Assembly (NCBI GenBank): GCA_027084135.1
Contig: JALWLO010000074.1
Coordinates: forward strand, 1 to 47,230
From: Campylobacterales bacterium
Lineage (GTDB): Bacteria > Campylobacterota > Campylobacteria > Campylobacterales > QNZT01
Direction: 5' to 3'
Length of the DNA: 47,230 nucleotides
Shown here: positions 1 through 47,230 of the stretch, one piece after another
Layout: every line of letters begins with the position of its first letter
Numbering within the stretch: position 1 is the stretch's first letter
The notes under the pieces: model-generated
Databases searched by the model: none
Seen by the model: the letters and a program-made list of their open reading frames with translations, nothing else
What the model was told of the DNA's origin: nothing
Translations under genes and position numbers: made by a program

Positions 1-1
1 C

Positions 2-1129
2 CCAAAAGAGGAAGAGGGTGGATTAAATAGGGTTTTAAGGATAGATATTAACTCCTGGAGATATAGCAGTATCAAGACAAAAGGATCAAATCCACACTCG
101 ATCGATAGAGCCGGAGATAGTGATAGGTTTTATGTCAGAACGCAAGGGTCTAAAAGCTTTGATGTCGTAAATTTCAAGACTAGAGAAGTTAAAACCATAG
201 ATCTTTACGGTGATACACCAAGATCGATAGGTGCTACAAACCTAAAGTATCATATACAACTCCTACCTGCAAAATATCGCCCTTTGATATACATTATTGA
301 TACGGATAACGACAAGATCATAGGTAGAGTAGGAGATGACTTCAACTTCTACGAATCAACCGCAAACGGTCACACCGGATGGCTAGATAGTAAACACTTT
401 GTATTGGTCGATAGAGTCAATAAAAGGCTATCGGTATATGAAGTGATAGATCACGGCGAATCATTGGATTTTGAGAAGACTCAGACAATAGATATGCAAA
501 CTTCATATCACGGCATTATGAGAGTAGAAAATGTTAAAAATAGTGAAGATTTATATACATTTTACGGCATGGGCGAGGGAGATATTGAAGATGGTATTCC
601 TCCATTTGTTGTGAAATTCAAGTTTGACCCGACTCATGGAAAACTTAAAAAAGTGGCAAAAACATATCTTAGATTTAGTACTAAAAAAGTAAACGGTATC
701 ACCCCACAAACACATCACGCCGGTATCAGTCCAAACGGTGTAGAACTATTTGTACCAACTACCGATGGGAAGCTATATATATTGGATAGATTTTCTATGA
801 AGATCAAAAAGATCTTAAAAGTCGGGTTGGGAGCTGGTCATGTTTACTTCTCAAAGTCTAAAAATTTAGCGATAGTATCAAACCACGATGCACCGTTTGT
901 ATCTGTTATAGATTTGGATAGTTTTGAGCTTATTAAGAATATCAAAATCACTGATAAAAAGTTTGAGAAACACCAACTTCAACCTCATACATCATACATC
1001 AGTCGTACAGGCAGATACTTTTATACCTTTTCAACAGCCGATGGAGACTTTTTAAGGATCGATCTTGATAGATTGGAGGTCAAAGATAGACTCCATGTCG
1101 GAGGAGCTCCTGAACAGGGGCACAGCTAA
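2..1129 (+). CDS. YVTN/cytochrome-D1-like beta-propeller protein, 5' truncated by window edge
   Basis: The tracked ORF starts at a TTG at 284, but the same frame is open upstream to base 2 and encodes sensible sequence (for example RAGDSDRFYVRTQG), so the start lies outside the window and the TTG is not the true start. Repeated blade-like units are visible: IYIIDTDNDKIIGRV, LYILDRFSMKIKKILKVG, VSVIDLDSFELIKNIK and LRIDLDRLEVKDRLHVGG. These alternate an 'I-D-x-x' strand with a 'K-I-I-V-G' strand, as in YVTN/YncE-type seven-bladed propellers. Such proteins are usually periplasmic or surface-bound and often sit near respiratory or metal-handling genes. No substrate can be assigned. It converges on purF, and the two stop codons share one hairpin. 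Confidence 0.75.
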   Translation, partial: PKEEEGGLNRVLRIDINSWRYSSIKTKGSNPHSIDRAGDSDRFYVRTQGSKSFDVVNFKTREVKTIDLYGDTPRSIGATNLKYHIQLLPAKYRPLIYIIDTDNDKIIGRVGDDFNFYESTANGHTGWLDSKHFVLVDRVNKRLSVYEVIDHGESLDFEKTQTIDMQTSYHGIMRVENVKNSEDLYTFYGMGEGDIEDGIPPFVVKFKFDPTHGKLKKVAKTYLRFSTKKVNGITPQTHHAGISPNGVELFVPTTDGKLYILDRFSMKIKKILKVGLGAGHVYFSKSKNLAIVSNHDAPFVSVIDLDSFELIKNIKITDKKFEKHQLQPHTSYISRTGRYFYTFSTADGDFLRIDLDRLEVKDRLHVGGAPEQGHS

Positions 1130-1146
1130 GAGGATACTCTCTTAGC
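1125..1146. terminator. Shared hairpin over two convergent stop codons
   Basis: GCTAAGAG and CTCTTAGC form an 8-bp perfect stem around a 6-nt loop. The hairpin contains the stop codon of the beta-propeller gene (1127-1129) and that of purF (1142-1144 on the other strand). It has no T-run on either strand, so classic intrinsic termination is uncertain. It may serve as an mRNA 3'-end stabiliser for both transcripts. Confidence 0.55.
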
Positions 1147-2479
1147 AGATAAAGTACTCTCCGTCAAAGCTAACGAGAGAGTAGTTTCTATCATGCCCTA
1201 AACTCTCCTTTAATCCTTCGATGGACAAAAAGGATAGACTATCCGCACCGATATACTCTCTTATCTCTTCATCACTCATGTTGGCACTGATAAGCTCTTC
1301 ATAACTTGGCGTATCTATACCGTATTTGCACGGGTGCTTGATCTGTGGAGAAGCTAGCTTCATATGCACCTCTTTGGCGCCGGCATCTTTGAGCATCTTC
1401 ACGATCTGCTTAGATGTCGTTCCTCTCACAAGTGAGTCATCTATGATCACCACCCTTTTGCCCTTGATTACCTCTTTGATGGGTGAGAGTTTAAGCCTTA
1501 CCTTGAGATCCCTCATCTCTTGGATCGGCTCTATAAAGGTTCTACCGACATAGTGATTTCGCACGATACCGTTCTCAAAAGGTATGCCGCTCTCTCTCGC
1601 ATACCCCAAAGCCGCCGCTACACCGCTATCTGGTACCGGGAGTACGATATCGGCTTCGACAGGATTTTCTTGTGCGAGTCTTTTTCCCATCTCCAGTCTT
1701 TTTTCATAAACATTTTTACCGTCTATCACGCTATCGGGTCTTGCAAAGTAGATATACTCAAAGGCACAGGGTCTGGGTTCACTCTCATATAGTTGGATAG
1801 ACTCCGGTTCCTTACCCTTCTCAAATATCAGCATCTCACCCGGTCTTACATCTCGTACAAAATCAGCTCCGACAAGATCAAAGGCACAAGTCTCGCTCGC
1901 TACGATATATCCGCCGTTTGGAAATTTTCCAAGAGACAAAGGTCTAACCCCATATTTATCTCGTATAGCAAACATCTTTTTTCTACTCTGTATCACAAAG
2001 CAGTAGGCACCCTTGATATCCTCTAGTGCCTCTATGATCCGCTCTTGAAGGGTCGGCTTTTGGCTTCGTGCGATAAGATGGATGAGATTTTCGGTATCCA
2101 TCTCCGACTGGAAAATGGCACCCTCATTGATAAGTTTTTCTCTTATCTCATTTTTATTGATGAGATTTCCGTTATGGGCGATAGAAATTTGACCAAGTTT
2201 ATAGTTTGCCATGATAGGCTGAGCATCTACTACCGATTTGCTACCAGCCGTTGAGTATCTATTGTGTCCTATCGCCATAGAGCCTTTGAGATAATCAAAG
2301 TTCTCCTCATCCATAAAGACTTCAGTTACAAGCCCTTTTCTCTTTCTCGTTCTGATCGTACTACCGTCACTTGCACTGATACCGGTTGCCTCTTGACCGC
2401 GATGCTGCATCGCAAAAAGCGCATAATATGCCACTTTGGAAGCATTTTTTACATTAAATACACCCACTACCGCGCACAT
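1142..2479 (-). CDS. purF: Amidophosphoribosyltransferase
   Basis: PurF commits PRPP to purine synthesis by making phosphoribosylamine with glutamine-derived ammonia. The protein has 445 aa, typical for the family. It begins MCAVVGVF, so Cys2 becomes the N-terminal nucleophile after Met removal. The class-II glutaminase signatures AMQHRGQEATGI and GHNRYSTAG are followed by the phosphoribosyltransferase PRPP loop VVIIDDSLVRGTT near residue 345. There is no obvious propeptide. It is the last gene of the trxA-trxB-dapB-purF run, one base downstream of dapB, so translational coupling is likely. Confidence 0.96.
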   Translation of the reverse strand: MCAVVGVFNVKNASKVAYYALFAMQHRGQEATGISASDGSTIRTRKRKGLVTEVFMDEENFDYLKGSMAIGHNRYSTAGSKSVVDAQPIMANYKLGQISIAHNGNLINKNEIREKLINEGAIFQSEMDTENLIHLIARSQKPTLQERIIEALEDIKGAYCFVIQSRKKMFAIRDKYGVRPLSLGKFPNGGYIVASETCAFDLVGADFVRDVRPGEMLIFEKGKEPESIQLYESEPRPCAFEYIYFARPDSVIDGKNVYEKRLEMGKRLAQENPVEADIVLPVPDSGVAAALGYARESGIPFENGIVRNHYVGRTFIEPIQEMRDLKVRLKLSPIKEVIKGKRVVIIDDSLVRGTTSKQIVKMLKDAGAKEVHMKLASPQIKHPCKYGIDTPSYEELISANMSDEEIREYIGADSLSFLSIEGLKESLGHDRNYSLVSFDGEYFIC

Positions 2480-2480
2480 C

Positions 2481-3248
2481 TTAAAGTCCTAAACAGTCTG
2501 TAATATTATAGAGTCCGCTATTTTGAGAGACAAGCCATTTGGCAGCTTTTATCGCGCCCTTCGCAAAGGTATCTCTACTTGTTGCGGTGTGATTTAACTC
2601 GATAAACTCTCCGTCATTGTAAAAGCCGACCGTATGCCTCCCTACGATATCTCCGCCTCGTAGAGCCATCACCGCTATCTCATCCTTGCTTCTCTCTCCG
2701 ATGTTGCCGTCTCTTCCGCTCACTCTCACTTTATCCAGTTCAAGCCCCCTCGCTTTTGCGACATGCTCCGCAAGGGTGAGAGCCGTACCGCTTGGCGCAT
2801 CTTTTTTATATCTATGGTGCATCTCCACGATCTCCGCGTCAAAATCATTCAGCGCTTTTGATGCGATGGATGCCAATTTATTTAAGATCGCCACTCCTAA
2901 AGACATATTGGTCGCATAGAGTATCGGCATCTCTTTGGAAGCGGTTGCCATCAAATTCATCTGATGCGCGCTCAAACCGGTCGTACCGATCACTAAAGGG
3001 GTTGGATTTTTCAGCGCCCCCTCCAAAAGCGCTTCAGTGCCGTCCGGTAGTGTAAAATCTATCACTACCTCACTCTGTTCAAGCATCACATCCACACTGT
3101 TTGTGACCACTATCCCCTCATCTATAGGAAAATCTATCTTCTCTATAGCATGCGCAACACTTACCTTTGCTAGTTCATCATTTTTTAGATTTTCGAGCAA
3201 TAACCTACCGACTCTACCTGTTGAACCGTGTACACCTACTTGTATCAT
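2481..3248 (-). CDS. dapB: 4-hydroxy-tetrahydrodipicolinate reductase
   Basis: DapB performs the NAD(P)H-dependent reduction in the diaminopimelate/lysine pathway, supplying peptidoglycan and lysine. The 255-aa protein starts with a Rossmann nucleotide site ([13 protein letters not shown]). It carries the catalytic signature [16 protein letters not shown] around residues 142-157, with the conserved His-His and Lys of the family. It lies 8 nt downstream of trxB and 1 nt upstream of purF on the same strand. The linkage with trxB and purF is probably transcriptional rather than biochemical. Confidence 0.96.
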
Positions 3249-3256
3249 CCCCGTCC

Positions 3257-4183
3257 TTAATGTGATTTTGCTACAACTTGAAGTGCCGCTATCGCCCCAT
3301 CACTTGCGGCACAAACCACCTGTTTCGGTGCCTCTATGCGTATATCTCCCGCCGCATATAAGCCCTCGACAGAGGTATTCATCGATAGATCGACTATCAC
3401 CTCTCCCCACTCATTTACCTCGCACAAGAAGCTACCGTCCTCCTGTTTGAGTACTTGATTTTGCACATCCATACCTACAAAGATAAAGACTCCGGGTACC
3501 TCTATGTGCCTCTTGGTACCCTCTTTGGAGATGATATCCACACCGGTAACTCCACTCTCATCACCCAATATCTCATCCACTACGCTATTTAGTACTAACT
3601 CTATTTTGCTATTTGCTTTTACTCTCTCAACCGTATGCGGTGAAGCTCTAAAGCTATCTCTCCTGTGTACCAGATAGACTTTTGAGCAGATATTTGCCAG
3701 ATAGAGAGCCTCCTCCAGTGCGGTATCACCTCCGCCTATCACCACAACTTCTCTATCTTTATAGAAAAATCCGTCGCAAGTAGCGCAGTTGCTTACCCCT
3801 CTTCCATAGTAGGTATCTTCCCCTTTGATACCCGCTCTTTTTGGTTTGCTTCCGGTAGCGACGATCACACTTTTTGCTTCTATTTTGTCGCCGCTCGCTA
3901 AGTGAAGTAAAAAGTGCTCACCCTCTTTGGAAACTCGTTTTACTTCACTCATCTCATGCTTCAAACCAAAACGCATACACTGCTTTGGCCAAGGCTCCAT
4001 CAGTTCCATACCCGTTAAGGGCGCTTCAAAACCGGGATAGTTCTCAATCTCCGAACTTTGTGTGATCTGACCGCCCGGAAGCCCCATCTCATACATCACT
4101 ACATCTTTTAAACCGCCTCTTGTGGCATAAAGCCCTGCTGTGAGTCCTGCCGGTCCTCCGCCGATGATCGCTAAATCAAGCAT
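3257..4183 (-). CDS. trxB: Thioredoxin-disulfide reductase
   Basis: TrxB is the FAD- and NADPH-dependent reductase that regenerates reduced thioredoxin in the cytoplasm. The 308-aa protein has an N-terminal FAD Rossmann motif ([14 protein letters not shown]), the redox-active NCATCDGFF near residue 135, an NADPH-binding [15 protein letters not shown], and a C-terminal YAAGDI motif. All are in the expected order for low-molecular-weight TrxB. It shares the operon with its substrate gene trxA, separated by one small gene for a CXXC-less thioredoxin-like protein. Confidence 0.97.
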
Positions 4184-4194
4184 CTCTTCTCCCC

Positions 4195-4635
4195 TTAATC
4201 GATAGTATAAACTTTCGTATCCTGTTTATAAAGTTTTCCTTTCACACGCTTTATCACAAAAACAGAAGGAACTTCATAGATATTAAATCGCTGGATAAAT
4301 TTCAATAGTGTATTCATACCTGATGATATCGGTATGATACTATCTTCTTGTTTAAATCTCTTTTGATAGAGATCGATCGCTATGATGGGGTGCTCTCTCT
4401 TCACTTTTTTTAAAATATCTTGTAGATTTTGCATATTTGAGCTATACACTATCACCGTATAGATCTCCTCTTTCGGTTCAAAGATATCACTCTTGGTATA
4501 AAAGATATGCTCTTTAAAATCAAAAAATTTATACTCTGAAAATTTATAGTTGTAGTATGCAAAGGCTCCTGCGATCATAGCGGCACCGAAAAAGGAGGAA
4601 AATAGAAGCGTTAATGGAGATCGTTTTCGTTTCAT
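4195..4635 (-). CDS. Membrane-anchored thioredoxin-fold-like protein without CXXC
   Basis: I do not recognise a named family. The 146-aa protein has a basic N-terminus and one membrane segment (about residues 8-27, [20 protein letters not shown]), so most of it should be periplasmic. The rest has the outline of a thioredoxin fold: a strand followed by [12 protein letters not shown] where a WCGPC motif would sit, then [17 protein letters not shown], resembling the cis-Pro strand of thioredoxins (compare IPTLLFFKDGELV in trxA next door). No cysteine is present, so disulfide chemistry at this site is excluded. It is 11 nt upstream of trxB. A non-catalytic or TraF/TrbC-like periplasmic role is possible. 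The fold is inferred by eye. Confidence 0.55.
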
Positions 4636-4636
4636 C

Positions 4637-4663
4637 TAAAAAACAAGGGGCAAAGAACCCCTT
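4637..4663 (-). terminator. Intrinsic terminator/attenuator after trxA
   Basis: Read on the minus strand, AAGGGG-loop-CCCCTT is followed by GTTTTTT. It lies directly after trxA and before the thioredoxin-like gene, only 38 nt apart. trxB, dapB and purF therefore depend on read-through or an internal promoter. The arrangement would give abundant trxA mRNA and less of the downstream genes. Confidence 0.75.
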
Positions 4664-4673
4664 AGTACTACCG

Positions 4674-4991
4674 TTACAGTAGTGAGTCTAATTTATCAGC
4701 AAGAACATCTTTTCCCGCTGCACCTATCATCTGATCGACAAGCTCACCATCTTTGAAAAAGAGAAGAGTCGGTATAGATCTGATTCCATACTGGATAGCA
4801 ATATCTTGCTCCTCATCCGTATTGACTTTTGCGATGGTCGCTTTACCGTCAAAATCCTCTGCCAACTCCTCTATGATAGGAGCTATCATCCTACAAGGTC
4901 CACACCATGGAGCCCAAAAGTCTACAAGTGTGACACCCTTTTTTATCGTCTCATCAAAATTACTGCTATTTAATTCAACATATTTTGCCAT
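4674..4991 (-). CDS. trxA: Thioredoxin
   Basis: This is the small cytoplasmic dithiol protein that reduces ribonucleotide reductase, peroxidases and other proteins. I place the start at 4991 (MAKYVELNSSNFDE), which gives 105 aa, the normal thioredoxin length, and has GGAGAT five bases upstream. The longer tracked start adds 20 unrelated residues that overlap the promoter. The active site is WAPWCGPCRMIAP and the cis-Pro loop is SIPTLLFFKDGE. It has its own promoter (-10 at 5041) and is followed by an intrinsic terminator. Confidence 0.97.
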   Translation of the reverse strand: MAKYVELNSSNFDETIKKGVTLVDFWAPWCGPCRMIAPIIEELAEDFDGKATIAKVNTDEEQDIAIQYGIRSIPTLLFFKDGELVDQMIGAAGKDVLADKLDSLL

Positions 4992-5040
4992 AGTATCTCC
5001 AAATTCATTATTTTCACTATTCACCATTTGTGAACATGGT

Positions 5041-5046
5041 ATTATA
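5041..5046 (-). promoter_or_regulatory. -10 element of trxA
   Basis: A perfect TATAAT on the minus strand (GGGTATAATACC), about 50 bp upstream of the chosen trxA ATG. There is no good -35, only AT-rich sequence, as is usual for sigma70 promoters in this phylum. Confidence 0.65.
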
Positions 5047-5096
5047 CCCAAACTTGATTAATACAATATTAATATATTTTTTAAGCTAGTACTAAG

Positions 5097-6302
5097 CTAA
5101 TGAATAACCGCCTCGATCCTTCTATTTTGCTCTCTTCCTTCAGGTGTATCGTTCGATGCGATTGGGTTTAAGTCTCCCTTTCCTATCGCTTTGATCCTCG
5201 AGGCTTTGATGCCGTAGCTTATCAGCAACTCTTTCACGCTTTGTGCTCTTCTTTGGGATAGATAGAGGTTTTTATCAGGATTTCCGGAGCTATCTGTATA
5301 TCCGACTATATCCACTTTTGCATTTGGATACTTTTTGAGAAAAGCGGCGAACTCTCTTATCTTCCATTGCTGATCAATCGGTACGGTAGCGCTATTTACC
5401 TCAAATCTTATCTGAAGATTTTTTTTAACCGGACAGCCTATCTCATTTACACTAAACCCTTTGGGTGTATTTGGGCACTCATCTTCACTATCATTTACCC
5501 CATCTCCGTCACTATCCAAACTTCTTCTCTTTTTGACTACCCTTTTTGGCTTTATCTTCTCTTCCAAAACTTTCACATCCCTTTTGGTGATCACCGGACA
5601 ACCGCTCGCATCCACACCTACATTTGGAGGGGTATTGGGACAGTTGTCGATACGATCCGGGATACTATCTCCGTCACTATCCATCTCTACTTGTACCGTG
5701 ATCGGACAACCTCTAGCATCAACTCTCGCTCCTAGAGGCGTTCTGGGACACTCATCGTTATAGTCAGCTACCCCGTCTCCGTCACTATCCACCGGAGCAC
5801 TATAGGTCGCCCCTAGAGGCATGGACAAACCGACAAAAAGAGCCGTCTCTCCATCTTGACCCTCGCCCGTTAAAAGATAGATACCTCTAAACTCTCCAAA
5901 AATATTGAGATCCTTGGTGATAGGATAGTAGGCACCGATACCGCCGTCGATAAAAAATTGGCTATCAAAATTTTTTCGAGAATTGAACACATGCTCATAT
6001 CCGCCACCTGCGAAGAGATAGGGAGTTAGTTCATAATTTGAAATGTAGTCGTAAACACCGTCTATATTAAATTGCAGTAGCCCGTCAACACTCTCCCCCT
6101 TTTTATCTATACTGATATAGCCCAACTCCACTCTTGGAGATATCGCTTGTCCGTTATCGAGCTTCAAGCCAAAGACAAATGAGTTCTGATCAAAATCTGA
6201 CCCTGCTCCTAGAGATGTCAAGCCATACTTAAAAGAGGCGACATTCGCTCCAAAGAGGCTAGTGAGAGAAAGAAGCAGAAGTGCGGATAATCTTTTTAAC
6301 AT
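5097..6302 (-). CDS. OmpA-family outer-membrane protein with thrombospondin type-3 calcium repeats
   Basis: The start is best at 6302 (MLKRLSALLLLS), which opens directly into a signal peptide ending near SLFGA; the tracked start adds 13 non-signal residues. Three parts are visible in the 401-aa product. First is an N-terminal beta-barrel of about 160 residues. Then come three TSP3-like Asp-rich loops (DSDGDGVADYNDECP, DSDGDSIPDRIDNCP, DSDGDGVNDSEDECP), each followed by a 'GCP' segment. Last is a C-terminal OmpA peptidoglycan-binding domain containing VDIVGYTDSSG and YLSQRRAQSVKELL. It should tether the outer membrane to peptidoglycan, with the loops binding calcium. The gene is monocistronic. 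Confidence 0.9.
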   Translation of the reverse strand: MLKRLSALLLLSLTSLFGANVASFKYGLTSLGAGSDFDQNSFVFGLKLDNGQAISPRVELGYISIDKKGESVDGLLQFNIDGVYDYISNYELTPYLFAGGGYEHVFNSRKNFDSQFFIDGGIGAYYPITKDLNIFGEFRGIYLLTGEGQDGETALFVGLSMPLGATYSAPVDSDGDGVADYNDECPRTPLGARVDARGCPITVQVEMDSDGDSIPDRIDNCPNTPPNVGVDASGCPVITKRDVKVLEEKIKPKRVVKKRRSLDSDGDGVNDSEDECPNTPKGFSVNEIGCPVKKNLQIRFEVNSATVPIDQQWKIREFAAFLKKYPNAKVDIVGYTDSSGNPDKNLYLSQRRAQSVKELLISYGIKASRIKAIGKGDLNPIASNDTPEGREQNRRIEAVIH

Positions 6303-6406
6303 ATCAGATCCTTTTACAAACCCAAATTTGAGTTGAGTCATCTTGCACTATTTTAACATTTTTGTATTAATATTGAAGTATCGAAATTTATTTAAGGAGT
6401 CTCTAG

Positions 6407-6841
6407 ATGATAAATCTTTTAAAATACCTTTTCCTGCTAATCCTCTTGAATACCACCCTATCGTCTAAATCGCTCGACAAAAGATCACTCGCTTTGGAGA
6501 TGTTAAATACAATGAATAAAAACGGCTATGTTCAAAAGATGATGGATGGGGAGATCTACCAAAGGGTTTCACAAAACCCTCTCCTTGCGGCAAATAGCAA
6601 AAAGGTGATCCGAGTGCTCAAAAAGCATCTCTCATTTAACAAACTCAAACCAAAACTTGCAGCCTACTATGCCAAAGAGCTTAGTACTAACGAGATAAGG
6701 GCATTTACAAAGTTTTGCGCTACAAAAGAGGGGCAGAAGATACTGCTTAAGTTTCCAAAGCTGATCAACATAGGTTCAAAACTCGCGGAGATAGAGCTAC
6801 AAAAGCACTATAAAGAGCTTATCAGTGAAGTGATGAAGTAG
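6407..6841 (+). CDS. DUF2059 domain periplasmic protein
   Basis: A 144-aa protein with an N-terminal hydrophobic signal (LLKYLFLLILLNTTLSS). The C-terminal half matches the DUF2059 pattern LAAYYAKELSTNEIRAFTKFCATKEGQKILLKFP, in which a helix ends in a 'Y-x-x-x-x-[ST]-x-x-E-[IL]' turn followed by 'F-x-x-x-x-x-G-Q-K'. The family's function is unknown; members are secreted or periplasmic. TAAGGAG lies about 8 nt upstream of the ATG. It is divergent from the OmpA gene and convergent with a small Cys protein. Confidence 0.75.
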   Translation: MINLLKYLFLLILLNTTLSSKSLDKRSLALEMLNTMNKNGYVQKMMDGEIYQRVSQNPLLAANSKKVIRVLKKHLSFNKLKPKLAAYYAKELSTNEIRAFTKFCATKEGQKILLKFPKLINIGSKLAEIELQKHYKELISEVMK

Positions 6842-6843
6842 GG

Positions 6844-6996
6844 CTACTTCGCGATAAAGTTTTTACAACCCTTCTCTTTAGTTCCACCGAAGGTTTTCAC
6901 CTCCTTCGCCTCACCGCTTCTTGCTCTCTCATTTCTTTTACACTCATCCTTTTTGATACACTCTTGATTGTTACATCCGATATGTTCAGGTTGCAT
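6844..6996 (-). CDS. Small Cys-containing basic protein, 50 aa, not in ORF track
   Basis: The ORF starts with ATG preceded by AAGGAG eight bases upstream and encodes 50 aa beginning MQPEHIGCNNQECIKKDECK and ending in KGCKNFIAK. Four cysteines (C8, C13, C19, C43) suggest metal or cluster binding or disulfides; there is no signal peptide. It falls below the track's length cutoff. Its stop codon lies 2 nt from the convergent DUF2059 stop. The strong ribosome site and clean fit between two genes support a real gene. Function unknown. Confidence 0.65.
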   Translation of the reverse strand: MQPEHIGCNNQECIKKDECKRNERARSGEAKEVKTFGGTKEKGCKNFIAK

Positions 6997-7017
6997 AATG
7001 ACTCCTTAAGTTTTTTA

Positions 7018-7434
7018 TTATAGCGTTCTTACGATTTCAAGATCTTTAGATATGAAATTTTTGTCGTTTGTTACGATAATATCTGCATCTATTTCTTTGG
7101 CACATACATACTGCATCGCATCCTCATAGTCGATACATATACCATTTACACATAGATCCAACGCTTTTCGGGAAATATCTTCATCAATTGCCACAACCGT
7201 AAAGATATCATGTATAAAATAGATCTTTTCTAAAGCCTCCTTAAAAGAGAAGTCGGCTCTATATTTTAGAATATAAAAAAGAGTCGATAAACTATCGCTA
7301 TTGATATACAACTCACTACTAGCCATATATTTTTGAATTGTACTTAAGCTTACTTTATGCGCCTCTCTTTTGATATCGCATATATCTATGATGATATTTG
7401 TGTCAACATATACATTGTTGATGCTATTGGGCAC
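7018..7434 (-). CDS. PIN-domain ribonuclease, VapC-type toxin
   Basis: The 138-aa protein starts with VYVDTNIIIDICD, the first conserved Asp of PIN nucleases. A central Glu/Asp region (ICIDYEDAMQYVCAKE) and C-terminal IIVTNDKNFISKD supply the remaining acidic metal ligands. VapC proteins cleave tRNA or rRNA when not held by their antitoxin. The start is GTG and overlaps the antitoxin stop by 11 bp in another frame, typical of TA operons. All catalytic acids appear present, so it is probably active. Confidence 0.8.
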   Translation of the reverse strand: MPNSINNVYVDTNIIIDICDIKREAHKVSLSTIQKYMASSELYINSDSLSTLFYILKYRADFSFKEALEKIYFIHDIFTVVAIDEDISRKALDLCVNGICIDYEDAMQYVCAKEIDADIIVTNDKNFISKDLEIVRTL

Positions 7435-7672
7435 TATTTAATGCCTTTTCTATCCTGATTTGTCTGACATCAACATCGACTAAACTACCGGGTGGAACAC
7501 AGCCGACCAATTGCTCCAGCGCTTCAATGCGTTTTTTTCTTTTTCTCTCACGCTTCAATGCTTCTACTGCCTGTTTAACAGTTTCAGTTTGGGTGATTCC
7601 CTCCTCTTTAGCAATATCTTCAATAGTTTGTGCCGTTTCATTATCAAAGATAAAGTTTTTGCGCACGGTCAT
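7424..7672 (-). CDS. Ribbon-helix-helix antitoxin of the PIN toxin
   Basis: I choose the start MTVRKNFIFD at 7672 because AAGGAT lies upstream; the tracked start adds six residues. The 82-aa product has an RHH-type N-terminus (NFIFDNETAQTIEDIAKEEGITQTETVKQAVEAL) for DNA binding, followed by a Lys/Arg-rich helix and a C-terminal tail likely to wrap the toxin. It precedes and overlaps the PIN gene and should autoregulate the palindrome-like site just upstream. Confidence 0.72.
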   Translation of the reverse strand: MTVRKNFIFDNETAQTIEDIAKEEGITQTETVKQAVEALKRERKRKKRIEALEQLVGCVPPGSLVDVDVRQIRIEKALNSAQ

Positions 7673-7690
7673 AACATATCCTTCATGCAT

Positions 7691-7726
7691 ATATTATTTA
7701 TGTATTATACCATAAACATAATATAT
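7691..7726 (-). promoter_or_regulatory. Promoter and probable operator of the VapBC-type pair
   Basis: The minus strand carries an extended -10 TGGTATAAT (-10 at 7704-7709). It is flanked by imperfect inverted arms ATATTATTTATG and CATAAACATAATAT. An inverted repeat around the -10, right upstream of an RHH antitoxin, fits autoregulation. Confidence 0.55.
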
Positions 7727-7809
7727 TTTGCAAATAGATTTGAACCTCAGAAAAATACTATTAACCATCAACAATACCATGGAAAAAATACTAATTTTAA
7801 CTTTGAAAG

Positions 7810-7899
7810 TGGCCGGGAGAGGGGGATTCGAACCCCCGGAGGCTGTTAACCTCAACGGTTTTCAAGACCGCCGCATTCGACCAGCTCTGCCATCTCCCG
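7810..7899 (-). tRNA. tRNA-Ser (UGA anticodon)
   Basis: The minus strand gives CGGGAGATGGCAGAG..., anticodon loop CTTGAAA (anticodon TGA), a long variable arm, the T-arm GGTTCGAATCC and an encoded CCA end. It is 90 nt with CCA, as expected for a class II tRNA. It is the last gene of the Gly-Leu-Cys-Ser run, separated from tRNA-Cys by two hairpins. Confidence 0.95.
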
Positions 7900-7956
7900 A
7901 AGTAGATGAAGTATATCTAAAAACTCTCGACCTTTTTGGTCGTAGCTTTATAGTGA

Positions 7957-7992
7957 CTGAAAAACTATGAGGCTTTGCCTTATAGTTTTGAG
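7957..7992. repeat. Mini-copy of the dispersed palindromic repeat
   Basis: CTGAAAAACTAT, GAGGC, a 3-nt loop, GCCTT, then ATAGTTTTGAG form a near-perfect hairpin. The left arm is identical over 12 bases to the outer arm of the large repeat at 35564, and the right arm is nearly so. It sits between tRNA-Cys and tRNA-Ser, with a second hairpin (CGACC/GGTCG, about 7927-7941) beside it. It may also act as a terminator or processing signal. Confidence 0.55.
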
Positions 7993-8001
7993 ACATTTAA
8001 A

Positions 8002-8076
8002 TGGAGGCGACACCCGGATTCGAACCGGGGATCAGGGCTTTGCAGGCCCGTGCCTTAGCCACTTGGCTATGTCGCC
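8002..8076 (-). tRNA. tRNA-Cys (GCA anticodon)
   Basis: The minus strand reads GGCGACATAGCCAAGTGG..., anticodon loop CTGCAAA (GCA), T-arm GGTTCGAATCC, acceptor TGTCGCC, discriminator T and an encoded CCA. All four stems pair. Confidence 0.95.
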
Positions 8077-8109
8077 GGCTTGGTCACCTCGCATTGCATT
8101 GCTTGATGG

Positions 8110-8197
8110 TGGTGCCCGAGGCCGGACTTGAACCGGCACAGCTGCAATAGCCGGGGGATTTTAAGTCCCCTGTGTCTACCAATTCCACCACCCGGGC
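8110..8197 (-). tRNA. tRNA-Leu (UAA anticodon)
   Basis: The minus strand reads GCCCGGGTGGTGGAATTGG..., anticodon loop CTTAAAA (TAA), a long class II variable arm, T-arm GGTTCAAGTCC and an encoded CCA. The acceptor stem has one G-U pair. Confidence 0.95.
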
Positions 8198-8241
8198 TTA
8201 ATAGACACCACTTATTATCTATCAAATTTCATTCTCTAAAA

Positions 8242-8316
8242 TGGAGCGGGAAACGAGGATCGAACTCGCGGCCCCGACCTTGGCAAGGTCGTGCTCTACC
8301 ACTGAGCTATTCCCGC
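8242..8316 (-). tRNA. tRNA-Gly (GCC anticodon)
   Basis: The minus strand reads GCGGGAATAGCTCAGTGG..., anticodon loop TTGCCAA (GCC), T-arm AGTTCGATCCT, discriminator T and an encoded CCA. It is the first gene of the four-tRNA operon. Confidence 0.96.
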
Positions 8317-8335
8317 ATCTATTTAAAGAGACGAG

Positions 8336-8341
8336 ATTATA
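8336..8341 (-). promoter_or_regulatory. -10 of the tRNA Gly-Leu-Cys-Ser operon
   Basis: TGATATAAT (extended -10) on the minus strand ends about 20 nt upstream of mature tRNA-Gly, a normal leader length for a tRNA operon. Confidence 0.65.
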
Positions 8342-8394
8342 TCAAATTTTTTTTTAAATGTAAAGATTTTTGCCAAGAAATGTTATCATTTTAT

Positions 8395-9324
8395 ATGAAA
8401 AAAATTGCCCTTTTGCTTTTTATCACGCTTTTACCTCTACTTGGCGAAAATAGCTTGATATCTAAACTGGATCGTTTTAGAGGAGAGTGCTGCAACTGGT
8501 ACTATAAGACTTTACAAAATATTGACGCTTATTTTGGAAAAACATCACAAAGCGAATATCAAACGATTTTAGAAAAAAACAGCATCAAAATCGTACTCTC
8601 GAACAGATATAGTACGATTGAAAAGTATAAACCCTATATCTATTTTAAAACCAACATTACACTCCCAAATATCAACAAAAGACTCGAGATGAGTATCAAC
8701 CGACAAAACCGAAGAAGTTACCAAAATAGATCATTTAGTACTAACGAAAATCAAAACCTGAGAGATCAAGACCTCCACTTCGGGCTTGGATATCGTTTTT
8801 TCAAGAAAAACGATCTAACCCTCAAACTCAAAGTCGCCACCCACATCGCAAAACCGCACCATATTTATCTGCGACTTAGCACCTCAAAGGACGTCGATTT
8901 TGAGAAAGGATCGGCACTCTTTGAAAGTCGTATCTATAAGTATCTATTTCAAAATCGTCTAATAGTATCAAACTCTATGAACTTTACCAGATATCTCTCT
9001 CCCCATTTTAGACTCTTTTTTGACAATAGCCTAAACTGGAAAAACGAGGATATCAACTGGGAGTATGATCACTCTTTAGAGCTGATACAAAAAGTATCGA
9101 CAAGAGATATACTCAATTACGATCTCTCTTATGGAGCCGATAATCTAAAAGGTCTCTATACAAGAAAGTATAACTCACTCAAATTTGGGCTTAAACACTT
9201 CTTTAGAGAGTGGCTCTATATTGAGCCCTCTATCCGGTTCTTACATAGCAGAGAGCATGATTTTGCAAATGAGAGGGTTTATCGATTTGATATCGGTTTT
9301 GTCGTCTCCAGATATAGGCGTTAA
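8395..9324 (+). CDS. Predicted outer-membrane beta-barrel protein, unknown function
   Basis: The tracked ORF start at 8128 runs through two tRNA genes and cannot be right. The first plausible start is MKKIALLLFITLLPLLGE at 8395 (or five residues upstream at 8380), which forms a signal peptide. The mature ~290-aa protein has many alternating aromatic/polar strands (YKPYIYFKTNITL, LHFGLGYRFFKKNDLTLKLKV, HFRLFFDNSLNW) and ends with strand-like [14 protein letters not shown], as expected for a barrel. A Cys pair (GECCNWYY) lies near the mature N-terminus. I do not recognise a named family. It ends 4 bp inside the convergent DUF493 gene. Confidence 0.6.
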   Translation: MKKIALLLFITLLPLLGENSLISKLDRFRGECCNWYYKTLQNIDAYFGKTSQSEYQTILEKNSIKIVLSNRYSTIEKYKPYIYFKTNITLPNINKRLEMSINRQNRRSYQNRSFSTNENQNLRDQDLHFGLGYRFFKKNDLTLKLKVATHIAKPHHIYLRLSTSKDVDFEKGSALFESRIYKYLFQNRLIVSNSMNFTRYLSPHFRLFFDNSLNWKNEDINWEYDHSLELIQKVSTRDILNYDLSYGADNLKGLYTRKYNSLKFGLKHFFREWLYIEPSIRFLHSREHDFANERVYRFDIGFVVSRYRR

Positions 9325-9584
9325 AGAATAATTTTTACGCAATCCTCCTTTTTAAACTGCTCAAAAAGCCCTACCCTATCCTCATCGCTATGCACCAATA
9401 GAGTGACTTTGTAGCTGATATAGTTTTTATCTTTGCTGTGTCTAGGCTCACCTATGGTATAGAGTCTGTCACCGACAACATTTTTGACAATATGCTCTAT
9501 CTTGCAGTGAGCGTTTATGATCACCTTATAGTTCCAGTTGCACGGATACTCAAGCTCTAGCTTTTTACCCTCTAATGTATTCAC
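9321..9584 (-). CDS. DUF493 (YbeD-like) small protein
   Basis: Related to the YbeD/HP0495 family, which has an ACT-like alpha-beta fold with a likely regulatory role. The motifs [17 protein letters not shown] and [24 protein letters not shown] fit. I prefer the GTG at 9584 because GGAGGA lies eight bases upstream; the tracked start (another GTG) would have no ribosome site. It gives 87 aa and overlaps the end of moaC by 20 bp, so translation is probably coupled. Confidence 0.75.
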
Positions 9585-10044
9585 CGCTCTTTCCTCCACT
9601 CTTTTTCTCTAGTCTCACATCGGAGATCTCCATCGATTTATCTATCGCTTTTGCCATATCGTAAATCGTGAGCAACCCTATACTCACTCCCGTTAACGCC
9701 TCCATCTCAACCCCCGTTTTGCCTGTAAGTTTTGCTGTTACAAAGAGCTTGAAACCGGGAAGTTCAGGTATCTCCTCTATATCGCACTTGATGGAGGTGA
9801 GCATCAGCGGATGACACATAGGAATAAGGGAGCTTGTCTGCTTCGCCCCCATGATAGCCGCGATAACGGCGGTTTGAAGTACCGGTCCTTTTTTGGTTCT
9901 ATTTTCTATGATCATCTCATACGCCTCTTGGCTCATCTTTATCACACCGCTTGCCACCGCCTCTCTTTGGGTATCGTTTTTATCCCCTACATCTACCATT
10001 TTTGGTCTATCGTTTTCGTCTAGATGTGTTAATCTCACACTCAT
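9565..10044 (-). CDS. moaC: Cyclic pyranopterin monophosphate synthase
   Basis: MoaC acts with MoaA in the first step of molybdopterin biosynthesis, forming cPMP. The 159-aa protein begins with [18 protein letters not shown] and contains the signatures [23 protein letters not shown] and YDMAKAIDK, which carry the conserved His and Lys/Asp active-site residues. moaA is encoded at 44.3-45.2 kb and moeA at 40.2 kb, so the pathway is spread across the window. A -10 element lies 36 nt upstream. Confidence 0.96.
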
Positions 10045-10079
10045 CTCCCAAATTTATCGATATTAAACCCAAATTTTGC

Positions 10080-10085
10080 ATTATA
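10080..10085 (-). promoter_or_regulatory. -10 element of moaC
   Basis: TATAAT on the minus strand (CACCTTATAATGC), 36 nt upstream of the moaC ATG. The transcript would have a leader of about 30 nt. Confidence 0.55.
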
Positions 10086-10345
10086 AGGTGCATCAGATGT
10101 GTTGATGCCCGGTGTGCAAGGGTGTTGAAGCAAAACTCAGGCATAACCGGAGGGGAGAAGCGTAAAGAAAAAGCAAACTGCTTTGCTTTTTTAGCTTCGC
10201 ACGGCGATGCTTTATGCATACTTGCATAGTATACGCCTAAGAGGATTTACTTCAATCGCCCATGCCGCCGATAATCAATACAGACGATGTATCGGCTAAT
10301 GCAAATTTGTGTTAAATTATATCATACTACACTAGAAACTTTAAA
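10086..10345. other. Non-coding gap with several hairpins between moaC and the TlpA-like gene
   Basis: This 330-nt gap (10045-10374) holds no convincing gene. Three inverted repeats are visible: AAGCAAA-CTG-CTTTGCTT with longer imperfect GCG/CGC arms (about 10154-10201), TATGCA-TACT-TGCATA (about 10213-10228), and GCCGATA/TATCGGC with a 16-nt loop (about 10266-10295). The short tracked ORFs here lack ribosome sites. GC is locally higher than the flanks. It could be a structured RNA or repeat remnant; I cannot assign it. Confidence 0.4.
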
Positions 10346-10374
10346 AGGTTAAACTATTTCATAAAAGGAAAGCA

Positions 10375-10905
10375 ATGTTTAAAAAATTTATCTTAGTACT
10401 AATGATACTTTCCACTTCACTTTTTGCACAAAACTTAAACTTAGAGCTAAAAAGTACGATAAACAAAAGATACCATCTCCATACCACGGATGAAGGCATC
10501 AAGATCGATGAGTGGAAAAGAGGCGGGATACTGCTTGTTTTTTTCGGTACGCACTGTCCACCCTGCAAAGCTGAGATACCTAAACTCAAAGAGATACAGA
10601 GACATAGAAACGGGCTTTTGGTATTTGCTATACAGGTTGAGCAGGGTGTCAGCGATGAAGAGGTTACAAGATTTGTCAAAATGCACCATATCAACTATCC
10701 GGTCGTAAACTATACTTATGCGATGAGTTTGATACTATTTATGAGGGATAATCTCGACTGGGGTGGGGAGATACCTACGATGTATCTCTTTGCAAAAGAT
10801 GGAAGCTATATCAAAACATATGTCGGCATCACCTCAAAGAGGAGGATACTTGAGGATTTCAAACACTCTAAAAAAGAAGTACTAATATCTATATCTCAAA
10901 TATAG
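10375..10905 (+). CDS. TlpA/ResA-like periplasmic thioredoxin
   Basis: The 176-aa protein has a signal peptide (MFKKFILVLMILSTSLFA). Its thioredoxin domain contains FFGTHCPPCKAEIPKL, giving a CPPC active site, followed by the cis-Pro strand EIPTMYLFAKDG. Exported TlpA-like proteins typically reduce disulfides in apo-cytochromes or act in copper-site assembly. AAAAGGAAAGCA precedes the ATG. The 3' end overlaps the convergent porin gene by 24 bp. Confidence 0.85.
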   Translation: MFKKFILVLMILSTSLFAQNLNLELKSTINKRYHLHTTDEGIKIDEWKRGGILLVFFGTHCPPCKAEIPKLKEIQRHRNGLLVFAIQVEQGVSDEEVTRFVKMHHINYPVVNYTYAMSLILFMRDNLDWGGEIPTMYLFAKDGSYIKTYVGITSKRRILEDFKHSKKEVLISISQI

Positions 10906-12282
10906 CCTAATATCCTGTGCATCTTTGATAGGATCGAGTCCCGCTTTTTGGGCTTGAGTCATACTCATAGGAGTTCCGCTCATACCGAAAAACCCTTGAG
11001 AGCCGGTATAGTCATATGCTATCTTTGTCCACCTCGCTTGAAATGAGAAGGCTTTATTGATCTGCATTGTCCAAAATATCTCATACGCATCACCTCGCGC
11101 GGCAAGTTTAGAGCCTATAAGCGTATCCTCTCCATATGTAAAACTTCTCCAATATTTTGAGCCGTGGTTATACTCCACTCCAACCCTTGCGTCATCCACA
11201 AAGAGGCAGTCCCAATTTGCACCTACATAGTAGGAAGTACCGCTTTTATCACTACCGCTTCCCAGCATCGCTTTGCCGCTATCGGGATGGGTTTTTGAGT
11301 AGGCGATAGAAGCAAAAAGCTTCATGCTATCTAGTGTTGCGTTGATCCCGTTACCGACACTGTCGATCAGCAAAGAGACTCCTGCGCCCTCTATAGAGCC
11401 GAGACTCTTTAGATCCCCGCTATTATCCAGAAATCCCGGTAAATTCCAGCCGCGATAGTAAGTACTCATCACCTCATATTGACCGTCATTGTAGGGCACA
11501 AATATAAAGCCGGCAAGATCGACATCCTTCAGCGCTCCAAACTCTTTGCTATAGTCGGCACCGTCCCTGCTAAATCTCGCTTTCGCGTTGCTCACACCCC
11601 TACCGTAACACGCTTTGATATACATACCGTTGATATCGCTCAATTTTTCAAGATCGAGTTTAAAACTTGCACCGTCAAACTCCATATTGATCGTATGCCC
11701 AAGCGGTGAGTTTGGCTTATCATCATCTCTCATCGATACCAAAAAACCGTTTGTCGAGGGTCGCCGTCCCAGTGAAGCAGTCCAATCTATACCTGTTCCA
11801 AAGAGATCTTTGCCGTAGTAGAGCCAGTACGCTTCTCTGACTCTTAACTCTCCGTCGGTAAGGTTTTCATTGATCACCCAGTCAAACTTGTCATATCCCA
11901 TCGCTCTTTGTGGCATATGGGTAGCCGGACTTAGAGGTGTTGCGCCATAAGCTTTGTAGTATGATAGTTTCGCTCTAAAAATAGTATTGCTCAACGGTCG
12001 ATATGCCAAATCTATCCAAAACCTATTGGATAAAAGGGCGTTGTTTTTATACTTTTTTCCACTTGCACTCTTATACTCTATCCTATCCATAGCTGTTCTA
12101 TGATCCGCACTGAGTTTGAGATTATCTTTCGCATCATGTTTTTTAACTTTTATCAACTCTTTTTTGAGCTTTTTGATCTCTTTCTTGAGCTTTTGAATAT
12201 CTTTATCGCAAATTGTGTCATGAGCTTGTAAGGCACTAGTGCTAAATAGGAGCATCAACGCATATACTAGACTCTTTTTCAT
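10882..12282 (-). CDS. DUF3373 outer-membrane porin-like protein
   Basis: Start chosen at 12282 (MKKSLVYALMLLFSTSALQA), which begins a signal peptide; the tracked start adds 20 residues that include the promoter. The 466-aa product has a Lys-rich coiled coil right after cleavage (KDIQKLKKEIKKLKKELIKV), then a long barrel with repeated aromatic strands, ending in DIRLYLRYRY, a good outer-membrane insertion signal. The pattern of coiled coil plus barrel and NRFWIDLAYRP / LREAYWLYYG-type motifs fits the DUF3373 family found in Campylobacterota. Transported substrate unknown. Confidence 0.8.
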   Translation of the reverse strand: MKKSLVYALMLLFSTSALQAHDTICDKDIQKLKKEIKKLKKELIKVKKHDAKDNLKLSADHRTAMDRIEYKSASGKKYKNNALLSNRFWIDLAYRPLSNTIFRAKLSYYKAYGATPLSPATHMPQRAMGYDKFDWVINENLTDGELRVREAYWLYYGKDLFGTGIDWTASLGRRPSTNGFLVSMRDDDKPNSPLGHTINMEFDGASFKLDLEKLSDINGMYIKACYGRGVSNAKARFSRDGADYSKEFGALKDVDLAGFIFVPYNDGQYEVMSTYYRGWNLPGFLDNSGDLKSLGSIEGAGVSLLIDSVGNGINATLDSMKLFASIAYSKTHPDSGKAMLGSGSDKSGTSYYVGANWDCLFVDDARVGVEYNHGSKYWRSFTYGEDTLIGSKLAARGDAYEIFWTMQINKAFSFQARWTKIAYDYTGSQGFFGMSGTPMSMTQAQKAGLDPIKDAQDIRLYLRYRY

Positions 12283-12309
12283 AAGTTTACCTAATATTGG
12301 AATAGTAGA

Positions 12310-12315
12310 ATTATA
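12310..12315 (-). promoter_or_regulatory. -10 element of the DUF3373 gene
   Basis: TATAAT (TTACTATAATTCTAC) on the minus strand, 28 nt upstream of the chosen ATG and just downstream of the small RNA terminator. The porin therefore has its own promoter. Confidence 0.6.
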
Positions 12316-12342
12316 GTAAGGAAAATTTAAAAAGTGAAACAT

Positions 12343-12437
12343 AAAAAAACGGCACTCTATATGAGTGCCGTCTCTCCCCTGATTTGTTACCTTAAAGAAG
12401 GTAACCCCCTATATAGCAGTCATTTATCGATGCTGCA
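12343..12437 (-). ncRNA. Candidate small RNA of about 95 nt with intrinsic terminator
   Basis: On the minus strand an extended -10 (TGGTATAAT at 12443-12448) predicts a start near 12437. The transcript would contain a perfect 8-bp hairpin GTTACCTT/AAGGTAAC (12386-12405, loop AAAG in + orientation) and GGGG-rich single strands. It ends in a perfect 9-bp stem ACGGCACTC/GAGTGCCGT followed by seven Ts (12343-12371). No ORF fits. tpx upstream has its own terminator (12550-12580) and the DUF3373 gene downstream has its own promoter, so this is a free-standing unit. The promoter carries the same palindrome as tpx, suggesting co-regulation. Confidence 0.65.
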
Positions 12438-12442
12438 AAAGA

Positions 12443-12473
12443 ATTATACCAAAATAAGATAAATTTAGTCTTA
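12443..12473 (-). promoter_or_regulatory. Small RNA promoter with Fur/PerR-like box
   Basis: Extended -10 TGGTATAAT at 12443-12448. Upstream of it is TAAGATAAA-T-TTAGTCTTA (12455-12473, + orientation), a 9-1-9 inverted repeat with two mismatches. The distance from box to -10 equals that at tpx exactly. Confidence 0.55.
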
Positions 12474-12549
12474 ATTAAAGTTAGTAAAAGATAATTTTTG
12501 TTATATATTATAGGTTTTATATAATGCGATGTAGATTTTATGGGTTATA

Positions 12550-12580
12550 AAAAGAAAAAGCCCCATATTTGGGACTTTTA
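12550..12580 (-). terminator. Terminator of tpx
   Basis: Minus strand AAAAGTCCC-AAATAT-GGGGCTTTTT followed by CTTTTT. A 9-bp stem with one G-U pair and a T-rich tail, 20 nt after the tpx stop codon. Confidence 0.75.
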
Positions 12581-12600
12581 GAAGTTTTCAGTACCTAGTA

Positions 12601-13125
12601 CTAAGCGTTAGCTGCCTCTTTAGCTGCGTTGATAGCCTCTTCATAATCAGGCTCTTGAGTAATCTCAGGAACAACTTGTTTATAAGTTACTTTTCCATCT
12701 TTTCCGATGACAAAGATCACTCTTGCAAGAACTCCTGCAAGTGGTCCGTCTGCTAAAAGAACACCGTATGCATTACCAAAATCTTTATTTCTAAAGTCGC
12801 TACATACTTTGATATTATCTACTCCTGCGGCTCCACACCATCTAGCAGCAGCAAACGGTAGATCCATAGATACAGTCACTACTTCAACACCATCAAGTTT
12901 AGTCGCCTCTTCATTAAATCTTCTAGTCTCAGCATCACACACACCTGTATCCAGTGACGGAACCGCTACAACAAGTTGAACTTTCCCTTCTCCACCGATC
13001 TTCTCATCTTGAAGCATCGGGTTACAGTTTACGACTGTTACCTCCGGAGCTTTATCTCCTACATTTACCTCATTTCCTGCTAAGTTGCATACCGTGTCGT
13101 TTTTAAATGTAACTGTTGTTGCCAT
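12601..13125 (-). CDS. tpx: Thiol peroxidase (atypical 2-Cys peroxiredoxin)
   Basis: Tpx reduces hydrogen and lipid peroxides using thioredoxin. The 174-aa protein contains the peroxidatic site PSLDTGVCDAETRRFNEEA (Cys63) and the resolving Cys97 in FAAARWCGAAG, matching the Cys61/Cys95 pair of E. coli Tpx with a small offset. C-terminal GKVTYKQVVPEITQEPDYE is family-typical. An extra Cys34 is present. It is divergent from a DUF4149 gene, sharing a palindromic operator, and its electron donor trxA/trxB is at 3-5 kb. Confidence 0.96.
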   Translation of the reverse strand: MATTVTFKNDTVCNLAGNEVNVGDKAPEVTVVNCNPMLQDEKIGGEGKVQLVVAVPSLDTGVCDAETRRFNEEATKLDGVEVVTVSMDLPFAAARWCGAAGVDNIKVCSDFRNKDFGNAYGVLLADGPLAGVLARVIFVIGKDGKVTYKQVVPEITQEPDYEEAINAAKEAANA

Positions 13126-13180
13126 CTATCTCTCCTTGTTTTTGTTAAATAACTCTTGAGTAACTCAAGATATAAGTGAG

Positions 13181-13224
13181 ATTATAACCAAATAAGATAA
13201 ATTTTATCTTAATTAAACTATACT
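13181..13224. promoter_or_regulatory. Divergent tpx / DUF4149 promoters around a Fur/PerR-like operator
   Basis: Minus strand -10 TATAAT at 13181-13186 serves tpx. Plus strand -10 TATACT at 13219-13224 serves the DUF4149 gene. Between them is a perfect 19-bp palindrome, TAAGATAAA-T-TTTATCTTA (13193-13211). It stands 6 and 7 nt from the two -10s, so a bound repressor would cover both. The 7-1-7 core AGATAAA-n-TTTATCT has Fur-family box architecture. Confidence 0.65.
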
Positions 13225-13254
13225 CTCTGAAAATTATACCATTAAAGGACGAAT

Positions 13255-13737
13255 ATGGAGCTAAATATACCAAAATATATAAGTATCATTTATATACTGA
13301 TACTCTCTATCACACTAGGAGCATCACTCTATGCAGGAGCTGTCGTTGCACCGACTATCTTTCATAGTGAGACATTTTTAGGTGGAGAAATCCTCAGTCA
13401 CTACCAAGAGGGTTTACTGATGACCCAAAACTTTATCAAGTTATCTTATCTTGTGGATCTTACGGTTTTGGCTGTCATTTTTTACGAAGGGTATCGGTTT
13501 AAAAGTTTTGAGAGAGATAGTATCGCGCTTTTGAGTGCGGTTCTTGTAGTACTAAGCGGTCTTCTCTTTGCGCACTACTATATACCGTGGATCTTGGAGA
13601 TGCAGACAAAAGGTGCTGAGGCAACTCAAAGTAAAATATTTGAAAATGCACATTTTGCCAGCGAACTCGACTTTAAACTCTTTAGCATAGCACTCTTAGT
13701 ACTTATCGTAAGAAACCTCTATCGATATCCAAGATAG
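13255..13737 (+). CDS. DUF4149 integral membrane protein
   Basis: The 160-aa protein has four hydrophobic segments (about 9-30, 62-80, 90-109 and 140-155) and the family-like motif SLYAGAVVAPTIFHSE near the N-terminus, where a small-residue helix leads to 'P-x-x-F'. DUF4149 proteins are uncharacterised inner-membrane proteins. TAAAGGACGAAT provides the ribosome site. It shares a divergent control region with tpx, so a link to peroxide or metal stress is possible, but this is inference. Confidence 0.75.
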   Translation: MELNIPKYISIIYILILSITLGASLYAGAVVAPTIFHSETFLGGEILSHYQEGLLMTQNFIKLSYLVDLTVLAVIFYEGYRFKSFERDSIALLSAVLVVLSGLLFAHYYIPWILEMQTKGAEATQSKIFENAHFASELDFKLFSIALLVLIVRNLYRYPR

Positions 13738-13758
13738 CAGAAGAGTCTGCTATCTTTT
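13732..13758 (+). terminator. Terminator of the DUF4149 gene
   Basis: GATAGCAGA-AGAG-TCTGCTATC followed by TTTT. A perfect 9-bp stem that includes the DUF4149 stop codon. It also lies just beyond the stop of the convergent lipoprotein gene. Confidence 0.8.
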
Positions 13759-13759
13759 C

Positions 13760-15292
13760 CTATAAGTCATCTGGACCAAAAAAGCTAGTTTGCGTCCAAT
13801 CCCTACTCCATGTCCTTAAAAATGCGATACCGTCTTGTGGGAAATCAGCCATATCAGTTGGGATAGATACCGTTACCGTATCACCCTCTCTTTGATAGTC
13901 AACTTCACCGATTCTCTCCCATCTCCAGTTGTTTCCATTTCCGGCATATCTATAAAGAATGCTACCCTCTACAAGGAAACCGCTATATCTATCTTGGTTT
14001 GCTCTATCTCTGATAAAGAACTGTGTTCTATCATTTGGCGTTATGTTAGCTAAGTTTGCAGTGATATTGATAGATGGTCCCGTATTTGTTCCATTCCAAA
14101 ATGTAAGATCTCCACCGCCGTTGTCGCCATTGTTGTCTATCCTCACGGTTGTAGGTTCCAGATCTCTTAATCTTCTCCAATCTTGTGTCAACAAACTACC
14201 GTCAATGCGAACATTTCCGTTAAACTCCAACGCCCTTACAGGCACTACTAATGAAATACTATTTGCATCGGCATTTCTTACCACTTGAGTCACAAACTCC
14301 CATCTCCAGTTTGTACCGTTACCCGCATATCTATAGAGATTTCTACCCTCTATTAAGTATCCGCCAAATCTATTTTGATCATTGGTATCTCTCAAAAATA
14401 GTTGCGTTCTACTGCCGGCTTCATTTTCCAAGAGTGCAATGTTGATATGAAGTTCATTATTTGCAACCTCGGCAGTTAAACTATTTTGGATGATATCGAG
14501 ATTTGGCGTATAGTGAAACTCGACAGGGTCTAAACTATCCATAACATAAAGCCAATCATGATTTTCATCCTCCCTAAACAGTGCTACACCAACCCTAATA
14601 TCTCCGTTAAACCTTGCAGCTACATCGTCATAATCAACAAAACCGTAATGTTCATATGCGTGAAATCTCTCTCTATCTGCCGGTGCATGCAGAGTCAAAA
14701 ATGAGCTTGGAATCTCTACGATAAATCTTCCCGCATCAGGGTTTGGATTGAAATCCACTCTCATCAACCTTTGCCAACTAAGATACCACCATCTCCAAGA
14801 TCTTGTGGCTCTGTTGAAGTAGTGCATTACGCCGTCTACGATAATCAAATCCGCACCGATATTTCCATCAGGCTGAGGAGTCGTATCTCTCCAAGAGTTT
14901 CTACTGTTTAGTTGTAAACCTGTTGAGCTATCATGATCCAAGTCTATATAAAACTCCACATGTTGCACATTTGGGTTATCTATATTCACCATTAAGGCAA
15001 GGTTTTGATTTGCCATCTGTGTGACGGAAAGTTGTGCGGTAAGGTTATTGTATATAGAGTTTACCTCTCGTGTAACGGTAGAGTCGTTTTCAAAGTCGGC
15101 TACAACGGCTCTTGTCATTTTTGGTTTTGATAACACCGCCTTAGTGACATGTGGTTGCGCTTGTGCAACTTGAGTCTCTGTTTGAGATGTCGTTGTGATA
15201 TTAGTATTACTATCAACTCTAGCTGAAGATGAACCGCAACCGCCAAGGGCTAAAATAGCAATTGCCGATAAAACTGTTAAACTTTTTTTCAT
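13760..15292 (-). CDS. Lipoprotein with repeated beta-rich domains, unknown function
   Basis: The 510-aa protein has a lipoprotein signal (LSAIAILALGGCGSSS, lipobox LGGC). After a Thr/Gln-rich linker there are two to three related beta-domains. The clearest repeats are NLYRYAGNGTNWRWEFV and ILYRYAGNGNNWRWERIG, each preceded by 'RTQLFLRDTNDQNRFGGYL' or 'RTQFFIRDRANQDRYSGFL'. A divergent first copy reads MHYFNRATRSWRWWYLSWQR after VEFYIDLDHDSSTG. The aromatic 'RWRW' segments look like ligand-contact strands, perhaps for carbohydrate. I do not recognise the family. The gene is monocistronic with its own promoter. Confidence 0.6.
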   Translation of the reverse strand: MKKSLTVLSAIAILALGGCGSSSARVDSNTNITTTSQTETQVAQAQPHVTKAVLSKPKMTRAVVADFENDSTVTREVNSIYNNLTAQLSVTQMANQNLALMVNIDNPNVQHVEFYIDLDHDSSTGLQLNSRNSWRDTTPQPDGNIGADLIIVDGVMHYFNRATRSWRWWYLSWQRLMRVDFNPNPDAGRFIVEIPSSFLTLHAPADRERFHAYEHYGFVDYDDVAARFNGDIRVGVALFREDENHDWLYVMDSLDPVEFHYTPNLDIIQNSLTAEVANNELHINIALLENEAGSRTQLFLRDTNDQNRFGGYLIEGRNLYRYAGNGTNWRWEFVTQVVRNADANSISLVVPVRALEFNGNVRIDGSLLTQDWRRLRDLEPTTVRIDNNGDNGGGDLTFWNGTNTGPSINITANLANITPNDRTQFFIRDRANQDRYSGFLVEGSILYRYAGNGNNWRWERIGEVDYQREGDTVTVSIPTDMADFPQDGIAFLRTWSRDWTQTSFFGPDDL

Positions 15293-15329
15293 AATCTTAC
15301 TCCTTGCATAAATAAATTTTTATGCTTTT

Positions 15330-15358
15330 AGAATAAGATGATTTTAATATTAAGTCAA
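15330..15358 (-). promoter_or_regulatory. Sigma70 promoter of the repeat lipoprotein
   Basis: TTGACT (-35, 15353-15358), 17 nt, TATTCT (-10, 15330-15335) on the minus strand. A short hairpin, GCATAAA/TTTATGC, follows in the leader before AAGGAG and the ATG. Confidence 0.6.
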
Positions 15359-15404
15359 TAGTTATTTACTAATTTTAAGAAGAATATAATTTAAGTTTAC
15401 CTTT

Positions 15405-16391
15405 TTACTCACTTTTTGGTTTTGCGATGAGTTCGCAGTGGGTAGTAAATCTGCCTCTTTTATAGGCTTCCACACCGTATCTACCGATCATCACGGCATT
15501 ATCTGAGCAATATTTTAGCTCAGCTAAGTGAAGATTGGTGCTATATTTGTCAGTGAGCGTTTTGATCTTCTCTCGTAGATACAGATTTGCGCTTGCACCC
15601 CCAACGATAGCAAAATCCCTTATCTCTCTCTCTTTGAAGACTCTTCTTAATTTATGCAACAGATGCTCCACCGCAACTCTCTGAAAAGATGCGGCGATAT
15701 CGGCTCTATCTTGATCACTTATCTTCTCTCCAAGCTCTGCTATAGCTAGTCGAACCTGATTTTTCAGACCGGAGTATGAGAAGGCTAACTTCGGTGAATT
15801 TTGAAGCGGCACGGTAAAGTCAAACCTCTTCTCATCCCCCTCTCTTGCCAACTCCTCTATGATAGGACCGCCGGGATATCCAAGTCCCAGCATCTTCGCC
15901 ACTTTATCGAAACTCTCACCGAAACTATCATCCATACTCTTTGCTATCACCCTAAAGTCGTCAAACCCTTTGGCATCTATCACCTCCGTATGTCCACCGG
16001 AGACCAAAAGTACCGTCATGGGAAAAACCTCCTCCCTCTCTATAAAGAGAGAGTAGATATGCCCATAGAGGTGATTGACCGATATGAGTGGAAGTTTTAG
16101 AGAGATGGAGAGAGCCTTTGCCATCATCACCCCCTCCAAAAGTGTAACAGATAGCCCAGGGTGAGTCGTCACGGCGATTGCCTTTAAGTGGGGGAAAAAC
16201 TCCTTAGTACTAGAGAGGATATCGGGCAGTGCTTTGGCATGAAGCCTTGCCGCAAGCTCCGGTACTACGCCGCCATACTTGGAGTGTTCCAACTCTTGGG
16301 AGATCTTTTTGTGAAAAAGCACATCTTTGGTATCTATCTTCGTTATCGCAATGGAGCTATCGTCACAACTGCTCTCTATGCTTAGTATCAT
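15405..16391 (-). CDS. tsaD: tRNA N6-adenosine threonylcarbamoyltransferase
   Basis: TsaD transfers threonylcarbamoyl to A37 of ANN-decoding tRNAs. The 328-aa protein starts [13 protein letters not shown] and has the metal-ligand motif NHLYGHIYS (two His four apart), the ASKHA motif [11 protein letters not shown], and [16 protein letters not shown]. The ~330-aa length matches bacterial TsaD. It lies 9 nt after the DUF4105 gene and probably shares its transcript. Confidence 0.96.
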
Positions 16392-16400
16392 GCCGTCACC

Positions 16401-18089
16401 TTAGAAGTAGTGAAAGAGGTTTATTTGAAAGCGCCTCTTCTCTTTTTCGCCCTCTATTTTACCGCTTTGGAGCTTGAAGTTTATCGCATTGTCTCTATCA
16501 ACCTTATGAGTATAAAAGCCTTCTGCACGATAGTACCCTACTCCGCCATCCTCTACCCCTCTCTCAAAGTGGGCACCCACCTTTTCGTTGGATCGGTTTG
16601 CTACAAAGCCGCCTCGAAGAGCTGTTTGAAAGTGAATACCGGCTCTTAGATGTAGAGACGGCGTCGCTATAAGATAGTAGAATAATCGATCCTCCCCAAA
16701 ACTCACTCCAACCTTAGTACTAAGTTCAAAATGCTCCCTATCTCTAAAGCGATCTAACCCAAACCTCACTCCCCATGAAATCGGTTTCAATATCTCATCC
16801 CTCAAAGCGTAAGAGCTAATATCCACAAAACTAAATCTCTCCAGCTTTACCAAATCTTTATCGTATCTAAACAGCAGGCGAAAGAAGTCTATATATGCCC
16901 CCGCTTTAAATCCCTCATCCAGATCATAGCTATCATGAAAAGCGGGTTTATAACCAAAGAATATCTCCCCGCTATCCTCTACACCAATATCCACTCTTGA
17001 ACTTTTGTGCCCTAGTACCGGATCTGTCGGGGTCTTAGTACTAGGCTTTGGAACCTTTGGAAGTTTGCTTCTCTTTTTGCTTAGCCGAAGCAGCTCTTTG
17101 ATATAGCTTTTTTTATCGATCTCTCTCTCTTGCCTCTTTAACTGCAGTTTTGCAACCTCAAGCTCCATCTCAATCGCCTCTTTCTGCTCCCCTTTAAGAG
17201 TCTCTTTCATCTCTAAAAGGGCTCTTATTTTTGTCGCTTTTGAGGCTCTAAAGCGTGAATTTGCTATAAAGCCCGCCTCTTTTACGACTCTGATCGTATC
17301 TATCGGTATCGCTTTATAGCTAAATCGATCGACTAGATCACTATCTCTAGCAATCTCTAACATCCATAAAAGATTATAAGAGCAGTTGCGCGTAAAGAAG
17401 TAGTAGTCCGAGTAGCTGTTTCGTATCTCATACATATGGGTAAGAAGTTTTTCGATCTCCGTCGGAGTAAGGTTTAGTTCATACTCCCAAATATCTCTTT
17501 TTTCCATATTGCTATACTCTTTGATCTTTTGATAGTATGGGAGTGCGGAGTATCTGCCTTTATACTTTCCAAATAGTCCTTTATATGCAAAGATGATGCC
17601 GTTTTTGTCATTGCTATCAGCGAAAAAATTGATCGCGTTTGACATCAACATCAAACCCTTTTTATCGGTGATAGCTAAAAATGTATGACCATACATAGAA
17701 GCCGGAGAGTTGATATTTGCCGTTGGAAAGATCAGATAGGCTCTCCTTGGTGCATAGGCTTTGAGTATCTCATCAAGCTCTTTACAGCTACGGTACGGCA
17801 CCCTTTTTACGATATCGGGTCTATGTTTGTATATCCACTTCACTCTTGCGGGAAATCGACAAAATATCCTATCATCGCTACTAAGAATAGCCCTTATCGT
17901 AGCGTTTAACTCTTTTAAGGGATCGGTTTTCCCACTCTTTGAGAGAAAGAAGTTTGGATCACCGATCTCACTCTCTCCATCTCTATAGTGCAGTAATCTT
18001 AGCCAATCTCTATCTATATCTTTATCAGTCAATGTAAAGGAGTAGGAGTATATAGATAAGAGGGCAAGTAGTATAACCCCCTTAAACAT
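16401..18089 (-). CDS. DUF4105 (Lnb-type N-terminal domain) envelope protein with C-terminal barrel-like region
   Basis: The 562-aa protein has an N-terminal signal segment (MFKGVILLALLSIYSYS) and a DUF4105 domain at about residues 100-280. It contains ASMYGHTFLAI and RNCSYNLLWMLE, with conserved His and Cys residues; the family has been linked to lipoprotein processing, which I recall rather than verify. Then comes a Lys/Glu-rich helical stretch. From about residue 360 there is a region with repeated aromatic beta-strands, ending RRFQINLFHYF like an outer-membrane barrel. It is 3 nt downstream of the DUF3015 gene. Confidence 0.78.
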   Translation of the reverse strand: MFKGVILLALLSIYSYSFTLTDKDIDRDWLRLLHYRDGESEIGDPNFFLSKSGKTDPLKELNATIRAILSSDDRIFCRFPARVKWIYKHRPDIVKRVPYRSCKELDEILKAYAPRRAYLIFPTANINSPASMYGHTFLAITDKKGLMLMSNAINFFADSNDKNGIIFAYKGLFGKYKGRYSALPYYQKIKEYSNMEKRDIWEYELNLTPTEIEKLLTHMYEIRNSYSDYYFFTRNCSYNLLWMLEIARDSDLVDRFSYKAIPIDTIRVVKEAGFIANSRFRASKATKIRALLEMKETLKGEQKEAIEMELEVAKLQLKRQEREIDKKSYIKELLRLSKKRSKLPKVPKPSTKTPTDPVLGHKSSRVDIGVEDSGEIFFGYKPAFHDSYDLDEGFKAGAYIDFFRLLFRYDKDLVKLERFSFVDISSYALRDEILKPISWGVRFGLDRFRDREHFELSTKVGVSFGEDRLFYYLIATPSLHLRAGIHFQTALRGGFVANRSNEKVGAHFERGVEDGGVGYYRAEGFYTHKVDRDNAINFKLQSGKIEGEKEKRRFQINLFHYF

Positions 18090-18092
18090 CTC

Positions 18093-18533
18093 CTATAATG
18101 TAGAAGCGATACCGTCTATCACAGAGGCAGACGATACATTTTCATTTGCGTAGATTTTTGTGTAGTTTGCTTTGAGTTTCGCTTTTGCCGTTGCTTTATC
18201 TTTTACATTCATAAGAGACAAAAGCGTATCAAGACTCTCACCCTCACCCGAAGCCACCTCAACCGCAAGCGTGTCCATATTGTCCGCTACAAACTTTTGT
18301 GCTTTCTCATTCATCACAAGTTTATACGGTTTTGTACAGTTGAGTGAACCGCTTGTGATACCAAAAGTTTGGTTACCGAATGTTCCGTTAGAAGTAGCCG
18401 CCAAAACTTGTGTTGCTACACTGTTTTGCTCAGGGATAAGCATACTTCCCAAACCGCAACCGGTATTGCTATTTCCTGCCGCAAAGGCAGAAGAAGCGAT
18501 TAGAAAAGTGCTTAGTACTAAAACTTTTTTCAT
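18093..18533 (-). CDS. DUF3015 secreted protein
   Basis: The 146-aa protein has a clear signal peptide (MKKVLVLSTFLIASSAFA). Family hallmarks are NTGCGLGSMLIPEQ near the mature N-terminus, ATSNGTFGNQTFGITSGSLNC in the middle and KFVADNMDTLAVEVASGEGE. Two cysteines probably form a disulfide. Function unknown. It is followed directly by the DUF4105 gene. Confidence 0.85.
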   Translation of the reverse strand: MKKVLVLSTFLIASSAFAAGNSNTGCGLGSMLIPEQNSVATQVLAATSNGTFGNQTFGITSGSLNCTKPYKLVMNEKAQKFVADNMDTLAVEVASGEGESLDTLLSLMNVKDKATAKAKLKANYTKIYANENVSSASVIDGIASTL

Positions 18534-18564
18534 ATTTTATCCTTTTATTTAAAGTAGTAAAATG

Positions 18565-18570
18565 ATTATA
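18565..18570 (-). promoter_or_regulatory. -10 element of the DUF3015-DUF4105-tsaD operon
   Basis: TATAAT (AGTTGTATAATCATT) on the minus strand, 31 nt upstream of the DUF3015 ATG. The ATG itself has AAAGGATAAAAT as ribosome site. Confidence 0.6.
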
Positions 18571-18766
18571 CAACTTTACCTATTAGAGGCAACTTTTGTA
18601 GATCTAACTTACATTAAATTTAGTTTTTTATTATTATTTTAATTTAAGATAAGATGTGTAAAATGCAAAGCTCTGATAGTAATATTTTAAAAAAAAATTA
18701 AATTTTAGTAAAGTTGAGCACTTTTTTGACGATTATTGCTCTAAATTACTAAAAATGGAGTGTGTA

Positions 18767-18970
18767 ATGACTGTTGAAGAGTTAGAACTACTTGGAACTC
18801 TCAGTGAGATCGATATAGATGAACTTGATGACGATATGATAGCTGAGCTTCTTGAAGATGCTTTGCAAATCACTGATGATGATCCTTATGAGGCTATCAC
18901 TTTTATCACTGAAAATAGCGAAATACCGTACGAAGATCTCAAGAGAGTTTACGATACCTTTAAGAAGTAG
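18767..18970 (+). CDS. Small acidic protein, 67 aa
   Basis: I start at MTVEELELLG (18767) because GGAG lies six bases upstream. The product is very acidic (SEIDIDELDDDMIAELLEDALQ) and probably wholly helical, with no signal or membrane segment. I do not recognise a family; small acidic proteins of this type can be adaptors or nucleic-acid mimics, but nothing here proves that. The gene is monocistronic, followed by a strong hairpin. Confidence 0.6.
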   Translation: MTVEELELLGTLSEIDIDELDDDMIAELLEDALQITDDDPYEAITFITENSEIPYEDLKRVYDTFKK

Positions 18971-18993
18971 GAGTCACAACTCCCGCTTCTTAA
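18960..18993 (+). terminator. Hairpin at the end of the small acidic gene
   Basis: TTAAGAAG, GGAGT, loop CACA, ACTCC, CTTCTTAA with one 2x2 internal loop. It contains the stop codon. No T-run follows, so it may be an mRNA-end stabiliser. Confidence 0.55.
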
Positions 18994-19047
18994 CAAACCG
19001 ATTAAAAGTTTCAATATCCTTTTGCTAAACAAAAGACAATTTTGTGA

Positions 19048-19053
19048 TATAAT
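19048..19053 (+). promoter_or_regulatory. -10 element before the DUF4160/DUF2442 pair
   Basis: TGATATAAT on the plus strand, 44 nt upstream of the TTG of the DUF4160 pseudogene. Confidence 0.5.
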
Positions 19054-19097
19054 AATTACTGCAACAATTAGACAACTCAAAAAATAAAAGGTCTGTT

Positions 19098-19340
19098 TTG
19101 CCTACGGTTTTAAGGATAGGGTCATACAAGTTCTACTTTTATAGCCATTAACCTAATGAACCTGCTCATATACATATAGATAGAGATAATTTTAGTGCAA
19201 AGTTTTGGTTAAAACCTGTTGCATTAGCAAAAAATTTAGGTTTTTCACCTATAGAATTGAGAAAATTAGAGAGGCTTGTAGATTTGCATCAAAATGAATT
19301 ATTGGAGGCTTGGTATGGGTATTTTGGCGCTGAACGCTGA
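19098..19340 (+). pseudogene. DUF4160 protein gene with an in-frame stop codon
   Basis: From TTG at 19098 the frame reads MPTVLRIGSYKFYFYSH, stop, PNEPAHIHIDRDNFSAKFW and on to YFGAER at 19340. This is the whole DUF4160 domain (family pattern S-[HN]-E-x-NEPPHIHV) with TAA at codon 18 (19149-19151) where GAA (Glu) is expected. One G-to-T change explains it. The rest of the frame is intact, so the lesion is recent or a sequencing error. The 3' end overlaps the intact DUF2442 gene by 26 bp. It is absent from the ORF track. Confidence 0.8.
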
Positions 19341-19575
19341 TGAGAGAGTTAAAGATGTTGAAGTGACTGATGATAGTTTGAGTGTTGATTTAATGGATGG
19401 AAGAACTATTATTGTGCCTCTTATATGGTATCCGAGATTAGACCGTGCTACAAAAGAACAGCAGAAAAATTGGAAAGTTTGCGGCGGCGGATACGGTATA
19501 GAGTGGGAAGATATAGATGAACATCTTAGTGTAGAAGGACTGCTTCGCGGGGCACCTGCTCCTAAGGCAACTTGA
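19315..19575 (+). CDS. DUF2442 protein, partner of DUF4160
   Basis: The 86-aa protein starts MGILALNADERVKDVEV (19315, GGAGG seven bases upstream) and contains VDLMDGRTIIVPLIWYPRL, the DUF2442 signature. These genes are usually found right after DUF4160 genes in a toxin-antitoxin-like arrangement; which member is toxic is not something I can state. This gene is intact although its partner is broken. It overlaps the convergent CMD-like gene by 14 bp. Confidence 0.8.
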   Translation: MGILALNADERVKDVEVTDDSLSVDLMDGRTIIVPLIWYPRLDRATKEQQKNWKVCGGGYGIEWEDIDEHLSVEGLLRGAPAPKAT

Positions 19576-20092
19576 GATTTCCTCCATTTGCCATATACGC
19601 CTTCATCACTCTGTAATATTTAAACAAAAAGGCTCCGTGGTCTATCGCATCAAATATATCCTCATCGCTCCAACCTGCACCTTTTAACTTGTCTATGTCC
19701 GCTTCACCAAACTCCACTGCTTCATAGAGTGCTTTGAGAACTTTTTGCATCAAAAGCTTATGCTTCTCATCAAAGGGAATCTCCCCGCTCTTTAAAAACT
19801 CCTTTAGTACCAACCTCTCATAACCCCTTGCCAAAAGCAGTTTCGTGTTGAAGCTTTTACAGTAGCTAAACCCCTCTCGATCCGCCACACCGAGACGAAT
19901 AAACGCAAAAAAGTCCGGCTCAATATGCGGATGATCTAAGAGATACTCTATCTCCTCCATAAATATCTCAAATCTTTTTGGATTGAGGTAAAGAAGCAGT
20001 TTCCACTGAGGGGGCATGACACCAAGTTTCTCTGCTATCCTATCAGCTACTTTCTGCTGCTGCGGCTTTAACTCTATATCGATAAAAAACAT
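19562..20092 (-). CDS. Carboxymuconolactone decarboxylase/AhpD-like protein lacking the CXXC pair
   Basis: The 176-aa, mostly helical protein resembles peroxidase-related CMD/AhpD proteins. VMPPQWKLLLYLNPKRFEIFM opens it, a central helix reads ADREGFSYCKSFNTKLL, and KLKGAGWSDEDIFDAIDHGAFLFKYYRVMKAYM closes it. In AhpD-type enzymes the central helix carries E-x-x-x-C-x-x-C-x-x-x-H; here only one Cys remains and the His is replaced by Asn. A classical disulfide peroxidase cycle is therefore unlikely. A TetR-type operator lies between its promoter and start. Confidence 0.6.
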   Translation of the reverse strand: MFFIDIELKPQQQKVADRIAEKLGVMPPQWKLLLYLNPKRFEIFMEEIEYLLDHPHIEPDFFAFIRLGVADREGFSYCKSFNTKLLLARGYERLVLKEFLKSGEIPFDEKHKLLMQKVLKALYEAVEFGEADIDKLKGAGWSDEDIFDAIDHGAFLFKYYRVMKAYMANGGNLKLP

Positions 20093-20104
20093 ACAATCTC
20101 CTTA

Positions 20105-20143
20105 TTAGACAAGCTTGTCTAAAGTATAGATAAAGTTGTCTAA
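20105..20143 (-). promoter_or_regulatory. TetR-type operator upstream of the CMD-like gene
   Basis: A perfect 18-bp palindrome TTAGACAAGCTTGTCTAA (20105-20122) and a second half-site TTGTCTAA (20136-20143) bracket a -10-like TATACT on the minus strand. The palindrome lies directly before the ribosome site AAGGAG of the CMD-like gene. The tetR gene ends just upstream. Confidence 0.7.
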
Positions 20144-20196
20144 TAATATGCTTATACGCTCAAAAATAGAAATCTAACTAAGATAGATAGAACTCT

Positions 20197-20760
20197 CTAT
20201 TTTGTAATTGCCCAAATCAACCTATGCATATCTTTGAGAAAGAGTGTTTTATCTGAAGTGTGCGGCATCCTCGAGAGGATTCCCCAAGTTGATAGGATAA
20301 AAAACTCCGCCCACTCTTTTGGCTGCTCCTCTCTTATCTCCCCCCTTTCTATACCATACTTAAGTACTTTTTCGAGTTTATTTGCAAGCCTTTTGAACTC
20401 ATCTTCACAAGCCATAGCGATATCGATATCTTGCGAAGCCATCTCAAACATCAATCGATGCAAAGGGCAACCGTACTTTAAAAGCATCTCGTTTTTGCTC
20501 ATCTTTTTTACGGTATGTTCTATGATAGCAAGCGCATCTTCACCCTCTCTTATCTCAAAATCGAAAAACTCCCTCACTTTCGGTGCCAACCGCTCCTCTA
20601 TCATCGCTAGTACTAACGCTTTTTTAGAGGGGAAGTAGTGATAGAGTGAGCCTCTCGGCAGTTTCGCCTTTTTGAGTATCCTCGTCGTCGATGCGGCAGC
20701 ATACCCGTAGATATAAACCTCTTCAAATGTCGCATCCAGTATCTTGTTTCTACTGCTCAT
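20197..20760 (-). CDS. TetR/AcrR-family transcriptional regulator
   Basis: Start chosen at MSSRNKILDATFEEVYIYG (20760), giving 187 aa; the tracked start adds nine residues within the methyltransferase gene. The N-terminal helix-turn-helix is YGYAAASTTRILKKAKLPRGSLYHYFPSKKALVLAMIEE, a textbook TetR DNA-binding region. The C-terminal ligand domain includes YGCPLHRLMFEMASQD. It overlaps the methyltransferase by about 10 bp and precedes the CMD-like gene, whose operator it very likely binds. Confidence 0.88.
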   Translation of the reverse strand: MSSRNKILDATFEEVYIYGYAAASTTRILKKAKLPRGSLYHYFPSKKALVLAMIEERLAPKVREFFDFEIREGEDALAIIEHTVKKMSKNEMLLKYGCPLHRLMFEMASQDIDIAMACEDEFKRLANKLEKVLKYGIERGEIREEQPKEWAEFFILSTWGILSRMPHTSDKTLFLKDMHRLIWAITK

Positions 20761-21394
20761 CTCCACCCTTTTGCAAAATAACAACATCTTTACCCATATA
20801 GACTATCTTGGCAGCGATACGCTTTGCAATAGACTCAAAGCTCTGAGGAGTATAAAAGGCGATATGTGTCAAATCCCTTTTATAGTACCAATGTTCAAAA
20901 TCATCCACCCTAAAGGCGGTCATGATCCCCATCACTCCGCCGCTCTTGAGCAACTTCCAAAGCCTTATAAGCTCTTTCATAGGATCATGCAGATGCTCTA
21001 AAACCTCGCTCATCGTGATAAAATCGTACCGCTTATCAAAAACCGATCTATCATCATGATAAAAGAGATCATATCGATCCATCTCGTAACCTCTCTCTCG
21101 CATCATAGATCCAAGCGCATCAGTCGGACCGCTTCCAAAATCAAGTCCAACCGCACCGCTTTTTAGATAAGCTTCCATCGGCAAAAGCAATCTATCTAAA
21201 AAGCTTCGATACCCCTCATCCAAAAGATACCGGTGAGCGTCATATCTCTTTTTCTCATCTTCATTTGAGAGCCAAAAAGCTTTTGGTACAAAGACCAAAT
21301 CACACGCTTCACACCTATAATAATCCCTATCTTCAGAGTGCCAAAAGTGCTTCGTACGAGTACTACGGCAAAGTAGGCAGTGAGCTATCACCAT
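20750..21394 (-). CDS. SAM-dependent methyltransferase with N-terminal zinc-ribbon-like motif
   Basis: Start taken at [15 protein letters not shown] (21394). Four N-terminal cysteines (CLLC and CEAC) look like a small zinc ribbon. The methyltransferase fold follows, with GLDFGSGPTDALGSMMRERG as SAM-binding motif I and DFITMSEVLEHLHDPMKEL. The domain order matches class I methyltransferases that modify small molecules or nucleotide sugars; the substrate cannot be named. Its start overlaps the end of aroC by 32 bp. Confidence 0.75.
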   Translation of the reverse strand: MVIAHCLLCRSTRTKHFWHSEDRDYYRCEACDLVFVPKAFWLSNEDEKKRYDAHRYLLDEGYRSFLDRLLLPMEAYLKSGAVGLDFGSGPTDALGSMMRERGYEMDRYDLFYHDDRSVFDKRYDFITMSEVLEHLHDPMKELIRLWKLLKSGGVMGIMTAFRVDDFEHWYYKRDLTHIAFYTPQSFESIAKRIAAKIVYMGKDVVILQKGGDEQ

Positions 21395-22460
21395 AGACTT
21401 TCTTGAGATACTCCATCTTTGCACTCATATTGAGCAGAAGCATATCGGCTACGACGATCGCAGCCATTGCTTCGGCTACCACACTCCCTCTGATAGCTAC
21501 ACAGGGATCATGCCTTCCTTCCAGCTTGTACTCTATCTCTTCTCCATACACATCGATACTTTTTTGCGGCTTAAATATCGACGGGGTCGGCTTAAAATGC
21601 ACCCTCAACTCGATAGCTTCACCGTTGCTTATGCCGCCGAGTATCCCGCCGCTACGGTTACTCAAAAAACCCTCTTTGGAAATAGGGTCGTTATTTTGAC
21701 TTCCCTTTAACTCACTCGCTCTCACCCCCTCGCCTATCTCAACCGCTTTTGCGGCGTTGATACTCATCATAGCGTTAGCCAGTATGCTATCAAGCTTATA
21801 ATAGACCGGCTCACCCAGCCCTATAGGGGGATTTTCTACCCTTACAAAAACAACTCCGCCGACAGAGTCGTTTGACTTTTTTGCTTGTAAAATCGCCTCT
21901 TTTTGAGCATCTTCTACACTACTATCCAATGCAAATATCTCACTACGCTTAGCATGATCGAAATCAATCTCCTCTGCCCAGATCCCATCAACCGCAACCA
22001 CTCCGCTCTTCACCTCGATACCCAACTCTTTGAGTATGAGCTTTGCGATAGCCCCTGCCGCCACTCTCATAGCGGTCTCTCTGGCACTACTTCTACCACC
22101 GCCGCGATAATCTCTTATCCCATACTTATGAAAATAGGTAAAATCAGCATGCCCCGGACGAAAGATCTCTTTGATATTGGAGTAGTGGCGGCTCTTTTGG
22201 TCGCTGTTTTTGATGATCATCGCTATTGGAGTCCCGGTACTAATCCCCTCAAAGACTCCGGAGAGTATCTCAACCCTATCCTTCTCATCTCGCTTCGTAC
22301 CAAACTCATTTTGTCCCGGTCGTCTTCTATCCAACTGCTCTTGGATGTACGCCTCATCTATCTTCAAGCCGGCTGGAACACCATCCACGACACACCCTAT
22401 CGCTGTTCCGTGTGATTCACCGAAAGTGGTAAAGCTAAAAATCTCACCAAACCTATCCAT
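21363..22460 (-). CDS. aroC: Chorismate synthase
   Basis: AroC makes chorismate from EPSP with reduced FMN, the last shared step to aromatic amino acids. The 365-aa protein has the three family signatures: [18 protein letters not shown] near the N-terminus, [19 protein letters not shown], and [18 protein letters not shown] near the C-terminus. It overlaps rnc by 8 bp and is part of the TPR-rnhA-rnc-aroC-methyltransferase-tetR run. Confidence 0.97.
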
Positions 22461-23139
22461 CTATCTCCTCTCTCTCAATCTTCTCAATCGCAAGTCTTGC
22501 CGCCTCTTGGTGAGCAGATTTTTTACTTTTTCCTTTGGCTCTGGCATACTCTTTGCCGGCAACCTTCACCATCACCTCAAACTCTTTGTTGTGATCTGGA
22601 CCGGTTGCCCGAACTACGACATACTCCGGGGTGACACCCACCCTTGCTTGCGTTATCTCTTGAAGTGTGGTTTTATAGTCCATAAAGACACTCTTTAGAT
22701 TGAGGTTAGGATAGATCTCATTGATGAGTTTTGTCACGATTCTCTCGACCTCTTTTAAACCGCTCTCCAGATAGATCGCCCCCATAATCGCCTCAAAAGC
22801 GTTTGAGCAGATAGAGGATTTGTATCGACCTCTATTGTTCTCCTCCGCACTGGAGATTTGGATACATTCACCCAACTTTAACTTTTGAGCCAATCTATAA
22901 AACCCCTTCTCATTCACAAGCGAAGCACGCATCTTGGAGAGATCCCCTTCATGAAGATTTGGAAACTTCTTAAAGAGATACTCTCCCACTACTAGATCAA
23001 GCACCGCATCACCCAAAAACTCTAATCTCTCGTTATTATACGGTTTTTTACAGCTTTTGTGAGTCAGTGCCTCATCTAAGAGTGCTCTATCTTTAAACTT
23101 ATAGCCTAAATTTTCTTCTAAATGACAAACTCTATCCAT
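22453..23139 (-). CDS. rnc: Ribonuclease III
   Basis: RNase III cleaves double-stranded RNA in rRNA and mRNA processing. Start taken at ATG 23139 ([13 protein letters not shown]), where GGAGAG lies four bases upstream; the tracked start is an upstream GTG. The 228-aa protein has the catalytic signature [14 protein letters not shown] and a C-terminal double-stranded-RNA-binding domain ending [21 protein letters not shown]. It starts just inside the stop region of rnhA, so the two RNases are probably translationally coupled. Confidence 0.96.
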
Positions 23140-23140
23140 A

Positions 23141-23569
23141 CTACTCTCCACTCTTTTGTTTCATCGCTTCCTCTTTCGCTATTTTATCACAGATCTCATT
23201 CTCTCTGTGCCCGTCATGACCTCTTACCCAAACCGCTTTGATTTTATGAGGCTTTGCCGCCTCTAGATACTCTCTCCAAAGCTCAGGATTTTTGACCTTT
23301 TTAAAATCCTTCTTGATCCACCCCTCCAGCCACTCGTTGATACCCTTTACCACATAGCTAGAGTCGCTCACTATCTCGACCTCACACGGCTCTTTTAAAG
23401 CCTTTAACCCCTCTATCACCGCTCTAAGCTCCATCTGATTGTTAGTAGCAAGCTTCTCACCGCCGCTTATGATCTTCTCAGTCTCTTTATATCTAAGTAT
23501 AGCACACCATCCACCCTCACCCGGATTTCCCAGAGATGAGCCGTCACTAAATAAATGAACCCGTTTCAT
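23141..23569 (-). CDS. rnhA: Ribonuclease HI
   Basis: RNase HI degrades RNA in RNA-DNA hybrids. The 142-aa protein has the acidic active site spread over [38 protein letters not shown] and [11 protein letters not shown], supplying the D-E-D-D residues. It includes the basic-protrusion region ([18 protein letters not shown]). It overlaps the TPR gene by 23 bp upstream and abuts rnc downstream. Confidence 0.95.
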
Positions 23570-24587
23570 AACTCTTCTCTATGAGATTTATCTCGATATC
23601 GGTCGTATCGATCTGCTGACACTTCGGACAGCGGTAAAAGTAGATCGGAAATACCTCCTTGCAGTTACTGCAAATATATGAAAAACTGATATCCGCCCTC
23701 ACATCTCCCACCTTTTGAAGCTTTATCATCGTATCGAGTGCAAAGATATCGCTTCTTTCACTTCCTTGGATCTCCCCTTTTGCACTATATATCTCATTGA
23801 GGACTCTATTTTTCTTTAGAGCCTCCTTGTCAAACTGCATGATCGGCGTCGTCCAGAGTAGATCTATCACATTTTTTAGCTCTACCCTATCTAGGAGCTC
23901 CTCATCTATCTCCATCCTGCTCTGCTTGAGAAATTCAAATATCTTTCGTTGTACGATCCTACTCTCTAACCCTAACTTCTTCAACTCCTCCAGCTTCTGC
24001 TCATTGGAGAGCTCTTTGCTATTGATGATACTTAGCGTCTTGAAGTATAGCCGCTTCTGTCCGACATTGCTCCCTATCGCTTCCAGCGAATCAAGCGTCT
24101 CGATCGCCTTATCATACTCTCTAAGTATCTCATAGATAACACTTAGAGTGGTGAGAGACTCCTCATTTCTAGGGGAGAGCTTCAGTGAAGTGAGCAGTGT
24201 CTCTCTCGCCTTTTGTAAAAAACCGGCTTTATAGTAGGTTTTACCGAGAAGCGTGAGGATATCTTGCCGCTTTTGGGGACCCAGCGTATTTTTCAAAAGT
24301 GCCAGATAGATCTCTATCGCCTTCTCAAACTCGCCGCTCTTCTCATAAGTAAGCGCCATCAATATCGCCGACTCTGTCGGTACATCTCTTCTTTTGATCA
24401 AACTCTTATAATCATCGAAACTGTTATATTGATCAAATTTTTTGACATACTTTTTGATATTTGTCTCTTCTTCCTTACTCTTAAAGATCTCCCACCAATA
24501 GGAACTGATCGATATGATAAGGATGATCGCAAGAAGTGTAATAACACCAAAAATAGGATCTCTATAATCTAAAGATAAATACTCCAA
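23547..24587 (-). CDS. Membrane-anchored TPR protein with C-terminal zinc ribbon
   Basis: The 346-aa protein has one N-terminal membrane segment (FGVITLLAIILIISISSYW). Several tetratricopeptide repeats follow, for example KSGEFEKAIEIYLALLKN, YKAGFLQKARETLLTSLKLSP and LREYDKAIETLDSLE. It ends with a zinc ribbon CSNCKEVFPIYFYRCPKC. This layout resembles LapB/YciM, where a rubredoxin-like module and TPRs control LpxC turnover and LPS level, but the match is architectural only. The start is a TTG. It heads the rnhA-rnc-aroC operon. Confidence 0.75.
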   Translation of the reverse strand: MEYLSLDYRDPIFGVITLLAIILIISISSYWWEIFKSKEEETNIKKYVKKFDQYNSFDDYKSLIKRRDVPTESAILMALTYEKSGEFEKAIEIYLALLKNTLGPQKRQDILTLLGKTYYKAGFLQKARETLLTSLKLSPRNEESLTTLSVIYEILREYDKAIETLDSLEAIGSNVGQKRLYFKTLSIINSKELSNEQKLEELKKLGLESRIVQRKIFEFLKQSRMEIDEELLDRVELKNVIDLLWTTPIMQFDKEALKKNRVLNEIYSAKGEIQGSERSDIFALDTMIKLQKVGDVRADISFSYICSNCKEVFPIYFYRCPKCQQIDTTDIEINLIEKSYETGSFI

Positions 24588-24743
24588 GTTATGCCCACTC
24601 TTTCCATACTCAATGTTTAGTACTAATGTATAGTTAGTACTAAGTGTATCACAAAAAAATTTATCTTTTGGTTTTTAACGCTATAGCGCCCTATTTTCGG
24701 CTCTCTTGCCAGTACAAAATAGTTGATTTTTCCTTAAATTTTA

Positions 24744-24797
24744 TGATATAATTATAAAAAAGTTTGAGTGAGTATCTATAAAGGATATTCACTCAAA
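24744..24797 (+). promoter_or_regulatory. Promoter and 5'-terminal leader hairpin of amrS
   Basis: The extended -10 TGATATAAT (-10 at 24747-24752) predicts a start near 24760. Three bases later TTTGAGTGA (24763-24771) pairs with TCACTCAAA (24789-24797), continued by a G-U pair and TATC/GATA. This makes a 14-bp stem that ends just before the ribosome site AGAGG. It could protect the mRNA 5' end or gate translation. Confidence 0.65.
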
Positions 24798-24807
24798 AGA
24801 GGTCAAT

Positions 24808-25833
24808 ATGCAATACTACAGAAAAGTTAAAGCAAAAGAGAAGATCACCTGCCTCCTGTGTCGCCACTACTGCCAACTAAAGGAGGGACAGGTAGGTGTA
24901 TGCGGCGTCAATAAAAATGCAAACGGGAAACTCAAAAATCTCGTGTACGGACACCCGATCGCACTTCATGTAGATCCCGTGGAGAAAAAACCGCTCTACC
25001 ACCTTTTACCGGGAACGACCGCACTCTCGTTCGGTACGGTGGGTTGTAACTTTAAGTGTCCCTTTTGCCAAAATTGGGATATCTCACAAACTTCCAAAGT
25101 GAATGAAAGCATAGAGGTTAGCCCCGAGCAGATGGTACAGCTTGCACTAGAGAACGGAAGTAGCTCTATCGCTTACACCTATAACGAGCCGACTATCTTC
25201 TATCCTTATGCGAAAGATATCGGCGTGATAGCAAGAGAAAAAGGGCTCAAAAATATCTTTGTAAGTAACGGCTTTGAAACACCCGAGATCATCGAAGATA
25301 TGCCAAGCTGGCTAGATGCGGCAAATATCGACCTAAAGAGTTGGGATGAAGCTTACTATAAAAAGGTGTTAAAAGGCGGACTTGAAGCGATCAAAGATAC
25401 GCTTAGACGCATGGTAGATGCCGGCATCTGGGTAGAGGTAACCACACTGCTGATCGAGGGTGAAAATGATAGCAACGAAGATCTGAAGGCGATGGCGAAC
25501 TTTATCGCAAACGATTTAGGACGCCATGTACCCTGGCACTTAAGCGCTTTTCATCCCGATTATAAGATGAAAGATCATAAGTGGACCGGCATAGAGACAC
25601 TCAAAAGAGCTAGTGATATAGCCAAAAAAGCGGGTCTTTACTATGTCTATATGGGTAATGTTGCGGTACATGGAGATACTTACTGTCCTGATTGCGGCGC
25701 ACTGCTGATAGATAGAGCAGGCTATTCGGTGACCATCAACAACCTCGCAGAGGGTCACTGCTCAAAATGCAACCGCGCGATCGAAGGTATATGGGCATCG
25801 GGTAGCTATATACCGGTTAAATCCAAAATTTAG
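24808..25833 (+). CDS. amrS: AmmeMemoRadiSam-system radical SAM enzyme
   Basis: The 341-aa protein has an N-terminal Cys cluster (CLLCRHYCQLKEGQVGVCGV), the radical SAM motif CNFKCPFCQNWD that holds the 4Fe-4S cluster, and a C-terminal zinc-binding pair CPDCGALL / CSKCNRAIEG. This layout is typical of AmrS, usually linked genetically to AMMECR1 and Memo-like proteins; neither partner is in this window. The enzyme's physiological reaction is not settled to my knowledge. Confidence 0.88.
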   Translation: MQYYRKVKAKEKITCLLCRHYCQLKEGQVGVCGVNKNANGKLKNLVYGHPIALHVDPVEKKPLYHLLPGTTALSFGTVGCNFKCPFCQNWDISQTSKVNESIEVSPEQMVQLALENGSSSIAYTYNEPTIFYPYAKDIGVIAREKGLKNIFVSNGFETPEIIEDMPSWLDAANIDLKSWDEAYYKKVLKGGLEAIKDTLRRMVDAGIWVEVTTLLIEGENDSNEDLKAMANFIANDLGRHVPWHLSAFHPDYKMKDHKWTGIETLKRASDIAKKAGLYYVYMGNVAVHGDTYCPDCGALLIDRAGYSVTINNLAEGHCSKCNRAIEGIWASGSYIPVKSKI

Positions 25834-25987
25834 TTTAAAGTTTCTAAACTCTCTTATCTGTAACTTTTTGTGCTTCTTTCTCACTTTTTTATACAAATAT
25901 CCCACTTTTACAAAAAAGATAAATTTTTTTGACGATTTAGAATTAAACCCACAATTGGGGTTAAATCAAGTATTAAAAGGAGCAATA

Positions 25988-27499
25988 TTGAGCAAGTTCA
26001 ACTCTCATCTAAGAGATCTTTATAACTGGAGTGCGTTTGAAAGCGATGAAACACTTTCTCGGTTTATCGAGGAGAAAAAGTTATCTCCTGAAGATGCCTT
26101 TTACCTAAGAAGAGCCAAAACACTTCTCCATCAGCATATGGATAGAGGCAACAGCAATCTAACAGATGCAACGATCGTTGATAAAGCTATTGTTATCAAA
26201 TCCAAATTTGAACCGATTAAAAACTCACAGACTCCCACTCCGGTAACGCTAGATGAACTGGATGAGATACGATCTCTCAATAAAAAGGCTAGTACGAGTG
26301 ATGAGCATGGAGATAGCTCTCAAGCCGAAACAACACAACTCACAGCTACTACACCTCAAACCTTACAAGAGACAAAAAATGTCGATACACTTGATTCGCC
26401 CACTCCTCCGACGGCAAATCTTGACCCAACTGAAGTTGAAAAACCAAAAGATAAAGGAGAGTATGAGGCTTTGGAGTTTAGAGGCAGTACGAAAGAGTAT
26501 TTCAAGATATGGATCGTCAATGCCTTTTTCACACTAGCAACACTAGGGATCTACTCAGCTTGGGCAAAAGTGAGAACTAACAGATACTTTTACGCCAACA
26601 CATTCTATAAAGATGACGCCTTTGAATATACGGCAAATCCTCTATCCATTCTTAAGGGTAGAGTATTGATAGTACTCTTTTACGGTGCATTTATCTATTC
26701 GGCTCAAGTTTTGCTCAATCCAACCATTGCCCTCTCCATAGCGGCAGTGGCGCTACTTGCTATGCCTTGGATCATCAACAGAGCTATCAAATTTAAACTC
26801 AAGACTGTTAAATATAGAAATGTAAACTTTGCCTACCACAAAGATGCCGGAGAGTTTTATAAATTTTTTACCATTCACACACTTTTAAATATCTTAACAA
26901 TAGGCTTGGCATATCCCTATAGTCTCAATAAATTTAAAGAGTTAGTCGTCTCAAACAGTAGTTATGGTGGTGAGAAATTTAGCTATAGCGGTAAAACGGG
27001 AGAGATGTATGGAAACTATCTACTCGTGATCGCTCACACACTAGTACTAGTCTTTGTATTTGGTGTTATCGTAGGTGCTTCTACCTATATCATGAAGAGA
27101 GTCTCTATGACTTCACCGGATATGATGTGGCTTATGATGATGGGATCGATTGCCATGTCCTACCTCATCTACATTGCTTCACTTACTTATACAAAAGCGA
27201 TCTATGATGCGATCATCCAAAACTACAGTTGGAAAAATAGCTCACTAGGGGGGATAAAATTTAGAACAAACTACAAATCCTCAAAGCTTGGATGGATCTA
27301 CTTTAGCAATCTTGTAGTACTCATCCTCTCACTTGGATTACTCTACCCTTGGACAAAAGTGAGAGTTACAAAGTATAAAACCCAAAACTTTGAGATCAAA
27401 AGCGACGATCTAGATAACTTCGTTGTGACCGCACAAAAAGAGCAATCGGCTGTCGGCGAAGAGTTTGACGACTTTTTTGATATCGATATAGGATTTTGA
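25988..27499 (+). CDS. DUF898 (YjgN-like) multi-pass membrane protein
   Basis: The tracked start at 25868 lies in the leader. I choose the TTG at 25988 (MSKFNSHLRDLYNWSAFESD), preceded by AAAGGAGCAATA, giving 503 aa. An N-terminal helical domain and a Thr/Pro-rich linker of about 100 residues lead to the DUF898 part, which has the repeated motif FRGSTKEYFKIWIVNAFFTLATLGIYSAWAKVR / TNYKSSKLGWIYFSNLVVLILSLGLLYPWTKVR and about six membrane segments. The family is uncharacterised. Its stop overlaps the start of the M48 protease gene (TGATG). The cytosolic extension is unusual for YjgN. Confidence 0.82.
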   Translation: MSKFNSHLRDLYNWSAFESDETLSRFIEEKKLSPEDAFYLRRAKTLLHQHMDRGNSNLTDATIVDKAIVIKSKFEPIKNSQTPTPVTLDELDEIRSLNKKASTSDEHGDSSQAETTQLTATTPQTLQETKNVDTLDSPTPPTANLDPTEVEKPKDKGEYEALEFRGSTKEYFKIWIVNAFFTLATLGIYSAWAKVRTNRYFYANTFYKDDAFEYTANPLSILKGRVLIVLFYGAFIYSAQVLLNPTIALSIAAVALLAMPWIINRAIKFKLKTVKYRNVNFAYHKDAGEFYKFFTIHTLLNILTIGLAYPYSLNKFKELVVSNSSYGGEKFSYSGKTGEMYGNYLLVIAHTLVLVFVFGVIVGASTYIMKRVSMTSPDMMWLMMMGSIAMSYLIYIASLTYTKAIYDAIIQNYSWKNSSLGGIKFRTNYKSSKLGWIYFSNLVVLILSLGLLYPWTKVRVTKYKTQNFEIKSDDLDNFVVTAQKEQSAVGEEFDDFFDIDIGF

Positions 27500-28473
27500 T
27501 GAAAATAGAAGCGGATCTATTTGACGGGAAAAGTTCTCAAAAGACTCCCGTCAAACTTATTTTTTCTCAAAACGGGATCGATATCTCAGTAGATGAGATC
27601 CAAAAGCACTACGACTATTATGAAGTAGAGATCTCTTCTAGAGTGGGAAATACCCCTAGAAAAATCGTTTTTCCTGACGGATTGATAGCAAACTCTTTAG
27701 AAAACGATAAGATCGATGCTGCCCTAAAAGCATTTCAAAACAAAAAAGAGTTCGCCCACATCTTCGAGTCAAAAGGCTCTCTAGTACTCATAAGTTTTAT
27801 CTCCATCATCCTAGTCGCTCTCTTCTTTATCACAAACGGAAGCGATATGGCGGCAAAAGCGATAGCCGATGTCACTCCTCTTAGTATCGAGAAGAAGATA
27901 TCCTCTTCCGTACTCAAGACTCTCGATGAACATCTACTCCGCGAGTCAAACCTCACGCAAGCTCAAAAAGAGGAGATTTTAAAAGTTTTTCAAAGAGTGA
28001 CCAAAAATGACCCGAAATATCACCTACACTTTCGACAAGGCATAGGGGAAAACGCTTTTGCGCTTCCGGGAGGAGATATCGTTATCACCGATGAGATCAT
28101 CAACTTCAGCAAGGGCGATGATGAAATGATCTACGGTATCCTTGCCCATGAGATGGGGCATGTCGAGCATAAACACTCTCTGAAGATGATCATCAAAGCT
28201 TCCGCTATCTCGATCGTTATCGGGTACCTAACCGGCGATGTGTCGGTTTTAACAACCTATGCCGCATCGCTCTTAACTTCAGGATATAGCAGAGATTTTG
28301 AGAGAGAGGCGGATGATTTTGCCAAACAAAGGATGAAAGCCGATCACATTTCACCAACGCATCTGGTAAAATTTTTCAAAGAGATTGAGAAGAAGTATGG
28401 AAAGGGTGGAGACAATAACTTCTTTGCCACCCACCCATCCAATGAAGAGAGGATACAAAACCTACTCAACTAA
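27499..28473 (+). CDS. M48-family membrane-anchored metalloprotease
   Basis: I use the ATG at 27499 that overlaps the DUF898 stop; the tracked start is a TTG one codon earlier. The 324-aa protein has a ~90-aa N-terminal domain, one membrane segment (SLVLISFISIILVALFFI) and a peptidase domain with the zinc motif HEMGHVEHKH and third ligand region FEREADDFA. M48 enzymes such as HtpX or BepA cleave membrane or envelope proteins. Tight coupling to DUF898 suggests that the protease acts on or with that membrane protein. Confidence 0.88.
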   Translation: MKIEADLFDGKSSQKTPVKLIFSQNGIDISVDEIQKHYDYYEVEISSRVGNTPRKIVFPDGLIANSLENDKIDAALKAFQNKKEFAHIFESKGSLVLISFISIILVALFFITNGSDMAAKAIADVTPLSIEKKISSSVLKTLDEHLLRESNLTQAQKEEILKVFQRVTKNDPKYHLHFRQGIGENAFALPGGDIVITDEIINFSKGDDEMIYGILAHEMGHVEHKHSLKMIIKASAISIVIGYLTGDVSVLTTYAASLLTSGYSRDFEREADDFAKQRMKADHISPTHLVKFFKEIEKKYGKGGDNNFFATHPSNEERIQNLLN

Positions 28474-28718
28474 GAGCAGTGTCCGCCACCGCAGCATCCG
28501 CTGTGCTGCTCCCTTTCTCTCTCATTGACCAAGATGGTAAACTCGTTTCCATTTTCCATGAGAGTAAACTCATGCTTCCCACAAAATTTTTCATTCATAT
28601 GGTTTACCATATGTTGGGCACTCATGAGTGCATCATCTTTTGAGTGAAAGCTCACGCCGTTTTCAAAGTCGCTCTTTTTAAAGCAACCACACTCTTTTGT
28701 TACATTTACTTGGTACAT
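28470..28718 (-). CDS. Small Cys/His-rich protein with CCGGGHC tail
   Basis: The 82-aa soluble protein begins MYQVNVTKECGCFKKSDFENG and ends EQHSGCCGGGHCS. It has two Cys near the N-terminus, one in the middle (KFCGKHE) and three at the tail with a His, suggesting metal binding or delivery. I do not recognise a named family. GGAGG precedes the ATG. A perfect 25-bp palindrome of Fur/PerR-like form is 40 bp upstream, so metal- or peroxide-dependent control is likely. Confidence 0.65.
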   Translation of the reverse strand: MYQVNVTKECGCFKKSDFENGVSFHSKDDALMSAQHMVNHMNEKFCGKHEFTLMENGNEFTILVNEREREQHSGCCGGGHCS

Positions 28719-28757
28719 AACCCCTCCTAGATTGATTTAGTACTAAGATAGTAGCAT

Positions 28758-28782
28758 AAATAAGATAAAATTTATCTTATTT
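28758..28782. promoter_or_regulatory. Perfect 25-bp Fur/PerR-like palindrome
   Basis: AAATAAGATAAA, a central A, then its exact reverse complement. The core AGATAAA-n-TTTATCT is the one found at the tpx/DUF4149 promoters. A minus-strand -10-like TACTAT lies at 28748-28753, between the box and the Cys-rich gene. The plus-strand VWA gene starts 83 bp away and has no clear -10 at the matching distance. Confidence 0.65.
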
Positions 28783-28864
28783 GAAAATCTCGCTCTTAAG
28801 TTGAATAAAGTTAAAATAAATTGAGTGTTTTAAACAAACTATTTCATCTAATCTGGAGGCACCT

Positions 28865-30010
28865 ATGAAAGCTTACCTCACTATTATATTTGTACTTATA
28901 TTCTCACTATTTATTGGATGCCAAAGAACAAGTAATAGTCAAGATAGCCATACCCTATCCACCAACTCATACAACCATAGCGGCGGCGAAGTGCTCTTTC
29001 ATATCATCTCCAAAACCAATACACTCAGCGATGAAAACGGCGGTTATAAAGATAGCGGTCACTACAGCATCATCTATCAAGCAAAAAGCAAGCGCTACGA
29101 TATGCCTATTGAAGGGTTGAACAACGATGCGTTCTACACGCTTTATGAAAACGGCAAAAGAGAGGAGGAGACCCTCTATCATGTCGCAGCGGATCCCAAA
29201 AATGTCTCCAATAAGATTCTACTCCTTTTAGATTTTTCAGGCTCTATCGTGAACGACTGCGACAAATCTGACGCTAGTACTAATCCTAGCAATCTATGTT
29301 ATCAGATCGTAAACGCTTCACAAAAATTTATCGATAAGGTGCTTAGCAAAAATCAGAGCATGAGTATCTACTACTTCAACTCCCAAAAGATCATCCTCCC
29401 ACTCTCGAACAATGCCCAGCCTATAAATGATGCCACTCTTTTAAAATCATCACTATCAAAACTCTATGATGCAAACTGGAGAGATGAGCATCTCAAAGGG
29501 TATAGCGGTACCAATCTCTACGGAGCGGTAAGTGACGCCATAGAGGTAGTAAGGAGGTGGTTTCCTGAATTATATGGAAAAGAGGATAAAGTCGATATCG
29601 CCAATAGAAAGCGCTACGACTTTGCAACGCTTGTAATCTTTACCGACGGACACGATAACGCCCATACCACTTCACTGGAGAGCATCTTAAACAAGATAGA
29701 AAAGTTTAGTAAAAATTACTACTACTTTACCATCGGTCTCGGCAGTGATGTCGATAATAGCGCTTTGAAACAGATAGGTAAAGATGGATATTTTCGTGCC
29801 AATGAGATAGAGGAGCTAGACGGAAAGTTTGAAAATCTCGGCGAGAGGATCAGTAGCTTTGCAAACAGCTTTTATAGACTCGACTTCTGCCCTGTGAGTA
29901 AAAATTCGTTAGTACTAAAGGTAAAACTTAATGATGATAGGGGATATTACGGAGAGATGAAGGAGAGGATAGATCTCATCTCCAAAGATTTTAGATGCGA
30001 TCTCTATTAA
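28865..30010 (+). CDS. Lipoprotein with von Willebrand factor A domain
   Basis: The 381-aa protein has a lipoprotein signal (FVLIFSLFIGCQ, lipobox FIGC). The VWA domain begins KILLLLDFSGSIV, giving the MIDAS motif D-x-S-x-S, and continues with YSGTNLYGAV (MIDAS Thr) and VIFTDGHDN (MIDAS Asp), so metal binding is intact. Four Cys, two inside the VWA region (NDCDKSD, NLCYQI) and two near the end, could form disulfides. It is probably a surface or periplasmic ligand-binding protein. Partner unknown. Confidence 0.82.
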   Translation: MKAYLTIIFVLIFSLFIGCQRTSNSQDSHTLSTNSYNHSGGEVLFHIISKTNTLSDENGGYKDSGHYSIIYQAKSKRYDMPIEGLNNDAFYTLYENGKREEETLYHVAADPKNVSNKILLLLDFSGSIVNDCDKSDASTNPSNLCYQIVNASQKFIDKVLSKNQSMSIYYFNSQKIILPLSNNAQPINDATLLKSSLSKLYDANWRDEHLKGYSGTNLYGAVSDAIEVVRRWFPELYGKEDKVDIANRKRYDFATLVIFTDGHDNAHTTSLESILNKIEKFSKNYYYFTIGLGSDVDNSALKQIGKDGYFRANEIEELDGKFENLGERISSFANSFYRLDFCPVSKNSLVLKVKLNDDRGYYGEMKERIDLISKDFRCDLY

Positions 30011-30037
30011 CCTCTATAGAAGTTATCTTCTATAGGG
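30011..30037. terminator. Bidirectional hairpin between VWA and chemoreceptor genes
   Basis: CTATAGAAG-TTAT-CTTCTATAG, a perfect 9-bp stem in the 19-nt gap between convergent genes, overlapping the chemoreceptor stop codon. There is no long T-run. Confidence 0.55.
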
Positions 30038-32057
30038 TAAACTCTGCGACCTTTTTATGAATCTCTTTCACTTTCGTTGACAACTCATTTGAGCTCTCAT
30101 AGATCGTAGCTACTTTCTTAGTATTGTCTTCAGAGAGTTTGTTGCTCTCTTGAAGATCGAGCGCTATTGCTTCAACGCTCTTGGCATTTTTCTCAACACT
30201 TATCGATGATTTTTCTATCTGATTATTTGCCTCATTCATGATGGTATTGATCCACTCCACCTCTTTTAATACCTCTTCGGATACCTCGGTCATAGCTGAG
30301 ATCTCCTCTGCATTTTGATTCATCTCGCTACTGGCTTCTGTGATATTTTGCATGATGACATTGATCGTCGCATTAATTTCAGAGAGAGATTTTTGCGTCC
30401 TCTCTGCCAGTTGTCTCACCTCATCGGCAACGACCGCAAACCCTCTACCGTGTTCTCCCGCTCTTGCCGCCTCTATCGCGGCATTGAGTGCAAGCAAGTT
30501 TGTCTGCTCAGCGATATCGTTGATGACTGAAAGAACATTTTTTACATCGTTAGCATCTTGGCTTAGTTGGTTAATCTTATCCGCCATCTCCATCTCTTTT
30601 TGACTACTCTCTTCAACTCTCTCAACAAGTTTATTAATCGTTTGAGTCGCTTGCTGAAGCGTCTCATAGGCAGCAGCAATCTGCTCTTTGGAGTTTGCCG
30701 CTATCTCTTTTGAGGAGATGAGTTCCTCCTTAATATCTTCACCTTTTTGCGCCATATTTGTGATCACTTTTGACATATCTTTTGAGTTAGCAGCGATCTC
30801 TTTTGACTCCTCTTGCATCTTAGCGGCATTTCTCGTACTCACATCCACAACACTTAGAATATCTCTCATCGTTTCATGGATAGAGACTCTCAGAGAGTTA
30901 TAGGCTGTTGCGATCTCTCTTAGCTCATCATTGGTATTGATCTTTAGATCTTTTGAGAGATCCTTTTTCCTCTCGATCTCTTTTAGCTGACTGACAACTG
31001 AACCGACTGTACCGGTGATGGAGTGATAAAAAGCTTGCGACATGATAAAGAGGAACAGCGCAAAGACACCTACCTCTATCCAAAGTTTTGTTGCTTCCCA
31101 CTTCTTTTTGGCTACTCGATTTGCTAAAAGTTCTTGAAGTTTTACATTTGTAGCGTCATATAACGCACTCGCTTTATTGATAACATCTGTACCTTCGGCA
31201 AATATCGACTCAGATGAGACATCTTGAGAAAAGAGGACATGATCATTGACATCATTGAGAAATTTTTGTGCACTATTCATAAACTCACTCTCTGCCTTAG
31301 ATAGCGCACTTTTGACATTTGGATTTACTTCATAAGATGTTTCATATCCGCTTTGCAATCTTTTGATCATCTCATGTGCATTCGCCTCAAGTCTATCTAG
31401 CTTTAACATCTCTTCTCTTTCTATAGTTCCCTTTGTAGAGATAGTCGCACTGAGTCCCCTCATCTTTCCAAGATACTCCATAATAGTCGGTAACTTATTG
31501 ATACCTGCATCCATCAGATAGAAGCTGTCAAGCTCAGGATCGAGTATGAGATTTGACTCATCTCCTATCTTTACTATCAGATCCAACTCTTTAGATACCA
31601 CATCACTATACCTCTTAAATGCCTCTTTTGCCGGCATATTTAAGGCATTTTCCATCAAGCTATTGAGAGAACTCTCTATCTGTGTAGCAAGTGTATCAAG
31701 ATTGTTTATACCGTTGTCTTTTGCCATCTCAAGATTTGGCTTTAACTCTTTAAGATCTCTTTTGACTTGCTCTTTTAGCGATTGGATTTTCGGCAGTGCA
31801 TTTTTATTGCCACTAAGGTATGTAGCGGTCGTTCCTCTTAATTTTTGCGTATCCATTAAAAGCGTTTTAACAGGTGGAAGCACCTTCGACCCTACATACT
31901 CTTTATTGGCAAAATCGATCGAATGATTGATCCTAATGATATTATTATAGACAAGCAATACGGTATAACTTAAGGCAACCGCACCTATGAGCATAAATTT
32001 TGACCGATATGATAAGTGATTGAGTAGATTTATCAACGGCGAGAGTAAATTTTTCAT
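30030..32057 (-). CDS. Methyl-accepting chemotaxis protein with periplasmic helical sensor
   Basis: The 675-aa protein has TM1 at about residues 20-42, then a ~290-residue periplasmic helical domain. That domain includes [15 protein letters not shown], similar to the Q-x-x-R-G turn of NIT-type nitrate/nitrite sensors. TM2 ([17 protein letters not shown]) is followed by HAMP and a long signalling helix pair with the hairpin tip [39 protein letters not shown]. The ligand is not known. TAGTACTA lies in the region upstream. Confidence 0.92.
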
Positions 32058-32209
32058 ATTTCATCCTTTCTATCAACAAAAATAGCTTAGTACTAGATCG
32101 GTTTTAAAAAAATTTTTTTTAACTTTGAAACGCTTTTTGAGATATGAAAAACAGGACAATTATTGTTCAAAAATTAAGCAATGAGAAGAGTTGGATTTTC
32201 ATAACATAA

Positions 32210-32233
32210 AATGAGGGAAGAAAAACCTCCCTT
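32210..32233 (-). terminator. Terminator of ilvD
   Basis: Minus strand AAGGGA, a U-rich loop, TCCCT(C) then ATTTTATG. A short stem overlapping the ilvD stop region. Confidence 0.45.
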
Positions 32234-33932
32234 AACACTCCTCTATATCTGTCTTGAGTACCGCGCCGTTGCTTGCGTTTGAGACGAGTATCCTATACTG
32301 TTTGAGCCATGAGCTTTGGAGTGCCTTTTTCTTCGGCGTAAATGACGCTCTCCTCTTTTCCAACTCCTCATCACTAAGTCTAACTTCAAGCTTATAGTTA
32401 TCCACATCGATATCGATGATATCTCCATCTCTAAGCAAACCTATCACGCCCCCTTCAGCCGCTTCAGGACTTACATGACCGATGCTAGCTCCCCTTGTCG
32501 CTCCGCTAAATCGCCCATCTGTGATGAGTGCCACTTTGTCTCCTAGCCCCATACCGGCGATGAGCGAAGTAGGAGCTAGCATCTCTTGCATACCCGGACC
32601 CCCTTTTGGTCCTTCATACCTGATAACCACTACATCTCCCGGCTTCACCTTACCGCCGACTATCCCCTCTATCGCCTCTTGTTGAGAGTCAAAACAGACT
32701 GCCGTTCCACTAAATACTCGCATTTGGGGATCTATTCCCGCCGTTTTCACTACCGCACCCTCTTTGGCTAGATTTCCAAAGAGTATCGCCAATCCTCCGA
32801 CTTGTGAGTAGGGGTTGTCTATCGTATGGATAATAGTCGTATCTTTTATCTCGCTATCCGCTATCCGCTCACCGACTGTTTGCCCCTCTATGGTTGGATT
32901 GTCCAGATGGAGGATCTCTCCTCTTTTACTAATCTCATGCATCACCGCACTCACTCCACCGGCACTATGGATATCCTCCATATGAACCGTACTGAGAGAG
33001 GGAGAGATCTTGGCTATATGAGAGACCTTTTTACTCATCTCGTTGATATCGGCAAGATTAAAATCAACTCCCGCCTCTTTGGCGATCGCAAGCATATGGA
33101 GAACGGTATTTGAGCTTCCACCCATCGCCATATCTACCGCAAAGGCGTTGTGAACCGCCTTTTCATTTAAGATATTTTTGATCTTAAACTTTTCGGTAAG
33201 CTCCTCACTCTTTGCGATCTCACACACTCTTCTAGCCGCCTCTCTGAGTAGCTCCTCTCTCTGTGGGGTTTGCGCGAGGATAGTACCGTTTCCTTTGAGT
33301 GCGATACCCATTGCTTCCATGAGGGTATTCATACTATTTGCGGTAAACATACCGCTACAGCTTCCGCCGCTTGGACACGCTTCACACTCGATCTCCGCAA
33401 GTCTCTCTTTGCTGATATTGCCGGCTTCATACTCACCCACCGCCTCAAAGGCAGTCGCCAAATCTATACTAGTACCGTCGCTTAGCTTCCCGGCTCTCAT
33501 CGGTCCGCCGCTGACAAAAACGGTAGGAACATTAACCCTAAGCGCTCCCATGATCATCCCGGGAGTGATTTTGTCACAATTTGGTATGCAGATCATCGCA
33601 TCGAGTTTATGCGCATTCATCACCGTCTCTATGGAGTTTGCTATGATCTCCCTACTCGGTAATGAGTAGAGCATCCCGTCATGCCCCATCGCGATACCGT
33701 CATCGACTCCGATCGTATTGAACTCAAAAGGAACACAACCGTTTTTTCTGATCTCATCTTTGATAATCTCACTATATTTGTTTAAGAAAAAGTGCCCGGG
33801 TATAATCTCTATAAAGGAATTTGCCACCCCGATAAAGGGCTTGTCAAAATCCTCATCTTTCAGACCCGTAGCTCTAAGCAGACTTCTATGCGGAGTTCTG
33901 TTGTAGCCTTTTTTAACCTCATCACTTCTCAT
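32232..33932 (-). CDS. ilvD: Dihydroxy-acid dehydratase
   Basis: IlvD is the iron-sulfur enzyme that dehydrates dihydroxy acids in valine, leucine and isoleucine synthesis. The 566-aa protein has the cluster ligands in [15 protein letters not shown] and [17 protein letters not shown], and the C-terminal signature [23 protein letters not shown]. Family-typical length. The cluster makes the enzyme sensitive to oxidants. Monocistronic. Confidence 0.97.
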
Positions 33933-33963
33933 CTATACTATCCTTAATCATAAATATTTGGGG

Positions 33964-33969
33964 ATTATA
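33964..33969 (-). promoter_or_regulatory. -10 element of ilvD
   Basis: TATAAT (TTTATGTATAATCCCC), 31 nt upstream of the ilvD ATG, which has AAGGAT as ribosome site. Confidence 0.6.
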
Positions 33970-33980
33970 CATAAAAAGGG

Positions 33981-34259
33981 CTAATCATCCTCTTTTTGCT
34001 CTTCTCTTAAAGCCTCCATTTTTGCCTCATAAGCCATCATCTCATACCTTATCTCATCGATCTGCTTTTTGGTGACATTCTCCTCCTGCTGCCAAATCAC
34101 CTCTACATAGCCGCCATATATCTGACCCATATCCTCTATCTTCGCGGCATACTCATCCACATCTAAAGCATACTCGACTCTATCTTGCTCCTCATCTACA
34201 AGCTCAAAATACCACCTTCCCTCCGGGTTTACTTTGATGATTGATACGATTGTTCCCAA
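33981..34259 (-). CDS. Conserved-looking acidic protein, 92 aa, unknown
   Basis: A small soluble protein with beta-rich N-terminus (GTIVSIIKVNPEGRWYFELVDEEQDRVEYALDVDEYAAKIEDMG) and a C-terminal charged helix (IDEIRYEMMAYEAKMEALREEQKEDD), probably a coiled coil. No signal peptide or Cys. I do not recognise the family. It is 48 nt upstream of ilvD and divergent from the next lipoprotein gene. Confidence 0.65.
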   Translation of the reverse strand: MGTIVSIIKVNPEGRWYFELVDEEQDRVEYALDVDEYAAKIEDMGQIYGGYVEVIWQQEENVTKKQIDEIRYEMMAYEAKMEALREEQKEDD

Positions 34260-34318
34260 TACTCATCCTTTTTTAAAATTTGTGCAAAAATTTTTAACAA
34301 AAAGTCAATAACTTTCGC

Positions 34319-34324
34319 TATACT
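34319..34324 (+). promoter_or_regulatory. -10 element of the Ig-like lipoprotein
   Basis: TATACT (TCGCTATACTTCC) on the plus strand, 40 nt upstream of the TTG start. Confidence 0.45.
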
Positions 34325-34364
34325 TCCAACAGATGAATTTTATCAATTTTTCCGGGAGTTTATA

Positions 34365-35558
34365 TTGATTTTTATCAGGATACTTCTTTTGACATTTATA
34401 TCTTTACTTATAGGTTGCGGTGGCGGGGATTCTAAAAATCATCCTCCGATTGCTTTTGATCAAAACTTAAGCGTAAAAGCGGGAAAAAGTATCAAAGTTC
34501 CTTTTAAAGCAGATGATCCTGACGGTGATCAAATCAAATTTATTGTCTATAAGTTACCGCAAAACGGTCGATTTGACGCCGATAACTTAACCTATACTCC
34601 AAACGATACCTTTGCAGGGATAGATGAGATAGCCTTTTATGCAGTCGATGATAAAAACAACAGATCCAACGATGCGAAAATCATCATCCAATCTCTCTAT
34701 GATGCCCCACCCACTTTGACGCTCAATGGAGCAGAAACCATCATTATCGAACTTGGCGATAACTTTGATGATCCTGGAGCAACAGCTATCGACCCCGAAG
34801 ATGGAAACATTAGTGACACCATCTCAACAAGCGGGATAGTCGATACTTCAACTATCGGAACCTATACGATCACTTATAGTGTTACTGATAGCGCCTCTCA
34901 TAGCGTCACCAAAACAAGAGAGGTAAGAGTGGTACTACCTCGTTCATCAAATGATGATCTCATGATCATCAACCCTCATAACAGTAACCTCGTCATCAGC
35001 TATGATGATAATGAGGCACCCTATGATCCAAATACTCTCACCGTAAATATCTATGATAATACCCCTCAAGTTCCGAAAGAACCTAGAATGGTAGATATAG
35101 GAAACGCTAACTATGCACTTGAACTTTTTGGCAACGGCATCGATAATGCTTTTCATATATTAGGCTATGATACGATCAAAAAATATTATTGGAATGAACA
35201 TCCCGAATATCAAACTAGATTTCATATCTCATGGGATGCGAAGTTTAGTAGTGATTTTGTGATCTATATCGTACTAAAGTTTCAAACAGCTGACGGACAA
35301 ACAATCTGGAACGATCTAGTCTATACACCGACTCCAAACGGCTATGAAGGAGTTACAAACGGATTTTTACATATCTCTTTAGGAATCGGTGCCAAGGATG
35401 GAGAGTGGCACCATTATGAAAGAGATATCCTAGATGATCTACATAGATTTTATCCGGGAGCAACCATACCCTATAATGACAATAAAAAGGGCTATGTAAA
35501 CGGATTTGCGATAAGGGGAAGCGGTCTCATTACAAATCTAAAGCTATCTCTGAACTGA
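34365..35558 (+). CDS. Lipoprotein with Ig/cadherin-like repeats and C-terminal beta-sandwich
   Basis: The gene starts with TTG, preceded by GGGAG about eight bases upstream. The 397-aa product has a lipoprotein signal (LLTFISLLIGCGGGDS). Next is a cadherin/VCBS-like domain (ADDPDGDQIKFIVYKLPQNG, TYTPNDTFAGIDEIAFYAVDD). Then comes a DUF5011/HYR-like domain (LGDNFDDPGATAIDPEDGN, IGTYTITYSVTDSASHSVTKTREV). The last ~200 residues form a beta-rich domain with YWNEHPEYQTRFHISWDAKF and EWHHYERDI, which looks like a carbohydrate-binding jelly roll. Probably surface-exposed. Two TA-rich structured repeats flank the next gene. Confidence 0.75.
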   Translation: MIFIRILLLTFISLLIGCGGGDSKNHPPIAFDQNLSVKAGKSIKVPFKADDPDGDQIKFIVYKLPQNGRFDADNLTYTPNDTFAGIDEIAFYAVDDKNNRSNDAKIIIQSLYDAPPTLTLNGAETIIIELGDNFDDPGATAIDPEDGNISDTISTSGIVDTSTIGTYTITYSVTDSASHSVTKTREVRVVLPRSSNDDLMIINPHNSNLVISYDDNEAPYDPNTLTVNIYDNTPQVPKEPRMVDIGNANYALELFGNGIDNAFHILGYDTIKKYYWNEHPEYQTRFHISWDAKFSSDFVIYIVLKFQTADGQTIWNDLVYTPTPNGYEGVTNGFLHISLGIGAKDGEWHHYERDILDDLHRFYPGATIPYNDNKKGYVNGFAIRGSGLITNLKLSLN

Positions 35559-35563
35559 ACCCT

Positions 35564-35745
35564 CTGAAAAACTATAAATTGAAGAAAAGCTTTATAATTT
35601 TAGCAAAAATTTTATGTTAGCCGCAGGCTAAAAAGAGCACTAAACCACGAAGGGGCGCTTGCGTTTGCTCTTTTTAATAAAATTTTTTTGCGTTCGCGAA
35701 GCGGAAAAATTATAACTTGCTTGAGTGAAATTAATAGTTTTTCAG
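35564..35745. repeat. Structured palindromic repeat, copy A
   Basis: Nested inverted arms: CTGAAAAACTAT/ATAGTTTTTCAG (35564-35575 with 35734-35745); TTATAATTTT/AAAATTATAA (35592-35601 with 35706-35715); GCAAAAATTTTAT with ATAAAATTTTTTTGC (35603-35615 with 35677-35691); AAAAGAGCA/TGCTCTTTT. A loop hairpin TTAGCC-GCA-GGCTAA sits at 35617-35631, and the central segment reads CCACGAAGGGGCGCTTGCG. Copy B at 37107 has the same layout with different arm sequences that still pair. No ORF. It fills most of the 293-nt gap before the CAP gene. Confidence 0.75.
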
Positions 35746-35851
35746 AACACTAAACTAGCAAAAATTAAAGAATCAATATAGTTTAAAATATTTAATACAA
35801 CTTGATAAAAATCAAGCTATTATCATCCTAAATAGATCGAAAGGATGATAG

Positions 35852-36838
35852 ATGAGATATATTTCTTTAGTACTAGCTACCTTGCTGCTCATAGGATGTG
35901 GCGGCGGGAGTAGCAAAATCGACAAGGCAAAAGAGAAAGTCCAAAGTCTCATAGATGAAAATATCGGTTCGCAATCAAATGATATGAGTGGGCAAACAGA
36001 AACTACAAAAGCTACACAACCATCTACTACGGATGATCAAAATAGCACTACGCCAACCGATGAACAAAACGGTAGTAATATGCGACAAAGTGACACTACC
36101 AAGAGCGATACGGACAACACCCATAGTGACAACGACACCTCCTCGCAAAGTAGTACCGATGAACCCGCTTCAGGTAACAATAATAACCATACTGCCGACA
36201 CCAATAAAACAGATGATCAAAAGAGTAGTACTAACGATAATCAAAGTAGTGAAAATAACAGTTCATCAGAGAGTAGTACTAATAATAGCATAGACAATCA
36301 ACACAGCGATACAAATACTACCATAAAAAAGATCGTTGATAGACACAACTACTATAGAAACCTTCTCTATCACGATAGCAATCTCACTTGGGACGATGAG
36401 ATCGCAAAAAGTGCCCAAGAGTGGGCTAACTATCTCGCAGAACACTACACCGTTCAAGCAAGAGATAGAGGATACTCTCCACACGATAATCAAAACTTCG
36501 ACTATGGTGAAAATATCGCTTGGGGTATCCCTTCGATGGATTTTGTCACCGATGAGCCGATAGAGGATATCGATACTCCGAGTGACACGATTCCAGACGG
36601 AGCAGTAGATGCATGGGCAAGTGAAAAGGCTTACTATGATTATGAGACAAATAGTCAAAAAGCCGGTTATGAAGATAAAGTCATCGGACACTATACGCAA
36701 CTTGTCTGGAAAGAGAGTACTAAGGTCGGGTGTGCAAAGGCAAAGTCACAAACGGATCTAGGTGGCGAATGGGTTGTATGCAGATACTATAAACCGGGAA
36801 ATATGACGATAAACGGAGTAAAACAGAAGCCCTATTGA
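35852..36838 (+). CDS. CAP-domain (SCP/PR-1-like) lipoprotein
   Basis: The 328-aa protein has a lipoprotein signal (LVLATLLLIGCGGGSS). A ~130-residue Ser/Thr/Asn/Asp/Gln-rich low-complexity linker follows. The C-terminal CAP domain is about residues 165-325: RHNYYRNLLYHDSNLTWDDEIAKSAQEWANYLA, HDNQNFDYGENIAW, VIGHYTQLVWKESTKVGCAKA and WVVCRYYKPGNM, the classic CAP motifs with conserved His and Glu. Bacterial CAP lipoproteins are surface proteins of mostly unknown activity. RBS AAGGATGATAG. The linker holds two in-frame TAGTACTA motifs. Confidence 0.88.
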   Translation: MRYISLVLATLLLIGCGGGSSKIDKAKEKVQSLIDENIGSQSNDMSGQTETTKATQPSTTDDQNSTTPTDEQNGSNMRQSDTTKSDTDNTHSDNDTSSQSSTDEPASGNNNNHTADTNKTDDQKSSTNDNQSSENNSSSESSTNNSIDNQHSDTNTTIKKIVDRHNYYRNLLYHDSNLTWDDEIAKSAQEWANYLAEHYTVQARDRGYSPHDNQNFDYGENIAWGIPSMDFVTDEPIEDIDTPSDTIPDGAVDAWASEKAYYDYETNSQKAGYEDKVIGHYTQLVWKESTKVGCAKAKSQTDLGGEWVVCRYYKPGNMTINGVKQKPY

Positions 36839-36843
36839 TTTGA

Positions 36844-36919
36844 TGGTGGAGCATAGCGGGCTCGAACCGCTGACCCCGACGCTGCCAGCGTCGTGCTCTC
36901 CCAGCTGAGCTAATGCCCC
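36844..36919 (-). tRNA. tRNA-Ala (GGC anticodon)
   Basis: The minus strand reads GGGGCATTAGCTCAGCTGGG..., anticodon loop CTGGCAG (GGC), T-arm GGTTCGAGCCC, acceptor ATGCTCC, discriminator A and an encoded CCA. 76 nt. It lies 5 nt beyond the stop of the CAP gene on the other strand. Confidence 0.95.
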
Positions 36920-36950
36920 GAAAACGAGAGGATATTATACCACATTTTCC

Positions 36951-37067
36951 TCAGTTTTTCCTCTCTTCCTCTCTTTTTTTTGCCGCTTTTTTACCAAAAT
37001 GAAGTCCTATATAGATAGGCGCTACAATAATAGCGGCTCCGATAAGAACCCAAATGATCGTTGTCAT
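36951..37067 (-). CDS. Small single-span membrane protein, 38 aa, not in ORF track
   Basis: MTTIIWVLIGAAIIVAPIYI leads into a Lys/Arg/Glu-rich tail (GKKAAKKREEERKN). One N-terminal transmembrane helix with the positive tail in the cytoplasm is predicted. GGAGAGG lies 4-5 bases before the ATG. It is too short for the supplied track. It sits between tRNA-Ala and repeat copy B. Function unknown. Confidence 0.65.
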   Translation of the reverse strand: MTTIIWVLIGAAIIVAPIYIGLHFGKKAAKKREEERKN

Positions 37068-37104
37068 ATACCTCTCCTGACATATTTAAATTTAATTGAT
37101 TAGT

Positions 37105-37332
37105 TTGAAAAACTGTTAATTGAACGAAAACTTTATAATTTTGTCCTCGTCACTCCGTTCCTGCGGGATTGTCGCAAGGCTCGGATAAGTTAAAAACTCA
37201 GCGTTAGCCGTAGGCTAAAAAAGTGCACCAACCCCGAAGGGGCACTTTAGTGTTTGCACTTTTTAGCAAAGTTTTTAACTGTTTGCGAAGCAATAAATTA
37301 TAACTCGTTTGAATGAGTATTAACAGTTTTTT
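37105..37332. repeat. Structured palindromic repeat, copy B
   Basis: Nested arms: AAAAACTGTTAAT/ATTAACAGTTTTT (37108-37120 with 37319-37331); TTATAATTT/AAATTATAA (37133-37141 with 37295-37303); GTTAAAAACT/AGTTTTTAAC (37189-37198 with 37270-37279); AAAAAGTGCA/TGCACTTTTT (37218-37227 with 37255-37264). Loop hairpins are TTAGCC-GTA-GGCTAA and CCCC-GAA-GGGG. Compared with copy A, several arms differ yet keep pairing. A 46-nt GC-rich insert (37143-37188) is specific to this copy. Confidence 0.75.
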
Positions 37333-37349
37333 AAACCCAAATTTTGTCT

Positions 37350-38336
37350 CTATTTTACCACAAAATATTTACTTGCCTCTTTTTTATCATCAAACGGCAC
37401 CGCTTCTAACTCTTCATCACCGATAAATATCCTACTCTTCTTGCCTCTTTGCGCTTTGGTATAGGTCAAAAAGAGTCGTCCCGCCAACTCTCTATCAGCT
37501 TCACTTGCATCTTTTGAGAGGTAGGTCACACCGCACGGAAGCCCGTCGCTCTTGATCCTTACATAGCCGCTATGGTTGATCTCTTTGAGATACTCGTTAT
37601 CCTCTCGGTTTCTTCCGATAACGAGCTTCGCCCCGCCCGGCAGTCTAAAGTGCCTACCGTATTTCAAAAGCTCGATATCTTCGACAACAAACTCTCCATG
37701 CTCTTGTATATCTCTTATCTTCATCGCCATCGAAGCATCCGTTAGCAGACAACCGCCTCCGGGAGACTCATAATCTTCAAAACCGTACTCTTTAGCGAGT
37801 CTGAGCTGTACCTCACGGCTTCTGCCCTGTATCCCCAAAAGTCTCTCTCTATCGACCCACCCCTCTATCTCCGGTGTTGTGGGTTCAAGTACCTTAGCCG
37901 AGAGCGGTCTGAGGATGAGATTTCTCTCTTGGCTATCGGCAAGGGCGGAGACCTTTTTGAGTGCATCACTCCTTTGACTCATCGGTCTCTGCCCCACCAC
38001 TTCACCCGTAATGATAAATGAGGCGCCATACTTCTCAAGTAATCCCAAGGCGATGCGAAACATATTTCCGTGGCAATCGATGCAGGGATTGAAGTTTTTG
38101 CCGTATCCATACTTTGGATTAAAGAGTATCTCTTTGACAAACTGCTCTCTTGTGTTTATCACATTAAAATCAGCCCCCACCATCTCTGCTCTTTTTTGAA
38201 GTAGCTCAAATCTATCCCTGCTACTTCCAAACCCTATGTCGATGTGCAGTGCGGTTACATCGATACCCTGCTCCGTGATGAGCTTTACAGCAAGCATACT
38301 ATCAAGCCCGCCGCTAAAGAGTGCTAAAGACTTCAT
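37350..38336 (-). CDS. PP-loop ATPase with NFACT-R-like C-terminus, tRNA-thiolation type
   Basis: The 328-aa protein has an N-terminal PP-loop motif (LALFSGGLDSMLAVKL) that adenylates a substrate. Candidate catalytic cysteines are in NPCIDCHGNMF, and a glycine-rich Cys motif, ESPGGGCLLTD, lies near residue 195. The C-terminal part (RHFRLPGGAKLVIGRNREDN) resembles an NFACT RNA-binding domain. The organisation is like MnmA/ThiI relatives found in Campylobacterota and suggests tRNA sulfur modification; the exact nucleotide is unknown. The 3' end of dnaG overlaps its start by 23 bp. Confidence 0.75.
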   Translation of the reverse strand: MKSLALFSGGLDSMLAVKLITEQGIDVTALHIDIGFGSSRDRFELLQKRAEMVGADFNVINTREQFVKEILFNPKYGYGKNFNPCIDCHGNMFRIALGLLEKYGASFIITGEVVGQRPMSQRSDALKKVSALADSQERNLILRPLSAKVLEPTTPEIEGWVDRERLLGIQGRSREVQLRLAKEYGFEDYESPGGGCLLTDASMAMKIRDIQEHGEFVVEDIELLKYGRHFRLPGGAKLVIGRNREDNEYLKEINHSGYVRIKSDGLPCGVTYLSKDASEADRELAGRLFLTYTKAQRGKKSRIFIGDEELEAVPFDDKKEASKYFVVK

Positions 38337-39981
38337 ACCGAACCATCTCCCCTCGTTTTAATCTTCCTATTATATCTTGAATTTTCCTACTATAAAAGCT
38401 CTTTTGCTCTAGAGTCAAATCTTTTTTAAATCTCAGCTTGTCCATCAGTGAAGCGTAGTGTCTTCTGAGCATAAATCTTATCTGCTCAAATAGCTCCTCT
38501 TTGTCATACTCTTTGAGATCCTCTCTCACCATGATACCGATGATCGCGCTATCTTCAGTCTCATCTCCTATCAACAACTCAAACTCTCTTTTGTGTGTTT
38601 TGAACACATCGATCGAGAGATACTCCAACACCTCATCCAAAAATTGCGGTTTAGCAAGAAGCGTTTTGATGATATTGAGCTCCGCGATATCCTCTTGGTT
38701 CTGTACTATCGGTTTGGATAGACGGCTACTCTTAGTACTAGATATTTTGATATGGCTAGTACTAATATCCAATAAGATCGCTAAAAAATCCCTATACTCA
38801 TCTTGGATAAGCGGCGCAAGGGTATGGAGATATTTGAGAGACTCATTGAGCGCTTTTTGCTTCTGCAGGGCATCATTGAGATCAAACTTACTTACGATAA
38901 ACTCCAACGCATACTCGATAAAAGGCTTTGAGGCGTTGAACTTCGCCTTTAGCTCATCCTCTCTCCCCTCTTTTACCATATCCGCCGGATCCATCCCCTC
39001 ATCAAATATCACAACCCCGCCTCTCATCTCCTTTTGGCTCAAAAGCTTTGCCGCCTTAAATGCCGCCTCCTTTCCGGCACTATCTCCGTCATAGGCAACG
39101 ATCACTTCCGGATCACCCCGTTTGATAAGCGGAACGACCTTTTCGGTAAGTGCCGTTCCAAGCGTCGCCACGGCATTTCTCCAACCGGCTTGATGGAGCA
39201 TCACCACATCCAAATTCCCCTCTACAATGATGATGCGCCCCTTTTTCATGATGCTATCTTTAGCTTTATGATAGCCAAAAAGGAGTGTTGATTTGTCAAA
39301 TATCCTACTTTGCGGGGAGTTGATATATTTTCCGATATCATTTCGTTGGGTGAGGATCCTCCCGCCAAAACCGACTATCTTACCGCTTGGACTAAAGATA
39401 GGAAAGGTGATACGATTGCTAAATCTCGCATATACCCTGCCGTCATCGCCTTTTGCCAAGATCCCCAGCTCCAACCCCTCGCTAAGTTTTACACCTCTAT
39501 TTCTCAAAAAATCCAAACTTTTATAGGAAGCAGGTGCGAAACCTATCTCAAACTTTTCGATGGAAGATTCATATACCCCTCGATTTAGCAAGTAGTGCTT
39601 CGCCTCAGGGTTGTTTTGCAACTCCTTTTTGAAAAAGTTGTTCAACTCCTCTAAGATAGAGGCTTTTTGATAGATAGAATCACTGTTTTGTGTTCTTTTT
39701 AGTGTTACTCCATATTCACTTGCCAGCTTCTCTATCGCTTCGGGATAGGTGAGATTTTCATACTCCATCACGAACTTGATACTATCGCCGCCGATACCGC
39801 AGCCAAAACACTTAAAGAGCTGTTTTGCGGGACTGACCGTAAAAGATGGAGATTTCTCATCATGAAAGGGGCAGTTTGCCTTATAGTTGGCTCCCGCTTT
39901 TTTAAGCTCTATATACCTGCTAACAACATCGACAATATCAAGTCTCGCTTTGAGCTGTTCTATGGACTCTTGTTCTATCAT
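38314..39981 (-). CDS. dnaG: DNA primase
   Basis: DnaG makes RNA primers for replication. The 555-aa protein has an N-terminal CHC2 zinc-binding domain (CPFHDEKSPSFTVS ... KCFGCGIGGD), the RNA polymerase core with YARFSNRITFPIFSPSGKIVGFGGR, and the Toprim motif IIIVEGNLDVVML followed by VIVAYDGDSAGKEAA. The C-terminal helicase-interacting region is helical and diverged. An extended -10 lies so close to the start codon that the mRNA may be leaderless. Confidence 0.97.
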   Translation of the reverse strand: MIEQESIEQLKARLDIVDVVSRYIELKKAGANYKANCPFHDEKSPSFTVSPAKQLFKCFGCGIGGDSIKFVMEYENLTYPEAIEKLASEYGVTLKRTQNSDSIYQKASILEELNNFFKKELQNNPEAKHYLLNRGVYESSIEKFEIGFAPASYKSLDFLRNRGVKLSEGLELGILAKGDDGRVYARFSNRITFPIFSPSGKIVGFGGRILTQRNDIGKYINSPQSRIFDKSTLLFGYHKAKDSIMKKGRIIIVEGNLDVVMLHQAGWRNAVATLGTALTEKVVPLIKRGDPEVIVAYDGDSAGKEAAFKAAKLLSQKEMRGGVVIFDEGMDPADMVKEGREDELKAKFNASKPFIEYALEFIVSKFDLNDALQKQKALNESLKYLHTLAPLIQDEYRDFLAILLDISTSHIKISSTKSSRLSKPIVQNQEDIAELNIIKTLLAKPQFLDEVLEYLSIDVFKTHKREFELLIGDETEDSAIIGIMVREDLKEYDKEELFEQIRFMLRRHYASLMDKLRFKKDLTLEQKSFYSRKIQDIIGRLKRGEMVRYEVFSTL

Positions 39982-39987
39982 TGGGAT

Positions 39988-39996
39988 ATTATATCA
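39988..39996 (-). promoter_or_regulatory. Extended -10 directly before the dnaG start
   Basis: TGATATAAT on the minus strand; only six bases (ATCCCA) separate TATAAT from the ATG. Transcription would start at or next to the start codon. Direct repeats CTAACACT lie upstream (39999-40006 and 40010-40017). Confidence 0.5.
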
Positions 39997-40059
39997 CACT
40001 AACACTGCGCTAACACTACTTTCATAAAATTGAATGCACGAGAAAAGATAGGGGCAAAA

Positions 40060-40161
40060 ATGGATATTTGGGATATATTGATAATACTATTTATCTCTTT
40101 TTTGATAGGTGGTTTGATCAATGAGTTGATTACCTATTTTGAAAATAGAGAGGAGATGTAA
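40060..40161 (+). CDS. Small membrane protein, 33 aa, not in ORF track
   Basis: MDIWDILIILFISFLIGGLI is followed by NELITYFENREEM. One membrane helix is predicted with a short acidic cytoplasmic or periplasmic tail. AGGGG lies about five bases upstream of the ATG. It sits in the 243-nt gap between dnaG and moeA. Function unknown; confidence rests on the ribosome site and membrane-helix composition. Confidence 0.5.
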   Translation: MDIWDILIILFISFLIGGLINELITYFENREEM

Positions 40162-40171
40162 CGATTTAGAC

Positions 40172-40218
40172 TCCTTGATTATAATTTTGGTATAATAATC
40201 CTATCTTATGATCAAGGA
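40172..40218 (+). promoter_or_regulatory. moeA promoter flanked by an inverted repeat
   Basis: Extended -10 TGGTATAAT (-10 at 40191-40196), with a start predicted near 40203. An 8-bp inverted repeat, TCCTTGAT (40172-40179) and ATCAAGGA (40211-40218), flanks it, and the right arm contains the moeA ribosome site AAGGA. Confidence 0.5.
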
Positions 40219-40224
40219 TTTTAT

Positions 40225-41439
40225 ATGCCAATCGACATCTATGATGCTCTCCAAAAAATTGATGAGATCTCCTTAACCCCTCCATCCATCCTCGTTCCGA
40301 TAGAAGAGAGTATCACAAAAGTTGCCGCAGAGGATCTCACAGCGACACTCCCTTTGCCAAACTTTGATAACTCCGCTATGGACGGCTACGGGATAAGAGG
40401 ATCATCTAAAAGCTACAAAATTAGAGAAACCATACTTGCAGGTCAAGAGAAAGATCTTGTACTAAGTGACGGCGAGTGTGTCGCGATCATGACAGGTGCA
40501 AGGGTACCAAAGAGTGTAGAGCGTATCATCCCAAAAGAGATGACAAGTAAAAAAAGCGATAGCATTAGCATCGATCAATTGCTTCCTTTAGGTGCAAATA
40601 TCAGAAAGAAGGGTGAAGATATCGATATCGGTGAGAGTATCATCAAAAAGGGCGAAATCGTCAACTCCTCTCATATCGCGCTACTGGCTTCTCAAGGTAT
40701 CACCCATATCAAAGTCTACGCCACTCCTAGAGTCGCTATCTTCTCTTCAGGAGATGAGCTAAAGATGCACTATGAGAAGCTTGAGGGAGAGGCGGATCTC
40801 TATAACTCCAATACCCCCTACTTGGTAGCTAGGGCAAATGAACTTGGAGCTCAAGCCTTTTTTCTCGGTAGAGCGGATGACAACCTAGACTCTCTCAAAT
40901 CCAAAATCAAAGAGGCGCTAAGTTATGACCTTATCATCACAAGCGGCGGAGTGAGTGTGGGTGAAGCGGACTTCATGAAAGAGGCGTTTAAAGAGATGGG
41001 CTTGGAGAGCTTCTTTGATAAAGTAGCTATAAAACCGGGTAAACCGACCCACTTTGGACGCATAGGCGCTACCCTAGTACTAAATCTGCCGGGCAACCCT
41101 TTAGCAAGCGCGATGAACTTTGAGATCTTCGGTAAATTTATCATCAACAAACTCAGAGGCTTATCGGCACCTTACCACTCCTATATCCTCACCAAAAGTG
41201 CCTCTAATATCATCTCCAAAAAACCGGTCGATAGCGTGATAGGGGGATATTTTGACGGTAAGAGCTTCATGCTTCCGGCTAAAAAGGTCTTTCCGGGAAG
41301 TGTCAATGCACTCAATCACTGCAACTGCATCATTGTAATCGATAAAAGTACCGATGAGATAGATGTTGGTGAAGAGCTAAAGATATTACCTATAAGATGG
41401 GGATTTTTCAGTAAGCACTTTGTGGAGTTTAAGTCTTAG
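40225..41439 (+). CDS. moeA: Molybdopterin molybdenumtransferase
   Basis: MoeA inserts molybdenum into adenylated molybdopterin. The 404-aa protein contains PLPNFDNSAMDGYGIRG near residue 46, GVSVGEADFMKEAFKEMG with the preceding ITSGG, and KPGKPTHFGR ... VLNLPGNPLASAMNFE, the hallmark MoeA/MogA motifs in the right order. It is monocistronic with its own promoter. The cofactor pathway is completed by moaC (9.6 kb) and moaA (44.3 kb). Confidence 0.95.
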   Translation: MPIDIYDALQKIDEISLTPPSILVPIEESITKVAAEDLTATLPLPNFDNSAMDGYGIRGSSKSYKIRETILAGQEKDLVLSDGECVAIMTGARVPKSVERIIPKEMTSKKSDSISIDQLLPLGANIRKKGEDIDIGESIIKKGEIVNSSHIALLASQGITHIKVYATPRVAIFSSGDELKMHYEKLEGEADLYNSNTPYLVARANELGAQAFFLGRADDNLDSLKSKIKEALSYDLIITSGGVSVGEADFMKEAFKEMGLESFFDKVAIKPGKPTHFGRIGATLVLNLPGNPLASAMNFEIFGKFIINKLRGLSAPYHSYILTKSASNIISKKPVDSVIGGYFDGKSFMLPAKKVFPGSVNALNHCNCIIVIDKSTDEIDVGEELKILPIRWGFFSKHFVEFKS

Positions 41440-41443
41440 TAAC

Positions 41444-41700
41444 TCATCCATAATGGTAACGACACTGCGCTATCAGTATAGCATCCTCAGTCACTTTATA
41501 GACCAATCGATGTTCTATCGTAATGCGTCTTGACCAATAGCCTGACCAGTTATATTTTAAGGTTCTGGCTCTCCGATTCCTTCAAAAGGGTTTCGCTCTA
41601 TCTCTTTGATAAGACGATTGATCTTTTTTAAAATCTTTTTGTCGTGTTTCTGCCAATAGAGATAGTCCTCCCAAGCTTCATCTGCAAAACTTTGTATCAT
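41444..41700 (-). pseudogene. yoeB: YoeB-type toxin gene with a one-base frameshift
   Basis: From ATG 41700 (overlapping the yefM stop as ATGA) the frame reads MIQSFADEAWEDYLYWQKHD to EGIGEPEP and hits TAA after 47 codons (41557-41559). In the next frame the family sequence continues at once as LKYNWSGYWSRRITIEHRLV and ends ILIAQCRYHYG with stop at 41444. Restoring one T in CCTTAAAA joins them into 85 aa, YoeB's normal length. The lost part holds the catalytic Arg and the C-terminal His/Tyr, so the product should be inactive. Confidence 0.88.
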
Positions 41701-41951
41701 TCCTCAATCAACTCTCGCTCTTTCCCTTTTCCGGCTTCAAGCTGTTTGATTGCATCATTTAATCTTTTTGCATTGACTTCGCTCTGCATAAGATAGATCG
41801 TCTCCTCCATCGCTTTAAAATCACGCATAGAGATAATGACTACGGACTCCTTGTTCTGACGCGTTACAACGATTGGAGTAGAGTCTACTACAACTTTATC
41901 AAAAGTTGAAGCCAGATTTTGACGAGTTTGTGAAAAGTTGATAGTTTTCAT
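41697..41951 (-). CDS. yefM: YefM-family antitoxin
   Basis: Start taken at MKTINFSQTRQNLASTFDKV (41951); the tracked start adds 14 residues over the operator. The 84-aa protein has the Phd/YefM fold: FSQTRQNLASTFDKVVVDSTPIVVTRQNKESVVIISMRDFKAMEETIYL, then a C-terminal helix that normally wraps the toxin. The antitoxin is intact while its toxin partner is frameshifted. RBS-like AAGGGG is just upstream. Confidence 0.88.
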   Translation of the reverse strand: MKTINFSQTRQNLASTFDKVVVDSTPIVVTRQNKESVVIISMRDFKAMEETIYLMQSEVNAKRLNDAIKQLEAGKGKERELIEE

Positions 41952-41972
41952 AAAACCCCTTCTATACAAATA

Positions 41973-41990
41973 TGTACAAATCATAGTACA
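41973..41990. promoter_or_regulatory. YefM operator-like palindrome
   Basis: TGTAC-8 nt-GTACA inverted repeat 21 bp upstream of the yefM ATG. YefM proteins are known to bind TGTACA-containing palindromes, so this is the likely autoregulatory site. Confidence 0.55.
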
Positions 41991-42071
41991 CATTTACCGA
42001 AATCTTGCTAAAAGCGTATCTGTCAAAAAGAAGTTTTTTAGGGGGATCCTTGAGTTTGTAAGTTGGAAATA

Positions 42072-42090
42072 GATAGGGGGAAACCCTATC
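42072..42090 (-). terminator. Hairpin after the cytochrome lipoprotein gene
   Basis: GATAGGG-5 nt-CCCTATC just downstream of the cytochrome gene stop on the minus strand, followed by a T-containing stretch (TATTTCC). Confidence 0.5.
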
Positions 42091-42096
42091 GTTAGA

Positions 42097-42816
42097 CTAT
42101 TTTAAAGTAGAGATATATGCAGCTAAAGCTTTGATATCATCATCGCTAAGACCTGCCGCTTGACCTTTCATCACACCTTTCATAGCTCCGCCGTAAGTTC
42201 CGGCTTTGTAACCTTTGAGAGCCTCTTCAACTTTAACGGCATCCCATCCAGCGATCACTTGAGAAGCACCAAGCGCTTTCTTCTCCGCTTTCGCACCGTG
42301 GCATCCTGCACACTTTGTATATAGTTTAGCACCGGCTTCAGCAGCACCACCACTTGCAGCCTCAGTAGCGGCAGCAGCAGCACCGGCAGCAGCTTCCTTA
42401 GCACCTTCTGTGGCTTGTTCAGTAGTCTCTTTCGCAGCCTCCGCAGCTTTTTCAGCACCCTCTTTTGCGGCTTCTGTTGCACTGCTTGCAGCCTCTTTTG
42501 CTTTCTCTACAGCACCGCTTGCAGCCTCTTTCGCAGCTTCAGTTGCGGCACCCGCAGCCTCTTTCGCGCTCTCAACTGTTTTGCTAGCAGCCTCTTTTAC
42601 CGCCTCTTTCGCAGCTTCAGCTACATTTCCACCACTCTTTACAGCCTCTGCCGCACCTGCAGCAGCCTCTTTTGCATGATCAGCCGCTTTACTTGCTACT
42701 TCACTCGCAGCCTCTTTTGCTTTATCCATCGCTCCACTTGCGCTCTCTTTTAGCGTGTCACCACAACCAACTAAAAGTGACGCAACAACTAATGAATACA
42801 AAAAAGTTTTCTTCAT
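42097..42816 (-). CDS. Lipoprotein fusing LEA-like Ala/Lys/Glu repeats to a cytochrome c domain
   Basis: The 239-aa protein has a lipoprotein signal (YSLVVASLLVGCGDT, lipobox LVGC). Residues ~25-155 are degenerate 11-residue repeats of A-A-K-E-A-A-x-x-A-x-E type (AKEAASGAVEKAKEAASSAT). These should form a long amphipathic helix like late-embryogenesis-abundant or apolipoprotein-like proteins. The last ~75 residues are a class I cytochrome c with heme motif KCAGCHG and axial Met candidates in GGAMKGVMKG. It could be a membrane-tethered electron carrier on a helical stalk. Confidence 0.82.
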   Translation of the reverse strand: MKKTFLYSLVVASLLVGCGDTLKESASGAMDKAKEAASEVASKAADHAKEAAAGAAEAVKSGGNVAEAAKEAVKEAASKTVESAKEAAGAATEAAKEAASGAVEKAKEAASSATEAAKEGAEKAAEAAKETTEQATEGAKEAAAGAAAAATEAASGGAAEAGAKLYTKCAGCHGAKAEKKALGASQVIAGWDAVKVEEALKGYKAGTYGGAMKGVMKGQAAGLSDDDIKALAAYISTLK

Positions 42817-42951
42817 TCTTTTTCTCCCAAAATAAATTTTACTCTGCTATTTTACAGCTATATAATTAAAATAAACTTTTTAATAATAGTAGTTTAAGTT
42901 TAACAAACTCAGTTAAGCCCAAGAAATGATCGTTTCATCCAAATTGTGAAT

Positions 42952-43533
42952 TTAACTAGGTTTGGGGTTGACAAAAATCTCATTATTTAACAGTTTATCC
43001 CACATTTTTGGATCGCTCCACTCATTTTTGACCTCATCCGAAAACTCTATAGCACTTAGATCGATCTTCCCCATCAACTTGCTATAGGCATCCTCCCTAA
43101 AGGCTTGTGCATAGCCCGTATCTGTCTCATGTACGATGACACTATGCACCTTGACATCTTTTTCACCATTTTGCATCTTGGTTTGAGCCAATACTCTATC
43201 GACCATCAAAAATATTACCCTTGTAAACTGTTCCGCTGAGGGCGAAACAGGCAGAGAGACCCACCTTAGAGAGTGTTTTTTGATAAATTCGATATAGACT
43301 TTATCATCTTCACTCCAAAAGGCGGTCGCATGGTCAAACGAGTCTATCAACTCCTTGATCATCAACTTTGTCAATCCAAAATCATAAACCATCTGCCCCT
43401 TATCAAGATAGTTGGATTCAAAAAGCACCTCTATCTTATAGGAGTGCCCGTGCAGTGAATATTTGCAACGCCTACTAGTACAGTTCCTCACGATATGGGC
43501 ATTTTCAAACTTAAATAATTTTCTGATGATCAT
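42952..43533 (-). CDS. queD: 6-carboxytetrahydropterin synthase
   Basis: QueD converts dihydroneopterin triphosphate to carboxytetrahydropterin in queuosine biosynthesis. The zinc ligands are in FENAHIVRNCTSRRCKYSLHGHSYKIEV, and the active-site region DSFDHATAF follows. At 193 aa it is longer than the ~120-aa E. coli enzyme, with additional sequence including RWVSLPVSPSAEQFTRVIF (a conserved 'P-S-A-E' type motif) and a C-terminal extension. It overlaps queE by 4 bp (ATGA). Confidence 0.92.
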   Translation of the reverse strand: MIIRKLFKFENAHIVRNCTSRRCKYSLHGHSYKIEVLFESNYLDKGQMVYDFGLTKLMIKELIDSFDHATAFWSEDDKVYIEFIKKHSLRWVSLPVSPSAEQFTRVIFLMVDRVLAQTKMQNGEKDVKVHSVIVHETDTGYAQAFREDAYSKLMGKIDLSAIEFSDEVKNEWSDPKMWDKLLNNEIFVNPKPS

Positions 43534-44261
43534 CTCCCCTCCTCATTATCCCAAAGTCTTATATGCAGTCTATCACAAAAAAGATAACCGTTTTTTATAC
43601 AGATTTTTGCCGTGGCTCTATCATGTTTACAAAGTTCACGGCTTGTAGCACCCATCGGCATACAGTACACCGGTATATTTGGCGCCAGTGAGGCGATCTC
43701 TCTTATCTCCTCTTCATCACTCCTTTTTGAGACTACAAACTTAAAAAATGACCTCTTAGTACTAAGAGCGATAGAGGCTATCGCTTTGGGATTTACCCTT
43801 TTTGCGTAAGTTTCACCGCTATTGTTGAGCTTCACACTCATCGAAAAGACCACTTCCCTATAAATGGGAAAGCGCTCAAAATCTATCTCTATCGTGGCAT
43901 TGGTCTCGATGGTGATAGTAAAGCCTCTCTCTATATAGTGAGCGAGTGCATCCAACAAGATAGGATTTTGGTAGTGGATAAGGGGTTCACCACCGGTTAT
44001 GACGATATGCGGCTTAAACGCTAAGTTCTCCAAATAGTTCTCGATAGTGGGAATCAAACTCTCGACCCTCTCCCATCTATCCCCAAACTTCTCCTCATCG
44101 ACCGCTCTGACTGAATCACAGCCGATAGCTCCTTCATATCTGACCCCAAAGCCTTTGCAATTAAGATTGCATCCGCCGAGTCTGACAAAGATAGAGGGTG
44201 TACCGGCAAATCTTCCCTCTCCCTGAAAAGAGTAGAAGCTCTCAACAAGCGGCAGACTCAT
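43530..44261 (-). CDS. queE: 7-carboxy-7-deazaguanine synthase
   Basis: QueE is the radical SAM enzyme that contracts the pterin ring to 7-carboxy-7-deazaguanine. The 243-aa protein starts [29 protein letters not shown]. The cluster motif is a variant: CNLNC is followed by an insertion, [12 protein letters not shown], rather than the canonical CxxxCxx[14 protein letters not shown] is the SAM-binding GGE motif. It lies between moaA and queD with 4-bp overlaps on both sides. Confidence 0.9.
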
Positions 44262-45223
44262 CCACCCGTCTCATAAAATGCTCGATTGGAGCTCTCACTC
44301 TCATCTTCGCTCCATCTATTTTTCTCAGGCTTATTTCGTAACACCTCCCTGAGTACTTCAACGGCTCCCTCGATATCCCCCTTTTGCACCGCATCCTTAA
44401 TACTCATCGCCTCATCAAAGTAGAGACATGGGATCAGATAGCCCTCGGCAGTGAGCCTTATACGGTTACAGCTCTCGCAAAAGTCATGCTTATGCGGATC
44501 GATCAGTCCAAACTTATACCCATCTTCGAGCAGATAGCTAAAACTTGGGCTACTCCCCTCGCGACCTAACTTTTTGATAGTATATCTCTCTTTGATCTTC
44601 TCAAGGATCTCTTTGCCAAGCAATCCCCTAATCGTACTGTTTGCCATATTATTTTCCATATACTCGATAAATCGTATCTCGATACCTCGCTCTTTGGCAA
44701 ACTCAAGCACATCGAGGATATCATCTTCGTTGATCCCTTTTAGCGGAACCATATTGATCTTTATCCCTAGCCCTACACTCCTAGCCGCCTCTATCCCCTC
44801 CAACACATCAGATAGCACATCTTTTTGGGCAATCTGCTTAGCGGTTTCGGGATTGAGGGTATCAAGTGAGATATTTAAGCGTTTTAGCCCCGCATCTTTA
44901 AGTTTTTTTGCAACATGTTTCAAAAGGTAACCGTTTGTGGTGAGTGCAAGGTCTATATCGCTACGATGATTGTAGATCATCGCGATAAATCTATCCAGAT
45001 CTTCTCTAAGCAATGGCTCTCCGCCGGTAATCCTCACCTTTCTTATCCCCTCATCAATCGCCGCTTTGATAAACAAAAAAAGCTCTTCAAACTTCAGCAG
45101 ATTTTCCCTCGGAGTCCAAGAAAAGGGCTTATCCGGCATACAATACTGGCATCTAAAGTTACACCTCTCCGTCACTGAAACCCTTAGATAGTCTACCTTT
45201 CTTCCATGTCCGTCTATTAACAT
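44258..45223 (-). CDS. moaA: GTP 3',8-cyclase
   Basis: MoaA is the first enzyme of molybdopterin synthesis and works with MoaC. The 321-aa protein has the N-terminal radical SAM cluster [11 protein letters not shown], the SAM motif [10 protein letters not shown], the second C-terminal 4Fe-4S cluster [25 protein letters not shown], and the conserved C-terminal Gly-Gly tail. It is the first gene of the moaA-queE-queD operon. Confidence 0.96.
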
Positions 45224-45234
45224 TTTAAACCTAT

Positions 45235-45261
45235 TAAAACAATTTTTTCATCTGTCGATAT
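45235..45261 (+). promoter_or_regulatory. Candidate sigma28 (FliA) promoter of the PAS/chemoreceptor pair
   Basis: TAAA (45235-45238), exactly 15 nt, then GTCGATAT (45254-45261), close to the flagellar sigma28 consensus TAAA-N15-GCCGATAA. It lies 36 nt upstream of the PAS gene. An overlapping TATTAT could alternatively be a weak sigma70 -10. Confidence 0.5.
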
Positions 45262-45296
45262 TATATCCAAGAAATTAAAAATAAAGGAGAGTTGTT

Positions 45297-45806
45297 ATGA
45301 GTGTGCCGATGCCGACCCCACATGAACGGGTTATGAGAGAAGAGGACTTTATCGTATCTAAAACTGATACAAAAGGTAGGATAACCTATTGTAATAAGAT
45401 ATTTATGGAGATGGCTGCGATGAGTGAGGATCAGCTTCTAGGTAAACCGCACAATATCGTTCGCCACCCAGATATGCCTAGGGTAGTCTTTAAGCTACTT
45501 TGGGAGTATGTGCAAAGCGGTAAGGAGATCTTTGCCTATGTGAAAAATCTATCAGCTGACGGAGCCTACTACTGGGTCTATGCCAATGTAACACCCTCCT
45601 ATGACAATAACGGCAACATCATAGGCTACTACTCGGTGAGGATCAAACCGAAAGATTCGGCACTTCAGGTGATCAAGCCGCTCTATGAAAAGCTGCTGGA
45701 GATAGAGAGGGGTTCAGGTATGGAGGCATCTTATAAAGAGTTGATGAGTATATTAGAGAGTAAAGGAGTAACCTATGATGAGTTTATTATCAGTATCCAA
45801 AAGTAG
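45297..45806 (+). CDS. Aer-type PAS-domain protein
   Basis: The 169-aa soluble protein is mostly one PAS domain: [38 protein letters not shown] (the Aer-like 'NIVRHPDMP' motif of FAD-binding PAS energy sensors), and [27 protein letters not shown]-terminal helical tail of about 50 residues follows. There is no transmembrane segment or output domain. The gene overlaps the next chemoreceptor gene by 32 bp, so the two products probably form a split Aer-like redox sensor and signaller. RBS AAAGGAGAG. Confidence 0.88.
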
Positions 45807-47052
45807 TGCTAAAAGTGACTTAGTTAAAAAGATAGATGAGGTTGTGGCATGTGCGGCAAAAGGGGAGTTAGAACCAAGGATAACCGGAATAAACCCAAAT
45901 GATCCGCTAGCACCTATAGCATGGAATATCAATAATATGCTCGATCAAGTTGAGGCTGTTATGCGTGGTTCAGCTACAGCAATAGAAAAAGCGAGTCAAG
46001 GGGACAATAGTAGAACAGTATTTTGTAGCGGCTTGAAGGGAGGTTTTAGACAAAATTGTCAGAGTGTCGCAAAGGCTGTACACACTATGCAAGAGGGACA
46101 TGAAGCACAACTAAAATCCCAACTTGCTCTTGAGTTTGAAAAGATAAGCGGAGGAATTAAAAAATCGATATCGACACTACAACATGATCTAGAAAGTGCG
46201 ATAGAGAGCATCAATGAAGTCGCCGACCTCTCTAAAGATACGGCAGATAAGTCAAACGAGTCACTTAGTACTACGATGGAACTTAGTGAAAAACTAAATC
46301 ATCTCATTGAACTCATCAACAATGTCACCCTCTCTATCTCGTCGCTTACCGAGAGAACAAGTGAGATCAGTCAAGTGGTAAATCTCATCAAAGATATCGC
46401 CGATCAAACCAATCTCCTCGCACTAAATGCAGCTATCGAGGCGGCAAGAGCGGGTGAACACGGCAGAGGATTTGCAGTCGTTGCCGATGAAGTGAGAAAA
46501 CTTGCCGAGAGAACACAAAAAGCAACCAGTGAGATATCTATCACGATCCAAACGCTTCAACAAGAGACAAACCAGATCCAAAGTGATGCAAGTGAGGTAA
46601 ATGAGATCGCCACCACTTCCGGTGAGACGGTTGAGCATTTTGCTTCAGTACTTCAAGAGTTTAATAAAAATACAAATGAGGCATCGGAGCTTGCTCAAAA
46701 AACAAAACTCAAAAACTTTTTAACACTGGTCAAAGCTGATCATATCGTCTTTAAGGCAAACGCTTACAATGCAATCCTACATGATACCGGAAATAAAACC
46801 CCTAGACTTAGTGAAAAAGAGTGTAGATTTGGTAAGTGGTATAACGGTGAGGGAAGAGATGTCTTTGGCAACACAAAAGTGTTTAAAGATATCGAAGCCC
46901 CACATAGAGAAGTACACCAATATGCAAACCAAAACATAGAGATAACCGACCAAGAGCTCAAACCTGAAATGGTACCGCAACTTAGAGAGAACTTTGAAAA
47001 GATGGAAAAAGCTAGTGAAAAACTCTTTGATATACTTAATGATCTTGTTTAA
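45775..47052 (+). CDS. Soluble chemoreceptor with C-terminal CZB zinc-binding domain
   Basis: The 425-aa protein lacks transmembrane segments. An N-terminal helical region resembles HAMP ([35 protein letters not shown]). The signalling hairpin is [39 protein letters not shown]. The C-terminal CZB domain has its His-Cys-His-His zinc ligands ([36 protein letters not shown]). CZB receptors sense oxidants such as HOCl or zinc. AAGGAG six bases before the ATG; the gene overlaps the PAS gene. Confidence 0.93.
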
Positions 47053-47074
47053 TCGGAGTAGCCTCTACTCCGAT
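47052..47074 (+). terminator. Hairpin after the CZB chemoreceptor gene
   Basis: ATCGGAGTAG-CCT-CTACTCCGAT, a perfect 10-bp stem that begins with the last base of the stop codon. No T-run follows. Confidence 0.65.
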
Positions 47075-47103
47075 AGATCTACCGATAACTTACTTTCGAT
47101 CCA

Positions 47104-47181
47104 TTGACAAAAAAATAGATCTAATGTATAATTTATGATGTATAAAGTAAAAGCCGTTTTATAAAGAATAACTGAAACGGC
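47104..47181 (+). promoter_or_regulatory. Consensus sigma70 promoter and leader hairpin at the window end
   Basis: TTGACA (47104-47109), 17 nt, TATAAT (47127-47132), the only full-consensus promoter I see here. The predicted start is near 47139. The leader contains GCCGTTT/AAACGGC (47153-47159 with 47175-47181, 15-nt loop), then A-rich sequence. The gene it serves lies outside the window; a small RNA cannot be excluded. Confidence 0.65.
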
Positions 47182-47230
47182 AGAAAAAAAGATAAAAATA
47201 TATAGGTAGTGTGTTTGATCCTTGAAGTGC

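Follow-up and report, generated by a model that had tools for sequence, protein, structure and literature searches.

We consider it likely that a small RNA gene located between tpx and a porin gene in a Campylobacterales genome, here called G-RNA, specifies a stress-induced, trans-acting antagonist (sponge-type) of a second small RNA, C-RNA. Both genes, their conservation and their co-varying complementarity could be read from the sequences of the source genome and its relatives. The window, i.e. the whole stretch of DNA that was analysed (47,230 nt), contains the following features.

10882-12281, minus strand: DUF3373 porin gene, downstream neighbour of G-RNA (PF11853, E 9e-111)
12343-12436, minus strand: small RNA G-RNA, about 94 nt, found again in 11 other genomes of the source family
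12343-12371, minus strand: intrinsic terminator, ACGGCACTC-ATATA-GAGTGCCGT plus six further Ts
12375-12380, minus strand: pairing block 2, conserved, AGGGGA
12386-12405, minus strand: hairpin 2, 8 bp, GTTACCTT/AAGGTAAC, between both pairing blocks
12406-12419, minus strand: pairing block 1, conserved, CTGCTATATAGGGG
12416-12436, minus strand: hairpin 1 (5', imperfect), present in relatives with a different sequence
12443-12448, minus strand: -10 element TATAAT, kept in homologues
12453-12475, minus strand: palindromic regulator box, ATTAAGACTAAATTTATCTTATT, with a score of 29.0 under a weight matrix (PWM) built from 12 sRNA boxes
12556-12579, minus strand: terminator-like site of tpx
12601-13125, minus strand: tpx (thiol peroxidase), upstream neighbour of G-RNA
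13255-13737, plus strand: DUF4149 gene, divergent, a conserved flank of the sRNA locus in the family
15405-16391: tsaD

A self-contained small-RNA unit with a promoter, a transcript of about 94 nt, hairpins and an intrinsic terminator had been proposed here in a first-pass annotation, and the sequence comparison confirmed it as a self-contained and conserved small-RNA gene. From 5' to 3' the predicted RNA consists of hairpin 1, UAUAUAGGGGG, the 8-bp hairpin, AAAUCAGGGG, the terminator hairpin and a T-run that extends to 12343; both linkers contain GGGG. The extended -10 (TGGTATAAT, 12451-12443 on the minus strand, with the TGG extension at 12451-12449) and the perfect 8-bp hairpin (12405-12386) were found as annotated, and transcription would start about 7 nt 3' of the -10. 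The annotated hairpin inventory was right for hairpin 2 and the terminator and omitted hairpin 1 (12436-12416), which makes a third and is imperfect. The terminator, described as a 9-bp stem with seven Ts, is indeed present and has six further Ts, or seven if the stem is counted as 8 bp. It was overlooked by a simple terminator scan, probably because the scan extends the stem into the T-run.

Many promoter-like matches occur in AT-rich intergenic DNA, and hairpins and a promoter-like sequence could in principle have come together here by chance, without any function. Such a coincidence is scarcely credible in view of the fold (MFE -36.5 versus -18.0 for shuffled sequences, z -6.5, with 0 of 200 shuffles as good), of the six matches to the box in the window (at most three mismatches, the palindrome being scored on both strands) against 0.04 expected, and of the conservation and covariation across genomes. 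With Rfam 15 tRNAs alone passed the threshold over the window, and the G-RNA homologues and C-RNA loci were without any match above threshold. An assignment of G-RNA to DUF3800-I (RF02969) was rejected, as the match reached 29.8 bits against a threshold of 44.2 and covered only a generic hairpin plus terminator; its other weak Rfam matches, also below the cut-off, concern generic hairpins.

Upstream, tpx is closed by its own terminator, in line with the annotation (terminator-like site at 12579-12556). The promoter annotated for the porin gene did not hold up, since the sequence TTCACT-17-TATAAT (12338-12310) is no better than matches in shuffled sequence. The porin start at 12281 (signal peptide MKKSLVYALMLLFSTSALQA) is favoured over an upstream ATG at 12342. 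G-RNA and the porin gene share a strand, with about 60 nt between the 3' end of the RNA and the porin start codon. Although this position would suit a leader or attenuator acting in cis on the porin gene, we hold that reading to be highly improbable: among the homologues both the downstream gene and its distance vary, and the pairing blocks and the terminator are kept regardless. The downstream gene is often a porin gene, is moaC in G002 and differs again in G006, G012 and G016; genes for a lipoprotein and a SoxC-like enzyme are also found in this position. The porin neighbour, which had been taken as a hint to function, is thus not constant and, in our preferred reading, incidental. All 12 stand-alone G-RNAs adjoin tsaD/DUF4149 and/or tpx, and in three of the genomes (G005, G011 and G014) no match to tpx was found, yet G-RNA is kept at the same place.

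A DNA similarity search of 59 genomes (the source genome and 58 relatives) by itself recovered chiefly the promoter box. The relatives share an order of elements, consisting of the box, the -10, a differing 5' hairpin, CTGCTATATA, AGGGGA and the terminator hairpin, and 12 genomes of the family carry the stand-alone gene (G000, G002, G004, G005, G006, G011, G012, G014, G016, G018, G019 and G021). Fixed in these homologues are CUGCUAUAUA and AGGGGA, whereas the stems drift with compensatory changes; an alignment of 10 of the 12 gave TACTGCTATATA and AGGGG as the conserved blocks. Conservation of both hairpins had been put forward as a check. It was borne out for the terminator hairpin, where eight of the ten stem pairs changed on both sides among relatives, and not for the 8-bp hairpin, which is found only in the source genus (G000 and G002). 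C-RNA was found and G-RNA was not in G003, G008, G009, G010, G013, G015 and G017, some of which are incomplete genomes, and the matches to a relaxed pattern for these absent G-RNAs were all chance sites, already known G-RNAs or antisense of C-RNA.

The GGGG-rich single strands, to which a function had been ascribed, gained a putative one in the comparison: blocks 1 and 2 are both complementary to the 5' end of C-RNA. Reverse-strand matches of the G-RNA core pattern lie mostly 3' of promoter-like sequence upstream of rpmE (L31). C-RNA, a predicted RNA of about 50 nt, is absent from Rfam and consists of UUCCCCUCCCC(C)UAUAUGGCAG and a hairpin; variants read TTCCCCTCCCC(C)TATATGGCAG, TATATAGCAG or TATGTAGCAG, followed by the hairpin. 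The copy of the source genome lies on contig C47 at about 4110-4160 (loci L099/L155), and nearly every genome of the source family with an intact contig has C-RNA upstream of rpmE. Its hairpin covaries: 98.3% of the cells are paired, both sides have changed in 17 cells, and no shuffle scored as high. When 84,980 species were scanned, with one genome apiece, C-RNA was essentially found in MAGs of the Campylobacterota, where it is strongly conserved, next to a handful of isolated, chance-like matches in unrelated phyla. Several copies of the C-RNA sequence or its complement occur in some MAG records.

In almost every genome C-RNA directly precedes rpmE-rsmI, and this position raises the main rival to the antagonist model, namely that G-RNA acts on the leader of the rpmE mRNA and alters the synthesis of L31 and RsmI under stress. 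In seven other families (f3, f4, f9, f11, f18, f20 and f22) C-RNA starts the rpmE leader and is contiguous with it, without a T-run, and rpmE could therefore be the real target. In most of the source family, however, the hairpin of C-RNA ends in a T-run and a further promoter-like site for rpmE lies downstream, so that C-RNA looks like an RNA of its own of about 50 nt. Moreover, in G002 C-RNA lies 34 kb from rpmE, beside rsmE, with the duplex retained. We therefore regard rpmE as an unlikely target and favour C-RNA itself as the partner of G-RNA.

The pairing of the two RNAs is specific and evolutionarily kept, as expected of a sponge pair (22 pairs, with covariation). The patterns used to search for cognate pairs admitted T as well as C where the sequence varies, and in the 22 genomes with both RNAs 9 to 12 of the 12 positions of C-RNA CTATRTRGCAGN pair with G-RNA NCTGCTAYATAG. 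At the variable R/Y position A:U occurs in 15 genomes, G:C in 5, G:U in 2 and A:C in none. The outermost pair has changed from C-G to U-A in G007, and in G002 CU has become UC opposite GG with both pairs retained. Over the 12-bp intermolecular helix 92.9% of the cells are paired and four pairs changed on both sides. The intermolecular covariation score was reached by 1 of 500 shuffles, and four of the five measures by at most 14 of 500; kinship can inflate such a count, for which reason more weight goes to the independent lineages f4, f18 and G007. The second block, AGGGGA, additionally pairs with UCCCCU where G-RNA stands alone. For the source genome the gain on cofolding was 23.3 kcal/mol, compared to 4.6 and 5.5 for the homodimers. 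In the predicted complex the two G-rich linkers pair along CUCCCCUCCCCUAUAUG, and hairpin 2 is looped out with all hairpins intact, which would explain how a genus-specific hairpin can sit between two fixed blocks. In three Hydrogenimonas-type genomes the duplex energy beats that of shuffles only weakly to moderately (z -1.4 to -4.8).

The first-pass annotation had suggested a role like that of RyhB or OxyS. In a rival reading of this kind the GGGG linkers would act on several mRNAs and the match to C-RNA would be secondary, or C-RNA would restrain G-RNA. The stress-type box and the accessible G-rich linkers would fit such a classical regulator, and sequence alone does not tell which member of a sponge pair controls the other. 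Nevertheless, the conserved 12+6 nt fit one specific partner and co-vary with it, and in the tpx 3'UTR forms described below almost the entire conserved core is antisense to C-RNA. With the conserved element matching C-RNA and no mRNA pattern enriched, we did not retain the suggestion, which seems distinctly improbable. A search for mRNA targets of C-RNA showed no enrichment over the control, either of AGGGGAG near ATG or of near-complements as 15-mers. The ribosome-binding site of groEL (ATATAGAGGAGGAGA, locus L348) agrees with the C-RNA complement in 13 of 15 positions and is a lead only.

Five lineages (f4, f9, f18, f22, and G007 of the source family) carry the G-RNA core in the 3'UTR of tpx. 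It follows the tpx stop codon, or overlaps it in G007 and G047, and is itself followed by a terminator-like hairpin. The cores read CTGCTATATAAGGGGA (G007, L024), CTGCTACATTAGGGGA (G043), CTGCTACATTCGGGGGA (G024, G130) and CTGCTACATAGGGGGAGGGG (G093, JALWIX). A perfect antisense of 20 nt to C-RNA is present in the tpx 3'UTR of JAMOUF, JALWIX and G093, and one with a single G-U in a Nitratiruptor MAG. The Nitratiruptor MAG S143_81 also carries the element; MAG bins may be mixed, and statements on single genomes call for care. The occurrence in other families ties the G-RNA core to tpx and not to the porin. The G-RNA of the window is not itself a 3'UTR-derived sRNA, having its own promoter behind the tpx terminator; it is the relatives (f4, f9, f18, f22 and G007) that hold the 3'UTR position.

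The ancestral pair was probably formed by the tpx 3'UTR and the rpmE 5' leader. The present arrangements suggest that in the source family the C side first acquired a terminator and later became independent of rpmE, and that the G side gained the tpx-type promoter box and became free-standing, the order of events being derived from presence and position and not from a tree. A broader reading, which we offer tentatively and would not yet prefer, is that the tpx 3'UTR pairs with the first 20 or so nucleotides of the rpmE mRNA across many families of the Campylobacterota, as an old link from stress to the ribosome, and that in one family both UTRs became co-evolving stand-alone sRNA genes.

The box had been annotated as Fur/PerR-like and as lying at the same distance from the -10 at G-RNA and at tpx. 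The distance to TATAAT is indeed identical for both (boxes at 12475-12453 and 13213-13191), whereas the assignment to Fur/PerR is put in doubt by the occurrence of the box at Fe-S genes. With gene names read from translations and without a family search, the box is found upstream of sufB, superoxide reductase, thiC (with trx) and tpx in G002, of nifS in G024, of a 2Fe-2S ferredoxin gene in G000 and of sufE or nifS in other relatives. Two Fur-type proteins, Fur itself and a PerR-like one, are encoded in each tested genome together with a single Rrf2 protein, and the Rrf2 proteins contain a Cys-rich segment (ECS...CSSGKGDFC in G000 and G002). In the genomes tested the fur and perR loci are without the box. 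The sole box-like site at a regulator gene lies upstream of rrf2 in G002 and is weak (PWM 8.1, five mismatches), scoring below the boxes of the target genes; in G000 the same region lies beyond the contig end. Because of the boxes at sufB, nifS, thiC, superoxide reductase and ferredoxin, an IscR-like Rrf2 regulator is at least as likely to bind the box as Fur/PerR. From the general behaviour of IscR/Rrf2 regulators an Fe-S-sensing Rrf2 protein is presumably somewhat likelier than PerR. The literature on PerR of C. jejuni that was searched yielded no PerR motif for comparison with the box. Control by either Rrf2 or PerR would make G-RNA stress-inducible.

The box also marks a candidate Fe-S/oxidative regulon (loci L276, L268, L271, L273 and L284; ferredoxin, sufB, superoxide reductase, nifS and thiC), possibly run by the Rrf2 protein encoded beside flhA. 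Within the window a near-perfect copy (28759-28781) lies between two genes, one for a small Cys/Gly-rich protein (ending in CCGGGHCS), the other for a large protein that resembles lipoproteins.

For the expression and induction of G-RNA, the direction of control, the fate of C-RNA and the genes regulated we infer the following. A stress-responsive repressor, probably a single Fe-S-sensing Rrf2/IscR-like protein and possibly PerR, would control tpx and G-RNA via near-identical boxes. Stress would lift the repression, and G-RNA would be made together with tpx. Its exposed linkers, UAUAUAGGGG and AGGGGA, would then pair with the unstructured 5' end of C-RNA (AGCUCCCCUCCCCUAUAUGGCAG-hairpin), which would withdraw C-RNA from its targets or mark it for decay. 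By analogy with the known C/U-rich RNAs CJnc190 (PMC8687705) and RepG (cited there), C-RNA is predicted to repress mRNAs with G-rich ribosome-binding sites, which G-RNA would relieve.

Antagonist pairs of small RNAs are already known, also in C. jejuni (PMC8687705, PMC10470494), a species that lacks both Hfq and ProQ (PMC10470494). CJnc190/CJnc180 combines a C/U-rich sRNA with a perfectly complementary RNA antagonist (PMC8687705), in the same phylum as G-RNA/C-RNA. There, however, the antagonist is encoded on the opposite strand of the same locus, whereas the loci of G-RNA and C-RNA are unlinked, with the antagonist linked to tpx and to a box of the stress type. CjNC140 and CjNC110 are trans-encoded, bind via CU-rich and GA-rich elements and are linked to peroxide resistance and iron, and CjNC140 lies upstream of the porin gene porA (PMC10470494). 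In that pair the CU-rich partner is on the porin side, whereas here it is the G-rich one; the pairs lie at other loci, and their likeness is one of description and does not include a sequence relation. RepG of Helicobacter pylori is a C/U-rich sRNA that reads a G-rich sequence (described in PMC8687705); it uses a C/U-rich loop where C-RNA uses an unstructured 5' end, and no antagonist gene of the G-RNA kind is described for it in that paper. Small RNAs derived from mRNA 3' ends, and sponges, have been reviewed (PMC9438474), and the tpx 3'UTR cores of the five lineages resemble the former, whereas in the source family the element is an independent gene with a tpx-type box. RyhB and OxyS share with G-RNA the putative control by stress; G-RNA differs in having no Rfam match and in a conserved element that points to an RNA partner instead of the mRNAs of iron proteins.

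To our knowledge few deeply conserved sRNA pairs are known in the Campylobacterota. The literature searched on this phylum describes neither an rpmE-linked sRNA or tpx sponge nor the G-RNA/C-RNA pair. Here covariation makes it possible to trace an sRNA and its proposed antagonist through at least five families, and there are intermediates in which each partner still resides within an mRNA UTR. The birth of small RNAs from UTRs thereby becomes directly testable, as does the recruitment of an anti-sRNA to an oxidative or Fe-S regulon. A widespread, as yet undescribed C/U-rich RNA of about 50 nt is predicted upstream of rpmE.

Finally, the rpmE leaders of the source family (e.g. L099) contain a second conserved hairpin (of the type CTTGTTAT..ATGCAAG) just before the start codon and behind its own promoter-like site, possibly a site of L31 autoregulation. 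Upstream of rpmE in family f6 (L105, L120) a different, well conserved structured leader is found, CAGCGACCCCTG..GGAAGGGTAT..ATACCGGAATGGGTTGGTTGCCCATC.

Follow-up and report, generated by a model that had tools for sequence, protein, structure and literature searches.

A MITE family is usually paired with a single insertion sequence (IS). RUP elements of Streptococcus pneumoniae are MITEs of IS630-Spn1 (PMC2229807), and RUP, Correia, ERIC and bcr1 are all known examples of MITEs with stable folds (PMC2229807, PMC3733652). Correia/NEMIS, ERIC and bcr1 are mobile stem-loop elements of 100-200 bp located beside genes; for Correia and ERIC elements the RNA structure is reported to affect mRNA, and Correia elements occur in long and short forms (PMC2229807, PMC3733652). 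Compensatory changes are known in REPINs, which are tied to RAYT (IS200-type) transposases (PMC3116915). In addition, insertion sequences show an orientation bias with replication that has been ascribed to contact between the transposase and the sliding clamp (review PMC5371812, citing Gomez et al. 2014).

The two elements described here, A and B, resemble RUP in being short, intergenic and non-coding, with ends that match a complete IS, a target duplication and dispersed copies. Unlike RUP, their IS belongs to the IS5 family, the duplications are 4 bp long, and the interior has a conserved, covarying fold that is common to MITEs of other IS families. They are also mobile stem-loop elements next to genes, as are Correia/NEMIS, ERIC and bcr1; however, their fold is multi-branched and is kept across many families of an order. 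To our knowledge, there is no sequence relation to these three groups. What separates the present elements from REPINs is that they carry terminal repeats, are flanked by target duplications and are partnered by a DDE transposase; a REP/RAYT (REPIN) identity was ruled out by the duplications together with the DDE IS5 partner. No description of the family was found in the open-licence literature. What is new is that one branched covarying fold occurs, across an order, in MITEs whose ends belong to different transposase families. This recurrence makes it possible to test directly if the fold is under selection or the interior is just passive filler, and whether the folds stem from RNA selection or from replication-templated arm repair is testable as well; complete genomes with 8-18 copies offer ready test material in an order that has many uncultured members.

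Both elements lie in the window, the whole 47,230-nucleotide stretch of Campylobacterales DNA that was analyzed. Element A is a 196-bp MITE with IS5-type ends (35557-35752, + strand; left GAACCCTCTGAAAAAC, right TTTTTCAGAACACTA), flanked on the left and right by the 4-bp target duplication AACT (35553-35556 and 35753-35756). Element B, which belongs to the same MITE family, measures 242 bp (37098-37339, + strand) and has outer ends that have decayed (GATTAGTTTGAAAAAC and TTTTTTAAACCCA); it is flanked by AATT (37094-37097 and 37340-37343). A sequence-only reading had proposed that the two copies share a nested palindromic layout; on sequence inspection, all the motifs it named were found in both, and every described part is present. 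Its limits of 35564-35745 and 37107-37332 fell slightly short, as the terminal repeats extend to the outer positions given above. Within the copies, the TTATAATTTT arms (A, 35592-35601; B, 37133-37142) are partnered by AAATTATAA, the TTAGCC-G[CT]A-GGCTAA hairpins occupy 35617-35631 and 37204-37218, and a further arm pair is GAGCA/TGCTC in one copy and GTGCA/TGCAC in the other, around centers that carry CGAAGGGGC in both.

The branched core of A (35592-35715, + strand), which is supported by covariation, comprises helix H2 (35592-35601/35706-35715), helix H3 (35603-35616/35676-35691), hairpin H4 (35617-35631), helix H5 (35630-35639/35666-35675), helix H6 (35645-35655) and hairpin H7 (35693-35704). 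The corresponding core of B (37190-37303, + strand, likewise supported by covariation) contains H3 (37190-37203/37265-37278), H4 (37204-37218), H5 (37218-37227/37255-37264), H6 (37232-37242) and H7 (37282-37293), with the 5' arm of H2 at 37133-37142 and its 3' arm at 37295-37303. An optional 47-nt hairpin domain (GTCCTCG...GGATAAG; 37143-37189, + strand) is found only in B of the A/B pair. Counterparts of this domain (GTCCTCG..CTGCGGGGTTGTCGC..GCTCGGAC) are situated at the equivalent place in L093 and L255, which brings the number of genomes to three overall, and L070 and L071 contain sequence resembling it that is not part of such an element.

The surroundings of A and B carry some features of their own. 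The final T of the left target duplication and the first bases of A, GA, form the TGA stop of an upstream lipoprotein-like ORF (34365-35558), so that the insertion of A fixed the C-terminus of its product; two further copies (L050 and L058) likewise start 2 bases within the end of a gene. A tRNA-Ala(GGC) was called by ARAGORN at 36844-36919 and is absent from the Rfam scan list at the gathering threshold. The idea that A and B form a special pair around the CAP lipoprotein, the tRNA-Ala and a small membrane protein did not survive a whole-genome DNA search, which revealed at least eight loci in the same genome, six of them beyond A and B on contigs C19, C86, C26, C45, C42 and C124; with these further loci, the bracketing is probably coincidental.

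The outer 16 bp, GAACCCTCTGAAAAAC, matches the ends of complete 1.2-kb IS5-family elements in relatives. Less-decayed copies in related metagenome-assembled genomes possess perfect outer ends (GAACCCTCTGAAAAAC...GTTTTTCAGAGGGTTC) and 4-bp flanking repeats such as AATA, TATT and AATT. An end-sequence search of 299 genomes identified GAACCCTCTGAAAAA in G007 and G087 as pairs in inverted orientation, separated by 1218-1241 bp, and GAACCCTCTGAAAAA(C) is common to the MITEs and the 1.2-kb elements of G007, G087 and G211. One of the G007 pairs encloses a 330-aa transposase (Pfam DDE_Tnp_1, 3e-26; NCBIfam transpos_IS5_4, 2e-72), and IS copies of G007 and G211 have 4-bp duplications, the same length as those of the MITEs. 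By BLAST, MITE and IS have only the terminal 15-17 bp in common, the interior being devoid of any shared sequence. Exact 4-bp target duplications flank 14 of 25 copies, against 3.7 expected and a maximum of 9 in 5000 shuffles, and 13 of the 18 copies in the complete genome G093. The assembly of the elements' own genome (G000) contains no complete IS5 copy; IS5 transposase fragments, 74-75% identical, are situated at the ends of its contigs C36 and C88, the former adjoining GAACCCTCTGAATAAC, and this position suggests that the assembly was interrupted by an IS present in multiple copies.

Loci without the element provide additional evidence of mobility. In G002 and G004, the PP-loop gene, the small membrane ORF and the tRNA-Ala appear in the same order, with a short gap at the position of B; these syntenic loci are free of B, but their sequence is too diverged to yield a base-exact empty site. 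Together, the IS5-matching terminal repeats, the duplications of AACT around A and AATT around B, the dispersed copies and the element-free syntenic loci bear out the second half of the proposal that the pair is a structured RNA or a MITE, and on their sequence A and B can be regarded with near certainty as MITEs of an IS5-family insertion sequence. Both elements sit within a few bases of stop codons, a placement that would suit ordinary degraded terminators of different origins. That explanation is extremely improbable, as it is contradicted by the transposon ends and target duplications common to both, by more than 100 related copies in total, and by orthologous loci that lack the elements.

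The family is patchily distributed across the order. With a covariance model derived from 25 copies, matches were obtained in 47 of 399 Campylobacterales genomes, at most eight candidates being scored per genome. Copy numbers reach 18 in G093, 13 in G115 and 12 in G226, and the elements measure 131-327 bp with no transposase ORF inside. A kernel pattern search conceived as phylum-wide drew only genomes of Campylobacterales and found the kernel in 4 of 397.

The interior of these elements is one branched fold of nested helices that is conserved through compensatory changes. For A and B themselves, folding stability exceeds that of 200 dinucleotide shuffles (z of -3.4 and -5.9, respectively). 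When 25 cores were aligned by MAFFT without structure and scored against the structure of one copy, 96.9% of 1188 cells were paired, compared with 42-50% in slid controls, and double-sided compensatory changes affected 26 of 48 pairs, compared with 5-7 when partners were slid by 1-3 columns; no shuffle attained the observed pairing or covariation values. Among 69 matches aligned to the covariance model, a fit that leans toward structure, 45 of 48 pairs were doubly changed, and 594 cells were compensated versus 68-124 in slid controls, with covariation cells counting shared ancestry more than once. The initial impression that the arms differ between copies and still pair is thus substantiated by strong covariation across many copies, and the absence of further copies or of significant covariation, which would have spoken against it, was not observed. 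The best-conserved parts are the A5/T5 tracts flanking helix H5, kept in about 64 of the 69 matches, and the apex kernel TGCRC-YYAACCC-loop-GGGCGCTTGCGTT-YGCA; these tracts, the kernel and the branch order are retained over about ten families.

The arms might also have stayed complementary mainly through hairpin template switching (quasi-palindrome correction), in which replication or repair copies one arm onto its partner; the fold would then be functionless and the element an ordinary MITE. Consistent with such a process, the arms are perfect or near-perfect yet copy-specific, most notably the outermost ones of G226, G257 and G242. Furthermore, minimal copies (L045, L069 and L168) lack the whole core and have short direct repeats (TTTT or TTGAGCGAAA) at their breakpoints, as if the core had been lost by hairpin slippage. 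Template switching alone, however, leaves unexplained why the branches keep one order from family to family and why the A5/T5 tracts and the apex kernel (YAACCC-loop-GGGCGCTTGCGTT) recur with them, and it is judged a serious alternative that nevertheless falls somewhat short of an even chance. It also fails to explain the behavior of the two strands. On the strand designated plus for mismatch and loop counts, G-T mismatches exceed A-C mismatches by 51:17 cells in the MAFFT alignment and by 72:23 cells (25 versus 5 pairs) in the model alignment, the asymmetry being weaker in the former than in the model-fitted one. In the 69-match model alignment, GNA triloops outnumber their complement by 48:5. 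The excess of G-T and of GNA loops on one strand suggests that it is the folding of the plus strand that counts, either as RNA or as single-stranded DNA.

Orientation relative to neighboring genes shows no such preference. Among 40 copies, 15 are co-directional, 12 opposite, 7 convergent and 6 divergent, and a cotranscribed 3'-UTR element was rejected on this lack of bias; with both gene directions about equally represented, a strand-specific 3'-UTR role is unsupported. Orientation follows replication instead, a point that is also in keeping with template switching. The G093 record starts at dnaA (identified by its sequence), and 20 samples across the genome place the turn of its GC skew near 1.05 Mb; of the 16 copies that lie away from the terminus, 15 oppose the leading strand. 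With coordinate 1 assumed as the origin, so do 13 of 14 copies in five further complete or near-complete genomes, and the split by replichore, nearly all against the leading strand, is seen in G093, G117, G066, G079, G081, G055 and G038. The local GC skew of 3-8 kb pieces was discarded as an indicator of replication strand, being dominated by gene strand and hence uninformative. As in replication-oriented insertion sequences, orientation follows the direction of replication, the difference being that the bias here concerns MITEs; since such a bias is already known for insertion sequences, it fits MITE biology and is not in itself new.

The same interior is also found between other ends. Several genomes have it flanked by GGYACTGACTAAATA ends, and 8 of the 15 pairs listed show exact 8-bp duplications; in G032 ends of this type surround a 715-bp element with an ORF resembling an IS1 transposase (NCBIfam 7.7e-8, 32.5 versus a cut-off of 100 bits; Pfam 4e-4), both scores being below the curated cut-offs. 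A third end type, ACTGATRTTACGCACTTT, encloses the interior in G042 and G087; ACTGATRTTACGCACTTT and its inverse carrying the interior were noted at L061-L069, L272, L273 and L283. No parent element of this third end type (ACTGATRTTACGCA) is recognizable in the part of the surroundings examined in G042 and G057. Copies in G226 have no recognizable transposon end at all. Occurring between IS5-type, IS1-like and third-type ends, the interior is not linked to a single transposase, and its sequence contexts mark it as an apparent module that outlives its transposon ends.

A stronger version of this view treats the interior as a structured RNA or single-stranded DNA module in its own right, one that is conserved in about ten Campylobacterales families, has moved among unrelated transposon ends (IS5-type, IS1-type and a third kind) and persists without ends, that is, a functional fold with MITEs as vehicles; this is possible but rather unlikely. 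A related proposal, in which MITEs of several transposon families disseminate a functional structured noncoding RNA as their interior, draws on the strong covariation, the preference for G-U and GNA loops on one strand, and the identity of the fold in IS5-type, IS1-type and end-less contexts. It is weakened by the lack of an Rfam match, the inconsistent orientation to genes and the patchy distribution, and is likewise rather unlikely. In the Rfam search, no element matched any family at the gathering threshold, and at E<=1 a single weak hairpin hit appeared, far below its cut-off; in L278, an HPnc0260-like hit is located beyond the element. An integron attC site was dismissed on inspection, as the kernel contains the RYYYAAC-like CTCAAC/CTTAAC but the GTTRRRY partner is absent. 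The TTATAAT arms were considered as a promoter, and no promoter-like site was found there.

Taken as a whole, the elements are very likely IS5-mobilized MITEs with a conserved fold and a possible insulator role. An IS5-family transposase, to judge from the shared termini, would act in trans on elements of the A/B type by binding their ends, and insertion would occur into AT-rich 4-bp intergenic sites, with the passing replication fork presumably setting the orientation. The fold may then matter on one strand. Its most likely role could be insulation or two-way termination by a compact structure rich in hairpins, which would render the element harmless to its neighbors and let it persist better, a suggestion that derives from the A5-stem-T5 tracts around H5. 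This layout is present in nearly all copies, and a terminator scan (loops <=8) calls neither A nor B. The chances that the fold has a selected role of some kind appear evenly balanced, and a true RNA role is doubtful.

Several variants of the apex and the core have also been observed. In L042, L043, L068, L126 and L308 (four genomes), the short kernel gives way to a longer apex form with about 90 nt extra, of the GTGCGGAGCTAC...GACGCTCCTCCCGTTCGCAC type. The kernel also tops long, near-perfect hairpins with unrelated arms in L298-L300, which belong to genomes of another family. On a metagenome contig, the L086 copy leads, from about position 1737, into a long array of GC-rich hairpins composed of GTTTGCCTTTGCTTAACGC repeats.
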